A stretch of 50,749 bases of DNA from Microcella sp. (lineage in GTDB: Bacteria; Actinomycetota; Actinomycetes; Actinomycetales; Microbacteriaceae), in contig NZ_JAUSMI010000051.1 in assembly GCF_030645145.1 (NCBI RefSeq), forward strand, positions 1 through 50,749. The letters run 5' to 3'. Of this stretch, positions 1 through 50,749 are shown in pieces. The position numbers and the translations under genes are program-made. The first letter of the stretch is position 1. Each line of letters begins with the position of its first letter. Under the pieces are notes generated by a model. It worked only from the letters and a program-made list of their open reading frames with translations, searched no databases and was not told the origin of the DNA.

Positions 1-75
1 GGCGCCAGCTACCGACTCCGCGACCGCGGCATCGACACACTCCCGAGCATCAGAGCGCAGAACCAGGCACACTAG
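1..75 (+). CDS. C-terminal tail of a cut-off ORF, possibly an IstB-like helper ATPase
   Basis: The first 75 bases are open in frame 1 and end at TAG (73-75), giving 24 residues that begin GASYRLRDRG. A SYRLR string followed by a short polar tail is reminiscent of the end of IS21-family IstB helper ATPases, but the fragment is too short to assign. Nothing convincing lies between 76 and 229. A 71-codon reverse-strand frame (72-287) is open there, but it starts against the next gene and has no visible ribosome site. Confidence 0.3.
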   Translation, partial: GASYRLRDRGIDTLPSIRAQNQAH

Positions 76-229
76 AACGACGAAGCGGTGGCCTCACTTT
101 CGCCCGTCGCATCGGCCTCAAATTCGGGCGTCGTCGACACGATTCGAGCCGCCAGGTGCGGTACGCAACGATCGACCCCCAGTACCTCAAGAACGCCTTC
201 GAAGTCGACGTCATCAGCGGGGCCGTGGA

Positions 230-712
230 ATGAGAGCAGAGCATCGGCCCGGCGCGTCCAGCTATCGAGCGCTCCATCCGCGTTCATTGATGATCCAGCT
301 GGCGCTTCTGCTAGTCGTTGAGGTCCTGCTGTTCCTGAGCTACAGCGTCCACGACGCCCGATTCCACTGGGCGACCCACTTCCTCGTCGCCGTGATCGTG
401 GCGATCATCGTCATGGCGATCTACCTCCGCGTGCGGAAGGCACCGGGTCCGCGTTTCCTCCTCATGCTCGTCCTCGGGCTTCACGTCTTCGCTATGGCGC
501 CGGACCTGCTGTTCCGGGCAGGAGCTCCTCACGCTGCATGGATGGACATCTTCCTCGGGCACGTATCTGCGCACTACATGCCGGGAGGTGACACGACATG
601 GCTCGTCATCGCCGTGACCGCGATCACCGGCTACGTCGTCGCGCTAACGCGATGGCTTCGATCACAAGCTCCCGAAGCTGGCACCATCGACCGTGGCGGC
701 GTGGACAGATGA
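230..712 (+). CDS. Small multi-pass membrane protein of a metal-resistance block
   Basis: 160 residues. After a basic N-terminus there are about four hydrophobic segments (roughly residues 21-40, 48-66, 76-94 and 122-140). His and Met lie between them (HWATHF, HVFAMAPDLLF, GHVSAHYMPGG), which could contact metal. I do not recognise a named family. It overlaps the next gene by four bases (ATGA at 709) and sits upstream of DUF6153, DUF305 and Asp-box lipoprotein genes, an arrangement linked to copper or heavy-metal handling in actinobacteria. The start is uncertain: ATG at 290 would drop the basic leader, and neither start has a clear ribosome site. Confidence 0.6.
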   Translation: MRAEHRPGASSYRALHPRSLMIQLALLLVVEVLLFLSYSVHDARFHWATHFLVAVIVAIIVMAIYLRVRKAPGPRFLLMLVLGLHVFAMAPDLLFRAGAPHAAWMDIFLGHVSAHYMPGGDTTWLVIAVTAITGYVVALTRWLRSQAPEAGTIDRGGVDR

Positions 713-1248
713 GCCGAGATCGGGCCTCTGCTGCCCCGCGACCCGCTCACACACAGTCATTCCGCACCACCTCGTGGCACTATTGCCGCGTGAGAATCGG
801 CCTGAGCACGACGAGCGCGCGCGCGATGAGTCTGCTCATCGCGCTGGCACTTGCCCTGTTCGGAGCGCTGATGGCAGGGCACGGCGCGGGATCGGCGAGC
901 CACGACGAGCACACGCTCTCCGCCGCTCTCACCATCGACACTCACTCGAGCATTCAGGCGCCGCCTGCATCCAGCCACCACGCCGGATCTTCGGCGCTCA
1001 CTGCCAACCCGGGCGAAGTCCCTCCCACAGACACGTGTTCGACCTGCCTCACTGAGGGGCAGATGCACGTGCTGACGGTTTGCGGCCTTCTCATCATGTC
1101 CGCGGTGACGCTGCTGCTCATGCCCCGGTGGCGCGAATCGATCCACCGAGCTGCGGAAGCGATCGGCCTCCTGGTCGCGCAGACGGCTGTTGCTGCCGTC
1201 GGCGCAGCGACCCCGAACCTTCTCTCGCTCGGCATCAGTCGCAGGTGA
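709..1248 (+). CDS. DUF6153-like membrane protein
   Basis: 179 residues from the ATG that overlaps the upstream stop. A basic N-terminal stretch is followed by a hydrophobic segment (about residues 43-62), an extracytoplasmic region rich in His and Ser with a CSTC pair, and a second membrane segment in the C-terminal half (VLTVCGLLIMSAVTLLLM). This layout (TM, His-rich loop, CxxC, TM) matches the DUF6153 family often found beside DUF305 genes. The function is unknown; involvement in copper or other metal stress is inferred from neighbours only. Confidence 0.55.
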   Translation: MSRDRASAAPRPAHTQSFRTTSWHYCRVRIGLSTTSARAMSLLIALALALFGALMAGHGAGSASHDEHTLSAALTIDTHSSIQAPPASSHHAGSSALTANPGEVPPTDTCSTCLTEGQMHVLTVCGLLIMSAVTLLLMPRWRESIHRAAEAIGLLVAQTAVAAVGAATPNLLSLGISRR

Positions 1249-1313
1249 TGCGCGGAGCTCGGTTTCCCGCCGACTCCACTGCTCACCAGACAACACCGAC
1301 AGATGAAGGACCA

Positions 1314-1940
1314 ATGATGACCACCAATGCAATGCGGCGCGCCCTCGCGGGCGCCCTGACCCTCGCCGTGGCGGCGACCCTCACGGCCTGCGCGATGCCC
1401 TCCGACATGGACATGAGCGCCGGAAACTCCGACCGGACAGCATCCTCCGCCCCCGACGCCTCGGTCGAGCCGAACAACGCCGACGTCATGTTCGTCGGCA
1501 TGATGATCCCGCACCATGAAGAAGCCGTCGAGATGGCCGACATGCTCCTCGAGAAGGACGGCGTCGAGTCGGAGGTGATCGAGCTTGCCGAGGCGATCAA
1601 GGCAGCGCAGGAGCCTGAGATCGAGTTGATGGAGTCCTGGCTCAAGGAGTGGGACTCGATGCCCGCCGAGGGCATGGGCGGCATGGATCACGGAGATTCT
1701 GGCATGGGCTCGATGAGGGGCATGTCCGAGGAGGACATGCAGGCTCTGGAGGAAGCGCCGGGCCCCGAGGCGGGTGACCTGTTCCTGGAGCTGATGATCG
1801 TGCACCATGAAGGGGCGATCGTCATGGCGCAGGACGTGTTGGATGACGGCCGCCACCCGGACGTCCTCGACCTGGCGACCCAGATCATTTCCGATCAGGC
1901 AGCCGAGATCGAGCTGATGCGCTCGATGCTCGACTCATGA
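1314..1940 (+). CDS. DUF305 family lipoprotein
   Basis: 208 residues. The N-terminus is a lipoprotein signal ending LTAC (Cys26 from the first ATG), so the protein is probably anchored outside the membrane. The mature part holds two copies of the DUF305 helix-pair signature, each with an HHE motif (MIPHHEEAVEMAD and LMIVHHEGAIVMAQD), separated by a Met/Gly-rich linker with MDH and SMRGM. The fold is ferritin-like, and such proteins recur in copper and silver islands. ATG at 1317 is equally possible; a GAAGGA site (1305-1310) precedes both. The stop overlaps the next start (ATGA at 1937). Confidence 0.85.
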   Translation: MMTTNAMRRALAGALTLAVAATLTACAMPSDMDMSAGNSDRTASSAPDASVEPNNADVMFVGMMIPHHEEAVEMADMLLEKDGVESEVIELAEAIKAAQEPEIELMESWLKEWDSMPAEGMGGMDHGDSGMGSMRGMSEEDMQALEEAPGPEAGDLFLELMIVHHEGAIVMAQDVLDDGRHPDVLDLATQIISDQAAEIELMRSMLDS

Positions 1941-2839
1941 TCGCGCCGAAGGCGGCACTCGCAGCGGTCGTGACCGCCCTCACATTGTTCATCGCTGGGT
2001 GTACAGCGCCGGACGCTGAGGGCAACCGGGAGGAGGTGCCCGCGCCGGAGTTCCAAGCTGGCGTATCGCATGTCCACGCGATCGACCTCGACGAGATGAC
2101 CGGATTCGTCCACATCGCCACCCACGAGGGCATCCTTCTTGCGGGCATGCCGCACGATGGCGAGACCGTCTCAGAGGCGAATCCCCTCGGAGACTGGCGA
2201 GGCGATGCGATGGGGCTGGTTCGAGTGGGCGATCGTCTGCTCGTCTCGGGGCACCCTGGACCGACTGAGGAGGGGCCGGGCGCTATCGGGCTCCGCGAGT
2301 CCGACCTCTCCGGCGATGAGTGGACAGCGATCAGCCTGGAAGGCGAGGCCGATTTTCACTCGCTCGCAGCGGGAGGCACCAGTCCGGGGATGTCCATGCT
2401 CGCCGGTGTGGACTCCATCTCCGGGCGCGTGATGGTCAGCCCGGACGGCGGAGCTGGCTGGCAGCAGGGCGCCGCCATCGCAGCGGCGTCAGTGGCGTGG
2501 AATGCCGATGCTTCGGCGCTGCTCGCCACGACATCTAACGGCCTGGTCGTGAGTCGGGATCGAGGGCAGAGCTTCGAGGCGGTTCCGGATGCTCCTTACC
2601 TCGTGCTTCTCGCGTCGAGCCCGACGGAGTCCGACACCTTCACCATGGTCGGCATCGACGTTCAGGGTGTCCTGCACCGCTCGACCGACGGCCTGACGTG
2701 GGAGGCGGTCGGGGCTGTCCCCCTCGAGCCGGCCGCCATCTCGGTAGGCATGACCGGTGCGATCATCGTGGCGGACACCACACAGGTCATGCATTCAGTG
2801 GACGGCGGAACCACCTGGAATCTGATCGTCGCTCTCTGA
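1937..2839 (+). CDS. Asp-box (sialidase-like / F510_1955 type) lipoprotein
   Basis: 300 residues with a lipoprotein signal (IAGC, Cys22). The mature domain is a beta-propeller built on Asp-box repeats of the S-x-D-x-G-x-x-W type: VSPDGGAGW, VSRDRGQSF, RSTDGLTW and HSVDGGTTW. It starts with a HVHAIDLDEMTG strand typical of the F510_1955 group. Proteins of this kind follow DUF305 genes in actinobacterial metal islands. No sialidase active-site Arg set is evident, so glycosidase activity is not implied; binding or scaffolding at the cell surface is the likelier role. Confidence 0.75.
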   Translation: MIAPKAALAAVVTALTLFIAGCTAPDAEGNREEVPAPEFQAGVSHVHAIDLDEMTGFVHIATHEGILLAGMPHDGETVSEANPLGDWRGDAMGLVRVGDRLLVSGHPGPTEEGPGAIGLRESDLSGDEWTAISLEGEADFHSLAAGGTSPGMSMLAGVDSISGRVMVSPDGGAGWQQGAAIAAASVAWNADASALLATTSNGLVVSRDRGQSFEAVPDAPYLVLLASSPTESDTFTMVGIDVQGVLHRSTDGLTWEAVGAVPLEPAAISVGMTGAIIVADTTQVMHSVDGGTTWNLIVAL

Positions 2840-2932
2840 TCCGCAGTGCCGGCGGGGTGGGACCAGTCGTGCTGGACCCACTCCGCTGGCGGGCGGCAGA
2901 CCGAACCAGAAATGCCAGCCCCGGTGCGAACA

Positions 2933-2950
2933 GTACATCGTCCGATGTAC
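2933..2950. promoter_or_regulatory. Perfect palindromic operator upstream of cmtR
   Basis: GTACATCG and CGATGTAC form an inverted repeat with 8-bp arms and a 2-base spacer (TC), ending ten bases before the regulator's start codon. Position, size and symmetry fit an ArsR/SmtB-family dimer, so autorepression of the regulator and the following efflux genes is expected. It overlaps an alternative ATG at 2945, which argues for the later start at 2960. Confidence 0.75.
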
Positions 2951-2959
2951 AGTTTTGCC

Positions 2960-3298
2960 ATGACCTCTATGTCCTTGTCCCGCCTCGACGCCATTCGCCG
3001 CATCGGGAAGGCCCTCGCCGACCCGACGCGCGCGGCGATTCTCTTGGCACTGCTCGACGAACCCCGCTATCCGGCTGATCTGGTCGATGAGCTTGGGATC
3101 ACCAAACAGAACGCGTCGAACCACCTCGCCTGCCTTCGCGACTGCGGCATCGTCGTTGCCGAGCCGGCAGGCCGACGGGTTCTATACGACATCTCCGACG
3201 CTCGTCTCCGTCACGCGCTGCAGGATCTCGTCGGCGTCGTGCTCGCCGTCGACCCCGAGGACGCTTGTGATGTCCACGCCGGATCGGTGCCCGCATGA
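2960..3298 (+). CDS. cmtR: CmtR-type ArsR family metal-sensing repressor
   Basis: 112 residues, winged helix. Residues 10-75 form the ArsR DNA-binding domain, with ADPTRAAIL and a recognition helix containing NASNHLACL. The key evidence is a cysteine pair Cys58-x3-Cys62 in the recognition helix and Cys103 near the C-terminus. Mycobacterial CmtR binds Cd(II)/Pb(II) with the same set (Cys57, Cys61, Cys102), and the flanking sequence (VVLAVD before the last Cys) also matches. Metal binding should release the operator at 2933-2950. The stop overlaps the next start (ATGA at 3295), so regulator and efflux pump are co-transcribed. Confidence 0.88.
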   Translation: MTSMSLSRLDAIRRIGKALADPTRAAILLALLDEPRYPADLVDELGITKQNASNHLACLRDCGIVVAEPAGRRVLYDISDARLRHALQDLVGVVLAVDPEDACDVHAGSVPA

Positions 3299-3999
3299 CC
3301 TTCCCAACCACCGTCGCGCCGGACGTCGCGCGGAGATCGGCGCTGCGTCGAAGGGTCAAGATTATTGTTGCCATCACCATCGTCTACAACGTCGTGGAGG
3401 GCGTCATCGCTCTCATCGCCGGGGCCGCCGCCGACTCGGCAGCGCTCATCGGGTTTGGGCTGGACTCCGGCGTCGAGGTCCTTTCCGCGACCGCGGTGGC
3501 CTGGCAGTTCACCAGACGAGACCCTGAACGGTATGAGAAGCCGGTGCTTCGGGTGATCGCGTTCGCCTTCTTCGCTCTGGCCGCGTATACCATCGTCGGC
3601 TCGACCCTGTCGTTGACTGGGTTGAGCACGCCCGAGTCCAGCGGCGTGGGGATCGCGCTCGCCGCCATCAGTGTCGTCGTGATGCCCGTCCTCTCTCTGA
3701 TCGAGCGACGCACCGGACGAGAGCTTGGATCAGCGACTGTCGTGGCCGACTCCAAGCAGACCCTCATCTGCTCCCTGTTGTCGGCGGCGGTCCTGTTGGG
3801 TCTTGTCGCTAACGCGACGCTCGGATGGGCATGGGCGGATGCCGTCGCCGCTCTCGTGATCGGCGCCTTCGCTATCCGCGAGGGTATTGAAGCGTGGAAC
3901 GGCGACACGTGCTCGACCGCGATCGGCGAGCTGATGGAGCACAAGGATCCAGATGCCGATGGCGGCGACGCGATCTCCAGCCGCGGAGCCGGCGTATGA
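3295..3999 (+). CDS. Cation efflux transporter (CDF superfamily)
   Basis: 234 residues with about six membrane spans. Metal-site motifs of this short CDF branch are present: ADSAALIGFGLDS in the second span, and ADSKQT followed by WADAVAAL in the fifth and sixth. The cytoplasmic C-terminal domain typical of longer CDF proteins is nearly absent. Translational coupling to the CmtR-type regulator suggests a Cd/Pb/Zn-inducible exporter. It overlaps the next CDF gene by four bases. Confidence 0.85.
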   Translation: MTFPTTVAPDVARRSALRRRVKIIVAITIVYNVVEGVIALIAGAAADSAALIGFGLDSGVEVLSATAVAWQFTRRDPERYEKPVLRVIAFAFFALAAYTIVGSTLSLTGLSTPESSGVGIALAAISVVVMPVLSLIERRTGRELGSATVVADSKQTLICSLLSAAVLLGLVANATLGWAWADAVAALVIGAFAIREGIEAWNGDTCSTAIGELMEHKDPDADGGDAISSRGAGV

Positions 4000-4907
4000 C
4001 CGAAGAGCCGCACAGTCATGGGACCGCGAGTAGCTCTCCTCGGCGCCTAGCGATTGCGTTCGGGCTGACGCTCAGCGTTTTCATCGCCGAGGTGATCGGC
4101 GCAATCGTCACCGGTTCGCTCGCTCTGTTGGTTGACGCAGCCCACATGCTCACCGACGCTGGCGGCCTTCTTGTTGCTCTCCTGGCGGCTCGACTCATGG
4201 TGCGCCCGGCGACCTCGCGCCGTACGTGGGGGTTTCGTCGCGCTGAGGTCCTCGCAGCGACGGCGCAGTCCGCGGTGCTTCTTGGGGTAGGGCTCTTCGT
4301 GGCCATCGAGGCGATCCAGCGTCTCAGCGACCCGGCAGAGGTCGGGGGGCCCGAGCTGCTCGTCTTCGGCGTCATCGGGCTCGCGGCCAACCTCACCGCG
4401 GTCGTCGTGCTGGCCGGGGGACGGCGCGAGAATCTCAATATGCGGGCGGCGTTCCTCGAGGTTCTCAACGACACGCTCGGATCGGTGGCCGTCATCGTTG
4501 CGGCTGTCGTGATCACCACCACCGGTTTCCAGCAGGCCGATTCGATCGCCGCGCTTCTCGTCGGTGTTCTCATCATCCCGCGCACGGTGCGACTGCTCCG
4601 TGATGCCGTGGACGTGCTGCTGGAGTCTGTGCCACGAGGGGTCGACCTCGAAGCCATTCGGCAGCACCTCCTCGACGAGGAACACGTGGTCGACGTCCAC
4701 GATCTGCACATCACGCAGATCGCGACAGGCCTGCCGGTTCTCACTGCACACGTGATCGTTGAGGACGGGTGCTTCCACGATGGCCACGCTCCCGAAATCA
4801 CCGAGGCGCTCGAAACCTGCGTCGCAGAACACTTCTCTGTCGCCATCGGCCACTCGACCTTCCAGCTGGAGCCTGCAGAAGCGGGCCGATCGCACGACCT
4901 CCACTGA
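3996..4907 (+). CDS. CzcD-like cation diffusion facilitator
   Basis: 303 residues. The N-terminus has a short His segment; six membrane spans follow, with the HMLTD motif in span 2 and a cytoplasmic domain from about residue 205 (HVVDVHDLHI, HVIVEDGC, GHSTFQLE). In span 5 the usual HxxxD is FLEVLND, so Glu replaces the first His of the transport site while Asp is kept. This may shift metal preference. The predicted substrates are Zn/Cd/Co exported by proton antiport. It is the last gene of the cmtR operon; a GC-rich palindrome (4924-4935) follows within 20 bases. Confidence 0.86.
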   Translation: MTEEPHSHGTASSSPRRLAIAFGLTLSVFIAEVIGAIVTGSLALLVDAAHMLTDAGGLLVALLAARLMVRPATSRRTWGFRRAEVLAATAQSAVLLGVGLFVAIEAIQRLSDPAEVGGPELLVFGVIGLAANLTAVVVLAGGRRENLNMRAAFLEVLNDTLGSVAVIVAAVVITTTGFQQADSIAALLVGVLIIPRTVRLLRDAVDVLLESVPRGVDLEAIRQHLLDEEHVVDVHDLHITQIATGLPVLTAHVIVEDGCFHDGHAPEITEALETCVAEHFSVAIGHSTFQLEPAEAGRSHDLH

Positions 4908-5154
4908 CCGTCGAACCATCGTGGAGCCGCGGCTCGTCAGCTCCTGATCATCGGGGGTGCCGGTGATTCACCTTGTTGTCGCGGTGTCGCCCCGCTACGG
5001 TCAGCGATGGGATTTTTGTAGCCACAGCGTGGGATCGTCATCGATCTCGTTTGCGGATATGTGCCCGAAGTTCGCCTGTGGTTCGCCTGAAGCGCGGAGG
5101 GCGGGCTCATTCCGCAAACCCCCCACCGACCGGAATAGCGACCGGTATAGACTA

Positions 5155-5178
5155 GGTTCAACCGGTCGTTGCAACACC
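5155..5178. repeat. Left terminal inverted repeat of the IS30-like element
   Basis: 24 bases ending CGTTGCAACACC; they pair with 6620-6643 at 21 of 24 positions. The transposase TGA (reverse strand, 5160-5158) is inside it. Just upstream, GACCGGAATAG (5128-5138) and GACCGGTATAG (5140-5150) form a short direct repeat of unknown meaning. Confidence 0.85.
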
Positions 5179-6597
5179 GGGTTGTTGGAGTGAGCGTATC
5201 TGCTCCTCGAACACCTCGGCTGGCGTCTTCCAGTCGAGACTCTTGCGGGGCCTGTTGTTGAGCGCGAGAGCGACGGCCTCGAGGTCCTCAGCGGACCACC
5301 GTGAGAGATCGGTGCCCTTCGGGAAGTACTGTCGTAGCAGCCCGTTCGTGTTCTCGTTCGTCGGCCGTTGCCAGGGCGAGTGCGGGTCGGCGAAGAACAC
5401 CTTCGTGCCCGTCTCGAGAGTGAATTGAGCATGCGCGGAGAGTTCTTTGCCACGATCCCAGGTGAGCGTCTTGCGGAGTTGCTCGGGAAGCTTGGTCATC
5501 GACTTAGTCAGCGCGGCGTTCATCGCGACGGCGCCATAGCCACCCAACGCCGGGCCGTTCTTCACGGGCGGTATCTCGCCATAACCCTCCATGCGAGGCA
5601 AGTGCACTAGCAAAGTGGAGCGGCTCTTGCGTTCGACGATCGTGCCGATCGCGGAGCGGCCAGCTCCGATGATCAGATCTCCCTCCCAGTGCCCGGGAAC
5701 AGCGCGGTCTGCAGCCTCCGCAGGACGCTCGGAGAACACGACATCCGCGGTGACATGCCCCTGCGATCGGTTCTGCGCTCGAGCCCGAGGTTGTCGAAGG
5801 GCGCGACCGGTTCGCAGGCAGGCGACGAGCTCACGCTTGAGCGCACCACGGCCCTGGATAAACAGCGACTGATAGATCGCCTCGTGGCTGATACGCATGG
5901 ACTCATCATCCGGGAAGTCGATCTTCAGCCGGTGCGAGATCTGCTCCGGGCTCCACGCGATCGCCCACCGCCGGTCCTGCCGATGCGGTTTGTTCAGCCC
6001 CTTCCACGGCGGCGGCTCAGGCCCCATGACGGTGCTGCCGTCTGGCCGTCGAACGTTCCCGGCGAGCCGCTCCTGGACGTACTCGCGCAGCCTGCCGTTG
6101 GTCGCGAGCCTCGCCGTCTTTGGCCGCTTCGCCGCCTGCTGAGCTTTCCACTGCGCCACCAATGGTCGATACTCATGACTTCCGCTGCGAGTGGCCGCGT
6201 TGCGGCGCACCTCGCGGGAGATCGTGCCCGGGTCACGTCCGATCCTCCGCGCGATCTCGCGAACCCCGACCTGCTGGGCACGCAAGAGCGCGATCTCTTC
6301 CCGCTCCTCAAAGGACAGATAGCGCCCGGTCGGCTCGGCCAGTGAGATCGGCGGCATACCGCCAGCGTGACGAAACCAGCGAGTCCCGACCGGCACCGAC
6401 ACGCCGACCAACAACGAGGCTTCCGCAGTCGTGACGCCCGTCGCGATCAGCCTCCAGAACTGCCGGTGCACCGCCCGCGAGGGCTCCGGCCTCCCGGGCG
6501 AACGCATCGGTGGCCGCAACGCCCGATCCGCACGCCACTGCCGACGCACACCCTCCGGCATGTCGCTGGTCTTCTTGCTCCAGTCCGCCGTCGCCAT
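5158..6597 (-). CDS. IS30 family transposase
   Basis: 479 residues. An N-terminal helix-turn-helix region (about 45-80) is followed by the IS30 HTH_38 segment (YLSFEEREEIALLRAQQ..IARRIGRDPGTISREV, about 93-131). The integrase catalytic core begins near 300 with the DDE triad Asp307 (HWEGDL), Asp381 (TWDRG) and Glu415 (NEN), the last two 33 residues apart as expected. The length is slightly above the IS30 norm because of an added N-terminal HTH. The frame is intact, so the element may be active. ATG at 6597 lies 20 bases inside the right terminal repeat. Confidence 0.95.
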   Translation of the reverse strand: MATADWSKKTSDMPEGVRRQWRADRALRPPMRSPGRPEPSRAVHRQFWRLIATGVTTAEASLLVGVSVPVGTRWFRHAGGMPPISLAEPTGRYLSFEEREEIALLRAQQVGVREIARRIGRDPGTISREVRRNAATRSGSHEYRPLVAQWKAQQAAKRPKTARLATNGRLREYVQERLAGNVRRPDGSTVMGPEPPPWKGLNKPHRQDRRWAIAWSPEQISHRLKIDFPDDESMRISHEAIYQSLFIQGRGALKRELVACLRTGRALRQPRARAQNRSQGHVTADVVFSERPAEAADRAVPGHWEGDLIIGAGRSAIGTIVERKSRSTLLVHLPRMEGYGEIPPVKNGPALGGYGAVAMNAALTKSMTKLPEQLRKTLTWDRGKELSAHAQFTLETGTKVFFADPHSPWQRPTNENTNGLLRQYFPKGTDLSRWSAEDLEAVALALNNRPRKSLDWKTPAEVFEEQIRSLQQPGVATTG

Positions 6598-6619
6598 CGC
6601 TGAACACCTCCCTGCTCGA

Positions 6620-6643
6620 GGTGTTGCGACGACCGATTGAATC
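6620..6643. repeat. Right terminal inverted repeat of the IS30-like element
   Basis: Starts GGTGTTGCGACG; inverted copy of 5155-5178 with three mismatches. From its end to about 6780 there is no gene, only the upstream flank of the thiC promoter. Confidence 0.85.
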
Positions 6644-6779
6644 CGCCTAGCGATCGGGAGTCGGAAACCGACCAGCGCGTCTTCACGATCGTGCTTGCAG
6701 CGCGACCGGGCTTTGATTCGACCTGCGGCACGCTTACATGTTCAGCTACGGATAGACGATTTGCGACCGCAAGCGCTGC

Positions 6780-6808
6780 TTGGCTTGCGCCAGCCCCAGA
6801 GATGTTAT
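6780..6808 (+). promoter_or_regulatory. Putative thiC promoter
   Basis: TTGGCT (6780-6785), a 17-base spacer and TGTTAT (6803-6808) would start transcription a few bases before the TPP riboswitch. The placement fits well, but neither hexamer is a strong match. Confidence 0.4.
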
Positions 6809-6814
6809 CGTGCC

Positions 6815-8652
<1,838 letters not shown>

Positions 8653-8658
8653 CACACC

Positions 8659-10260
8659 GTGACTGATCGACTCGGTCTCGTCGATGTATCCGATCTTCTG
8701 AAGGCCCGTCGAACTTCTCTGGTCAGCACGAGCGAACCGATGTCGAACGTGAACGAGCACGCCTCTCGCCTGCTACTCAGGGCCACGCCGCGAGTGCTCA
8801 GCATTGCCGGTACCGATCCGACAGGGGGCGCCGGTATTCAGGCTGACCTCAAGAGCATCGCCGCGAATGGTGGGTACGGAATGGCCGTCGTGACCGCTCT
8901 CGTTGCACAGAATACGCACGGCGTTTTAGCGGTGCACACACCGTCCGTGGAGTTTCTGCGGCAGCAACTCGACGCCGTGAGTCATGACGTGCAAATCGAC
9001 GCCGTCAAGATCGGAATGCTCGCCGAACTTGCCGTCATTGATGAGGTGCGCTCCTGGCTGCAGACCACACGCCCTCCGCTGGTGGTGCTCGACCCTGTAA
9101 TGGTGTCGACCAGCGGGGACCGACTCCTGGCGGCATCGGCCGAGCAGGCCCTACGCAACCTCGTATCGCTCGTTGATCTGGTGACGCCCAACCTGCCAGA
9201 ACTCGCCGTGCTCCTCCAGGAGGAACCGGCCGCAAATTGGGCGGAAGCGCTCGAGCAAGGCAAGCGACTCTCGACGGCGACCGGCGTCACAGTATTAGTG
9301 AAGGGCGGCCATCTCACTGGTGCAGACTGCCCGGATGCTCTGGTCAATTCACACGGGCTGCTTGCCGAGACTGTGGTGGAGTTCGTTTCGCCCCGTGTGG
9401 TTACGAACAATACGCACGGTACAGGTTGCTCACTCTCCTCTGCCATGGCGACTGTGCAGGCGCAGACCGGTGATTGGGCCGCGTCGCTCTCTCGTGTGAA
9501 GGAGTGGCTGAACGACGCGCTGGCTCACGCGCATTCGCTCGAGGTGGGCAGCGGCAATGGTCCGATCCACCATTTCCATCAGCTGTTCGCCGATCGGGCA
9601 CCCCGTGGCCGAGAGTTCAGCGAGTCCTTATGGGCGGGAATCACCTCGATCCGTTCGAGGATCTTTGAGTTGCCCTTTATCGTTGCCCTCGGTAACGGCA
9701 CCCTCGACGGCGTCGACTTCGCCTACTACCTCGCCCAGGATGCGGTTTGCCTCAACACGTACTCCCATGTGCTCACCCGCGCGAGCAGGCTGGCACCGAC
9801 TGAAGAAGAGCAACGCTTCTGGGCAAACTCCGCCCAGCTATGCCTCGAAGTCGAGGCTGAGCTTCATCGAAGCTGGGTAGGCGATCACCCGCAGCCAGCG
9901 CCCGGCCTTGTCACGAAGGGGTATCTCGACCACCTGCTGGCGGTGGGCGTGCAGGGCAGCTACGCGGTAGTCGTCGCAGCGCTTCTTCCCAGATTCTGGC
10001 TAAATGCCGAATTGGGGGAGCGGCTCCAAGCCGAAATCCTTGCGCAGGGTCGTGCCGAGGCGCACCCGTACGCGGCCTGGCTCGAAACGTACTCCAACCA
10101 GGCGTTCGTTGAATCGGCTCGCCGCGCTGTCGCTTTCGTCGATGCGGCTGCGGCAGCGGCGTCGTCAGGGGAGAGGCAGAACATGAAAGCAGTGTTTGAG
10201 CAGTCATCGCAATTCGAGCTGGACTTCTTCGACTCACCACGCCTACACGCGAGGCTCTGA
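8659..10260 (+). CDS. thiD: ThiD-TenA fusion: HMP/HMP-P kinase with a divergent thiaminase II-like domain
   Basis: 533 residues. Residues about 43-290 are ThiD, which phosphorylates HMP and HMP-P: AGTDPTGGAGIQADLK near the start, LDPVMVSTSGD, and the anion-hole signature HGTGCSLSSA. Residues about 310-533 are a TenA fold. Several residues of the B. subtilis TenA site appear changed: Asp44 is kept (Asp361, in QDAVC), but Tyr47 is Cys364, catalytic Cys135 is Arg445 (LLPRFW) and Tyr139 is Asn449, while Tyr163 (Tyr478) and Glu205 (Glu520) remain. Thiaminase or aminopyrimidine hydrolase activity is therefore doubtful. GTG at 8659 is used; ATG at 8740 would also keep the whole kinase. Confidence 0.92.
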   Translation: MTDRLGLVDVSDLLKARRTSLVSTSEPMSNVNEHASRLLLRATPRVLSIAGTDPTGGAGIQADLKSIAANGGYGMAVVTALVAQNTHGVLAVHTPSVEFLRQQLDAVSHDVQIDAVKIGMLAELAVIDEVRSWLQTTRPPLVVLDPVMVSTSGDRLLAASAEQALRNLVSLVDLVTPNLPELAVLLQEEPAANWAEALEQGKRLSTATGVTVLVKGGHLTGADCPDALVNSHGLLAETVVEFVSPRVVTNNTHGTGCSLSSAMATVQAQTGDWAASLSRVKEWLNDALAHAHSLEVGSGNGPIHHFHQLFADRAPRGREFSESLWAGITSIRSRIFELPFIVALGNGTLDGVDFAYYLAQDAVCLNTYSHVLTRASRLAPTEEEQRFWANSAQLCLEVEAELHRSWVGDHPQPAPGLVTKGYLDHLLAVGVQGSYAVVVAALLPRFWLNAELGERLQAEILAQGRAEAHPYAAWLETYSNQAFVESARRAVAFVDAAAAAASSGERQNMKAVFEQSSQFELDFFDSPRLHARL

Positions 10261-10270
10261 GATGGGATGT

Positions 10271-10951
10271 TCAGGCCAGCTGAGGAAGCCTGTCGAGCAG
10301 GCGCCTCGCCGCATCGGCCGGATCGTCCGCTTCGGTGATCGCCCGCACGACCACCACACGGCTGGCCCCGGCGTCAACAACCTCGTCGATGTGGTCGAGG
10401 TCGATGCCGCCGATGGCGAACCACGGCGGCGGGCCGAGCTTGCTGTCGCTGCGGGCGGCCGCATGGCGCACCAAGTCGAGCCCTACCGGTGCCCGCCCCG
10501 GTTTTGTCGGCGTTGGCCATACCGGGCCCACACAGAAGTAGTCGAGGGCTTCTGCCGACATCGCCGCATCGACTTGCCCGGGCGTGTGGCTCGACAACCC
10601 GATTATTGTGTCGTCGCCGAGAAGCCGCCGGGCCGAGTCCACCGGCAGGTCGCTCTGGCCGACATGGAACACCGGCGTGTGCGTAAGCATCGCGATATCG
10701 GCGCGATCGTTCACGGCCCACAGTCGCCCGTGTCGTTCGGCTGTGTCGCGCAGAATTTCGAGGAGTTCGAGTTCGTGGCGGGCCTCGAGTGTTTTATCTC
10801 TCAACTGGATGATGTCGACTCCACCACCGAACGCCGCGTCAATGAATTCGGCGAAGTCGCCCTTGTTCTTCCTGGCGTCAGTGCACAGGTAGAGGCGGCC
10901 AAGGTTCTTCGTCACGCCTTCAACCATAGGGTGTGCCTGTTTGCCCGCCAT
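10271..10951 (-). CDS. thiE: Thiamine-phosphate synthase
   Basis: 226 residues, TIM barrel. ThiE joins HMP-PP and the thiazole phosphate to give thiamine phosphate. Active-site segments are present: [47 protein letters not shown] (loop over the pyrophosphate) and WFAIGGI. It is on the opposite strand to its pathway neighbours, ending 10 bases from thiD-tenA and divergent from thiO. ATG at 10927 is an alternative start; neither has a strong ribosome site. No THI box precedes it. Confidence 0.95.
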
Positions 10952-11088
10952 CGGGGCGAGGAGAACTCTGTGCGCCGCGGCGCGCGGTCGGCTCGGAGCC
11001 GTGGGCTACGCCAGAGAGACCGATCGGGCTCGAGAATTTTCGTTGTTCGAGCTCTTGCGACAGCGCGGCATGGTGGGGATACGGCACG

Positions 11089-12307
11089 ATGAGTGGCACA
11101 ACCGATGGGAGCACGGTCGACGTGGCAGTGATCGGGGCGGGCATCGTCGGCCTGGGAATTGCGTGGGCCGCAGCGCTCTCGGGTCGCACGGTCGCCGTCA
11201 TCGACGCGGCTCCCGCACGTGGTGCGACGTTTGCTGCAGCTGGCATGCTGGCCGCTGTAAGCGAATTGCTCTTTCAGGAAGAAGATCTTCTCGAGCTGAC
11301 CCTGACCTCAGCCGCCCTCTATCCCTCATTTGTTGAATCGCTCGGGGTAGATGCCGCGACGGTCGGATACCGTGAGACCGGTACCCTCGTGGTCGGCGTC
11401 GATGCAGCAGACCGCCACACTCTGGCCGACTTAAGGGGGCTGCAGGTCGCACACGGCTTGAATGCCAGCCCGCTGCTCGTTCGTGAAGCAAGGGAAATCG
11501 AGCCCTTGCTCAGCGCCCACATCTCGGCCGCTTACCGCGTCGCGCAAGACCACCAGGTCGACCCTCGGCTACTCGCCGCCCGCCTTCAGTCTGCGCTTGC
11601 CAAGCTCGCCAGGCGGAGCGGTTGGGTCCACCAGCCAGCGATAAGGCAGAATGCGGTGCGCCTGCTGCACGAGAAGCCGAGCGACTCGCATTCGCGCGTG
11701 ACTGGGGTCGCCCTTCACGACGGATCTACGGTGGCCGCGAATGAGGTCGTCGTGGCGAACGGTCTGGCAGCCGGTGCGTTGGGTGGTCTGCCAGGCGGGC
11801 TTGAATTGCCGCTGAGGCCCGTCCTCGGAGACATCCTGCGGCTGCGAATTCCCAGCCCCCTCCAGCCGTTCCTGACAGAGACTATCCGCGGGTTGGTCCG
11901 CGGTAGTTCTGTGTATCTGGTGCCGCGGTCAGATGGGACATTGGTGCTCGGCGCCACCCAGCGCGAGCACGGCACCGACGTCGCGCCGATCGGCGGTGTC
12001 TACCAGCTTCTCCGTGACGCCCAGGCCCTCGTCCCCGCCATCGCGGAGTTGGAGCTGCTTGAGGTGACCACCCGCGCTCGGCCGGGTACGCCAGACAACG
12101 CCCCGCTACTCGGTCGCGTGTCGTCCGGGGCGAGAGGCGCCGACATCCCCGGTCTGATCATCGCGACCGGCTTTTTCAGGCACGGGGTGCTCTTGACGCC
12201 CATTGCCGCACAGATCTGTGTCGAGATGTTCGACAACCCAGGCGACCCTCGTTGGCACCGGTTCCGCCCCGACCGTTTCTCGCCGCACTCTCTGAAGGAG
12301 CACACCC

Positions 12308-12315
<8 letters not shown>
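11089..12315 (+). CDS. thiO: Glycine oxidase ThiO
   Basis: 408 residues, FAD-dependent DAO family. It oxidises glycine to the imine that ThiG uses for the thiazole ring. An N-terminal Rossmann motif VIGAGIVGLG (about 14-23) is followed by GATFAAAGML, substrate-domain strands and the C-terminal FAD signature TPDNAPLLG...IIATGFFRHGVLLTP. The start is the ATG at 11089; a possible promoter (TTGCGA 11055-11060, GATACG 11078-11083) places transcription close to it. It overlaps thiS by eight bases, beginning the thiOSGF operon. Confidence 0.94.
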
Positions 12316-14537
<2,222 letters not shown>

Positions 14538-14917
14538 TGGCACGCACCCCTCAGAAGGCTCCATACTCCGTGAGGTCTCGATCCCTCGTTCTATCAGAAC
14601 CTTCGACACTGTCGTCCGAGACATCCGGAACTTTCGAGCTACCTGGCGCATGTTTCGTACATCGAGGTATCGTCGCACGACCGCATCTGATTCGGATGCG
14701 CGTAGCTGACGGGCTCTACCAGAGCGGGGGAGTGCGCCGTCCTCTTCTTCTCGGTGGCGACTCCGAGCAACCATAAGCAACTTATGCACTGAAGTTGACG
14801 AGCTTGCAAAAGGGTTGTAGTAAACCTGCGGCAGGGGCACGTGCGGCACCATGCGTGGGGACAGGATCCCGCACCTGGTCGGAGGGGCCTCTCGGAGGCC
14901 GGTGAGGCGGGGCGTTC

Positions 14918-15760
14918 ATGATCGAGTTTCTCGCCGGAGTGGCGGCTGAAATCGGGTGGGCGATCCCGGTCGCGGTCGTGCTGTGGTTCATCGCACGACG
15001 AACTACGCGCATCGTGCCCGCGACGACCCCGACCACCACTGCCCGCGAGAAGTCGTTCCTCCCGGGATGGCAGCGCGCAGTCGGCCTCGTCGCCGCCGCT
15101 GCAGCCCTCTGGGCGTTGATGATCGGGCTGGGCTGGCTCATCGCGACGACTCTGGAGCCGGTGCGCGACATGGACGTCGCGATCATTGAGGGGCTGGTGG
15201 CGAGCCGGACCGACCCTCTGACTTTCCTCGCGCACATCGGCGACCAGATCGGGAACACGCCAGGCATCATCGCGATGGCCATCATCGCGGCCGCCGCGGC
15301 GCACGGCGTCACGCGGCGCTGGTCGCCGGCGCTGGTCGTCGTGGCGGCCGCGGCGGGGGAGACCTCCATCTTCCTCGCGACGCAGCTGGCGATCAGCCGG
15401 GCGCGGCCCGACGTCGAGCAGCTGGCGGGCGAGCCGGCGACGTCATCGTTCCCATCTGGCCACGTCGCGGCGACGATCGCGACCTACGGCTGCATCGCGC
15501 TGCTCGTGCTCGCGTGGTCCCGGAGCGCGGTGCGCGTTGTCGCCGTCACGGCGGCCATCGCGCTCCCGTTGCTGGTGGCGTGGGCGCGCATGTATCAGGG
15601 CATGCACTTCCCGAGCGACGTGCTCGCGAGCTTCCTCTTCGCGCCGCTGTGGCTCGCCGCGTGCTGGTGGGCGATCCGCCCGCATCCGAAAGGCGAGACT
15701 GTGCGGATCGGCCGGGCGGCGGATGCCGACGTGGAGAACGCGCCGGCCCCCGCGCGCTGA
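14918..15760 (+). CDS. PAP2-family membrane phosphatase
   Basis: 280 residues, about six membrane spans. The phosphatidic acid phosphatase type 2 signature is present in three parts: AISRARPD (about 158-165; the usual first Lys is Gln or displaced), SSFPSGHVAA with the catalytic His, and ARMYQGMHFPSDVLAS with the Arg-His-Asp set. It probably dephosphorylates undecaprenyl pyrophosphate or a phospholipid at the outer membrane face. A GAGGCGGGG stretch precedes the ATG. The 380-base gap before it contains only the HTH relic. Confidence 0.88.
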   Translation: MIEFLAGVAAEIGWAIPVAVVLWFIARRTTRIVPATTPTTTAREKSFLPGWQRAVGLVAAAAALWALMIGLGWLIATTLEPVRDMDVAIIEGLVASRTDPLTFLAHIGDQIGNTPGIIAMAIIAAAAAHGVTRRWSPALVVVAAAAGETSIFLATQLAISRARPDVEQLAGEPATSSFPSGHVAATIATYGCIALLVLAWSRSAVRVVAVTAAIALPLLVAWARMYQGMHFPSDVLASFLFAPLWLAACWWAIRPHPKGETVRIGRAADADVENAPAPAR

Positions 15761-15774
15761 CGACCGGAAGTCAG

Positions 15775-16524
15775 TCACACACCTCGTCGCACGCTCGCCT
15801 GGATGATCGGGATGGGGAAGTGCGAGGCGCGCAACGGGTCAAGCAGATCGTCAGTGATGCCGGCAGTGAACGACTCCATGCCGAACACCTTGAAGAGGGC
15901 CTCGCGTCCGAATTTCGAGCTGTCGGCGACGAAGAACGCCTCGTTTGCGATGGAGCGCATGAGCCGCTTAAGTTCGATCTCGTAGCTGCTGGCGTTGAAT
16001 ACGCCGTCGTCGCTGACGGTGTCCGCGCTGAAGATCGCCACATCGACGCGCAGGTTCGACAGCTGCTGCACCGAGGTCGGACCCCACATCGTGTAGGAGT
16101 TCGGAAGCAGCTCTCCGCCGATGAAGACGAGGTGGATCGTCTGCTTGCGTGCGATCTCCGTCGCGATGCGCAGGTCGTTGGTTACGACGGTCAGTCGCTG
16201 ATGGTCCATGTGCCGCGCGACCTCGAGGTTGGTGGTGCCGCCGTCGAGCAGCACCGTCTGGCCCTCGAGCACGCGCTCGGCCATCGCGCGGCCGATCGCG
16301 GTCTTCTCGGCGCGGTGCAGCTCTTCCTTGAAGTGGTGCGGGGTTTCCGACTGGCGAACGGGCACGGCGCCGCCGTGCGTGCGCTTGATGAGGTCCATTG
16401 CCTCGAGGCGCTCGAGGTCGCGGCGGATGGTCGACGTCGTCACGTCAAACCGCCCCGCGAGCTCGTGCACCGACTGGAATCCCTTGACCTGCAGGGCATC
16501 CACGATCTCCGCATGACGCGACAC
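15775..16524 (-). CDS. DeoR family transcriptional repressor of the adjacent sugar operon
   Basis: 249 residues. The N-terminal DeoR helix-turn-helix (residues 5-57: FDVTTSTIRRDLERLEAMDLIKRTHGGA) carries the family signature; a C-terminal sugar-phosphate sensing domain includes LLDGGTTNLEVARHM and FIGGELL. The GTG start at 16524 follows GGAGG by seven bases. It is divergent from the sugar ABC operon with 380 bases between, where two near-identical motifs (16595-16610, 16742-16757) are candidate operators. A phosphorylated operon intermediate, for example the kinase product, is the likely inducer. Confidence 0.9.
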   Translation of the reverse strand: MSRHAEIVDALQVKGFQSVHELAGRFDVTTSTIRRDLERLEAMDLIKRTHGGAVPVRQSETPHHFKEELHRAEKTAIGRAMAERVLEGQTVLLDGGTTNLEVARHMDHQRLTVVTNDLRIATEIARKQTIHLVFIGGELLPNSYTMWGPTSVQQLSNLRVDVAIFSADTVSDDGVFNASSYEIELKRLMRSIANEAFFVADSSKFGREALFKVFGMESFTAGITDDLLDPLRASHFPIPIIQASVRRGV

Positions 16525-16594
16525 GGTTTCACCTCCACTTCGAGAACTGCTGCTCAGAGGCTAGACCGCCGACGCCGCAAAGTGAACCTTCGCC

Positions 16595-16610
16595 GCGCGA
16601 AAGTGCGCAA
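16595..16610 (+). promoter_or_regulatory. Candidate DeoR operator, copy 1
   Basis: GCGCGAAAGTGCGCAA matches the motif at 16742-16757 in 15 of 16 bases, in the same orientation, 147 bases apart. It lies 71 bases upstream of the repressor's GTG. GAAAGTG-type sequence is common in DeoR-family sites, and paired distant sites would allow looping. Confidence 0.6.
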
Positions 16611-16741
16611 AGTTGAGGTGATCGCCAGCTTCTTCGCTTCGCCTCTCGCCCGCCCGCCGCTCATTGCTGGTTGAGTGAGCGCGGAAAGCTGCGCTCGTCT
16701 TATGCATCACTGCACATCTCGCGCACTGCACTCGAACATTT

Positions 16742-16757
16742 GCGTGAAAGTGCGCAA
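16742..16757 (+). promoter_or_regulatory. Candidate DeoR operator, copy 2
   Basis: GCGTGAAAGTGCGCAA, the second copy of the direct repeat. It sits 18 bases upstream of the -35 hexamer of the predicted sugar-operon promoter. The remaining intergenic sequence (16611-16741) shows no gene. Confidence 0.6.
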
Positions 16758-16775
16758 CTGGATGCGCGATATCGC

Positions 16776-16805
16776 TTGACAGGATGCGTGAATCGTCGCT
16801 AACGT
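16776..16805 (+). promoter_or_regulatory. Sigma-70-type promoter of the sugar ABC operon
   Basis: TTGACA (16776-16781), an 18-base spacer and TAACGT (16800-16805), about 100 bases before the binding-protein start. The -35 is a perfect consensus and the -10 a common actinobacterial variant. Confidence 0.6.
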
Positions 16806-16904
16806 CCCCACTCAGCGACACATCCAGACACAGCATGGTCAGAGATTGCCGCGTCCTGATGGTGGTGGAAGCCGCCACTCACTCGTTCACAAAGGAGTAA
16901 ACGT

Positions 16905-17948
16905 ATGGATCGCACTCGACTTGGCCAGGGCATCGCGCTCGCGGCGAGTTCAACTCTCCTGCTCGTCGGCTGCACCACCGTCGGGGCAGGGTCGGGCGGT
17001 GGCACCGATGAGGGCGCCGGCGCCGGCACCGACGCGTACACGATGGTGACGGTCGTGAAGGCGCAGACCATCCCGTGGTTCCAGCGCATGGCCGTCGGCG
17101 TGCAGGAGTTCGCCGACGAGTCCGGCATCGACGCTCGCCAGGAGGGTGCCGACGACGTCAGCCCCGAGAAGCAGGTCGCGATCATCCAGGACCTCATCGC
17201 TCAGCAGCCGACCGCCATCACGGTCGTCCCCAACTCGCCCGAGGCACTCGAGTCGGTGCTCGCCCAGGCGCGTGAGCAGGGCATCATCGTCGTGTCGCAC
17301 GAGGCCACGGGCATCGAGAACGTCGACATCAACATCGAGGCGTTCGACAACGCGTCCTACGGCTCGGGGATCATGGACAACCTCGGCGAGTGCATGGGCG
17401 GCGAGGGCGAGTACGTGCAGTTCGTCGGCGGCTTCACCGCCAAGACGCACATGGAGTGGGTCGAGGCTGGCTACCAGAACCAGACGGAGAACTTCCCCGA
17501 CATGACTCGCGTCGAGGAGCCGATCGAGAGCACCGACAACCAGGAGACCGCGTACGAGCGGGCTAAGGAAATCCTCGCGAAGTACCCGAACATCAAGGGC
17601 TTCCAGGGCTCCGCCGGCAATGACGTTCCCGGCATCGGCCGCGCCGTGCAGGAGGCTGGACTCGAGGACGACGTGTGCGTCATGGGCACCTCGATCCCGT
17701 CGGTCGCCAACCAGTACCTTGCCGACGGTTCGATCGACAAGATCTTCTTCTGGGACCCGGCGCTCGCCGGCAAGGCTCAGCTCGAGATCGCGCGTATCCT
17801 CGCCGACGGTGGGACGATCGAGGAGGGAACGGACCTCGGCATTGAGGGCTACACCTCGCTCAAGAAGCTCGAAGGCTACGACAATGTCTTCGTCGGCGAC
17901 GCGTCGGTGGCCGCTGACGCCGAGACTGCTGCGCAGTACAACTTCTAG
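16905..17948 (+). CDS. Sugar ABC transporter substrate-binding lipoprotein
   Basis: 347 residues, peripheral-binding-protein family 4 (LsrB/RhaS-like). Lipoprotein signal LLLVGC with Cys23, then a Gly-rich linker and the periplasmic-binding fold: MVTVVKAQTIPWFQRMAVG, PEKQVAIIQDLIAQQPTAI, FVGGFTAKTHMEWVEAG, GFQGSAGNDVPGIGRAV. A strong ribosome site (AAAGGAG) precedes the ATG. It feeds the ATPase and two permeases downstream. The ligand is unknown; the kinase and dehydrogenase in the operon suggest a three- to five-carbon sugar or sugar acid. Confidence 0.9.
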   Translation: MDRTRLGQGIALAASSTLLLVGCTTVGAGSGGGTDEGAGAGTDAYTMVTVVKAQTIPWFQRMAVGVQEFADESGIDARQEGADDVSPEKQVAIIQDLIAQQPTAITVVPNSPEALESVLAQAREQGIIVVSHEATGIENVDINIEAFDNASYGSGIMDNLGECMGGEGEYVQFVGGFTAKTHMEWVEAGYQNQTENFPDMTRVEEPIESTDNQETAYERAKEILAKYPNIKGFQGSAGNDVPGIGRAVQEAGLEDDVCVMGTSIPSVANQYLADGSIDKIFFWDPALAGKAQLEIARILADGGTIEEGTDLGIEGYTSLKKLEGYDNVFVGDASVAADAETAAQYNF

Positions 17949-17963
17949 AGTCTCGATCAAGCA

Positions 17964-18004
17964 GGGCTCCGGGGGCGCGCTCCGTTCGCGCGCTCCCGGG
18001 GCCC
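17964..18004 (+). terminator. Intercistronic hairpin after the binding-protein gene
   Basis: A 17-bp stem (17964-17980 with 17988-18004, two G-U pairs) closes a 7-base loop, 16 bases after the stop and 19 before the ATPase start. No U-tract follows. It probably stabilises the binding-protein mRNA or attenuates transcription so that more binding protein than transporter is made. Confidence 0.65.
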
Positions 18005-18023
18005 CTCGGCAGAAAGGCCGGCG

Positions 18024-19535
18024 ATGGATGCCATCCAGACGGATGCCGCGGGGCCGGTGCTCTCGGTGCGCGGTATCACGAAGCGATTCGGCGGGGTTAC
18101 CGCCCTCGCCGGCGTCTCCCTCGAGCTCCGATCGGGCGAGGTCCACTGCCTCGCGGGAGAGAACGGATGCGGCAAGTCCACCCTCATCAAGATCATCTCC
18201 GGGGTGGAGAGGCCCGACGCCGGCGAGATCATCATGGACGGCGAGACGCACTCCAGGATGAACGCCACGGCAGCGATCACCAGCGGGGTTCAGGTCATCT
18301 ACCAGGATTTTTCACTTTTTCCGAATCTCTCCGTTGCCGAAAACATTGTCCTCACTGCTGAAGTTGCGGGTCGTCAGCGCTTTTACCGGGCGCGCGCGAT
18401 CAGACCCAAGGCGCAGGCGATTGTCGAGGAGCTCGGGCTCGATCTCGACCTCGACTCCGAGGTCGGCGAACTTTCGGTCGCGGACAAGCAGCTCACGGCG
18501 ATCTGCCGTGCGCTTGTCAACGACGCGCGGGTGATCATCATGGACGAGCCGACCACGGCGCTCACGCACAGCGAGGTCGCGCGCCTCTTCACCGTGGTCG
18601 AGCGGCTGCGCGCACGCGGGGTCGCCCTCGTGTTCGTTTCGCACAAGCTCGAGGAGGTGCTCGCGATCTCGCAGCGAGTGACGATCATGCGCTCGGGTCG
18701 CGTCGTGACGAGCGGCCTCGCCACCGACTTCGACCGGCGTTCGATCGCTCAGCACATGACCGGCGCCGAGCTCGACGAGACGCGCGTCGTCAGCCCGCTC
18801 GACCCGGACGCCCGGGCGAGGCTGACGGTCTCGCACCTCGACCTGCCCGGCGCATTCCACGACGTCTCGTTCACCGTCGCCCCGGGCGAGATCCTCGGCG
18901 TCACGGGCTTGCTCGGCTCCGGGCGCACCGAGATTGCCGAAGCGATCTTCGGCGCTCGGCCTGCCGCCTCGGGCGACATCCTCGTCGACGGTCTGCCCGT
19001 CAGCATCCGTAGCATCCCGGATGCGGTCGCGGCGGGCATCGGCTACGTCCCTGAGGATCGTCTCTCGCAGGGGCTCTTCCTAGAGAAGTCGATCGCGGAC
19101 AACATCATCGCGGGGTCGCTCGATCGGCACCGCAACCGGTGGCGCGGACTCGATGGCATGCGCATTCGCTCGACCATCTCGCGCCTGTTCGCCTCGCTCT
19201 CGATCAAGGCCCCCAACGCCGAGGCGCCCGTACGCTCGCTCTCGGGCGGGAACGCCCAGCGGGTGGTGCTGGCGAAGTGGCTCGCGACGGACCCCAAGGT
19301 GCTGCTGCTCAACGGACCCACCGTGGGCGTCGACGTCGGCTCGAAGTCGCAGATCCTCGAGCTGCTGCGAAAGGCCGCGTCCTCGGGCATGGCCATCGTC
19401 GTCATCTCGGATGACGCGCCCGAACTCGTCTCGTGCTGCCACCGGGTGCTGGTCGTCGCGCGCGGGCGGGTCGTGGACGTGCTCGAGGGAGACGCGATCA
19501 GCGCCGAGAGCATTCACGAGCGGATGGCGGCCTGA
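18024..19535 (+). CDS. Sugar ABC transporter ATP-binding protein (two nucleotide-binding domains)
   Basis: 503 residues, RbsA/LsrA class. Domain 1 (about 10-250) has Walker A GENGCGKST, signature LSVADKQ and Walker B VIIMDEPTT. Domain 2 (about 260-500) has the usual degenerate Walker A GLLGSGRTE and an intact LSGGNAQRV signature, but its Walker B reads LLLNGPTVGVD: Asn430 replaces Asp and Gly431 replaces the catalytic Glu. Only one site should therefore hydrolyse ATP. It works with the two permeases that follow directly. Confidence 0.92.
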   Translation: MDAIQTDAAGPVLSVRGITKRFGGVTALAGVSLELRSGEVHCLAGENGCGKSTLIKIISGVERPDAGEIIMDGETHSRMNATAAITSGVQVIYQDFSLFPNLSVAENIVLTAEVAGRQRFYRARAIRPKAQAIVEELGLDLDLDSEVGELSVADKQLTAICRALVNDARVIIMDEPTTALTHSEVARLFTVVERLRARGVALVFVSHKLEEVLAISQRVTIMRSGRVVTSGLATDFDRRSIAQHMTGAELDETRVVSPLDPDARARLTVSHLDLPGAFHDVSFTVAPGEILGVTGLLGSGRTEIAEAIFGARPAASGDILVDGLPVSIRSIPDAVAAGIGYVPEDRLSQGLFLEKSIADNIIAGSLDRHRNRWRGLDGMRIRSTISRLFASLSIKAPNAEAPVRSLSGGNAQRVVLAKWLATDPKVLLLNGPTVGVDVGSKSQILELLRKAASSGMAIVVISDDAPELVSCCHRVLVVARGRVVDVLEGDAISAESIHERMAA

Positions 19536-19536
19536 C

Positions 19537-20580
19537 ATGCAGACTCTGCGACGCTTCCGCGGGAAGAACAACGAGGGCGTGCTCGCCCTCGTGCTGCTCG
19601 CCCTCATTATTACGATGTCGATGCTGAGCCCCGCGTTCCTCACTGCCGGCACTGCGTTCTCGACTCTGCGCAGCGCGACCGTGCCGCTAATCTTCGCGCT
19701 GGCCGTGCTCGTCGTCATCGTCTCCGGCGGCATCGATGTCTCGTTCGCGGCCGTCGCGATCTTCTCTGCCTACACAGCGGTCTCCTTCGCGATCACGACG
19801 GCACCCGACCTGCCGGCGGCGGCGATCATCGCCATGGCGATCGTGATTGGCGCGGGGCTGGGGCTCATCAACGGCATCGTCATCGCCCGATTCCGATTGC
19901 CGACACTCATCGTCACCCTCGGCACGCAGGGCATCTTCGTCGGCGTCATGTACACCTACATCGGAGCGACCTACTACGCTCAGCTGCCGCCGTCGCTCGC
20001 CGCGATGTCGTCGATGACCGTCATCGACTTCCAGACCGGCACCGGACGCGCCTCGCTGCACGTCATGGCCGTCGTCGCCATCGTGCTCGCCATCGTGGTC
20101 TGGTGGATGCTGACGCGCACGATGTTCGGACGCTCGTTGTACGCAATCGGCGGCGACGTCGAGGCCGCTCGTCGCGCCGGGTTCCGCGTCATGCGCACGC
20201 AGGTGCTCGTCTACGTGCTCGTGGGGGTGCTCGCCGCCATCGCCGGAATCGCGCACATGGTCATGGGCCGCAGCGCGAACCCTCAGGATCTCGTCGGCGA
20301 CGAGCTCGACATCATCGCGGCCGTCGTGCTCGGCGGAGCGTCGATCTTCGGGGGTCGCGGGTCGGTGATCGGCACCGTGCTCGGCGTCATCCTCATCCAG
20401 GTCATCAACAACAGCCTCCTGCTCGCCGGAGTGCCGAGCGCGTGGCTGCGCGCCGCGGTGGGCCTGCTACTCATTGTCGGCGTCGGCGTGCAGGCGGTCG
20501 CCGCTCGAAAGAAGGCCCGACGCGTGCACACGCTCGATGAGGACAAATCGGACCGACTCGTTCAGGAGGGCGCGGCATGA
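19537..20580 (+). CDS. Sugar ABC transporter permease 1 (RbsC/LsrC family)
   Basis: 347 residues, about ten membrane spans. The family hallmarks SGGIDVSFAAVAIFSAY and the EAA-like region GRSLYAIGGDVEAARRAGF are present, followed by GRGSVIGTVLGV. The ATG at 19537 follows the ATPase stop by one base. It pairs with the next permease as a heterodimer, and overlaps it by four bases (ATGA). Confidence 0.92.
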   Translation: MQTLRRFRGKNNEGVLALVLLALIITMSMLSPAFLTAGTAFSTLRSATVPLIFALAVLVVIVSGGIDVSFAAVAIFSAYTAVSFAITTAPDLPAAAIIAMAIVIGAGLGLINGIVIARFRLPTLIVTLGTQGIFVGVMYTYIGATYYAQLPPSLAAMSSMTVIDFQTGTGRASLHVMAVVAIVLAIVVWWMLTRTMFGRSLYAIGGDVEAARRAGFRVMRTQVLVYVLVGVLAAIAGIAHMVMGRSANPQDLVGDELDIIAAVVLGGASIFGGRGSVIGTVLGVILIQVINNSLLLAGVPSAWLRAAVGLLLIVGVGVQAVAARKKARRVHTLDEDKSDRLVQEGAA

Positions 20581-21721
20581 GCGCGAATGAGAGCCCGCCG
20601 GGCGCGCCCGCTCCCGGCGACGGGGCGCGGTTCAACGACCGCGTCGGGACGGTGACGCGCGACATCATCGGCCGCGCGAGCGCCAATCGGAAAACTGGGC
20701 GGATGGTCGTCGCGCTGCTGCTGGCGTTCTCGATCTTCGCGATCGCCAACCCCCGCGTCTTCCTCAGCCCGCTCAACCTGCAGAACATCGGGGTGACCGC
20801 ACCCGAGATCGGCATCATCGCGATCGCCATGATGCTCGCCATGCTGACCGGCGGCATCGACCTGTCGCTCGTCGCGATCGCGAACCTCTCGGCGATCACC
20901 GTGGTCGCGCTGTACTCGGGCATCGCCGCGAACGACCCGGCGCTCGCCGAGAGCCTCACCCTGCCGATCATCGTCGCGGGCGTGCTCGTCGGCATCGGCT
21001 GCGGCATGCTCAACGGCTTCCTCGTCAGCGTCGTCGGCATCACGCCGATCCTCGCGACGCTCGGCACGATGCAGATCCTCAACGGAATCGCCATCGTCAC
21101 CACCGGCGGCTCGACCCTCTACGGTGCACCGGAAGGGCTGACAGCGTTCGGGCGCACGGCGCTCGGGCCGGTGCCGATTCTGTTCGTGCTGTTCATCGCG
21201 ATCGCCGTGCTCATGGCGCTCTTCCTGAGTACCACGTCGCTCGGCCGCAAGATCCAGCTCGAAGGCGCGAACCCGGTGGCGGCGCGCTACTCGGGCATCA
21301 GCAGCCGCTCGGTGCTCATGAGTACCTACACGCTCGGCGGCGCCCTCGCGGGCATCGCCGGGGTGCTGTTCCTGGCGCGCAACCCGACGGCATCGGCCGA
21401 CTACGGCGCCTCGTACGTGCTGCTCGTGATCGTGATCGCGGTTCTCGGCGGCACGAACCCCAACGGCGGCTTCGCTTCCGTCGCCGGCGTCGTACTCGCG
21501 ACGTTGACCCTGCAGATCGTCTCGAGCGGCTTCACCGCGTTGCGGCTGTCGTCGTACGAGTACGCCATCGCCCAGGGCGTGATCCTCATCGCCGTGATGG
21601 TGCTCGACTACGTCGCGGCGAACCGACGACAACGACGTCCTGCCATCGAGGCGCCGCCGGACGCCCGTGCAGCATCCCCTGAACCGACCCCAGCGACAGC
21701 ACAGAGAGATACGGAGCACTC

Positions 21722-21725
<4 letters not shown>
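20577..21725 (+). CDS. Sugar ABC transporter permease 2 (RbsC/LsrD family)
   Basis: 382 residues. A 40-residue polar N-terminus precedes about ten membrane spans; hallmarks are TGGIDLSLVAIANLSA and GRKIQLEGANPVAARYSG. The C-terminal 35 residues are Pro/Ala-rich and disordered. It overlaps the DhaK-like gene (GTG at 21722). Confidence 0.92.
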
Positions 21726-22723
<998 letters not shown>

Positions 22724-22729
22724 ACAACG

Positions 22730-23365
22730 ATGAACGGCAACGAACTGAGCCAAGCGATCCAGAAATGCCTGGTCGTCTTCACCGAGCACGCCGACGAGCT
22801 CGGCGACCTCGATCAGGCACTCGGCGACGGCGATCTCGGCATCACCGTATCGCTGGGCGCTCAGGCGGCCATCGACGCCCTGCAGCTGCTACCTGCCGAG
22901 TCCAAGCCGACCGAGGTGGTGCTCGCCTGCGCCAAGGCCTTCGCGAACGCGAACCCCTCGACCATGGCCGCGCTCGTCGCGGGAGCGCTGCTCGCGGGGT
23001 CGCGTGTCTGGGCGGACACCGAGACGATCACGCCCGACCTCGTCAACACGTTCGCGATGGCGGCCTCGGAGTCAATCAGCCAGCGCGGCAAGTCGCAGGT
23101 CGGTGACAAGACGATCCTCGACGCGATGTTCCCGGCGGCCGAAGCGCTGCGGGACATCCCGAGCGGGCCCGAGCGGCTCGACGCCGCGATCGAGGCGGCC
23201 GAGCGCGGCGTCATCACGTCGAAGGAGCTGCAATCGCGCCGAGGGCGCGCCTCGTGGCTGCAGGACCGCAGCATCGGCCTGCAGGACCCGGGAGCGACCG
23301 CGTTTCTGAGGTTCCTGCAGTCGTGGAAGGCTGCGAACAGCCCAGCACGAACGGCGGTGAGCTGA
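22730..23365 (+). CDS. DhaL-like nucleotide-binding kinase subunit
   Basis: 211 residues, Dak2 fold. The three Mg-nucleotide aspartates are present in LDQALGDGDLG (Asp28, Asp33, Asp35), but the usual His after GDGD is Leu36. VGDKTILDAMFPA and RRGRASWLQDRS complete the signature. Together with the upstream subunit it should phosphorylate the imported substrate. No DhaM phosphotransferase gene is near, so ATP rather than PEP is the likely donor, although split subunits usually use DhaM. Confidence 0.85.
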   Translation: MNGNELSQAIQKCLVVFTEHADELGDLDQALGDGDLGITVSLGAQAAIDALQLLPAESKPTEVVLACAKAFANANPSTMAALVAGALLAGSRVWADTETITPDLVNTFAMAASESISQRGKSQVGDKTILDAMFPAAEALRDIPSGPERLDAAIEAAERGVITSKELQSRRGRASWLQDRSIGLQDPGATAFLRFLQSWKAANSPARTAVS

Positions 23366-23366
23366 G

Positions 23367-24254
23367 ATGGCGCGCGTCACCGTCATCGGCCTCGGCACGA
23401 TGGGCCGCGGGATGGCGGCCAACCTCCTACGCGCCGACCACGACGTGACCGTCTGGAACCGATCGGCCGGCCGTGCCGGCGATCTGCTCGAGCACGGTGC
23501 GCTCGAGGCGGCGAGCATCGCCGATGCCGTCTCCAACGCTGAGTTCGTGCTGTACTGCCTCTCGGACGACGCCGCGGTCCGCGATGTCGCGCTCGGGGCC
23601 GACGGGATCGCCGCTGTCGTGCCGTCGACCACGGTGGTCGTCGACCTCTCGACGATCAGCCCCGAGGCCAGCGCGGAGGCCCGTGAGGCCTTCGAGCAGC
23701 GCGGCGTGCGCTTCCTCGACGCCCCGGTCTTCGGGTCGAAGGGCGAAGCGGCGGCTGGCGGTCTCTGGATCGTCGCCGGCGGCGACGATGAGACGATGCG
23801 CCTCGCGCGGCCCGTGCTCGAGGCCATCAGCAGCTCGGTGCACCACATGGGCGGTTCCGGAACCGGCGTGCGCATGAAGCTCGTCGGCAATCTCATCGTG
23901 GCGTCGCAGCTGCTCGCGCTCGGTGAGTCGCTCTCGCTCGCGGCGAAGGCAGGGCTCGACCTCGATGCGGTGCTCGGCGTGCTCGCTGTGACCGACTTCC
24001 GTTCGCCGATCTTCGACGGCGTCGGCGCGGCAGTGCGAGCGGGCGACTACTCGCCCTCGTTCGCGCTGGCCCTCATGCAGAAGGATGCGCGGTTGATCAC
24101 GGCCTTCGCGAGCGAGCTCGACGCGCCGATCCGGGGCGTGAGCGTCGCCGCGGGCTACATCGATGACGCTATGGATGCCGGCTACGGCGAGGAGAATGCA
24201 TCCGCGCTCATCAAGGCGATCGCAGCACGGGCTGGAGTCGATCTGACGCGCTAA
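23367..24254 (+). CDS. NAD(P)-dependent dehydrogenase, 3-hydroxyisobutyrate/tartronate-semialdehyde reductase family
   Basis: 295 residues. The N-terminal Rossmann motif GLGTMGRGMAANL (8-20) is followed by DLSTISPE, the substrate loop DAPVFGSKGEAAAG and the catalytic lysine in GTGVRMKLVGN. Family members act on small beta-hydroxyacids (hydroxyisobutyrate, glycerate/tartronate semialdehyde, L-threonate). As last gene of the transporter-kinase operon, starting one base after the DhaL-like stop, it probably oxidises or reduces the imported compound. The exact substrate cannot be read from the sequence. Confidence 0.88.
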   Translation: MARVTVIGLGTMGRGMAANLLRADHDVTVWNRSAGRAGDLLEHGALEAASIADAVSNAEFVLYCLSDDAAVRDVALGADGIAAVVPSTTVVVDLSTISPEASAEAREAFEQRGVRFLDAPVFGSKGEAAAGGLWIVAGGDDETMRLARPVLEAISSSVHHMGGSGTGVRMKLVGNLIVASQLLALGESLSLAAKAGLDLDAVLGVLAVTDFRSPIFDGVGAAVRAGDYSPSFALALMQKDARLITAFASELDAPIRGVSVAAGYIDDAMDAGYGEENASALIKAIAARAGVDLTR

Positions 24255-24707
24255 CAGGTCTCGCCGCGCCCACGGCAGCTGCCTGCCGACGATCTCGTCA
24301 CTACGCGCCATCGTCAGCTGCGACTCGCCCGACTCGCCCGACTCGCCCGACTCGGCGTGCGCCTGGGTGAGCCGTTCCAGCAGCTCGGCGTCGACGTCGT
24401 CCGGCCCGCGCAGCTCGACGTGGTGCATCCACGTCGTCGGGGCGGGATGGGCGACCTCCTTGATGCGGGGCGATCGCAGCTCCTCCCGCAGCGCGAACGA
24501 CACGACGACGGGGACGTCAGAGGTCACGTATCGGCCGGGCGCCCACGCGAACGCGAATCCTCGACGAGCCCGGAAGGCGACCTGGCTCCTCGACACGACG
24601 ACGCGCACCCTCGCGAGCGGCGCGATGGCGGAGGCGAGCGCGCGGTAGACGGCGAGGGCCGTCTCGTCGTCGGCGAAGAACTCCTCCCCAGGAGCAGGCC
24701 CGGTCAT
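23427..24707 (-). CDS. DUF5655-domain protein with an abnormal antisense C-terminal extension
   Basis: Only the first 120 residues (24707 to about 24348) are supported: they match DUF5655 (FFADDETALAVYRALASAI, RVVVSRSQVAFR, SPRIKEVAHP, WMHHVELRGPDDVD). Where the domain should end, the sequence passes through a GES repeat encoded by a 9-bp tandem repeat, and no stop codon occurs until 23427. The formal protein is therefore 426 residues, its last 300 antisense to the dehydrogenase gene. A lost stop or local sequence error is likely. A TAGGGT -10 motif (24719-24714) ends six bases before the ATG, suggesting a leaderless transcript. Confidence 0.5.
   Translation of the reverse strand: MTGPAPGEEFFADDETALAVYRALASAIAPLARVRVVVSRSQVAFRARRGFAFAWAPGRYVTSDVPVVVSFALREELRSPRIKEVAHPAPTTWMHHVELRGPDDVDAELLERLTQAHAESGESGESGESQLTMARSDEIVGRQLPWARRDLLARQIDSSPCCDRLDERGCILLAVAGIHSVIDVARGDAHAPDRRVELAREGRDQPRILLHEGQRERGRVVARSHCRADAVEDRRTEVGHSEHAEHRIEVEPCLRRERERLTEREQLRRHDEIADELHAHAGSGTAHVVHRAADGLEHGPREAHRLIVAAGDDPETASRRFALRPEDRGVEEAHAALLEGLTGLRAGLGADRREVDDHRGRRHDSGDPVGPERDIADRGVVREAVQHELSVGDGIGDARRLERTVLEQIAGTAGRSVPDGHVVVGA
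24321..24356. repeat. 9-bp tandem repeat (CGACTCGCC), four units
   Basis: Three perfect units and one imperfect unit in head-to-tail order. On the reverse strand it encodes repeated Gly-Glu-Ser in the tail of the DUF5655 protein. Unit changes preserve the reading frame. Confidence 0.9.
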
Positions 24708-24776
24708 GGGGGAACCCTACGCGTCGTCGCGTCGCCCGCTAGGGTTCCCGGACGTCGTCGCTGCCGAGAGGACCCG

Positions 24777-25481
24777 ATGAAGACCGACCACTACGACGCG
24801 TTCGCCGAGGCCTACGACGCGGAGAACGCCTCGAGCCTCGTCAACGCCCACTACGAGCGGCCCGCGATGATCGCGCTGGCGGGGGATGTCCGTGGCCGGC
24901 GCATCCTCGACGCGGGCTGCGGATCGGGCCCGCTCTCGGCCGCTCTGCGCGAGCGCGGCGCCGAGATGAGCGGCTTCGACGGGAGCCCCGCGATGATCGA
25001 GCTCGCGCGCCGGCGGCTGGGAGACGGCGTGCCGCTCGAGGTGGCGGATATCGCCGAGCCGCTCCCGTACGACGACGAGTCGTTCGACGACGTCGTCGCC
25101 TCGCTCGTCCTGCACTACCTCGAGGACTGGTCGGCGCCGCTGGCCGAGCTCCGCCGCGTGCTGAGGCCCGGCGGGCGGCTGATCGTCTCGGTGAACCATC
25201 CGACCGTCTACATGATCAGCTACCCGCAGGAGGACTACTTCGTCACTCGGCGGTTCTCGGAGGAGTACGAGTTCGCCGGGCAGGCGGGAACGCTGACCTA
25301 CTGGCACCGCCCGCTCCACGCGATCACCGATGCGGTCCTCGCGGCCGGGCTCCGGATCGCGGCGCTCGCCGAGCCACTCGTCTCGCCCGACGCGCCGCCG
25401 GAGCTCCTGCCCCCGAAGCTCCGGAGCGGCGAGAAGAGCGGGTTCCTCTGCTTCCTGTTCCTCGTGCTCGAGAAGAGCTGA
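24777..25481 (+). CDS. Class I SAM-dependent methyltransferase
   Basis: 234 residues. Motif I ILDAGCGSGPLS (about 42-53), acidic motif II region SGFDGSPAMIELAR, and ESFDDVVASLVLHYLEDW for motif IV mark a UbiE/Methyltransf_11 type fold. The C-terminal part (YWHRPLHAITDAVLAAGLRI) forms the substrate lid. The acceptor is unknown. ATG at 24777 follows a GAGAGG site. It is divergent from the DUF5655 gene, and the shared upstream region carries an inverted pair AACCCTA (24713-24719) / TAGGGTT (24740-24746). Confidence 0.85.
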   Translation: MKTDHYDAFAEAYDAENASSLVNAHYERPAMIALAGDVRGRRILDAGCGSGPLSAALRERGAEMSGFDGSPAMIELARRRLGDGVPLEVADIAEPLPYDDESFDDVVASLVLHYLEDWSAPLAELRRVLRPGGRLIVSVNHPTVYMISYPQEDYFVTRRFSEEYEFAGQAGTLTYWHRPLHAITDAVLAAGLRIAALAEPLVSPDAPPELLPPKLRSGEKSGFLCFLFLVLEKS

Positions 25482-25488
25482 GGCGCGC

Positions 25489-25821
25489 CTACGACTCCGG
25501 GTCGTACATGAACTCCTGCACCTGCTGCGGGCAGCGGCACGCGGCCGCGATCCGCTGCGCCCAGTGGAGCGCCGCCTCGCGCGTCGGCACCTCGATGATC
25601 GTGTACCCGCCGTCGAAGGGCTGGTAGACCGGCCCGCTCACCGCGCCGTCGGCGGCGACCGCGACCGGCTCGACCTCCTCGTTGATGCCCCCGCCGAAGA
25701 CGTAGGCGCCCGCGGCCTTGATGTCGCGGATCACCTGGTGCGACTCGTCGACGACCTGCTGCCACTCTCCGTCGGGCACGTCCATGACGCCGCTCGGGAA
25801 CGAGATCACGTACTTGGTCAT
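25489..25821 (-). CDS. YciI-like protein
   Basis: 110 residues, alpha/beta ferredoxin-like YCII fold: MTKYVISFPSGVMDVPD at the start, a central VFGGGI strand and YTIIEVPTREAALHWAQRIA. Members are small dimeric proteins found fused to or near sigma factors and dehydrogenases; activity is unproven. The ATG follows AAGGAGAA. It is convergent with the methyltransferase, seven bases apart. GGATGCTCG (25841-25849) lies just upstream. Confidence 0.8.
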   Translation of the reverse strand: MTKYVISFPSGVMDVPDGEWQQVVDESHQVIRDIKAAGAYVFGGGINEEVEPVAVAADGAVSGPVYQPFDGGYTIIEVPTREAALHWAQRIAAACRCPQQVQEFMYDPES

Positions 25822-25970
25822 CGCGGTTCTCCTTCGGTTCGGATGCTCGGCACACGCCGCGGCGCGCGCGACGTTCCGGCGGTCCCAGCGACAGGAGTCG
25901 AATTATTTCGACCCCGGGCGTCCGAGGCAAGGCCGTTTTCGCATCGGTCGTGGGCGCCCAGTCTTGCGGG

Positions 25971-26312
25971 ATGAGAAAGCTGTACTACGCAGGCGGATCG
26001 ATCATCATCAGCGACCAGGTGTGCAAGGCGGTGCTGCGGTACGGGCGGGCGCTCGCGCGCAGCGGCTCGTCCGACCTCGTCGTCCTCCCCGCCTTCACCG
26101 AGAACTTCGGCAAGGGCGTCGCGCACATACTGATCGGGCCCGCGAGCCAGATGCTCTCGGTGCCCACCGCCGAGTTCGACGTCGACCTCGCCGACGCGCA
26201 CATGGTCGAGATCCTCGAGTCGCGGACCAAGGAGCTCGACCCGAATCGGCCGTCCTGGAGCGAGGACGTCGCGGACGTGTCGGGCCTCGACGGCTACGAC
26301 TGGGGGATCTGA
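25971..26312 (+). CDS. Hypothetical protein
   Basis: 113 residues, not recognised. The protein is soluble with a mixed alpha/beta pattern: MRKLYYAGGSIIISDQVCKA, a helix with RYGRALARSG, strands LVVLPAF and VAHILIGPASQMLSVPT, and an acidic tail ending GLDGYDWGI. Codon use is typical of the flanking chromosome. It ends five bases from the convergent UbiB-family gene. ATG at 25971 was chosen over the in-frame start at 25950, which adds seven residues. Confidence 0.65.
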   Translation: MRKLYYAGGSIIISDQVCKAVLRYGRALARSGSSDLVVLPAFTENFGKGVAHILIGPASQMLSVPTAEFDVDLADAHMVEILESRTKELDPNRPSWSEDVADVSGLDGYDWGI

Positions 26313-26317
26313 GCCCG

Positions 26318-28030
26318 CTACCGGAGGCGCCAGGGTGCGACGGCGTGAAGCAGCGGCACCGCCGAGACCCCCATGAGCACCCCGCCGAGCACCTCGTCGC
26401 TCGGCCGCAGCAGGATGCCGCCGATGAGCAGCGCGGCGAAGAGGATCGCCGAGGTCGTGCGGCGCACGCTGCCGTCGATGACCCGCAGGCGGTGCTCGAC
26501 CTCGGGGCTCCGGACGGCGAGCTCGCCGCGATCGATGCGCGTGGCGAGAGCATCCACCCGCTGGGGGAGCCGGGCGAGCGCGGACATGATCGAGACGGCC
26601 TCGCGACCGAGCGATCGAGCCGTCGCCCCGCCCCCGCCGCCGTTGAGGAGGGTGCGGGCGAAGGGGTCGACTGCGTCCCACATGTTGAAGTCGCGGTTGA
26701 GGGCGCTCGTGACGCCCGAGATGAGCGAGATCGTCCGGATCAGCAGGAGGAAGCTCTCGGGCAGCTGGAACGGCAGGGTGCGGATGACCTCGCTGAACTG
26801 ACGGGCGAAGGCCTCGAGCTCGCGCGGGTCGATGCGCGTGAGCTCGGCGACGCCCATGCCGCCGAAGCGGTCGAAGAGGGCCGAGATGGCGCGCTCGAGC
26901 TCGACCGTGTCGGCCGAGGGCAGCAGCACGCCGAGGCGCTGCGTCGCCGCGACCCACCCGCGGGCGTCGCGGGCGGCGACCGCGAAGATGAACTGCCGCA
27001 GCCCGTCGCGCAGCTCGTCGTCGATCTCGCCCATCATGCCGAAGTCGATGAAGGTGAGCGCGAAGCCGCCGAGCTCGCCGCCTGCCGCGGGTGTGACGAA
27101 GATGTTGCCGGGGTGCGGGTCGGCGTGGAAGAACCCGGCGACGAAGATCTGCTCGAACGTCGCACGCGCGAGCTCGGCGGCGACGGCGTTCGGGTCGATT
27201 CCCGCGGCCTGCAGGGCGGCGACGTCGGTGATCTTGAAGGCCGTCACGTCGGAGAGCGTGAGCAGTCGGCGGGCGCTGCGCTCCCACACGACGACGGGCG
27301 TGCCGACGCGCTGGTCGTCGGCGAAGTCGGCGGCGAAGCGCTCGACGTTGATCGCCTCGTGCACGTAATCGATCTCCTCGAGGCTCGTCGTCGCGAACTC
27401 CTCGACGAGTGCGGGCGCGTCCGTGCGCCGATTGACGAGCTTCACGCGCGAGAGCCAGCGGCCGACGCGGCGCAGCGCGGCGAGGTCGACCTCGACGATC
27501 TGCTCGATGCCGGGCCGCAGCACCTTGATGACGACGTCCTCGAAGCCCAGGTCGGCGGCGATGCCCGGCGACAGGCGCGCGCGGTGCGCCTGACCGAGAG
27601 AGGCGGCCGCGATGGGCGTCGGGTCGACGAACGCGTACGCCCGATCGAGGGGGATGCCCAGCTCGCGCTCGGCCTGCGCGACGATCGCCGTGAACGGCTC
27701 GGGGGCCACCTCGTCCTGCAGCCCCTCGAGCTCGCGCGTGATCTCCGGCGGCAGTACATCGAGGCGCGATGACAGGAACTGGCCGACCTTGATCATGAGC
27801 CCGCCGAGATCGGCGGCGAGGTCGTGGAAGCGACGGGAGAGCCGCTGCAGGCGACGGATGCGCCCGCGCGCCGCGAGACGGGCGAGGCCGAACCGCGGCA
27901 GCACGAGCTCGAACCACCAGGCCTGTACGAGCGCGCGCGCCGCGAAGCGCATGATGCGCCGGTAGCGTGCCCGCAGGGCCGGATCGCGCTTGACCTCGGC
28001 GGAGAGCGATTCGTCGCCGGGTGTCGGCAC
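26318..28030 (-). CDS. ABC1/UbiB-family atypical kinase
   Basis: 570 residues. UbiB signatures in order: KVGQ (Lys81-Gln84, in LGGLMIKVGQFLSSR), the Ala-rich loop AAASLGQAHRA, VVIKVLRPG, FFHADPHPGNIF (catalytic Asp-Pro-His-Pro-Gly-Asn) and FIDFGMMG (metal Asp). Two hydrophobic segments near the C-terminus (AILFAALLIGGILL and VLMGVSAVPLLHAV) anchor it. Such proteins regulate isoprenoid-quinone or other membrane lipid synthesis. GTG at 28030 is preceded by AGGAGGG and lies five bases after the PadR stop, so the two genes form an operon. Confidence 0.9.
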   Translation of the reverse strand: MPTPGDESLSAEVKRDPALRARYRRIMRFAARALVQAWWFELVLPRFGLARLAARGRIRRLQRLSRRFHDLAADLGGLMIKVGQFLSSRLDVLPPEITRELEGLQDEVAPEPFTAIVAQAERELGIPLDRAYAFVDPTPIAAASLGQAHRARLSPGIAADLGFEDVVIKVLRPGIEQIVEVDLAALRRVGRWLSRVKLVNRRTDAPALVEEFATTSLEEIDYVHEAINVERFAADFADDQRVGTPVVVWERSARRLLTLSDVTAFKITDVAALQAAGIDPNAVAAELARATFEQIFVAGFFHADPHPGNIFVTPAAGGELGGFALTFIDFGMMGEIDDELRDGLRQFIFAVAARDARGWVAATQRLGVLLPSADTVELERAISALFDRFGGMGVAELTRIDPRELEAFARQFSEVIRTLPFQLPESFLLLIRTISLISGVTSALNRDFNMWDAVDPFARTLLNGGGGGATARSLGREAVSIMSALARLPQRVDALATRIDRGELAVRSPEVEHRLRVIDGSVRRTTSAILFAALLIGGILLRPSDEVLGGVLMGVSAVPLLHAVAPWRLR

Positions 28031-28034
28031 CCTC

Positions 28035-28613
28035 CTAGCCTTCGGCGAGGAGGGCGTAGAGCTTGCGGCGCGTCTCGTCGAGGAGGGCGGCCGCGCGCTC
28101 CTTCTGCTCGCGCGAGCCCGACTGGGCGACCTGGGCGGCGGCCTGGGCGAGGCGGGCGCCGGCGCGCGGCACGGCGGCGGAGGTCTCGTCCCAGCGCGGC
28201 AGGCGCCAGTCGTGCTCGTCGCGGCGCGCGTGCTCGTGGTCGTGCTCATCGGACGCCGCGGCGGCGTGGGCGGTCGCCTCGGCGGCGGCCGCGCGGCCCG
28301 TCTCGGTGAGCGAGTAGACCGTGCGCTCGCCGTCGTTCTGCGGGTGGAGGAGGCCCTCGTCGGTGAGCTGCTGCAGCATCGGGTAGACCTGGCTCGCGCC
28401 GGGCATCCACGCCCCGCCGCTCGCGGCCGCGATCGTCTGAATGACCTGGTGGCCGTTCATCGGCTCGCGGGAGAGCGCGGAGAGCACGGCGACGCGGATG
28501 TCGCCGCGGCCCGCGGTCGAGGAGGAGCGCCCGCCGGAGCGAGGCGAGAACGCGTCGCGGAGGCCGTCGACGGCCTCGCGGAGGTCGAAGCCGGCGGAGG
28601 AGGAGCTGCGCAT
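28035..28613 (-). CDS. PadR family transcriptional regulator
   Basis: 192 residues. A 35-residue flexible leader precedes the PadR winged helix (about 38-115: GDIRVAVLSALSREPMNGHQVIQTI, ASQVYPMLQQLTDEGLL, ERTVYSLTETGRAAA). A His/Asp-rich linker (SDEHDHEHARRDEHD) follows, then a C-terminal dimerisation helix. The linker could bind metal. It is upstream of and coupled to the UbiB-family gene; autoregulation of the pair is likely. ATG at 28613 follows GAAGGG. Confidence 0.85.
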   Translation of the reverse strand: MRSSSSAGFDLREAVDGLRDAFSPRSGGRSSSTAGRGDIRVAVLSALSREPMNGHQVIQTIAAASGGAWMPGASQVYPMLQQLTDEGLLHPQNDGERTVYSLTETGRAAAAEATAHAAAASDEHDHEHARRDEHDWRLPRWDETSAAVPRAGARLAQAAAQVAQSGSREQKERAAALLDETRRKLYALLAEG

Positions 28614-28750
28614 CGGGGTGTCCCTTCGGGAGAGGGCGGCGCGAACGGCCGCCGTGCTGCGCTCGACGCTACGCCGCATCGCTGGATGCGCGCTCACCGC
28701 CGGCCGCAAGCCCCTGCCGAGGGACCTGAGCGTCTGCCTATGCTGACGCG

Positions 28751-29008
28751 ATGCTCTTCATCTTCGGCTCGACCCACCGCGACCGCGTCCTCGCCGACGT
28801 CCACTTCGTGTGCGAGCACTGCGGGGTCGCCGCGCCGCAGCAGATCATCGAGACCGCGACGAAGCTCTCCCTCTTCTTCGTCCCCCTCGTCACTCTCGGG
28901 CGCAAGCACGCCGTCGTGTGCGCGAACTGCGGGGCGGCCACGGTGCTGACGCGCGATCAGGCCGAGCACGGTCTCCAGTGGGCCGAGCGCAATCGTCGGA
29001 TGGTCTAG
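28751..29008 (+). CDS. Small zinc-ribbon protein
   Basis: 85 residues with two CxxC knuckles, Cys21-x2-Cys24 (FVCEHCG) and Cys57-x2-Cys60 (VCANCG), around a hydrophobic beta-rich core (KLSLFFVPLVTLGRKHAVVC). This matches the zinc-ribbon_15 type. The function is unknown. TATGCT (28739-28744) ends six bases before the ATG, so the transcript is probably leaderless. It is convergent with the MarR-like gene. Confidence 0.8.
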   Translation: MLFIFGSTHRDRVLADVHFVCEHCGVAAPQQIIETATKLSLFFVPLVTLGRKHAVVCANCGAATVLTRDQAEHGLQWAERNRRMV

Positions 29009-29011
29009 CCC

Positions 29012-29290
29012 TCAGAGCAGGTCGGCGAGCGCCTGGATGAGCTCGTCGACCGTGTGGGTCGCGTTCGACGGGTGACGCATGGGCTGCTCGGGGTGCAGCA
29101 CGTAGTGGTTGCGGCGGCCCCGGCGCTCGCGCTCGAGGTACCCGGCGGCCTGGAGATCGTTGAGGATGCTCACCGCCGACCGCGTGGAGATCGCGACCCC
29201 GGTGGCGATCTCCTGCACCGTCGCATCCGGGTTCTTCGCGACCTCGAGCAGCACGTGCGCGTGGTGCGTCAGGAACGTCCAGCCGGCCAT
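29012..29290 (-). CDS. MarR-like winged-helix regulator
   Basis: 92 residues, essentially one winged helix: HAHVLLEVAKNPDATVQEIATGVAISTRSAVSILNDLQAAGYLERERRGRRNHYVLHPEQ. There is no effector domain, only a short C-terminal helix (THTVDELIQALADLL) for dimerisation. It is divergent from an SbtA-like permease, with two identical-type palindromes between them that are its likely operators. TTG at 29302 would add four residues. Confidence 0.82.
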   Translation of the reverse strand: MAGWTFLTHHAHVLLEVAKNPDATVQEIATGVAISTRSAVSILNDLQAAGYLERERRGRRNHYVLHPEQPMRHPSNATHTVDELIQALADLL

Positions 29291-29360
29291 GCGCCCATCC
29301 AACCAGGTCGCCGCCGAGGACGGGCGGGAGCGGCGACCCGCGCCGCGTCGCCTCGACGGG

Positions 29361-29374
29361 TGAAGTCTGCTTCA
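29361..29374. promoter_or_regulatory. Operator palindrome 1 for the MarR-like regulator
   Basis: TGAAG-N4-CTTCA, 32 bases (about three helical turns) from the second copy. A -10-like TATTGT (29377-29382) lies between the copies, so binding would block the promoter. Confidence 0.72.
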
Positions 29375-29391
29375 TGTATTGTCGACTTCCG

Positions 29392-29407
29392 GTGAAGCCT
29401 GCTTCAC
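29392..29407. promoter_or_regulatory. Operator palindrome 2 for the MarR-like regulator
   Basis: GTGAAG-N4-CTTCAC, a perfect 6-bp-arm inverted repeat with the same half-site and 4-base spacer as the copy at 29361-29374. Confidence 0.75.
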
Positions 29408-29461
29408 CTATCACGGCAGCGCCGCCGCGTCCCCGCCCCGCCCCACGCCCCCGGGAGACCC

Positions 29462-30421
29462 ATGACCCTCGACGCCGTGCTCGCCAACATCGTCAGCGCC
29501 CCCGTCCTCGCCTTCGTGCTCGGCATGCTCGCCGTCGCGGTGCGCAGCGACCTGCGGATGCCCGAGGCGCTCTCGCAGTCCATCTCGATCTACCTCCTGC
29601 TCGCGATCGGCGTGAAGGGCGGCGTCGCCCTGCGCGGCGAGACGGTGGGCGACGTCGTCGGACCGGTCGCGCTGGCCCTCGCCCTCGGCATCGTCATCCC
29701 GCTCGGCGCCTACGGCGCGCTGCGGTGGCTGTCGCGGCTCGGCCCCGTGGATCGCGGCGCGGTCGCCGCCCACTACGGCTCGACCTCTCTGGTCACCTTC
29801 ACGGCGGCCCTCGTCTTCCTCGAGTCGGCGGGCACCGCGGTGCCCGGCTACGCGGCGACCCTGCTCACCGTGCTGGAGATCCCCGGCATCATCGTCGGCC
29901 TCCTCCTCGCCAACCGGCACGCCGCGCGCCACGTCGGCTGGGCGGGTGCGGTGCACGAGGTGCTCGCCGGCAAGTCGATCGTCCTCCTCGTCGGCGGTCT
30001 CCTGCTCGGGTGGGCGATCGGGGCCGAGGGCTACTCGCCCGTCGAGCCGCTGTTCGGCGACCCCTTCCGCGGCGTGCTGACGCTCTTCCTCCTCGGACTC
30101 GGCATCGAGACGGGCACGCGCCTGCGCTCGGTGCGCGCCGCGGGGCTAGGCCTCGTCGCCTTCGCCCTCGTCTTCCCGCTCGTCGCCGGAGCCCTCGGCG
30201 TCGTCGCGGGTGCGCTCATCGGCATGCCGGCGGGGGGCTCGGCGATCCTCGGCGTGCTGTGCGCGAGCGCCTCCTACATCGCCGCGCCGGCCGCGGTTCG
30301 CTACTCGCTGCCGGAGGCGAACCCGGCGATCCCGCTCGCGGCGAGCCTGGGCGTGACCTTCCCGTTCAACCTCGTCGTGGGCATCCCGCTGCTGGCCCAG
30401 CTCGCCGCGGCGCTCGCGTGA
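29462..30421 (+). CDS. SbtA-like sodium-dependent bicarbonate transporter family permease
   Basis: 319 residues, about ten membrane spans in two inverted halves. Similarity to the SbtA/DUF897 family shows in the opening (LANIVSAPVLAFVLGMLAVAVRSDLRMPE), the helix ending LLLAIGVKGGVALR and the HYGSTSLVTFTAALVFLE stretch. Cyanobacterial SbtA is a Na+/HCO3- symporter; in a heterotroph it may supply bicarbonate for carboxylases or carry another small anion. No SbtB partner is adjacent. Control by the divergent MarR-like protein is inferred from the paired operators. Confidence 0.82.
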   Translation: MTLDAVLANIVSAPVLAFVLGMLAVAVRSDLRMPEALSQSISIYLLLAIGVKGGVALRGETVGDVVGPVALALALGIVIPLGAYGALRWLSRLGPVDRGAVAAHYGSTSLVTFTAALVFLESAGTAVPGYAATLLTVLEIPGIIVGLLLANRHAARHVGWAGAVHEVLAGKSIVLLVGGLLLGWAIGAEGYSPVEPLFGDPFRGVLTLFLLGLGIETGTRLRSVRAAGLGLVAFALVFPLVAGALGVVAGALIGMPAGGSAILGVLCASASYIAAPAAVRYSLPEANPAIPLAASLGVTFPFNLVVGIPLLAQLAAALA

Positions 30422-30431
30422 CGGCGCCCGC

Positions 30432-30902
30432 TCAGTCGGCCAGCAGCTGGGCGATGCGGTGCTCGATGAGCTCCTTGAGCACGAGCGACGTCGCAGTGCG
30501 GCGGATGCCCGGGCACCGCAGGATCTGCTGGCCCACCTCGTAGAGGTGGTCGGCATCGCGCGCGACGACCTGGATGAGCAGGTCGTTGACGCCCGACATC
30601 GCGACGCACTCGATGATCTCGGGGATCTCGCGCAGCGCGACCATCGCGTCGTCGAAGCGGTGCTGGTCGACCTCGGCCGTCACCATCGCGCGGACGGCGT
30701 AGCCGAGCGACTCGGGGTGGGCCGTGATCGAGTGCGGGCGCAGGGTGCGGCCGTCGAAGAGCTGGCCGATGCGGTTCTGCACCGTCCCGCGCGCGAGGCC
30801 GAGGGAGTCGGCGAGCCAGCCGACCGTCGCGCGCGGATCGCGGTCGAGAGCGGCGAGGATGCGCCGGCTCGACCGATCCAGGAGTCTGGGCGAATTGACC
30901 AT
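30432..30902 (-). CDS. Lrp/AsnC family regulator
   Basis: 156 residues. The AsnC-type helix-turn-helix (residues 6-60: LLDRSSRRILAALDRDPRATVGWLADSLGLARGTVQNRI) is followed by the RAM ligand-binding domain (about 68-150: AMVTAEVDQHRFDDAMVALREIPEIIECVAMSGVNDLLIQVVARD). The ATG at 30902 is chosen because a TACAGT -10 (30917-30912) ends nine bases upstream and a 17-bp palindrome sits where the -35 would be. It is divergent from the amino-acid dehydrogenase gene and probably controls it in response to an amino acid. Confidence 0.9.
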   Translation of the reverse strand: MVNSPRLLDRSSRRILAALDRDPRATVGWLADSLGLARGTVQNRIGQLFDGRTLRPHSITAHPESLGYAVRAMVTAEVDQHRFDDAMVALREIPEIIECVAMSGVNDLLIQVVARDADHLYEVGQQILRCPGIRRTATSLVLKELIEHRIAQLLAD

Positions 30903-30927
30903 GCTGCGCTCACTGTACGCGCTCGCG

Positions 30928-30944
30928 CTGGTCGAATCGACCAG
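30928..30944. promoter_or_regulatory. Palindromic operator between lrp-like and dehydrogenase genes
   Basis: CTGGTCGAATCGACCAG has perfect 8-bp arms around one central base. It overlaps the -35 position of the regulator's own promoter. A further half-site CTGGTC is at 30991-30996, nearer the dehydrogenase. Between 30945 and 31083 no other feature was seen. Confidence 0.75.
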
Positions 30945-31083
30945 TTCTTCGGGCGGGTCTGGCGAAACTGGCGCGTTGGGCGTTGACTCACTGGTCATGA
31001 TGCGCACCGGTGCGCGAGCGGCGATCCCGCGCGTGCCCCGGATCGATCCCGCCCACGACCGCACCGATCACTCTGGAGTCATC

Positions 31084-32163
31084 ATGCCGACCGCCCCCCT
31101 GCCCGAGTTCACCCACGAGCGCGTCTCGACCGTGCGCGGCGAGCGCTCGGGCCTCGCGATCACCGTCGCCCTGCACTCCTCGGCGATCGGCCCCGCGCTC
31201 GGCGGCTGCCGCATGTGGCGCTACCCGCAGTGGATCGACGGCGTCGCCGACGCCATGCGCCTCGCCTCGGCCATGACGATGAAGAACGCGCTCGCCGACA
31301 TCGGCGCCGGCGGCGGCAAGTCGGTCATCGCGCTCGGCCCCGACGACGTCGTCGATGACGAGCGCCGCCGCGCAGCACTGCTCGACCTCGGCGAACTCAT
31401 CGAGACCTACGACGGCCGCTACCGCACCGCGGAGGACGTCGGCACGACCGAGCACGACATGCTCGTCGTGCGCGAGCGCACCGAGCACGTCGTGGGCCTG
31501 CCCGCCGCCAACGGCGGAGCGGGGGAGCCCGCGGAGGGCACGGCCCTCGGCGTGTTCGTCTCGATCGAGCGCGTGATCGAGGAGCTCTTCGACTCGGGCT
31601 CGCTCGTCGGCCGCTCGTTCGTGATCTCCGGTCTGGGGCAGGTGGGTTCGCGCCTCGCCGAGCGCCTCGCCCGTGCGGGCGCGCAGCTGTTCGTCACCGA
31701 CATCGCCGACTCGAAGCGCGGGCTCGCGGCGGACCTCGGCGCGACGTGGATCGACGTCGACGCAGCCCTCACGACCCCGGCCGACGTGTTCGTGCCCGCC
31801 GGCCTCGGCGGGGTCCTGACTCCCGCGTCGATCGCGACGCTTCCCGTGCGCGCCGTCGTCGGCCCGGCCAACAACCCCCTCGCCTACCGGTCGGGAGCCG
31901 AGCACCTCGCGGCCCGCGGCATCCTGTACGCCCCCGACTTCGTCGTCAACGCCGGCGGCGTGATCCACCTCGCCCTCACCGGTGACGGCGCCTCGCCCGC
32001 GGCGATCGACGCGCGACTGCGCGGCATCGGCGACACGCTCTCCGAGATCCTCTGCGCGGCTCGGGCGAAGGGCGTGACGCCGCTCGCCGCGGCGGAGGCG
32101 CTCGCGGTCGAGCGCGTCGAGCGGGCGCGGGCGGCGTCCTCGCTCGCAGCGCTCGCCGGCTGA
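31084..32163 (+). CDS. Leucine dehydrogenase-like (Glu/Leu/Phe/Val dehydrogenase family)
   Basis: 359 residues. It should oxidatively deaminate a branched-chain or aromatic amino acid to the 2-oxoacid with NAD+. Two active-site lysines are visible, Lys67 (MTMKNALA) and Lys79 (GAGGGKSVI), together with the family Gly-rich loop. The C-terminal Rossmann motif ISGLGQVGSRLAERL starts near residue 182, and VVNAGGVIHLA is intact. Length matches leucine/valine dehydrogenases. Regulation by the divergent Lrp/AsnC protein is expected. Which amino acid is preferred cannot be decided. Confidence 0.9.
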   Translation: MPTAPLPEFTHERVSTVRGERSGLAITVALHSSAIGPALGGCRMWRYPQWIDGVADAMRLASAMTMKNALADIGAGGGKSVIALGPDDVVDDERRRAALLDLGELIETYDGRYRTAEDVGTTEHDMLVVRERTEHVVGLPAANGGAGEPAEGTALGVFVSIERVIEELFDSGSLVGRSFVISGLGQVGSRLAERLARAGAQLFVTDIADSKRGLAADLGATWIDVDAALTTPADVFVPAGLGGVLTPASIATLPVRAVVGPANNPLAYRSGAEHLAARGILYAPDFVVNAGGVIHLALTGDGASPAAIDARLRGIGDTLSEILCAARAKGVTPLAAAEALAVERVERARAASSLAALAG

Positions 32164-32182
32164 CCGGCGCTCGGTCGGGCCG

Positions 32183-32899
32183 TCAGCGCGCGGTCAGCAC
32201 CTCGAGTGCCATGCCGGGGCACGCGCCACGGTCGAAGCCCTCGAGCGCGGCGCCCCGGATCGAGTCGCCCGTCTCGCGCCGTGCGCTCGTCGACAGGAGC
32301 ACGCGGCCGACGCCGTTGACGATCGAGATGTCGTCGCCGAAGGCGCGCAGCCGGGGCAGGAGGTCGCGCTCGACCTGGTCGATGAGGAGGTCGAGACCCG
32401 CGACGCCGACGAACTCGCCGTCGAGGTCGACGGGGGCGGCGACGGTGATGGTGTACTCGTCGCTGCAGAGGTAGTCGACGTAGGGGCCGGCGACGTGCGG
32501 CTCGCGGCTCGCCTGCGGCACGCGGTACCACTCGAGCTCGCTGTAGTCGATGAGCTCCTTGTTGACCGACTGCGAGGCGAGCACGAGCTTCGCGTGGTCG
32601 GCGCCCTGCCACCAGGCGAGGTGGCTGCGCGCGTCGGCCAGCCAGTCGAGAGCGGCGATGAACCCTGCGCCGTACACGGGCAGGTCGAGCGAGTCGAAGG
32701 TGCGGCGAGCGTAGGGCTCGACGAGGTCGTCGAGCACCTCGGTCGTCACGGCGCCGCGCCCGCCCGCGTCGCGCAGAGCGGCGGCGAGCTCGCCCGTCCA
32801 GGAGGACAGCGAGTCGATCGCGCGGCCGAAGTACTCGGTGACGAGCGCGACGGGGTCGGGGGCCGTCCGGTCTGCGGCGGCGGGGGTGGCTGAGGTCAC
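32183..32899 (-). CDS. Stand-alone Cache-domain protein
   Basis: 238 residues with no signal peptide or membrane segment. The C-terminal half matches the ligand-binding half of a dCache domain: SELEWYRVPQASREPHVAGP, PYVDYLCSDEYTITVAAPV, DLDGEFVGVAGLDLLIDQVE. The WY...PY-x-D...D pattern resembles amine/amino-acid binding Cache domains. Such domains are normally outside the cell in chemoreceptors or kinases; here it is free and probably cytoplasmic. The GTG start overlaps the stop of the GntR gene (GTGA), so the two are translationally coupled. It may be an accessory sensor for that regulator, or a carrier for the polyamine-type ligand. Confidence 0.75.
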   Translation of the reverse strand: MTSATPAAADRTAPDPVALVTEYFGRAIDSLSSWTGELAAALRDAGGRGAVTTEVLDDLVEPYARRTFDSLDLPVYGAGFIAALDWLADARSHLAWWQGADHAKLVLASQSVNKELIDYSELEWYRVPQASREPHVAGPYVDYLCSDEYTITVAAPVDLDGEFVGVAGLDLLIDQVERDLLPRLRAFGDDISIVNGVGRVLLSTSARRETGDSIRGAALEGFDRGACPGMALEVLTAR

Positions 32900-33753
32900 G
32901 GGGCGGTCCTCTCGGCGGGGCTCGCGGACGGGGACTCGCGCAGGTCGATGAGCCAGTCGACGCAGCGGTGGATCTTGGCGCGGATGATCGCCCCGGCTCG
33001 CACCTCGTCGCCCTCGGCGACGGCGTCGAGCAGGGCGAGGAGGTCGGTGCGATTGGAGAGCCGGGCATCCGCGTCGGTGTCGACGAGCGCGAAGAACGGC
33101 GAGAGCTCGCCCTGCAGGCGCATCTGCTCGCGCGTCAGGCGCGCCGACTGGCTGAGTGCTGCGAGCTCGATCTGCGTGTCGTCGGTCGCGCGCCGCCACG
33201 CGGCGAGGTCGTCGTCGCGCACGCGGTCGAGGCGCGCGCGGATCGCCGCGATCTCGCTCGGGTCGGCACGACGGGCGGCGAGCTCGACGCACGCGACCGT
33301 GATCGCGAGGTAGTGGGCCGCGAGGTCGCGCAGGGCGACGCGCGAGGTCTCGGCGAGCGTGCGGAGCGCGAACGCGGCGGGGTCGGCGTCGTCGCTCACG
33401 AAGCTGCCGCCGTTGCGGCCGCGGCGAGTGACGATGAGTCCGCGCTCGCGAAGAGCGAGGAGAGCCTCGCGAGCGGTGGCGGGCGCGACGCCGAACGAGC
33501 GCGCGAGGTCGGTCTCGGCGGGCAGGCGCTCGCCCGAGGGCAGGACGCCGCCGATGATCGCGTCGGCGATGCGCCGCTCGACGAGGGCGGCGCGCCCCTC
33601 GTCGCCGATCGGCTGGAACACCGCGCGGTGCAGTCGCGTCGGCCGGCCGGATCGGGGGGCGGGGGTCACCCGGTCATTCTCCGCCTTCGCGCCCATCGGC
33701 GCCGTCGGCGCGCGGTCCGGATGCGCGGCGTGCGCGAGGGAGTGCTCGAGCAT
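32896..33753 (-). CDS. GntR family (FadR-type) transcriptional regulator
   Basis: 285 residues. The winged helix spans about 55-120 (RRIADAIIGGVLPSGERLPAETDLARSFGVAPATAREALLALRERGLIVTRRGRNGGSFV), followed by an all-helical FCD-like ligand domain. The ATG at 33753 is chosen because GGAGGAGGGG lies directly upstream, which leaves a 40-residue disordered leader. It is divergent from the spermidine/putrescine-type ABC operon and coupled to the Cache protein gene. Likely role: repressing the transporter in the absence of substrate. Confidence 0.88.
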   Translation of the reverse strand: MLEHSLAHAAHPDRAPTAPMGAKAENDRVTPAPRSGRPTRLHRAVFQPIGDEGRAALVERRIADAIIGGVLPSGERLPAETDLARSFGVAPATAREALLALRERGLIVTRRGRNGGSFVSDDADPAAFALRTLAETSRVALRDLAAHYLAITVACVELAARRADPSEIAAIRARLDRVRDDDLAAWRRATDDTQIELAALSQSARLTREQMRLQGELSPFFALVDTDADARLSNRTDLLALLDAVAEGDEVRAGAIIRAKIHRCVDWLIDLRESPSASPAERTAP

Positions 33754-33808
33754 GCACCCCTCCTCCTCGCGTCCGGCGCGACCGGACCGACACGAGACCG
33801 TTACGTCC

Positions 33809-33837
33809 TTGCAACATTACCTATGAAACCATATGTT
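33809..33837 (+). promoter_or_regulatory. Promoter of the polyamine-type ABC operon
   Basis: TTGCAA (33809-33814), 17-base spacer, TATGTT (33832-33837), in an unusually A/T-rich patch (33805-33850). AAAC-N5-GTTT (33826-33838) overlaps the -10 and could be part of a repressor site, but the symmetry is weak. Confidence 0.55.
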
Positions 33838-33882
33838 TATAGTTATCACCTCGGTCCACCGATGCACCAGGAGCCGCCGCCC

Positions 33883-34923
<1,041 letters not shown>

Positions 34924-34924
34924 T

Positions 34925-34966
34925 GCGGATGCTCGAGCTCGCGCCGACCGCGCGCCGAGCATCCGC
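34925..34966 (+). terminator. Hairpin between ATPase and binding-protein genes
   Basis: GCGGATGCTCG (34925-34935) and CGAGCATCCGC (34956-34966) form an 11-bp stem with a 20-base loop, two bases after the ATPase stop. The same core pair, GGATGCTCG/CGAGCATCC, recurs at 38022-38060 after the last permease gene. Confidence 0.65.
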
Positions 34967-35045
34967 CCCCGATCGCGTCACCGCACCACCCGCAACATCC
35001 GACCCACCCCCATGCATCACCCACCGAGAGAAACAGAGGAGAACC

Positions 35046-36224
35046 ATGAAGAAGCGTTATCGCGCGCTCCCCGCCATGGCAGCAGCAGCGGCGCTGGTGC
35101 TCGCGGGCTGCGCAGCCGACGCCGGCTCGAACGGCGCCGGCGAGCTCACGTTCGACGTGCCCGACGTCCCCACCCTCGACGAGAAGGGCGACTACGAGGA
35201 CGCGGTCGACATCATCGCCTGGTCGGGCTTCGTCGAGCCCGAGTGGGCCGACGCGTTCACCGACGAGACAGGCTGCGTCGTGAACCGTCGCGTCGCCGGC
35301 ACCTCTGACGAGATGGTGCAGCTCATGCGCACGGGCGACTACGACCTCGTGTCGGCCTCGGGCGACGCGAGTCTGCGCCTCATCGTCGGCGGAGACGTCG
35401 CCCCGATCAACACCGAGCTCATCCCGAACTTCTCCGACGACATCGTCGAGGGCATGAAGGGCCAGCTCTACGACACGATCAACGGCAAGGTCTACGGGAT
35501 CCCGATCGGCCGCGGCGCGAACATCCTGCAGTACAACACGGAGGTCGTCACCGAGGAGCCCACGAGCTGGGACATCGTGTGGGAGGCCGACAGCCCCTAC
35601 GCCGGCCAGATCACCGCGTACGACGCGCCGATCTACATCGCCGACGCGGCGGTCTACCTGATGTACCACGAGCCCGAGCTCGGCATCGAGAACCCGTACG
35701 CGCTCGACGAGGAGCAGCTCGCCGCGGCGATCGAGCTCCTGCAGCAGCAGAACGACCTCGTCTCGGAGTACTGGAGCGACCCCGTCGCCCAGATCACGTC
35801 GTTCGCGGGCGGCACGACCGTCGCCGGCACGTCGTGGGAGATCCTGCGCAAGCTCGCCGCCGACGACAGGCTCCAGGGCACGCTGCCCGTCGAGGGCTCG
35901 ACCGGCTGGTCGGACGCCTGGATGATCTCCGCCGAGTCGGACGCCCCGAACTGCGCCTACGAGTGGATGAACTACACGAGCTCGGCCGAGGTCAACGGCA
36001 AGATCGCGATGAACTTCGGAATGGCGCCCGCCAACGGCGCGTTCTGCGAGCTCAACGACGAGGCCGCCGCCCACTGCGAGGAGTTCAACGCCCTCAACGA
36101 GGAGTACTTCGAGAACGTCTGGTACTGGACGACCCCGATCGAGCAGTGCCTCGACGGGCGCACGGACGTCACGTGCACCTCGTTCCAGGAGTGGACCGAC
36201 GCCTGGGTGTCGGTCAAGGGCTAG
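35046..36224 (+). CDS. potD: Polyamine-type ABC transporter substrate-binding lipoprotein
   Basis: 392 residues, PotD/PotF family. Lipoprotein signal VLAGC (Cys22). The mature part reads as a type II binding protein: DIIAWSGFVEPEWADAF, YDLVSASGDASLRLI, GKVYGIPIGRGANILQYN, and the C-terminal WMNYTSSAEVNGKIAMNFG. It has six further cysteines (in TGCVV, PNCAY, AFCEL, AHCEE, EQCLD, VTCTS), unusual for this family and suggesting disulfides. AGAGGAG precedes the ATG. A substrate of polyamine type is inferred from family and from the agmatine deiminase nearby. Confidence 0.88.
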   Translation: MKKRYRALPAMAAAAALVLAGCAADAGSNGAGELTFDVPDVPTLDEKGDYEDAVDIIAWSGFVEPEWADAFTDETGCVVNRRVAGTSDEMVQLMRTGDYDLVSASGDASLRLIVGGDVAPINTELIPNFSDDIVEGMKGQLYDTINGKVYGIPIGRGANILQYNTEVVTEEPTSWDIVWEADSPYAGQITAYDAPIYIADAAVYLMYHEPELGIENPYALDEEQLAAAIELLQQQNDLVSEYWSDPVAQITSFAGGTTVAGTSWEILRKLAADDRLQGTLPVEGSTGWSDAWMISAESDAPNCAYEWMNYTSSAEVNGKIAMNFGMAPANGAFCELNDEAAAHCEEFNALNEEYFENVWYWTTPIEQCLDGRTDVTCTSFQEWTDAWVSVKG

Positions 36225-36237
36225 AGCCCAGACACCG

Positions 36238-36274
36238 CTCCGGGGCGGAGCCGAACCACGGCGCCGCCCCGGAG
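36238..36274 (+). terminator. Intercistronic hairpin after the binding-protein gene
   Basis: A perfect 11-bp stem, CTCCGGGGCGG (36238-36248) with CCGCCCCGGAG (36264-36274), and a 15-base loop. No U-tract. The location after a binding-protein gene parallels 17964-18004. Confidence 0.7.
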
Positions 36275-36324
36275 CATCCCCTCATCGCTCCTCAGCCCGC
36301 CCGCCCCGCAACCGAAGGACGCTC

Positions 36325-37194
36325 GTGACGTCGACCGCCACCAAGCCCGTCTCGACGCTGCTGTACCGCAGCCGTCGACTGCGGCTCGGCTCGCTCCTGA
36401 CCCTGCCGCTCGTGTGGCTCGTCGGGCTGTACATCGCCTCGCTCGCGCTGCTGCTCGCGACGGCCTTCTGGCGCGTCGACCCGTTCACCTCGAAGGTGAC
36501 ACCGGCGTTCCAGTTCGACGCCTTCGAGCAGCTGCTCTCGAACCAGGCCTACCTCTCCACCTCGCTGCGCACGCTCGGCATCGCGCTCACCGTCACGGTC
36601 GTGAGTGCGGCGTTCGCCATCCCGCTCGGGATCTACATGGCGAAGATCGCCTCGCCGTGGATGCGCGCCTTCCTCGCCGTCGCCATCACCCTCCCGCTGT
36701 GGGCCGGCTACCTCGTCAAGATCCTCGCGATGCGCGTGACGTTCACCGAGGAGGGCTTCTTCAACTCCTTCTTCGGGGTCTTCGGCATCTCGGGCCCCGG
36801 CTTCAGCCAGACCACGGTCGTGCTCACCCTGACGTACCTGTGGTTCCCGTACATGGCTCTGCCCGTCTACACGGCGATCCGGCAGATCCCCGTCAACCTG
36901 TTCGACGCGAGCGCCGATCTCGGCGCGCGGGGCTGGACGACCATCCGCACCGTCGTCCTGCCGCTCCTCGCCCCGGCCCTCATCGCCGGCTCGGTCTTCA
37001 CGTTCTCGCTGAGTCTCGGCGACTACATCGCCGCCGAGCTCGTGGGCGGGCGCACGCAGATGATCGGCTCGGTCATCGCCAACAACATCAACCTCAACCC
37101 GCCCGTCGCCGCGGCGTTCGCCCTCGTGCCGATCGCGTTCGTCGTGGTGTACCTGCTCGGCACGCGCCGCACCGGCGCCCTCGAGCGGATGTAG
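36325..37194 (+). CDS. potB: Polyamine-type ABC transporter permease (PotB-like)
   Basis: 289 residues, six membrane spans. The BPD_transp_1 EAA loop is DASADLGARGWTTIRTVVLPLLAPALIAG, which contacts the ATPase. GTG at 36325 follows GAAGGA. It forms the channel with the next permease, 12 bases downstream. Confidence 0.92.
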   Translation: MTSTATKPVSTLLYRSRRLRLGSLLTLPLVWLVGLYIASLALLLATAFWRVDPFTSKVTPAFQFDAFEQLLSNQAYLSTSLRTLGIALTVTVVSAAFAIPLGIYMAKIASPWMRAFLAVAITLPLWAGYLVKILAMRVTFTEEGFFNSFFGVFGISGPGFSQTTVVLTLTYLWFPYMALPVYTAIRQIPVNLFDASADLGARGWTTIRTVVLPLLAPALIAGSVFTFSLSLGDYIAAELVGGRTQMIGSVIANNINLNPPVAAAFALVPIAFVVVYLLGTRRTGALERM

Positions 37195-37206
37195 GGAAGG
37201 CCGCTC

Positions 37207-38019
37207 ATGCTCAGACTCACTCGCGGGGCACGCATCGCGCTCGGCGCCGTCGTCGGCATCGTGCTCGTGTTCATGTACGTGCCGCTCATGCTCGTCATCG
37301 TCAACTCGTTCAACGCCGCGCGCATCCCGAGCTGGCCGATCGAGGAGTTCTCCCTCCGCTGGTGGGAGGCCGCGTTCGCCAACCAGGCGCTCTGGACGGC
37401 CGTCGGCAACTCGGTCATCGTCGGCCTCGGTGCGATGGTCATCGCCCTGCTGCTCGGCACGCTCTCGGCCTTCGCCTTGCAGCGCTTCGAATTCTTCGGG
37501 AAGCAGACGGTCAACCTGCTCATCGTGCTGCCGATCGCCCTGCCGGGCGTCGTCACCGGTGTCGCCTTCAGCAACACCTACAACAACGTGCTGGAGCCGA
37601 TCGGGATCCAGCTCGGCTACTTCGGGATGATCGTCGCCCACGCGACCTTCTGCATCGTCATGGTGTTCAACAACGTCTTCGCCCGCCTGCGCCGCATGAG
37701 CCCGAGCATGCAGGAGGCCTCGATGGACCTCGGCGCGAGCCTCTGGCAGACCTTCCGGCTCGTGACCTTCCCGCAGTTCCGGACGGCGTTCGTCGCGGGA
37801 GCGCTCCTCGCCTTCGCGCTGAGCTTCGACGAGCTCGTCGTGACGATCTTCACCGCGCCGGCCGGCGTCGACACCCTGCCGCTGTGGATCTTCAACCAGA
37901 TGTCGCGCCCCAACGAGGCGACGCAGGTCAACGTCATCGCGACGGTGCTCATCCTGCTGTCGTTCATCCCCGTCTACGTCTCGCAGCGCCTCACCCGGGC
38001 ACAGGAGGACGAGCGGTAG
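37207..38019 (+). CDS. potC: Polyamine-type ABC transporter permease (PotC-like)
   Basis: 270 residues, six membrane spans. The PotC-type opening (VFMYVPLMLVIVNSFNAARIPSWPIEEFSLRWWE) and EAA loop EASMDLGASLWQTFRLVTFPQFRTAFVAG are clear. Last gene of the transporter operon; two hairpins (38022-38060 and 38172-38235) follow. Confidence 0.92.
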   Translation: MLRLTRGARIALGAVVGIVLVFMYVPLMLVIVNSFNAARIPSWPIEEFSLRWWEAAFANQALWTAVGNSVIVGLGAMVIALLLGTLSAFALQRFEFFGKQTVNLLIVLPIALPGVVTGVAFSNTYNNVLEPIGIQLGYFGMIVAHATFCIVMVFNNVFARLRRMSPSMQEASMDLGASLWQTFRLVTFPQFRTAFVAGALLAFALSFDELVVTIFTAPAGVDTLPLWIFNQMSRPNEATQVNVIATVLILLSFIPVYVSQRLTRAQEDER

Positions 38020-38021
38020 AA

Positions 38022-38060
38022 GGATGCTCGGCGCGGGTCGCGGCCCGGGCTCGAGCATCC
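38022..38060 (+). terminator. Hairpin after the ABC operon
   Basis: GGATGCTCG (38022-38030) and CGAGCATCC (38052-38060), 9-bp stem with a GC-rich 21-base interior, three bases after the last permease stop. Probable transcription end, although no U-run follows. Confidence 0.6.
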
Positions 38061-38171
38061 GCTCACGCGCGTCAGCGCCCCTGCCCCTCGTGTCGCGGTG
38101 GGGGGCGGTCGCGAGGGGCGGGTGGCGCGAGTCGTGGTGGGCGGCCTGGGCTGGCCGATCGTGCGCTGCAG

Positions 38172-38235
38172 GCGTCTATCGGGCAGTTGTTGCGCTCCTC
38201 TCGGTGGGAGGCCGCAACAAGTGCCCGATGGACGC
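38172..38235. repeat. Long inverted repeat with 23-bp arms
   Basis: 38172-38194 pairs with 38213-38235 over 23 positions with one G-G mismatch and one T-G wobble. The 18-base interior itself contains CTCC/GGAG. A small second hairpin (GGTTC 38236-38240 / GAACC 38248-38252) abuts it. It lies between convergent operons, so it could be a two-way terminator, but the arm length and lack of U-tract also fit a REP- or MITE-like element. Nothing else is visible in 38061-38279. Confidence 0.75.
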
Positions 38236-38279
38236 GGTTCTGTGCGCGAACCCGCCAGCCGTCGAATGCTCTGCCCGCA

Positions 38280-38978
38280 TCAGCGGGTCAGCGCACCCTC
38301 GGGCAGCGACAGCTCGCGCTCGACGACGCGCGCGATGAGTGCGAGCCCCGAGCCGGTCGGACCGTAGTCGACGAGCTCGTGCGCGTTGAGCCCGTCGACC
38401 ATTGCGAGCACGTGCGCCGCGACGCGGTCGAGTTCGCGCACGTGCATCGACGCGGGCGCGGCGGCCCGCAGCGCGTCGACGATCGCGGAGTGCCAGGCCG
38501 TCATTTGCTCGCGCACCGCCTCGGCGAGCACGGATGACCGGCGCGCGATGCTCCACGCGTCGACCCACACCCCCGTGACGTCGTCGCGGCTGCCGTCGAG
38601 CAGAGTCGCGAGCAGCGCCTGCAGCCGGGCGTTCGGATCGCGCACGGCGATCGCGTGAGCGCGCACCTCGGCGAGCTCGGCCCCGACGATCGACGTGAAG
38701 GTGTCGGCGACGAGGCGCTCCATGCTGGGGGCGTAGTGCGCGACGAGGCTCGAGGCGACTCCGGCCCGCGCCGCGACGGCGCGCAGCGTGAGGGCGTGCA
38801 GGCCCTCCTCGAGCGCGAGGCCCTCGGCAGCCGTTGCCAGCTGGGCGGCGCGATCGGCGGGGGAGGTGCGAGAAGCGCGAGGCCGAGCATCCGCGATCGC
38901 CGCAGCGGCGCCCGGCGTGACCCGGCCGACAGCGACGCCCGGCGAGACCCGGCCGTCGACCTCGCCCGCTGTTGACAT
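38280..38978 (-). CDS. TetR family regulator
   Basis: 232 residues. A 45-residue disordered leader precedes the TetR helix-turn-helix (LEEGLHALTLRAVAARAGVASSLVAHYAPSMERLV, about 58-92), then a helical ligand domain (WVDAWSIARRSSVLAEAV...). It is divergent from agmatine deiminase, with a palindromic operator between them. The ligand may be agmatine or a polyamine; this is inferred from context only. Confidence 0.88.
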   Translation of the reverse strand: MSTAGEVDGRVSPGVAVGRVTPGAAAAIADARPRASRTSPADRAAQLATAAEGLALEEGLHALTLRAVAARAGVASSLVAHYAPSMERLVADTFTSIVGAELAEVRAHAIAVRDPNARLQALLATLLDGSRDDVTGVWVDAWSIARRSSVLAEAVREQMTAWHSAIVDALRAAAPASMHVRELDRVAAHVLAMVDGLNAHELVDYGPTGSGLALIARVVERELSLPEGALTR

Positions 38979-39001
38979 GCCCGCCCCCGCCTCGGTAGTT
39001 T
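38972..39001 (+). promoter_or_regulatory. Promoter of the agmatine deiminase operon
   Basis: TTGACA (38972-38977), 18-base spacer, TAGTTT (38996-39001). The -35 overlaps the TetR start codon on the other strand, and the operator at 39018-39033 lies just downstream of the expected start point, a repression-friendly layout. Confidence 0.6.
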
Positions 39002-39017
39002 TCGAGCAGTCTAGATA

Positions 39018-39033
39018 TTGATCGCGTGATCAA
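39018..39033. promoter_or_regulatory. TetR-type operator
   Basis: TTGATC-GCGT-GATCAA: perfect 6-bp arms and a 4-base centre, midway between the TetR and deiminase start codons. The A/T-rich sequence contrasts with its surroundings. Confidence 0.75.
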
Positions 39034-39078
39034 CAAGAGGCCGGCGATGACGGCCCCGCCCACGACGAGGAGCCGACG

Positions 39079-40143
39079 ATGGCCTGGCGCATGCCCGCAG
39101 AGACGGCACCCCACGAGCGCATCTGGATGGCGTTCCCGCGCGAGGGCGAGGTCATGGGCGACAGCTCGGCCGCGCGCGAGTCGACCTACGCCGCCTGGAC
39201 GGCCGTCGCCCACGCGATCCTGCCGTTCGAGCCCGTCACGATGGTCGTCGACCCGAGCGAGCGCGAGCGCGCCCGCCGCATGCTGAGCGCCGACATCGAC
39301 ATCATCGAGGCCCCGCTCGACGACTTCTGGATGCGCGACTTCGGCCCCACCTTCGTCATCGACGACGTGACCGGCGAGCTCGGCGGCGTCGACTGGATCT
39401 TCAACGCCTGGGGCCAGGGCGCCGACTGCGAGAACGACGCGCTCATCGCCGCACGCATCCTCGACGAGCTGGGAGTGACTCGTGTGTCGAGCCTGCTCGT
39501 CAACGAGGGCGGCGGCATCCACGTTGACGGCGAGGGCACCGTGCTCGTGACCGAGACCGTGCAGCTCGACCCCGACCGCAACCCGTGGGCCACGAAGGAG
39601 CGCGTCGAGGCCGAGCTCGCCCGCACCCTCGGCGTCGAGAAGGCCATCTGGCTTCCGCGTGGCCTGACGCGCGACTACGACGAGCTCGGCACCCGCGGGC
39701 ACGTCGACATCGTCGCGACCTTCGCGAGCCCGGGCCGCGTGCTCGTGCACGCGCAGCACGACCCCGCGCACCCCGACCACGCCGTCATGCCGGTCATCCA
39801 CGACACCCTGCGCGCCGCGACCGACGCGCGCGGCCGCACCCTCGAGCTCATCGAGCTGCCCGCCCCCGCGCAGCTGCGCGACGACGAGGGCTTCGTCGAC
39901 TACAGCTACGTCAATCACCTCGTCGTCAACGGCGGCATCATCGCGTGCGGCTTCGGCGACGATGCGGCGGATGCTCACGCTCGCGCCGTTCTGGCCGACG
40001 CGTACGGCCGCGAGGTCGTGACGGTCGATGCGCGCGAGATCTTCGCGCGCGGCGGGGGGATCCACTGCATCACGCAGCAGCAGCCGCGAGCCGGACTCGC
40101 GACGCTCGGACTCGCGACGGCGACGGGGGAGGGCGACCGGTGA
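39079..40143 (+). CDS. aguA: Agmatine deiminase
   Basis: 354 residues, porphyromonas-type peptidylarginine deiminase fold. It hydrolyses agmatine to N-carbamoylputrescine and ammonia. Family motifs: MPAETAPHERIWMAFP at the start, DDFWMRDFGPTFV, NEGGGIHVDGEGT, GTRGHVDIVATF and the catalytic Cys330 in GGGIHCITQQQP. Length and motif order match AguA. It follows the polyamine-type transporter and precedes an amidase gene with a four-base GTGA overlap, so the next enzyme probably acts on its product. Controlled by the divergent TetR protein. Confidence 0.92.
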   Translation: MAWRMPAETAPHERIWMAFPREGEVMGDSSAARESTYAAWTAVAHAILPFEPVTMVVDPSERERARRMLSADIDIIEAPLDDFWMRDFGPTFVIDDVTGELGGVDWIFNAWGQGADCENDALIAARILDELGVTRVSSLLVNEGGGIHVDGEGTVLVTETVQLDPDRNPWATKERVEAELARTLGVEKAIWLPRGLTRDYDELGTRGHVDIVATFASPGRVLVHAQHDPAHPDHAVMPVIHDTLRAATDARGRTLELIELPAPAQLRDDEGFVDYSYVNHLVVNGGIIACGFGDDAADAHARAVLADAYGREVVTVDAREIFARGGGIHCITQQQPRAGLATLGLATATGEGDR

Positions 40144-41864
40144 CGGGCATCCCGCTCGTCGAGGCGTCGATCGGCGAGCTGCGGCGCGCGCTCGACGAGG
40201 GCCGCACGACCGCGGTCGAGCTCGTCGAGGGCTACCTCGATCGCATCGCCGCCTACGACGCCGGAGGCCCGCACCTGAACGCCTTCGTCGTGATGAACCC
40301 CGAGGCGCTCGACGAGGCGCGCGCGAGCGACGAGCGTCGCGCGCGCGGCGAGGTGCTGAGCCCGCTCGACGGCATCCCGTACGGGGCGAAGGACAGTTAC
40401 ATGGTCCGGGGGCTCACCGTCGCGAGCGGCTCGCCCGCCTTCGCCGACCTCGTCGCCCAGCGCGACGCGTTCACGATCGACCGCTTGCGCGCCGGGGGAG
40501 CGATCTGCCTCGGCCTCACCAACATGCCCCCGATGGCGAACGGCGGCATGCAGCGCGGCCTCTACGGCCGCGCCGAGAGCCCGTACAACCCCGACTACCT
40601 GACCGCGCCGTTCGGCTCGGGCTCGTCGAACGGCTCGGGCACCGCGGCGGGCGCGAGCCTGTGCGCGTTCGCGCTCGCGGAGGAGACCTGGTCGAGCGGT
40701 CGCGGCCCCGCGTCGAACAACGGCCTGTGCTGCTACACGCCGAGCCGCGGCGTCATCTCGGTGCGCGGCAACTGGCCCCTCGTGCCGACCATGGACGTCG
40801 TCGTGCCCTACGCGCGCTCGATGGACGACCTGCTGCTCGTGCTCGACCAGATCGTGGCGGACGACCTCGAGGCGCGCGGCGACTTCTGGCGCGTGCAGCC
40901 GTGGGTGAGCATCCCCGCGGCCTCGACCGTGCGCCCTCTCTCGTATGCCGCCCTCGGCACGTCGGCAGCGCGCGCGACCGCGCTGCGCGGCGCGCGGGTC
41001 GGTGTGCCGCGCATGTACATCGGCGCCGAGCCCGACTCGGACGACCCGATCGAGACTCGCGCGACCGTGATCGCGCAGTGGGAGAAGGCCCGCCGCGATC
41101 TCGAGGCCGCCGGCGCCGAGGTCGTCGAGGTCGACTTCCCCGTCGTCACGAACTACGAGAGCCGCGGTCGCACGCCCGACCGCTCGCTGCCCGCCCGCGG
41201 CCTCGTGCCCGAGGGCTTCGCCGACTCCGAGCTGTGGGAGCTCTCGATGTGGGGCTGGGAGGAGTTCCTCCAGGCGAACGGCGACCCGCGCCTGCAGCAC
41301 CTCGTCGACGTCGAGCCCGAGCTCATCTTCCCGGCCCCGCCAGGGTCGCTCCCCGGACGCTACGACGACCACCTGAGCCGCTTCGCCCCGGAGGATGTGC
41401 CGCTCGAGGAGTACGTCCATCGCGCTCGCCGACACGGCGTGCCGGCACTCGCGGACATCCCGCACATCGAGGCGGGGCTGCACGGTCTCGAGGAGGCGCG
41501 CCGCATCGACCTCGAGGCCTGGATGGACGACCTCGGCCTCGACGCCGTCGTGTTCCCCGCGGTCGCCGACGTGGGCCCGGCCGATGCCGACGTGAACCCC
41601 GCGAGCGCCGAGCTCGCGTGGCGCAACGGCACGTGGGTCGCGAACGGCAATCTGGTGCCGCGCCACCTGGGGATCCCGTGCGTGCAGGTCGGCATGGGCC
41701 TCACGACCGACATCGGGATGCCCGTGGGGCTCACCTTCGCCGGTCGCGCCTACGACGACGCCCGGCTCCTCGCCCTCGCCGCCGGGTTCGAGGCGTCGGC
41801 GAACCGCGAGGGCTCCGCGCTCGGGTCGACGCGCGTCCCGGCGCCGCGCACGCCGGAGCTGTGA
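40140..41864 (+). CDS. Amidase-signature family hydrolase
   Basis: 574 residues. The Ser-cisSer-Lys triad is visible: Lys84 (GAKDSY), the Ser of SGSSNGSG (about 162-163) and Ser186 in SSGRGPAS, the position of the nucleophile in GGSIRGPAS-type enzymes. The consensus around the nucleophile is changed (WSSGR instead of TGGSIR), suggesting an unusual substrate. No nitrilase-family AguB was found, so hydrolysis of N-carbamoylputrescine or another agmatine-derived amide is a reasonable hypothesis given translational coupling to aguA, but it is unproven. Confidence 0.82.
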   Translation: MTGIPLVEASIGELRRALDEGRTTAVELVEGYLDRIAAYDAGGPHLNAFVVMNPEALDEARASDERRARGEVLSPLDGIPYGAKDSYMVRGLTVASGSPAFADLVAQRDAFTIDRLRAGGAICLGLTNMPPMANGGMQRGLYGRAESPYNPDYLTAPFGSGSSNGSGTAAGASLCAFALAEETWSSGRGPASNNGLCCYTPSRGVISVRGNWPLVPTMDVVVPYARSMDDLLLVLDQIVADDLEARGDFWRVQPWVSIPAASTVRPLSYAALGTSAARATALRGARVGVPRMYIGAEPDSDDPIETRATVIAQWEKARRDLEAAGAEVVEVDFPVVTNYESRGRTPDRSLPARGLVPEGFADSELWELSMWGWEEFLQANGDPRLQHLVDVEPELIFPAPPGSLPGRYDDHLSRFAPEDVPLEEYVHRARRHGVPALADIPHIEAGLHGLEEARRIDLEAWMDDLGLDAVVFPAVADVGPADADVNPASAELAWRNGTWVANGNLVPRHLGIPCVQVGMGLTTDIGMPVGLTFAGRAYDDARLLALAAGFEASANREGSALGSTRVPAPRTPEL

Positions 41865-41877
41865 TCCGATCCGACTC

Positions 41878-41906
41878 TTGACCTTCCCTCGCCCGGGGTT
41901 CATGCT
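41878..41906 (+). promoter_or_regulatory. Promoter of the DUF1801 gene
   Basis: TTGACC (41878-41883), 17-base spacer, CATGCT (41901-41906). The start codon is nine bases further, so the transcript would be leaderless or nearly so. Confidence 0.5.
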
Positions 41907-41915
41907 GGCGGCACC

Positions 41916-42293
41916 ATGAGCGACGTCGATGACTATCTCGCGCGGTTCCCGGCCGACGTCCAGACCATCCTGCGCGGCATCCGGAGCGCCATCCGCAGCG
42001 CCGCCCCGACGGGCGAGGAGCGCATCCGGTACGGGATGCCCGCCGTCGAGCTCGAGAGCGGCTACTGGCTGCACTTCGCCGGGTGGAAGAACCACGTCGG
42101 CATCTACCCGGTGCCGCGCGGCGACGAGGCCTTCGAGGCCGCGATCGCGGAGTACCGGTCGGCGAAGGACACCGTCAACCTGCTCTACTCGAAGCCCATC
42201 CCGTTCGAGCTCGTGACGCGCATCGCCGAGCACGCGGCACGGCACTCCGCGGTGCATGCGCGTCCTGCCCACGCAACCCCCGCGCGCGGCTGA
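41916..42293 (+). CDS. DUF1801 / YdhG-like protein
   Basis: 125 residues: a conserved opening (VDDYLARFPADVQTILRGIRSAIRSAAP), EERIRYGMPAVEL and the WLHFAGWKNHVGIYP strand pair mark DUF1801, a frataxin-like small fold related to YdhG. Biochemical function is uncertain. No ribosome site is seen; a predicted promoter ends nine bases upstream. Confidence 0.82.
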   Translation: MSDVDDYLARFPADVQTILRGIRSAIRSAAPTGEERIRYGMPAVELESGYWLHFAGWKNHVGIYPVPRGDEAFEAAIAEYRSAKDTVNLLYSKPIPFELVTRIAEHAARHSAVHARPAHATPARG

Positions 42294-42316
42294 ATCGTCT
42301 TCAGTAGGGTCGCCCC

Positions 42317-43090
42317 ATGAACCTCTTCTCGAAGAAGGCCGAATCCGGCCCCGCAGACGCCGATCTCGGCGACGCGGCCGACGCGTACTCCGCCGCCGCG
42401 AGCGACGCGCGACCCTCCTCGTCCTCCTCCTCGGAGGACGCCGCGATCTCCTGGCGCGACGACCGCGTCGGCGCGAGCGCGCGCGGTGAGAACCCCATGG
42501 TCATGCTCGAGCTCTCGAGCGGCTGGGCGGTCATCGGCGACACGCAGTTCCTCCCCGGCTACTCGCTGCTCATCAGCAAGCACCGGGACGCGGAGATGCT
42601 CAGCCAGCTCACGCGCGAGCAGCGACTGCAGTTCCTGGCCGATCTCGACCTCCTCGCGATCGCGGTCGAGCGCGCGTGCATCGAGAAGGATCCTGCCTTC
42701 CGCCGCGTCAACATCGAGATCCTCGGCAACACCGACGCCTACGTCCACGCCCACGTCTTCCCCCGCTACGAGTGGGAGGGCCCGAAGGCCGAGCGCCCCG
42801 TCTGGGACTACCGCGAGACGCACTGGACGGACGAGCTCCACGCCTACAAGCCCGGGCATCAGCCGCTGCGCGATGCGATCACGGCGCAGCTCCGCGAGCT
42901 CTCGGGGATCAAGGAGGAGCCCGAGGGCCCTCTCGCGCAGCCGCACGAGATCGAGCTCGAGGGCCCCGTGAGCACCGAGCCTGAATCGGCGCCCGAGTCG
43001 GCGCCCGAGCCGACGACCGCGCCGGCGCCCGCGCCGAGCGACGACGTCGAGCAGAAGCAGCGGCCCGAGCCCGCCCCTACCGCTGGATGA
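42317..43090 (+). CDS. HIT-superfamily hydrolase with disordered C-terminal tail
   Basis: 257 residues. Residues 60-175 form a HIT fold with the motif YVHAHVFPRY (142-151): His144 and His146 are kept, and the first His of HxHxHxx is Tyr. PGYSLLISKHR is also typical. Likely a nucleotide (Ap4A-type) hydrolase. The first 50 residues and the last 60 (Glu/Pro/Ala repeats such as ESAPESAPEP) are low-complexity. TAGGGT (42305-42310) ends six bases before the ATG. Its end overlaps the convergent RraB-like gene by 14 bases. Confidence 0.85.
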   Translation: MNLFSKKAESGPADADLGDAADAYSAAASDARPSSSSSSEDAAISWRDDRVGASARGENPMVMLELSSGWAVIGDTQFLPGYSLLISKHRDAEMLSQLTREQRLQFLADLDLLAIAVERACIEKDPAFRRVNIEILGNTDAYVHAHVFPRYEWEGPKAERPVWDYRETHWTDELHAYKPGHQPLRDAITAQLRELSGIKEEPEGPLAQPHEIELEGPVSTEPESAPESAPEPTTAPAPAPSDDVEQKQRPEPAPTAG

Positions 43091-43409
43091 CCGGCGCGCC
43101 CCAGCCGTCGTAATCGCCCCGGCGCACCTCGACGACGGCGAAGACCTCCTCGACCATCGCGTCGGCGGTCTCGATGTCGACGGTCGACTGCTTGGTCGCG
43201 CGCAGCGTCGCGCGGAACAGCATGCGGCGCGTGACGGCGACCTCGTAGCCGAGCGCCTCGAGGTCGCGCGCGGCGGAGCGGGCGTCCTTGATGGCGGCGA
43301 AATTGGCGAAGTGCTCGACCTCGCGCGGCAGGTCGACATCGTCGCGCATCTTGATGCGCTGGCTGAACTGCTCGACGTTCGAGGTCAGGTGCGGCCGGAT
43401 GTCTCCCAC
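43077..43409 (-). CDS. RraB-like (ribonuclease E inhibitor) domain protein
   Basis: 110 residues from GTG at 43409; the frame remains open back to 43490. The RraB-type pattern is clear: PREVEHFANFAAIKDARSAARDLEALGYEVAV, a central strand pair, ADAMVEEVFAVVEVRRGDYDGWG. In E. coli RraB modulates RNase E; actinobacterial RNase E/G or another partner could be the target. An internal ATG (MRDDVD, 43349) is an alternative start. No strong ribosome site helps decide. Confidence 0.72.
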   Translation of the reverse strand: MGDIRPHLTSNVEQFSQRIKMRDDVDLPREVEHFANFAAIKDARSAARDLEALGYEVAVTRRMLFRATLRATKQSTVDIETADAMVEEVFAVVEVRRGDYDGWGAPVIQR

Positions 43410-43588
43410 GGCGGTCGAGCATAGACCCGACCGGGCGCGCCCGCGAAGCCGACGCGGATCGCTCAGGACTCGCGAAAACTGAGGATTCATGTTCTTATGA
43501 CTCCAAGACGCGCGCGCTCCCCATCCACGGTCTCCACAACGCCTGGGATCTCGGCGGCCTCCCGCTCGACGACGCCGACCGCGACACG

Positions 43589-44254
43589 GTGCGCGGTCGC
43601 GTCTACCGGTCGCCTCGCCTGGACGCCCTCGACGACGAGGGGTGGGATGCCCTGCTCGAGGCCGGCGTGCGCACGATCGTCGATCTGCGCAACGACGACG
43701 AGGTCGCTCGCATCGGCGTCCCGGCCGGCATCACGGTGCACCGCGCCCCGATCGAGGATCAGGGCGACGTCGAGTTCATGGCCCGCTACGGCGAGCACCT
43801 GAACTCGCCGCGGTACTACCCGGAGGTGCTGCGCCGCTGGCCGCACCTCGTCATAAGTGCGCTGCGCCCGGTCGCCGAGGCGCCCGCGGACGGCGCCGTG
43901 CTCATCCACTGCGCGGGCGGCCGCGACCGCACGGGTCTCATCGCCGCGATGCTGCTCCAGCTCGCGGGCGTCATGCGCGCCGGCATCGTCAACGATTACT
44001 GGCTCGCGGTCATCGCGGCGAACTTCCACCTGCGCGAGAACCCCCGCCCGCACGACCCGTGGCGGTCGAACCGCGAGCTCGGGCCGTGGCTAGACCGGGT
44101 GACGGGCGAGCTCCACCTCTTCCTCGACGCGTTCGACGCCGAGGCCTGGCTGCGCGATCACGGCGCCGCCGATCTCGTCGAGCCCCTCCGCACGCGACTC
44201 CGCGACGAATGGCACCCTGACGCGGGTATCGAGTTCTCCTCGCGCTCCGCCTAG
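43589..44254 (+). CDS. Tyrosine-protein phosphatase (Y_phosphatase3 type), 5' end probably frameshifted
   Basis: 221 residues from GTG 43589. The P-loop HCAGGRDRTG (His107-Gly116, Cys108 and Arg114 catalytic) and VRTIVDLRNDDE mark the PF13350-type dual or lipid phosphatase. Upstream in the same frame, 43517-43588 encodes LHNAWDLGGLPLDD, the conserved N-terminal piece of this family, yet has no start codon. An ATG at 43497 would supply it if two bases were removed from the (CG)4 run at 43509-43516. The native protein probably begins at 43497. Confidence 0.78.
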   Translation: MRGRVYRSPRLDALDDEGWDALLEAGVRTIVDLRNDDEVARIGVPAGITVHRAPIEDQGDVEFMARYGEHLNSPRYYPEVLRRWPHLVISALRPVAEAPADGAVLIHCAGGRDRTGLIAAMLLQLAGVMRAGIVNDYWLAVIAANFHLRENPRPHDPWRSNRELGPWLDRVTGELHLFLDAFDAEAWLRDHGAADLVEPLRTRLRDEWHPDAGIEFSSRSA

Positions 44255-44276
44255 CCTTCTCTCTGGGGAGGTGTGC

Positions 44277-45020
44277 ATGACCCGAACGCGCGCGCGCGAC
44301 GAGGCGCGTCATCGCGCCCTCACGGGCGACGACAGCCGTGCGGCGTCCGACGCCCTGCTCGACGGTCTGCGCGAGCGGCGATTCGGGCCCGCCGCGTGGG
44401 GTCGGTTCGCGGCCGACACGACGGCCCGCAGCATCCTCGAGGCGCGCAAGCGGCCGCGCGCGGTCGTCGAGGCGACCGCCGTGCACGCGGCGATGGCGGC
44501 CCTCGCGCACCCGCGGGGCCGAGCGTGGGTGCTCACGAGCTGGCTCATGACGGTCACCCACCTGGGGATGCTCGAGGAGCGCCGCACGATGGGCGCCCCC
44601 AATCTGCTCACCATCGCGCGCGCGAACCTGCCCGCGGCCTCCGCCCGGCTCGGCGGCGCCATCCCGGTGCTCGCGCTCGCGACCGACTTCGTCGACGGCA
44701 AGCTCGCGCGCGGCACCGGCACGGTCACGCGCTTCGGAACGCAAGGCGACTACCTCTCCGACACTGTGCTCTGGACGTGGTTCGTCCTCAAGCACGAGCC
44801 GAGCACCGCGTGGCGCGTCATCACCTTCGCCGCGTGGGCCGCCCCCGTGGCCGCGCTCGCCGCGGTCAGCTTCGCGCGCGGCGGCGTCGTCGACCTGCCG
44901 CGCTCGGCGTGGGTCCGCCCCGCGGCCGTCGTCGAGGTCATCATCGGAGCGCGCGCGATCGGCCGGCTCGTGAGCAGGCGGCGGGATGCCCGGCTCGAGC
45001 GCGCGGAGGTCGCGGCATGA
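44277..45020 (+). CDS. CDP-alcohol phosphatidyltransferase family protein
   Basis: 247 residues. The full signature D-x2-DG-x2-AR-x8-G-x3-D-x3-D is present (Asp137, Asp140-Gly141, Ala144-Arg145, Gly154, Asp158, Asp162), so it should transfer a phosphatidyl group to an alcohol in the membrane. The first 85 residues are a charged soluble region, unusual for this short family. ATG 44277 follows GGGGAGG by five bases; GTG 44271 is less likely. It overlaps the GNAT gene by four bases. Confidence 0.85.
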   Translation: MTRTRARDEARHRALTGDDSRAASDALLDGLRERRFGPAAWGRFAADTTARSILEARKRPRAVVEATAVHAAMAALAHPRGRAWVLTSWLMTVTHLGMLEERRTMGAPNLLTIARANLPAASARLGGAIPVLALATDFVDGKLARGTGTVTRFGTQGDYLSDTVLWTWFVLKHEPSTAWRVITFAAWAAPVAALAAVSFARGGVVDLPRSAWVRPAAVVEVIIGARAIGRLVSRRRDARLERAEVAA

Positions 45021-45535
45021 GCGCGCCGCTGCCGTACCGGCCGCTCGATGCCGAGCTCGCGACCGACCGCTTGAGCCTCACCCCGTTCCAGCCGGAGGAC
45101 GCCGTCGCGTACGCCGCCATCTGGACGGCGCGCGGCGGCGAGCCCGCGACGGCCGCGCAGGTCCTCGATCGCGTTCCCGCCCTCGAGCACCAGCTCGCCG
45201 ATCACCGGCTCGGGCTCCGGATGCTGCGGCTCGCGGGGGAGCGGTGGCCCGTCGGCTACGTCGCCCTCATCCCGGGGCGGGCGACCGTCGACGAGCCGGA
45301 GCTCGTCTCGGAGCTGCTTCCCGCCGTTCACGGCCACGGGCTCGCGACCGAGGCGGCCCGCGCGCTCGCCGACGCCGCCTGGCGAACCGGCCGCGCGCGG
45401 CTGTGGACGACGATCGCGGCGAGCAACGCCGCGTCTCTCCGGGTCGCCGCGAAGGTCGGCTTCATCGCCCAGCACGTCACGCACGACGAGCGGGGCGAGG
45501 TCGTCTGGAGCGCTCTCGAGCGCCCCGTACAGTAG
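45017..45535 (+). CDS. GNAT family N-acetyltransferase (RimJ/RimL type)
   Basis: 172 residues. LATDRLSLTPFQPEDAVAYAAIW opens the fold, then the acetyl-CoA loop region HGHGLATEAARALADAAW and AASNAASLRVAAKVGF typical of the RimJ/RimL group. Substrate unknown. Coupled to the CDP-alcohol transferase gene by ATGA. Confidence 0.85.
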   Translation: MSAPLPYRPLDAELATDRLSLTPFQPEDAVAYAAIWTARGGEPATAAQVLDRVPALEHQLADHRLGLRMLRLAGERWPVGYVALIPGRATVDEPELVSELLPAVHGHGLATEAARALADAAWRTGRARLWTTIAASNAASLRVAAKVGFIAQHVTHDERGEVVWSALERPVQ

Positions 45536-45539
45536 CGGC

Positions 45540-46403
45540 GTGACCCCGGCCCCGCCGCACGACCCCGACGCTCTGACCGCCGCCCTCGAGATCCTCGAGT
45601 GCCCGCTCTGCCGCGAGGCACTCGAGCGCGTCGACGGCGGAGTCGGCTGCGAGGCGGGCCACCATTTCGATGTCGCGCGGCAGGGCTACGCGAGCATGCG
45701 CGGCGGCGCCTCGACCGCGACGGGCGACACGGTCGCGATGGTCGAGGCGCGCGAGCGGGTGCAGGCCTCGGGCGCGCACGACGGCATCGTCGCGGCGATC
45801 GTCGACGCCGTGCCGGAGGGCGCCCGCTGGATCGTGGATCTCGGCGGCGGCACCGGCTGGCACGCCGCCCGGGTCCTCGACGCGCGACCCGGCCTGCGCG
45901 GTGTCGTCCTCGACGCCTCGGTGCCCGCCCTGCGACGCGCGGCCCGCGCCCACGAGCGCCTCGCCGCCGTCGCGAGCGACGTGTGGCGGGGCATCCCGGT
46001 GCAGGACGCGAGCGTCGACGTCGCGCTCCGGGTCTTCGCGCCGGGCGGCGGCGAGCGCGGTGCGGCGGAGCTCGAGCGGATCCTCGCCCCGGGCGCGCGC
46101 GTCGTGATCGTCGTGCCCGAGGCCGACCATCACCGCGAGCTCGTCGACACCCTCGGGCTCCTGCGCGTGCCGGCCGGCAAGGCGGAGGAGGCCGCGGCGA
46201 GCATCCCGGGCGCCCGCGTGCTCTCGACGACGCGGGTGAGCGCCGTGCACGAGCTCGGCCGCGACGAGGTGCTCGACCTCGTGATGATGGGGCCGAACGC
46301 GTTCCACCACGAGCGCGCGGCGCTCGCCGACCGCCTCGCCGAGCGGCCCGCGCCCGTCGCCGTGACGATCGCCGTGAGCGTCGTCGTGCTCGAGGTCGAC
46401 TGA
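45540..46403 (+). CDS. rlmA: 23S rRNA (guanine-N1)-methyltransferase RlmA-like
   Basis: 287 residues. An N-terminal zinc finger is formed by Cys21, Cys24, Cys37 and His41 (CPLC...CEAGHHFD), followed by VARQGYASMRGG, the RlmA hallmark. The SAM domain starts with WIVDLGGGTGWHAARVL. RlmA-I methylates G745 and RlmA-II (TlrB) G748 of 23S rRNA; which applies cannot be told. GTG at 45540 has a TACAGT motif (45528-45533) six bases before it, suggesting a leaderless transcript. Confidence 0.87.
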   Translation: MTPAPPHDPDALTAALEILECPLCREALERVDGGVGCEAGHHFDVARQGYASMRGGASTATGDTVAMVEARERVQASGAHDGIVAAIVDAVPEGARWIVDLGGGTGWHAARVLDARPGLRGVVLDASVPALRRAARAHERLAAVASDVWRGIPVQDASVDVALRVFAPGGGERGAAELERILAPGARVVIVVPEADHHRELVDTLGLLRVPAGKAEEAAASIPGARVLSTTRVSAVHELGRDEVLDLVMMGPNAFHHERAALADRLAERPAPVAVTIAVSVVVLEVD

Positions 46404-46507
46404 GGCCCGAGCCGACCCCGCTGGGCCCGCTCCGCCGCCGCGCCTGATTTGCCGCCGAACGGTGCGCAATCCCGGGAGACTGCCCGCACCGCGCGTAGGG
46501 TGTCCGC

Positions 46508-49500
46508 GTGTGGCGTGCCGACCGATACGACGATCCCGATGTCGCTGACGACGACGCTCCCGCGACCGCCGCAGCCGGCGGGACGAGCGCGAGCGCGCTC
46601 ACGATCGGGGATCCGACGGTGAGCGTCGGGAACATCGCGACCCCCGTCTGGGAGCGCTGGCGCGACGAGCTCGCGGGCCTCGGAGGCCGTTCGCCGCTGC
46701 TGCACTTCGACGACTCCGACCGCACGCGGATCGAGCTCGGCACGAGCCACCCCGGCGGGCTGGCCCGCTTCATCGCCGGCAGCCCGACCCTCCTGAGCAA
46801 CCTCGTGCGCGACGACATCGCGCTGCGCCGGGCGCGGTTCGCCGCCGAGCGCATCGCCGACAAGGGCCTCGAGCTCGCGAGCGTGCGCGGCATCGACGCC
46901 GTCGCCCTCGGCATCGGCATGGTCGCGTGGCACCACGACGGCACCGATTACCGCGCGCCGCTCCTGCTGCGCCCGCTGCGGCTGCGCCGTCGGGGCAGGG
47001 ATGTCGAGCTCACCCTCCGCGGCGACGTCGCCGTGAACCCCGCCCTGGTCCGCGCCCTCTCGCAGCAGTTCTCGCTGCACCTCGACACGCACGCCTTCGT
47101 CGCGCTGACCGACGACGAGGGCACGTTCAAGCCGAACCCGCCCCTCGACCGGCTCCGCGGGCTGACCGCGCACCTCGACGGGTTCACGATCGCCCCGCGT
47201 CTGGTCGTGAGCACGTTCGCGGAGATCGGCGCCCCGATGGCGGCCGACGCGCACGACCTCGCGCATCCCGTGCTCGACGCCCTCGCGGGCAACCAGAGCG
47301 CCCGCTGGGCCGTGCGCGAGAGCACGACGCCCGTCGAGCTCGTCCACGCCGACAAGCGGCCGCCCGAGACCGACCTCCTGCTGCTCGACGCCGACGCCGA
47401 GCAGGAGCAGGTGATCGCGAGCATCGCGGCCGGCAACTCGCTCGTCGTGAAGACCCTGCCGGGCACGGGCGGCACGCAGACGGTCGTCAACGCCGTCGGC
47501 GCCCTCGTCGCGCAGAACAAGCGCGTGCTCGTCGTGAGCCCGCGCCGCGCGAGCGTGCGATCGGTCGCGAGCCGCTTCGCCGAGATCGGGCTGCCCGGCC
47601 TCGCCGTCACGGCGCGGTCGCTGCGGCGCGACGTCATCCGCGCGATCTCGCGCAACGAGAAGGCCTCGCGCCCCCAGGTCGCCGACGTCAATGAGGCGCT
47701 CGCCCGCCTGCGCGGCGTGCTCGTCGACTACCGCGAGGCGCTCGCGCGGCCCGACGCCGCCCTCGGCATCAGCGTCTACGACTGCGTGACCGAGCTCAGC
47801 CGGCTCGCCCTCCTGCCGACGCCGCCGACCACGCGCGCGCGCCTCAGCCGTCAGGCCGTCGAGCTCCTCGCGCGGGATCGCGCCCACGCGAGCTCGGTCA
47901 TGGTCCAGGCCGCGGAGCTCGGGCAGTTCAAGTACGGCCCCGACGACTCGCCCTGGTACGGCGCCCGCTTCGCGACGGGCGAGGAGGCCGAGCGCGCCCA
48001 CGAGCGCGCGAAGCGCCTCCACCACGAGCTGCTGCCGCGCCTGCTCGAGCGCGCCAACGCGCTCGTCGGCTCGACCCACATGCGCCCGTTCGAGTCGGTC
48101 GCCGAGCTCGGCATCTACCTGCGCCTGCTCATCGACATCCGCGACACGCTCGACAAGTTCCAACCGTCCGTGTTCGACCGGTCGCTCAGCGAGCTCATCG
48201 CCGCGACGGCGCCGCGCCGCGAGGGCTCGTCGATGCCGGCCGCGACGCGTCGCCGCCTCAAGTCGCTCGCGAAGGAGTACCTGCGCCCCGGCGTCCACGT
48301 GAGCGACCTGCACGAGGCGCTCACGCGCATCCAGCAGCAGCGCGTGCTGTGGCAGCGCTTCGTGCCCGTCGGCATCACGCCGCAGGTGCCGGTCGGCATC
48401 GCGGACGTCCATCACGCCTTCCAGCAGGTCGAGCAGGATCTCGATGCGCTGGATGCCCCGCTCGGCCACGAGTCGAAGCCCCAGCTGCTCCGCCAGCGCC
48501 GCGTCGCCGACCTCGTCGAGCTCGTGGCCTCGCTCGCCGCCGAGAGCGACGTGCTCAACAACCTGCAGGAGCGCACCGAGCTGCTGCGCGAGATGGAGCG
48601 CTGGGAGGTCGGTCCGCTGCTGAGCGACCTGTCGGCGCGCCACGTGCCGCACGACCAGGTCGCCGCCGAGCTCGAGCTCGCGTGGTGGCGTTCGGCGCTC
48701 GACGCCCTGCTGCAGAGCGACCGCGCGCTCCTCGGCGCCGACACCGCCGTGCTCGACCGGCTCGAGGCCGACTTCCGCCTCGTCGACGAGGCGCACGCCG
48801 CGGGAACCGCCTCCCTCCTGGGGTGGCAGCTCGCCGAGAACTGGTCGATCGGCATCACCGACTGGCCCGACGAGGCGGCCGCGCTCAAGGCGCTGCTCAA
48901 GGCGGGCATGCTCACCTCCGGCGACCTGCAGAAGTGCGCGCCGCACCTCAGTCGGCCGATCGCCCCTGTGTGGCTCGCCTCCCCGTACGACGTGCACCGC
49001 ATCAGCGACGACATCCCCTTCGACGCGGTGTTCCTGCTCGACGCGGGCGCCGTGACGATCCCCGAGGTCGCGGGGGCCATCCGCCGCGCCCGCCAGGTCG
49101 TCGCCGTCGGCGACCCGGTGACGCAGAGCCCCTCGCCGTTCACCGTCGCGCTCGACGCCGACGAGCCCCAGGTCGAATCCGACGTGGATGCCCGGCACGC
49201 CGCCTCGGCCCTCTTCCAGCTCGCCGAGCTCCTGCCGTCGATGTCGCTCACGCGCTCGTACCGCGCGGGCGGCGAGGATCTCGCCGAGCTCGTCAACCGC
49301 CGCTTCTACGCCGGCCGCATCGACTCGCTGCCGTGGGCGGGGTCCTTCCTCGGCCACCCCTCGATCGCGGTCGACCACCTCGCCGACGGCGTCGGGATGC
49401 CCGACGACGAGTCGGGCGCGGTCGAGAGCGTCGACGTCGAGGTCGAGCGCGTCGTCGACCTCGTGCTCGAGCACGCGACCGCTCGGCCGCACGAGTCGCT

Positions 49501-50311
49501 CATGGTCATCACCGCGAGCGCGAAGCATGCGTCGCGCGTCCACGCCGCCGTGCTCGAGGCGATCGGCACGCGCCCCGACCTCCACGACTTCGTGCTCGGC
49601 GATCGCCCCGAGCCCTTCGCCGTCCTCACGATCGAGCAGGCGGTGGCGCAGAGCCGCGACCGCGTCATCTTCTCGATCGGCTTCGGCCGCACGCCGCACG
49701 GCCGCGTGCTGAGCGAGTTCGGCGCGCTCGGCCGCCCGGGCGGCGACCGCCTGCTCGCGGTCGCGATGACGCGCGCCCGCCGGTTCGTGCGCATCGTGAG
49801 CTGCGTCCGCGCGGAGGACCTCGACGACGACCGCATGTCGCACGGCGCCCGCGCCCTCGCCGACCTGCTCGCCGACATCGAGGCCCGCCGGTCGCGCATC
49901 GAGTTGCCCGACGACAGCGACCCGATGCTCATCGACCTCGCCCGTCGGCTCGAGGCGCGCGGCCTGCGCGTGTCGCTCGGGCACCGGGGCAAGTTCCGTC
50001 TCGTGGCGAGCCGCGGCGGCTACTGCATCGCGGTCGACACCGACGCCTCGCTCATGGACATGAGCCTGCGCGAATCGCTGCGCCTGCGCCCCGACCTGCT
50101 GCGGCGACTCGGCTGGCACTACGCGCGCGTGCACGTCTTCGAGCTCTTCAGCCAGCCCGACGCGGTCGCCGACCGCATCGCGGCGATGGCCGGAGCCAGT
50201 GCAGGCTCCACGGGCCGCCCGTCGGCGGCGACCGAAGCCGCCGCGGCCCGGCACCGGGCCGCGCTCACCGAGACGCAGCCGATCGACGCGCTGCCGCCGA
50301 TGCCGCAGTAG
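46508..50311 (+). CDS. Large SF1-helicase-like protein with degenerate ATPase motifs and a nuclease-like C-terminus
   Basis: 1267 residues. Residues 1-310 are an N-terminal domain with GLELASVRGIDAVALGIGMV and LLLRPLRLRRRG, as in DUF4011-type helicases. The first RecA-like domain has LPGTGGTQTVVNA (317-329): the Walker A Lys is Gly322. A helical insertion (about 390-780) follows. Walker B is FLLDAGAV, Asp845 with the catalytic Glu replaced by Ala846. Later motifs keep AVGDPVTQSPSPF, LTIEQAVAQSRDRVIFS and AVAMTRARRF. The end (about 1160-1240) resembles the Vsr/MTES_1575-type endonuclease fold without a clear catalytic set. ATP hydrolysis is unlikely; nucleic-acid binding is plausible. TAGGGT (46496-46501) ends six bases before the GTG. 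Confidence 0.82.
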   Translation: MWRADRYDDPDVADDDAPATAAAGGTSASALTIGDPTVSVGNIATPVWERWRDELAGLGGRSPLLHFDDSDRTRIELGTSHPGGLARFIAGSPTLLSNLVRDDIALRRARFAAERIADKGLELASVRGIDAVALGIGMVAWHHDGTDYRAPLLLRPLRLRRRGRDVELTLRGDVAVNPALVRALSQQFSLHLDTHAFVALTDDEGTFKPNPPLDRLRGLTAHLDGFTIAPRLVVSTFAEIGAPMAADAHDLAHPVLDALAGNQSARWAVRESTTPVELVHADKRPPETDLLLLDADAEQEQVIASIAAGNSLVVKTLPGTGGTQTVVNAVGALVAQNKRVLVVSPRRASVRSVASRFAEIGLPGLAVTARSLRRDVIRAISRNEKASRPQVADVNEALARLRGVLVDYREALARPDAALGISVYDCVTELSRLALLPTPPTTRARLSRQAVELLARDRAHASSVMVQAAELGQFKYGPDDSPWYGARFATGEEAERAHERAKRLHHELLPRLLERANALVGSTHMRPFESVAELGIYLRLLIDIRDTLDKFQPSVFDRSLSELIAATAPRREGSSMPAATRRRLKSLAKEYLRPGVHVSDLHEALTRIQQQRVLWQRFVPVGITPQVPVGIADVHHAFQQVEQDLDALDAPLGHESKPQLLRQRRVADLVELVASLAAESDVLNNLQERTELLREMERWEVGPLLSDLSARHVPHDQVAAELELAWWRSALDALLQSDRALLGADTAVLDRLEADFRLVDEAHAAGTASLLGWQLAENWSIGITDWPDEAAALKALLKAGMLTSGDLQKCAPHLSRPIAPVWLASPYDVHRISDDIPFDAVFLLDAGAVTIPEVAGAIRRARQVVAVGDPVTQSPSPFTVALDADEPQVESDVDARHAASALFQLAELLPSMSLTRSYRAGGEDLAELVNRRFYAGRIDSLPWAGSFLGHPSIAVDHLADGVGMPDDESGAVESVDVEVERVVDLVLEHATARPHESLMVITASAKHASRVHAAVLEAIGTRPDLHDFVLGDRPEPFAVLTIEQAVAQSRDRVIFSIGFGRTPHGRVLSEFGALGRPGGDRLLAVAMTRARRFVRIVSCVRAEDLDDDRMSHGARALADLLADIEARRSRIELPDDSDPMLIDLARRLEARGLRVSLGHRGKFRLVASRGGYCIAVDTDASLMDMSLRESLRLRPDLLRRLGWHYARVHVFELFSQPDAVADRIAAMAGASAGSTGRPSAATEAAAARHRAALTETQPIDALPPMPQ

Positions 50312-50329
50312 GGCTGCGCCGCACGAGAG

Positions 50330-50620
50330 ATGGACGATCACCGCAGCGCCGACGCGCCCGACGGAATCCCTGCCGACGACTCGCTCCCCGAGGACCGGTC
50401 AGCGACGGGAGCGCGAGCGCGCGATTCGGAGCAGGCGGCTGACGAGAGCTCGCGCGACGCCGAGCCGACGCGCACTCCGATGCGCCGCCCGCGGCAGCGC
50501 AGGCGTGCGACGACCCCGCCCCCGCCCGGCTCCGACCCGAGCCCGATCGCCGAACCCGAGCGCCACCGGGTCGACGAGAACGACGCGCGGCTGACGGCCG
50601 AGAAGCCGCCGCACTACTGA
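50330..50620 (+). CDS. Small disordered protein
   Basis: 96 residues, highly charged and Pro-rich, with no fold visible. An Arg cluster (MRRPRQRRR) is followed by a more conserved-looking tail, IAEPERHRVDENDARLTAEKPPHY. The tail is the part I would expect to be kept between relatives. Starts 18 bases after the helicase-like gene; function unknown. Confidence 0.6.
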   Translation: MDDHRSADAPDGIPADDSLPEDRSATGARARDSEQAADESSRDAEPTRTPMRRPRQRRRATTPPPPGSDPSPIAEPERHRVDENDARLTAEKPPHY

Positions 50621-50698
50621 GCGGCGCGGGGCGACCGCGACTCGCGGGTTCGTCGAGCATCAGGCGGCCGTGACGCGGTCATGCCGACCGTCGATCGG

Positions 50699-50749
50699 TC
50701 ACTCGTTGCGGGCGGCCGCGCGGGCGGCGGCGATGACTGACCGATAGAC
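50699..50749 (-). CDS. Possible C-terminus of a gene running in from the right edge
   Basis: On the reverse strand the last 51 bases read VYRSVIAAARAAARNE followed by TGA (50701-50699). Helical, Ala/Arg-rich and compatible with a real C-terminus, but too short to identify. A GACCG/CGGTC hairpin (50686-50700) overlaps its end and may terminate transcription. Confidence 0.3.
   Translation of the reverse strand, partial: VYRSVIAAARAAARNE

Follow-up and report, generated by a model that had tools for sequence, protein, structure and literature searches.

A degenerate DUF4011-type helicase retained at one locus across an actinobacterial order, with a possible scaffold or sensor role

Introduction

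The window, that is, the whole 50,749-nt stretch of Microcella sp. DNA analysed here, contains a giant open reading frame that resembles an SF1 helicase and in which the catalytic motifs appear to be disabled. Is such a gene a decaying relic, an unusual enzyme, or a protein retained for something other than catalysis? An earlier note on the sequence favoured a pseudo-helicase under selection, and the low dN/dS values and order-wide retention reported below agree with this, which argues that the role is probably non-catalytic. To that first reading we add the order-wide spread of the gene, its in-place orthology, a PPHY-tailed open reading frame (ORF) downstream and a leaderless promoter arrangement.

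Gene structure and helicase motifs

The gene and its putative promoter are positioned as follows.

46508..50311, + strand: pseudo-helicase gene, GTG start, 1267 aa, stop included
46496..46501, + strand: TAGGGT, -10-like element of a putative leaderless promoter, 6 nt 5' of the GTG at 46508

The gene is a single intact frame of 1267 codons with no internal stop, as had been noted. At 122 of 164 loci, TANNNT is followed after 6 or 7 nt by an in-frame [AG]TG, the counts for the other two frames being 2 and 3. This arrangement, which was found in none of four f4 loci and in one of six f12 loci, supports the GTG start at 46508 and suggests putative leaderless transcription of the pseudo-helicase gene.

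Six elements of the helicase-like part were located in the window.

46874..47056, + strand: DUF4011-like region, residues 123-183 (Pfam PF13195, 25.4 bits, cut-off 22.2)
47459..47482, + strand: degenerate Walker A PGTGGTQT, residues 318-325, with Gly322 (47471-47473) in the Lys column
47708..48667, + strand: long insert, predominantly helical, that separates motif Ia from motif II, residues ~401-720, with residues conserved order-wide
49037..49042, + strand: degenerate motif II, Leu844-Asp845 in place of the expected DE (alignment)
49109..49135, + strand: motif III-like GDPVTQSPS, residues 868-876 (alignment)
49655..49693 and 49763..49783, + strand: motif V-like RDRVIFSIGFGRT, residues 1050-1062, with Gly1058 retained by 155 of the 159 rows from the order, and motif VI-like AMTRARR, residues 1086-1092 (alignment)

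The DUF4011 match passes the gathering score and covers positions 91-157 of the 158-position model. Several of the motif assignments made earlier hold, namely PGTGGT with Lys replaced by Gly322 (residues 318-323) and the retained motif V-like and VI-like segments, and one other needs correction. The sequence LLDAGA is indeed present (residues 843-848) and motif II is degenerate, but the change is not Glu to Ala846: a gapless alignment of FDxxxxDEASQ with FDAVFLLDAGA places Leu844 in the Walker B Asp column, Asp845 in the Glu column and Ala846 opposite the Ala of DEAS, so that DE became Leu844-Asp845 and both acidic residues are changed. GDPVTQ is present, and its Gln lies one column away from that of motif III. 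The window protein thus lacks two marks of an active SF1 helicase, the Walker A Lys (Gly322) and the motif II Asp-Glu pair (Leu844-Asp845).

Loss of catalytic residues among relatives

The alignment holds one protein per locus in 179 different rows, of which 170 are not paralogues and nine are; 159 rows from 19 families within the order were inspected individually, three of them (L061, L082 and L168) being without one motif stretch. We take family code f1 to be Microbacteriaceae and genus code g1 to be Microcella, as loci with known names yield identical proteins. Among the 68 Microbacteriaceae rows, the Lys column holds Gly in 40, Ala in 17, Leu in 7, Ser in 2, Tyr in 1 and Arg in 1; the Arg row (L059) is a copy split in frame with the motif column misaligned, and its other piece reads PGTGGTQT. 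Gly322 is therefore not fixed, a point that the earlier note had proposed to check; Lys is nonetheless absent from all 68 rows. A recent mutant copy, which had been named as the finding that would overturn the pseudo-helicase reading, was rejected on this ground, intact orthologues being confined to other families. In addition, the motif II acidic pair is altered in all 67 Microbacteriaceae rows that cover it.

We consider it improbable that the protein has remained an ATPase that works through unusual residues, Asp845 acting as the base, for instance. Such an enzyme would account for a PGTGxTQT loop that is nearly invariant in Microbacteriaceae apart from the Lys column (entropy in 63 rows: motif I 0.25, Lys column 1.56, motif V 0.27, mean 1.15), for Asp in the Glu column of 67 of the 68 rows, and for the motif VI arginines, which are retained in 66 and 67 rows. 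However, Lys has given way to Gly, Ala, Leu, Ser or Tyr, 65 of the 68 rows have Leu or Val in place of the Walker B Asp, and the P-loop is largely lost in other families. In f3, f4, f9, f14 and f20 the first motif VI Arg has gone together with most of the P-loop, so that neither nucleotide binding nor the full set of nucleic-acid motifs is common to all dead copies.

The combination of Lys, Ser or Thr, and DE is intact in only 13 of the 170 non-paralogue rows (nine in f18, two in f5, one each in f33 and f39), and in 11 of the 159 order rows. Motif V is far more constant; besides its Gly, the Asp is retained in 148 of the 159. Orthologues, intact and dead alike, are separated from the nine paralogue rows by T567, H602, R711, H1007 and A1008, and, with one exception, by A566.

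Distribution and selection

Genome searches, whose matches may be orthologues or paralogues, gave a match in 247 of 248 genomes and 84 of 84 genera of the order, in 59 of 60 genomes of a nearer set (50 of the 50 good ones), and in 66 of 295 genomes of a class-wide sample at E<=1e-20, with our own genome counted each time. A 0.8 Mb genome (G368) also has a match in the order-wide search.

Full-length dN/dS among eight full-length Microcella pairs ranged from 0.015 to 0.172, and residues 836-900, which span motifs II-III, reached 0.18-0.45 in seven of the eight pairs and were the highest segment in most. Judged from these sequences, purifying selection continued while catalytic residues were lost, and the motif II-III stretch may be drifting. 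That the gene is a decaying pseudogene would agree with the missing catalytic residues and with faster change around motifs II-III; this reading, to which we give practically no credence, is rejected on the intact frame, the low full-length dN/dS and the retention across the order.

The earlier note had also suggested inhibition of an active paralogue. Paralogues of ~1670-2300 aa with intact motifs (the class of L095-L103) do occur in some relatives, which would suit an inhibitor or decoy, but our own genome has no second copy or other match at E<=1 (assembly 98.99% complete, in 176 contigs), and 40 of 59 nearer-set relatives are listed with a single match, extra matches elsewhere being possibly pieces of the same gene. 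An inhibitor or decoy role is accordingly very hard to credit.

Descent and genomic neighbourhood

A quick LG+G4 tree was built from 112 of the 179 rows with f1 thinned to 10 and the motif columns removed, leaving out seven short, truncated or split rows, five paralogue rows, and f13 and f15. Its 22 groups require 21 changes, the minimum possible, which points to vertical inheritance, on a tree with long-branch warnings, some weak family branches, f3 not on one side of a branch and a support of 36 for f14. A loss-only count, which presupposes no regain and rests on the same quick tree, gives at least four losses of the intact state: one for f25 and f35 together, two inside f18, and one before the remaining 81 rows.

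When 30 loci were compared, 21 had a gene group with an FmdB-like zinc ribbon on the downstream side and 16 had an mscL group there; the window is one of the 30 and ends too soon to show downstream neighbours. Further on, Pfam searches of representatives identified a 5-FTHF cyclo-ligase, a nucleotidyl transferase, which we take to be GalU-like, and a GNAT gene. Importantly, the intact copies L128 (f5), L138 and L139 (both f18) have the same downstream neighbours as the dead copies, which identifies intact and dead copies as positional orthologues, and the presence of intact copies beside mscL and the FmdB-like gene indicates that catalysis was lost in place. The f39 locus L143 has neither the mscL nor the FmdB-like group.

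Predicted fold and nuclease-like C-terminus

Residues 38-1237 were modelled by AlphaFold2 with 28 Microbacteriaceae sequences (mean pLDDT 79.0, pTM 0.59). The best solved Foldseek matches were Senataxin (SETX, 2.3e-12), Aquarius, Sen1, Upf1, Dna2 and IGHMBP2, with low TM-scores (no higher than 0.47 among the matches listed), which indicate a match of the core only. The model thus contains a predicted SF1B Upf1/SETX-like helicase core.

One further element was located near the C-terminus.

49991..50182, + strand: Vsr/MTES_1575-like nuclease remnant, residues 1162-1225 (Pfam and alignment)

The absence of a clear PD-(D/E)xK set, noted previously, holds up: the window protein scores 20.9 bits to the MTES_1575 REase model PF18741 against a gathering score of 38.2, and iDxAV is absent here and in all 68 Microbacteriaceae rows. 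With the iDxAV Asp and the following Glu presumably marking the nuclease motif, the aspartate is lost in the window protein and the Glu column is Asp, and Asp1179 and Gly-Trp are retained; across Microbacteriaceae the Glu column holds Glu in 46 rows, Asp in 21 and a gap in one. Among orthologues, L078 (75.8 bits), L086 (48.9) and L090 (44.8) pass the PF18741 score and L073 (32.1) does not. Both nuclease residues, Asp and Glu, survive in f5, in the greater part of f18 and in many f6, f7 and f16 rows, but not in f3, f4, f9, f14 and f20, a pattern across families which shows that the helicase can go before the nuclease. In f6, f7 and f16 the nuclease may still work, to judge by these residues.

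Relation to defence families

The described families that match best are antiphage_ProA (NCBIfam NF058533, 305.8 bits, E 5.8e-91) and PDC-S37 (PADLOC, 309.8 bits, E 1.1e-92), in both cases with the best stretch in the C-terminal half, and Hhe (NCBIfam NF042953 and PADLOC) follows with 115.3 bits. The Hhe architecture is DUF4011-helicase-Vsr, and the window protein is similar in its DUF4011 region, helicase-like core and Vsr-like C-terminus; it differs in having 1267 aa against 1797 model positions, and catalysis is not expected here. Membership in the ProA and Hhe defence families was rejected, since the scores are far under the curated NCBIfam cut-offs (305.8 against 1500 for ProA and 115.3 against 2000 for Hhe; the PADLOC table gives none).

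These matches raise the possibility of an anti-phage system of the ProA/Hhe/PDC-S37 kind that would sense phage nucleic acid and act via a partner, and the intact orthologue L078 comes closer to such families, with 801 bits to ProA and 820 bits to PDC-S37. We nevertheless regard a present defence role as unlikely, given the sub-cut-off ProA and Hhe scores of the window protein. Defence genes are typically sporadic, whereas this gene is near-universal, vertically inherited and held at one locus among housekeeping genes. It therefore differs from ProA and PDC-S37 both in its lost catalytic residues and in being a core rather than a sporadic gene. In addition, a scan of four neighbouring genes in the window gave no convincing defence match; an RlmA-like methyltransferase neighbour had one weak mad2 match (21.1 bits).

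A small downstream ORF with a conserved tail

Directly 3' of the pseudo-helicase lies a second candidate component.

50330..50620, + strand: small ORF, 96 aa, ending ENDARLTAEKPPHY before the stop, candidate operon partner
50606..50620, + strand: PPHY-stop tail (pattern search)

Pfam and NCBIfam gave no match for the 96-aa ORF, and in our own genome its tail is the only in-frame PPHY-stop by exact pattern. Of 136 scorable loci, 125 have a PPH[W/Y/F] tail (with one Leu) linked to the large protein, 33 further loci having too little sequence to score; the tail lies downstream in 107 and is fused to the C-terminus of the large protein in 18. Repeated fusion of this sort is a classic sign that two proteins are physically linked. 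In 111 of the 125 no more than one residue separates the motif from the stop, and control searches found such a tail in 0 of 113 loci on the opposite strand and in 4 of 1014 random windows. Intact copies are included, as the tail is present in f5 (2 of 2) and f18 (14 of 15, with too little room at the remaining locus). In eleven scorable loci no tail was found: L069 in f1, where only 450 nt were available for the search, two each in f4, f7 and f20, and one each in f12, f25, f35 and f39, the last three being the sole scorable loci of their families. The tail was also not found at four paralogue loci with room. One f20 hit, L141 (RPPHL), is probably a chance match. At an f12 locus scored as tail-less, a PPHW tail occurs further down.

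Proposed role and comparison with known proteins

The missing engine residues, the order-wide retention and the linked partner together suggest a scaffold or sensor rather than a motor. Our best reading, which we favour with some reservation, is of a non-catalytic nucleic-acid-binding scaffold or sensor derived from a DUF4011 helicase-nuclease, with a logic like that of RecC and AddB. The ancestor would have been an SF1B helicase of the DUF4011 type that also carried a Vsr-like nuclease domain, inherited vertically as a core chromosomal protein. In most families ATP hydrolysis would no longer be coupled to movement, and many would also lack the nuclease residues, with nucleic-acid binding possibly retained through motifs V and VI and the helical insert. 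By analogy with RecC and AddB in their complexes, the large protein would act as a scaffold or sensor subunit, onto which the acidic, probably disordered tail protein may dock in cis when fused or in trans as a separate ORF, there to recruit or regulate a partner. The broader history, in which a defence-type helicase-nuclease became an order-wide core protein whose motor was lost repeatedly in place and whose small tail partner stayed near-constant, we hold to be about as probable as its negation.

If true, this would add a new machine that acts on nucleic acids without catalysis and has intact and dead versions living at one locus, and the transition from enzyme to scaffold would be visible as it happens. 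Proteins that are nearly universal yet have no assigned function make good targets, and a large protein that persists through catalytic loss separates its catalytic from its retained role. Since intact orthologues (f5 and f18) occupy the same locus as dead ones, the two can be swapped directly, and the PPH[W/Y/F] tail, whether joined to the large protein or on its own ORF, offers a simple handle for pull-down.

RecC and AddB are scaffold or sensor subunits in their complexes. They are reported to be dead helicase or nuclease folds retained as scaffold or sensor (PMC1185551, PMC4824097). The likeness is one of logic and not of homology, as the best folds here are Upf1/SETX-like and no motor subunit is known; a Foldseek match to AddAB (4cej_A) has an E of 4.2e-7. 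Deinococcus PriA and Utp25, in turn, belong to other helicase families. Both are reported as conserved helicase-like pseudohelicases without motor activity (PMC4504706, PMC9539457), and the present case differs in that catalytic status varies among families of one order at one locus.

Literature searches, judged by titles and abstract openings, gave nothing describing the pair of large protein and tail ORF, and the main text of a Bifidobacterium TraDIS paper, as far as covered, has no helicase, mscL or galU (PMC5514069). MTES_1575 of Microbacterium testaceum, the source of the REase model that matches the window protein C-terminus, combines HEPN, transglutaminase, SF1 helicase, Vsr-type REase and wHTH domains in more than 2100 aa, according to the part of the report cited (PMC3710099); it is larger, with extra domains, and its size resembles the paralogue class L095-L103, not the window gene. 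In Pseudomonas, a DUF4011 gene is reported, in the cited portion of the work, as a core gene flanking a defence hotspot (PMC10250203).

Genes adjoining the pseudo-helicase

Three features border the pseudo-helicase gene (46508-50311, + strand):
45540-46403, RlmA-like methyltransferase gene, immediately upstream
46496-46510, TANNNT-6/7-[AG]TG, a leaderless-promoter arrangement conserved at the pseudo-helicase gene
50330-50620, small ORF ending in PPHY*

A small ORF of the PPHY* type adjoins the pseudo-helicase, or is fused to it, in 16 families, a count that includes family f20, in which the linkage is probably a matter of chance. The window's own small ORF has no match in Pfam or NCBIfam. In the loci L093, L195, L196 and L197 (f3) and L174 (f9), PPHFGKI* or PPHFGKL* replaces PPHW as the tail ending. 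Comparison of neighbours across loci revealed no gene group upstream of the pseudo-helicase that is widely common to the families.

Variation among relatives

Despite dead helicase motifs, many rows of families f6, f7 and f16 retain the nuclease Asp and Glu, and judging from these residues, such proteins may represent a nuclease without a motor. Large paralogues with intact helicase motifs (L095-L103, roughly 1670-2300 aa) are present in some relatives; a search of the window's source genome, GCF_030645145.1, found none of this type at E<=1. In Microbacteriaceae, both the L059 and L067 copies are apparently split in frame into two ORFs each, which could be assembly errors.
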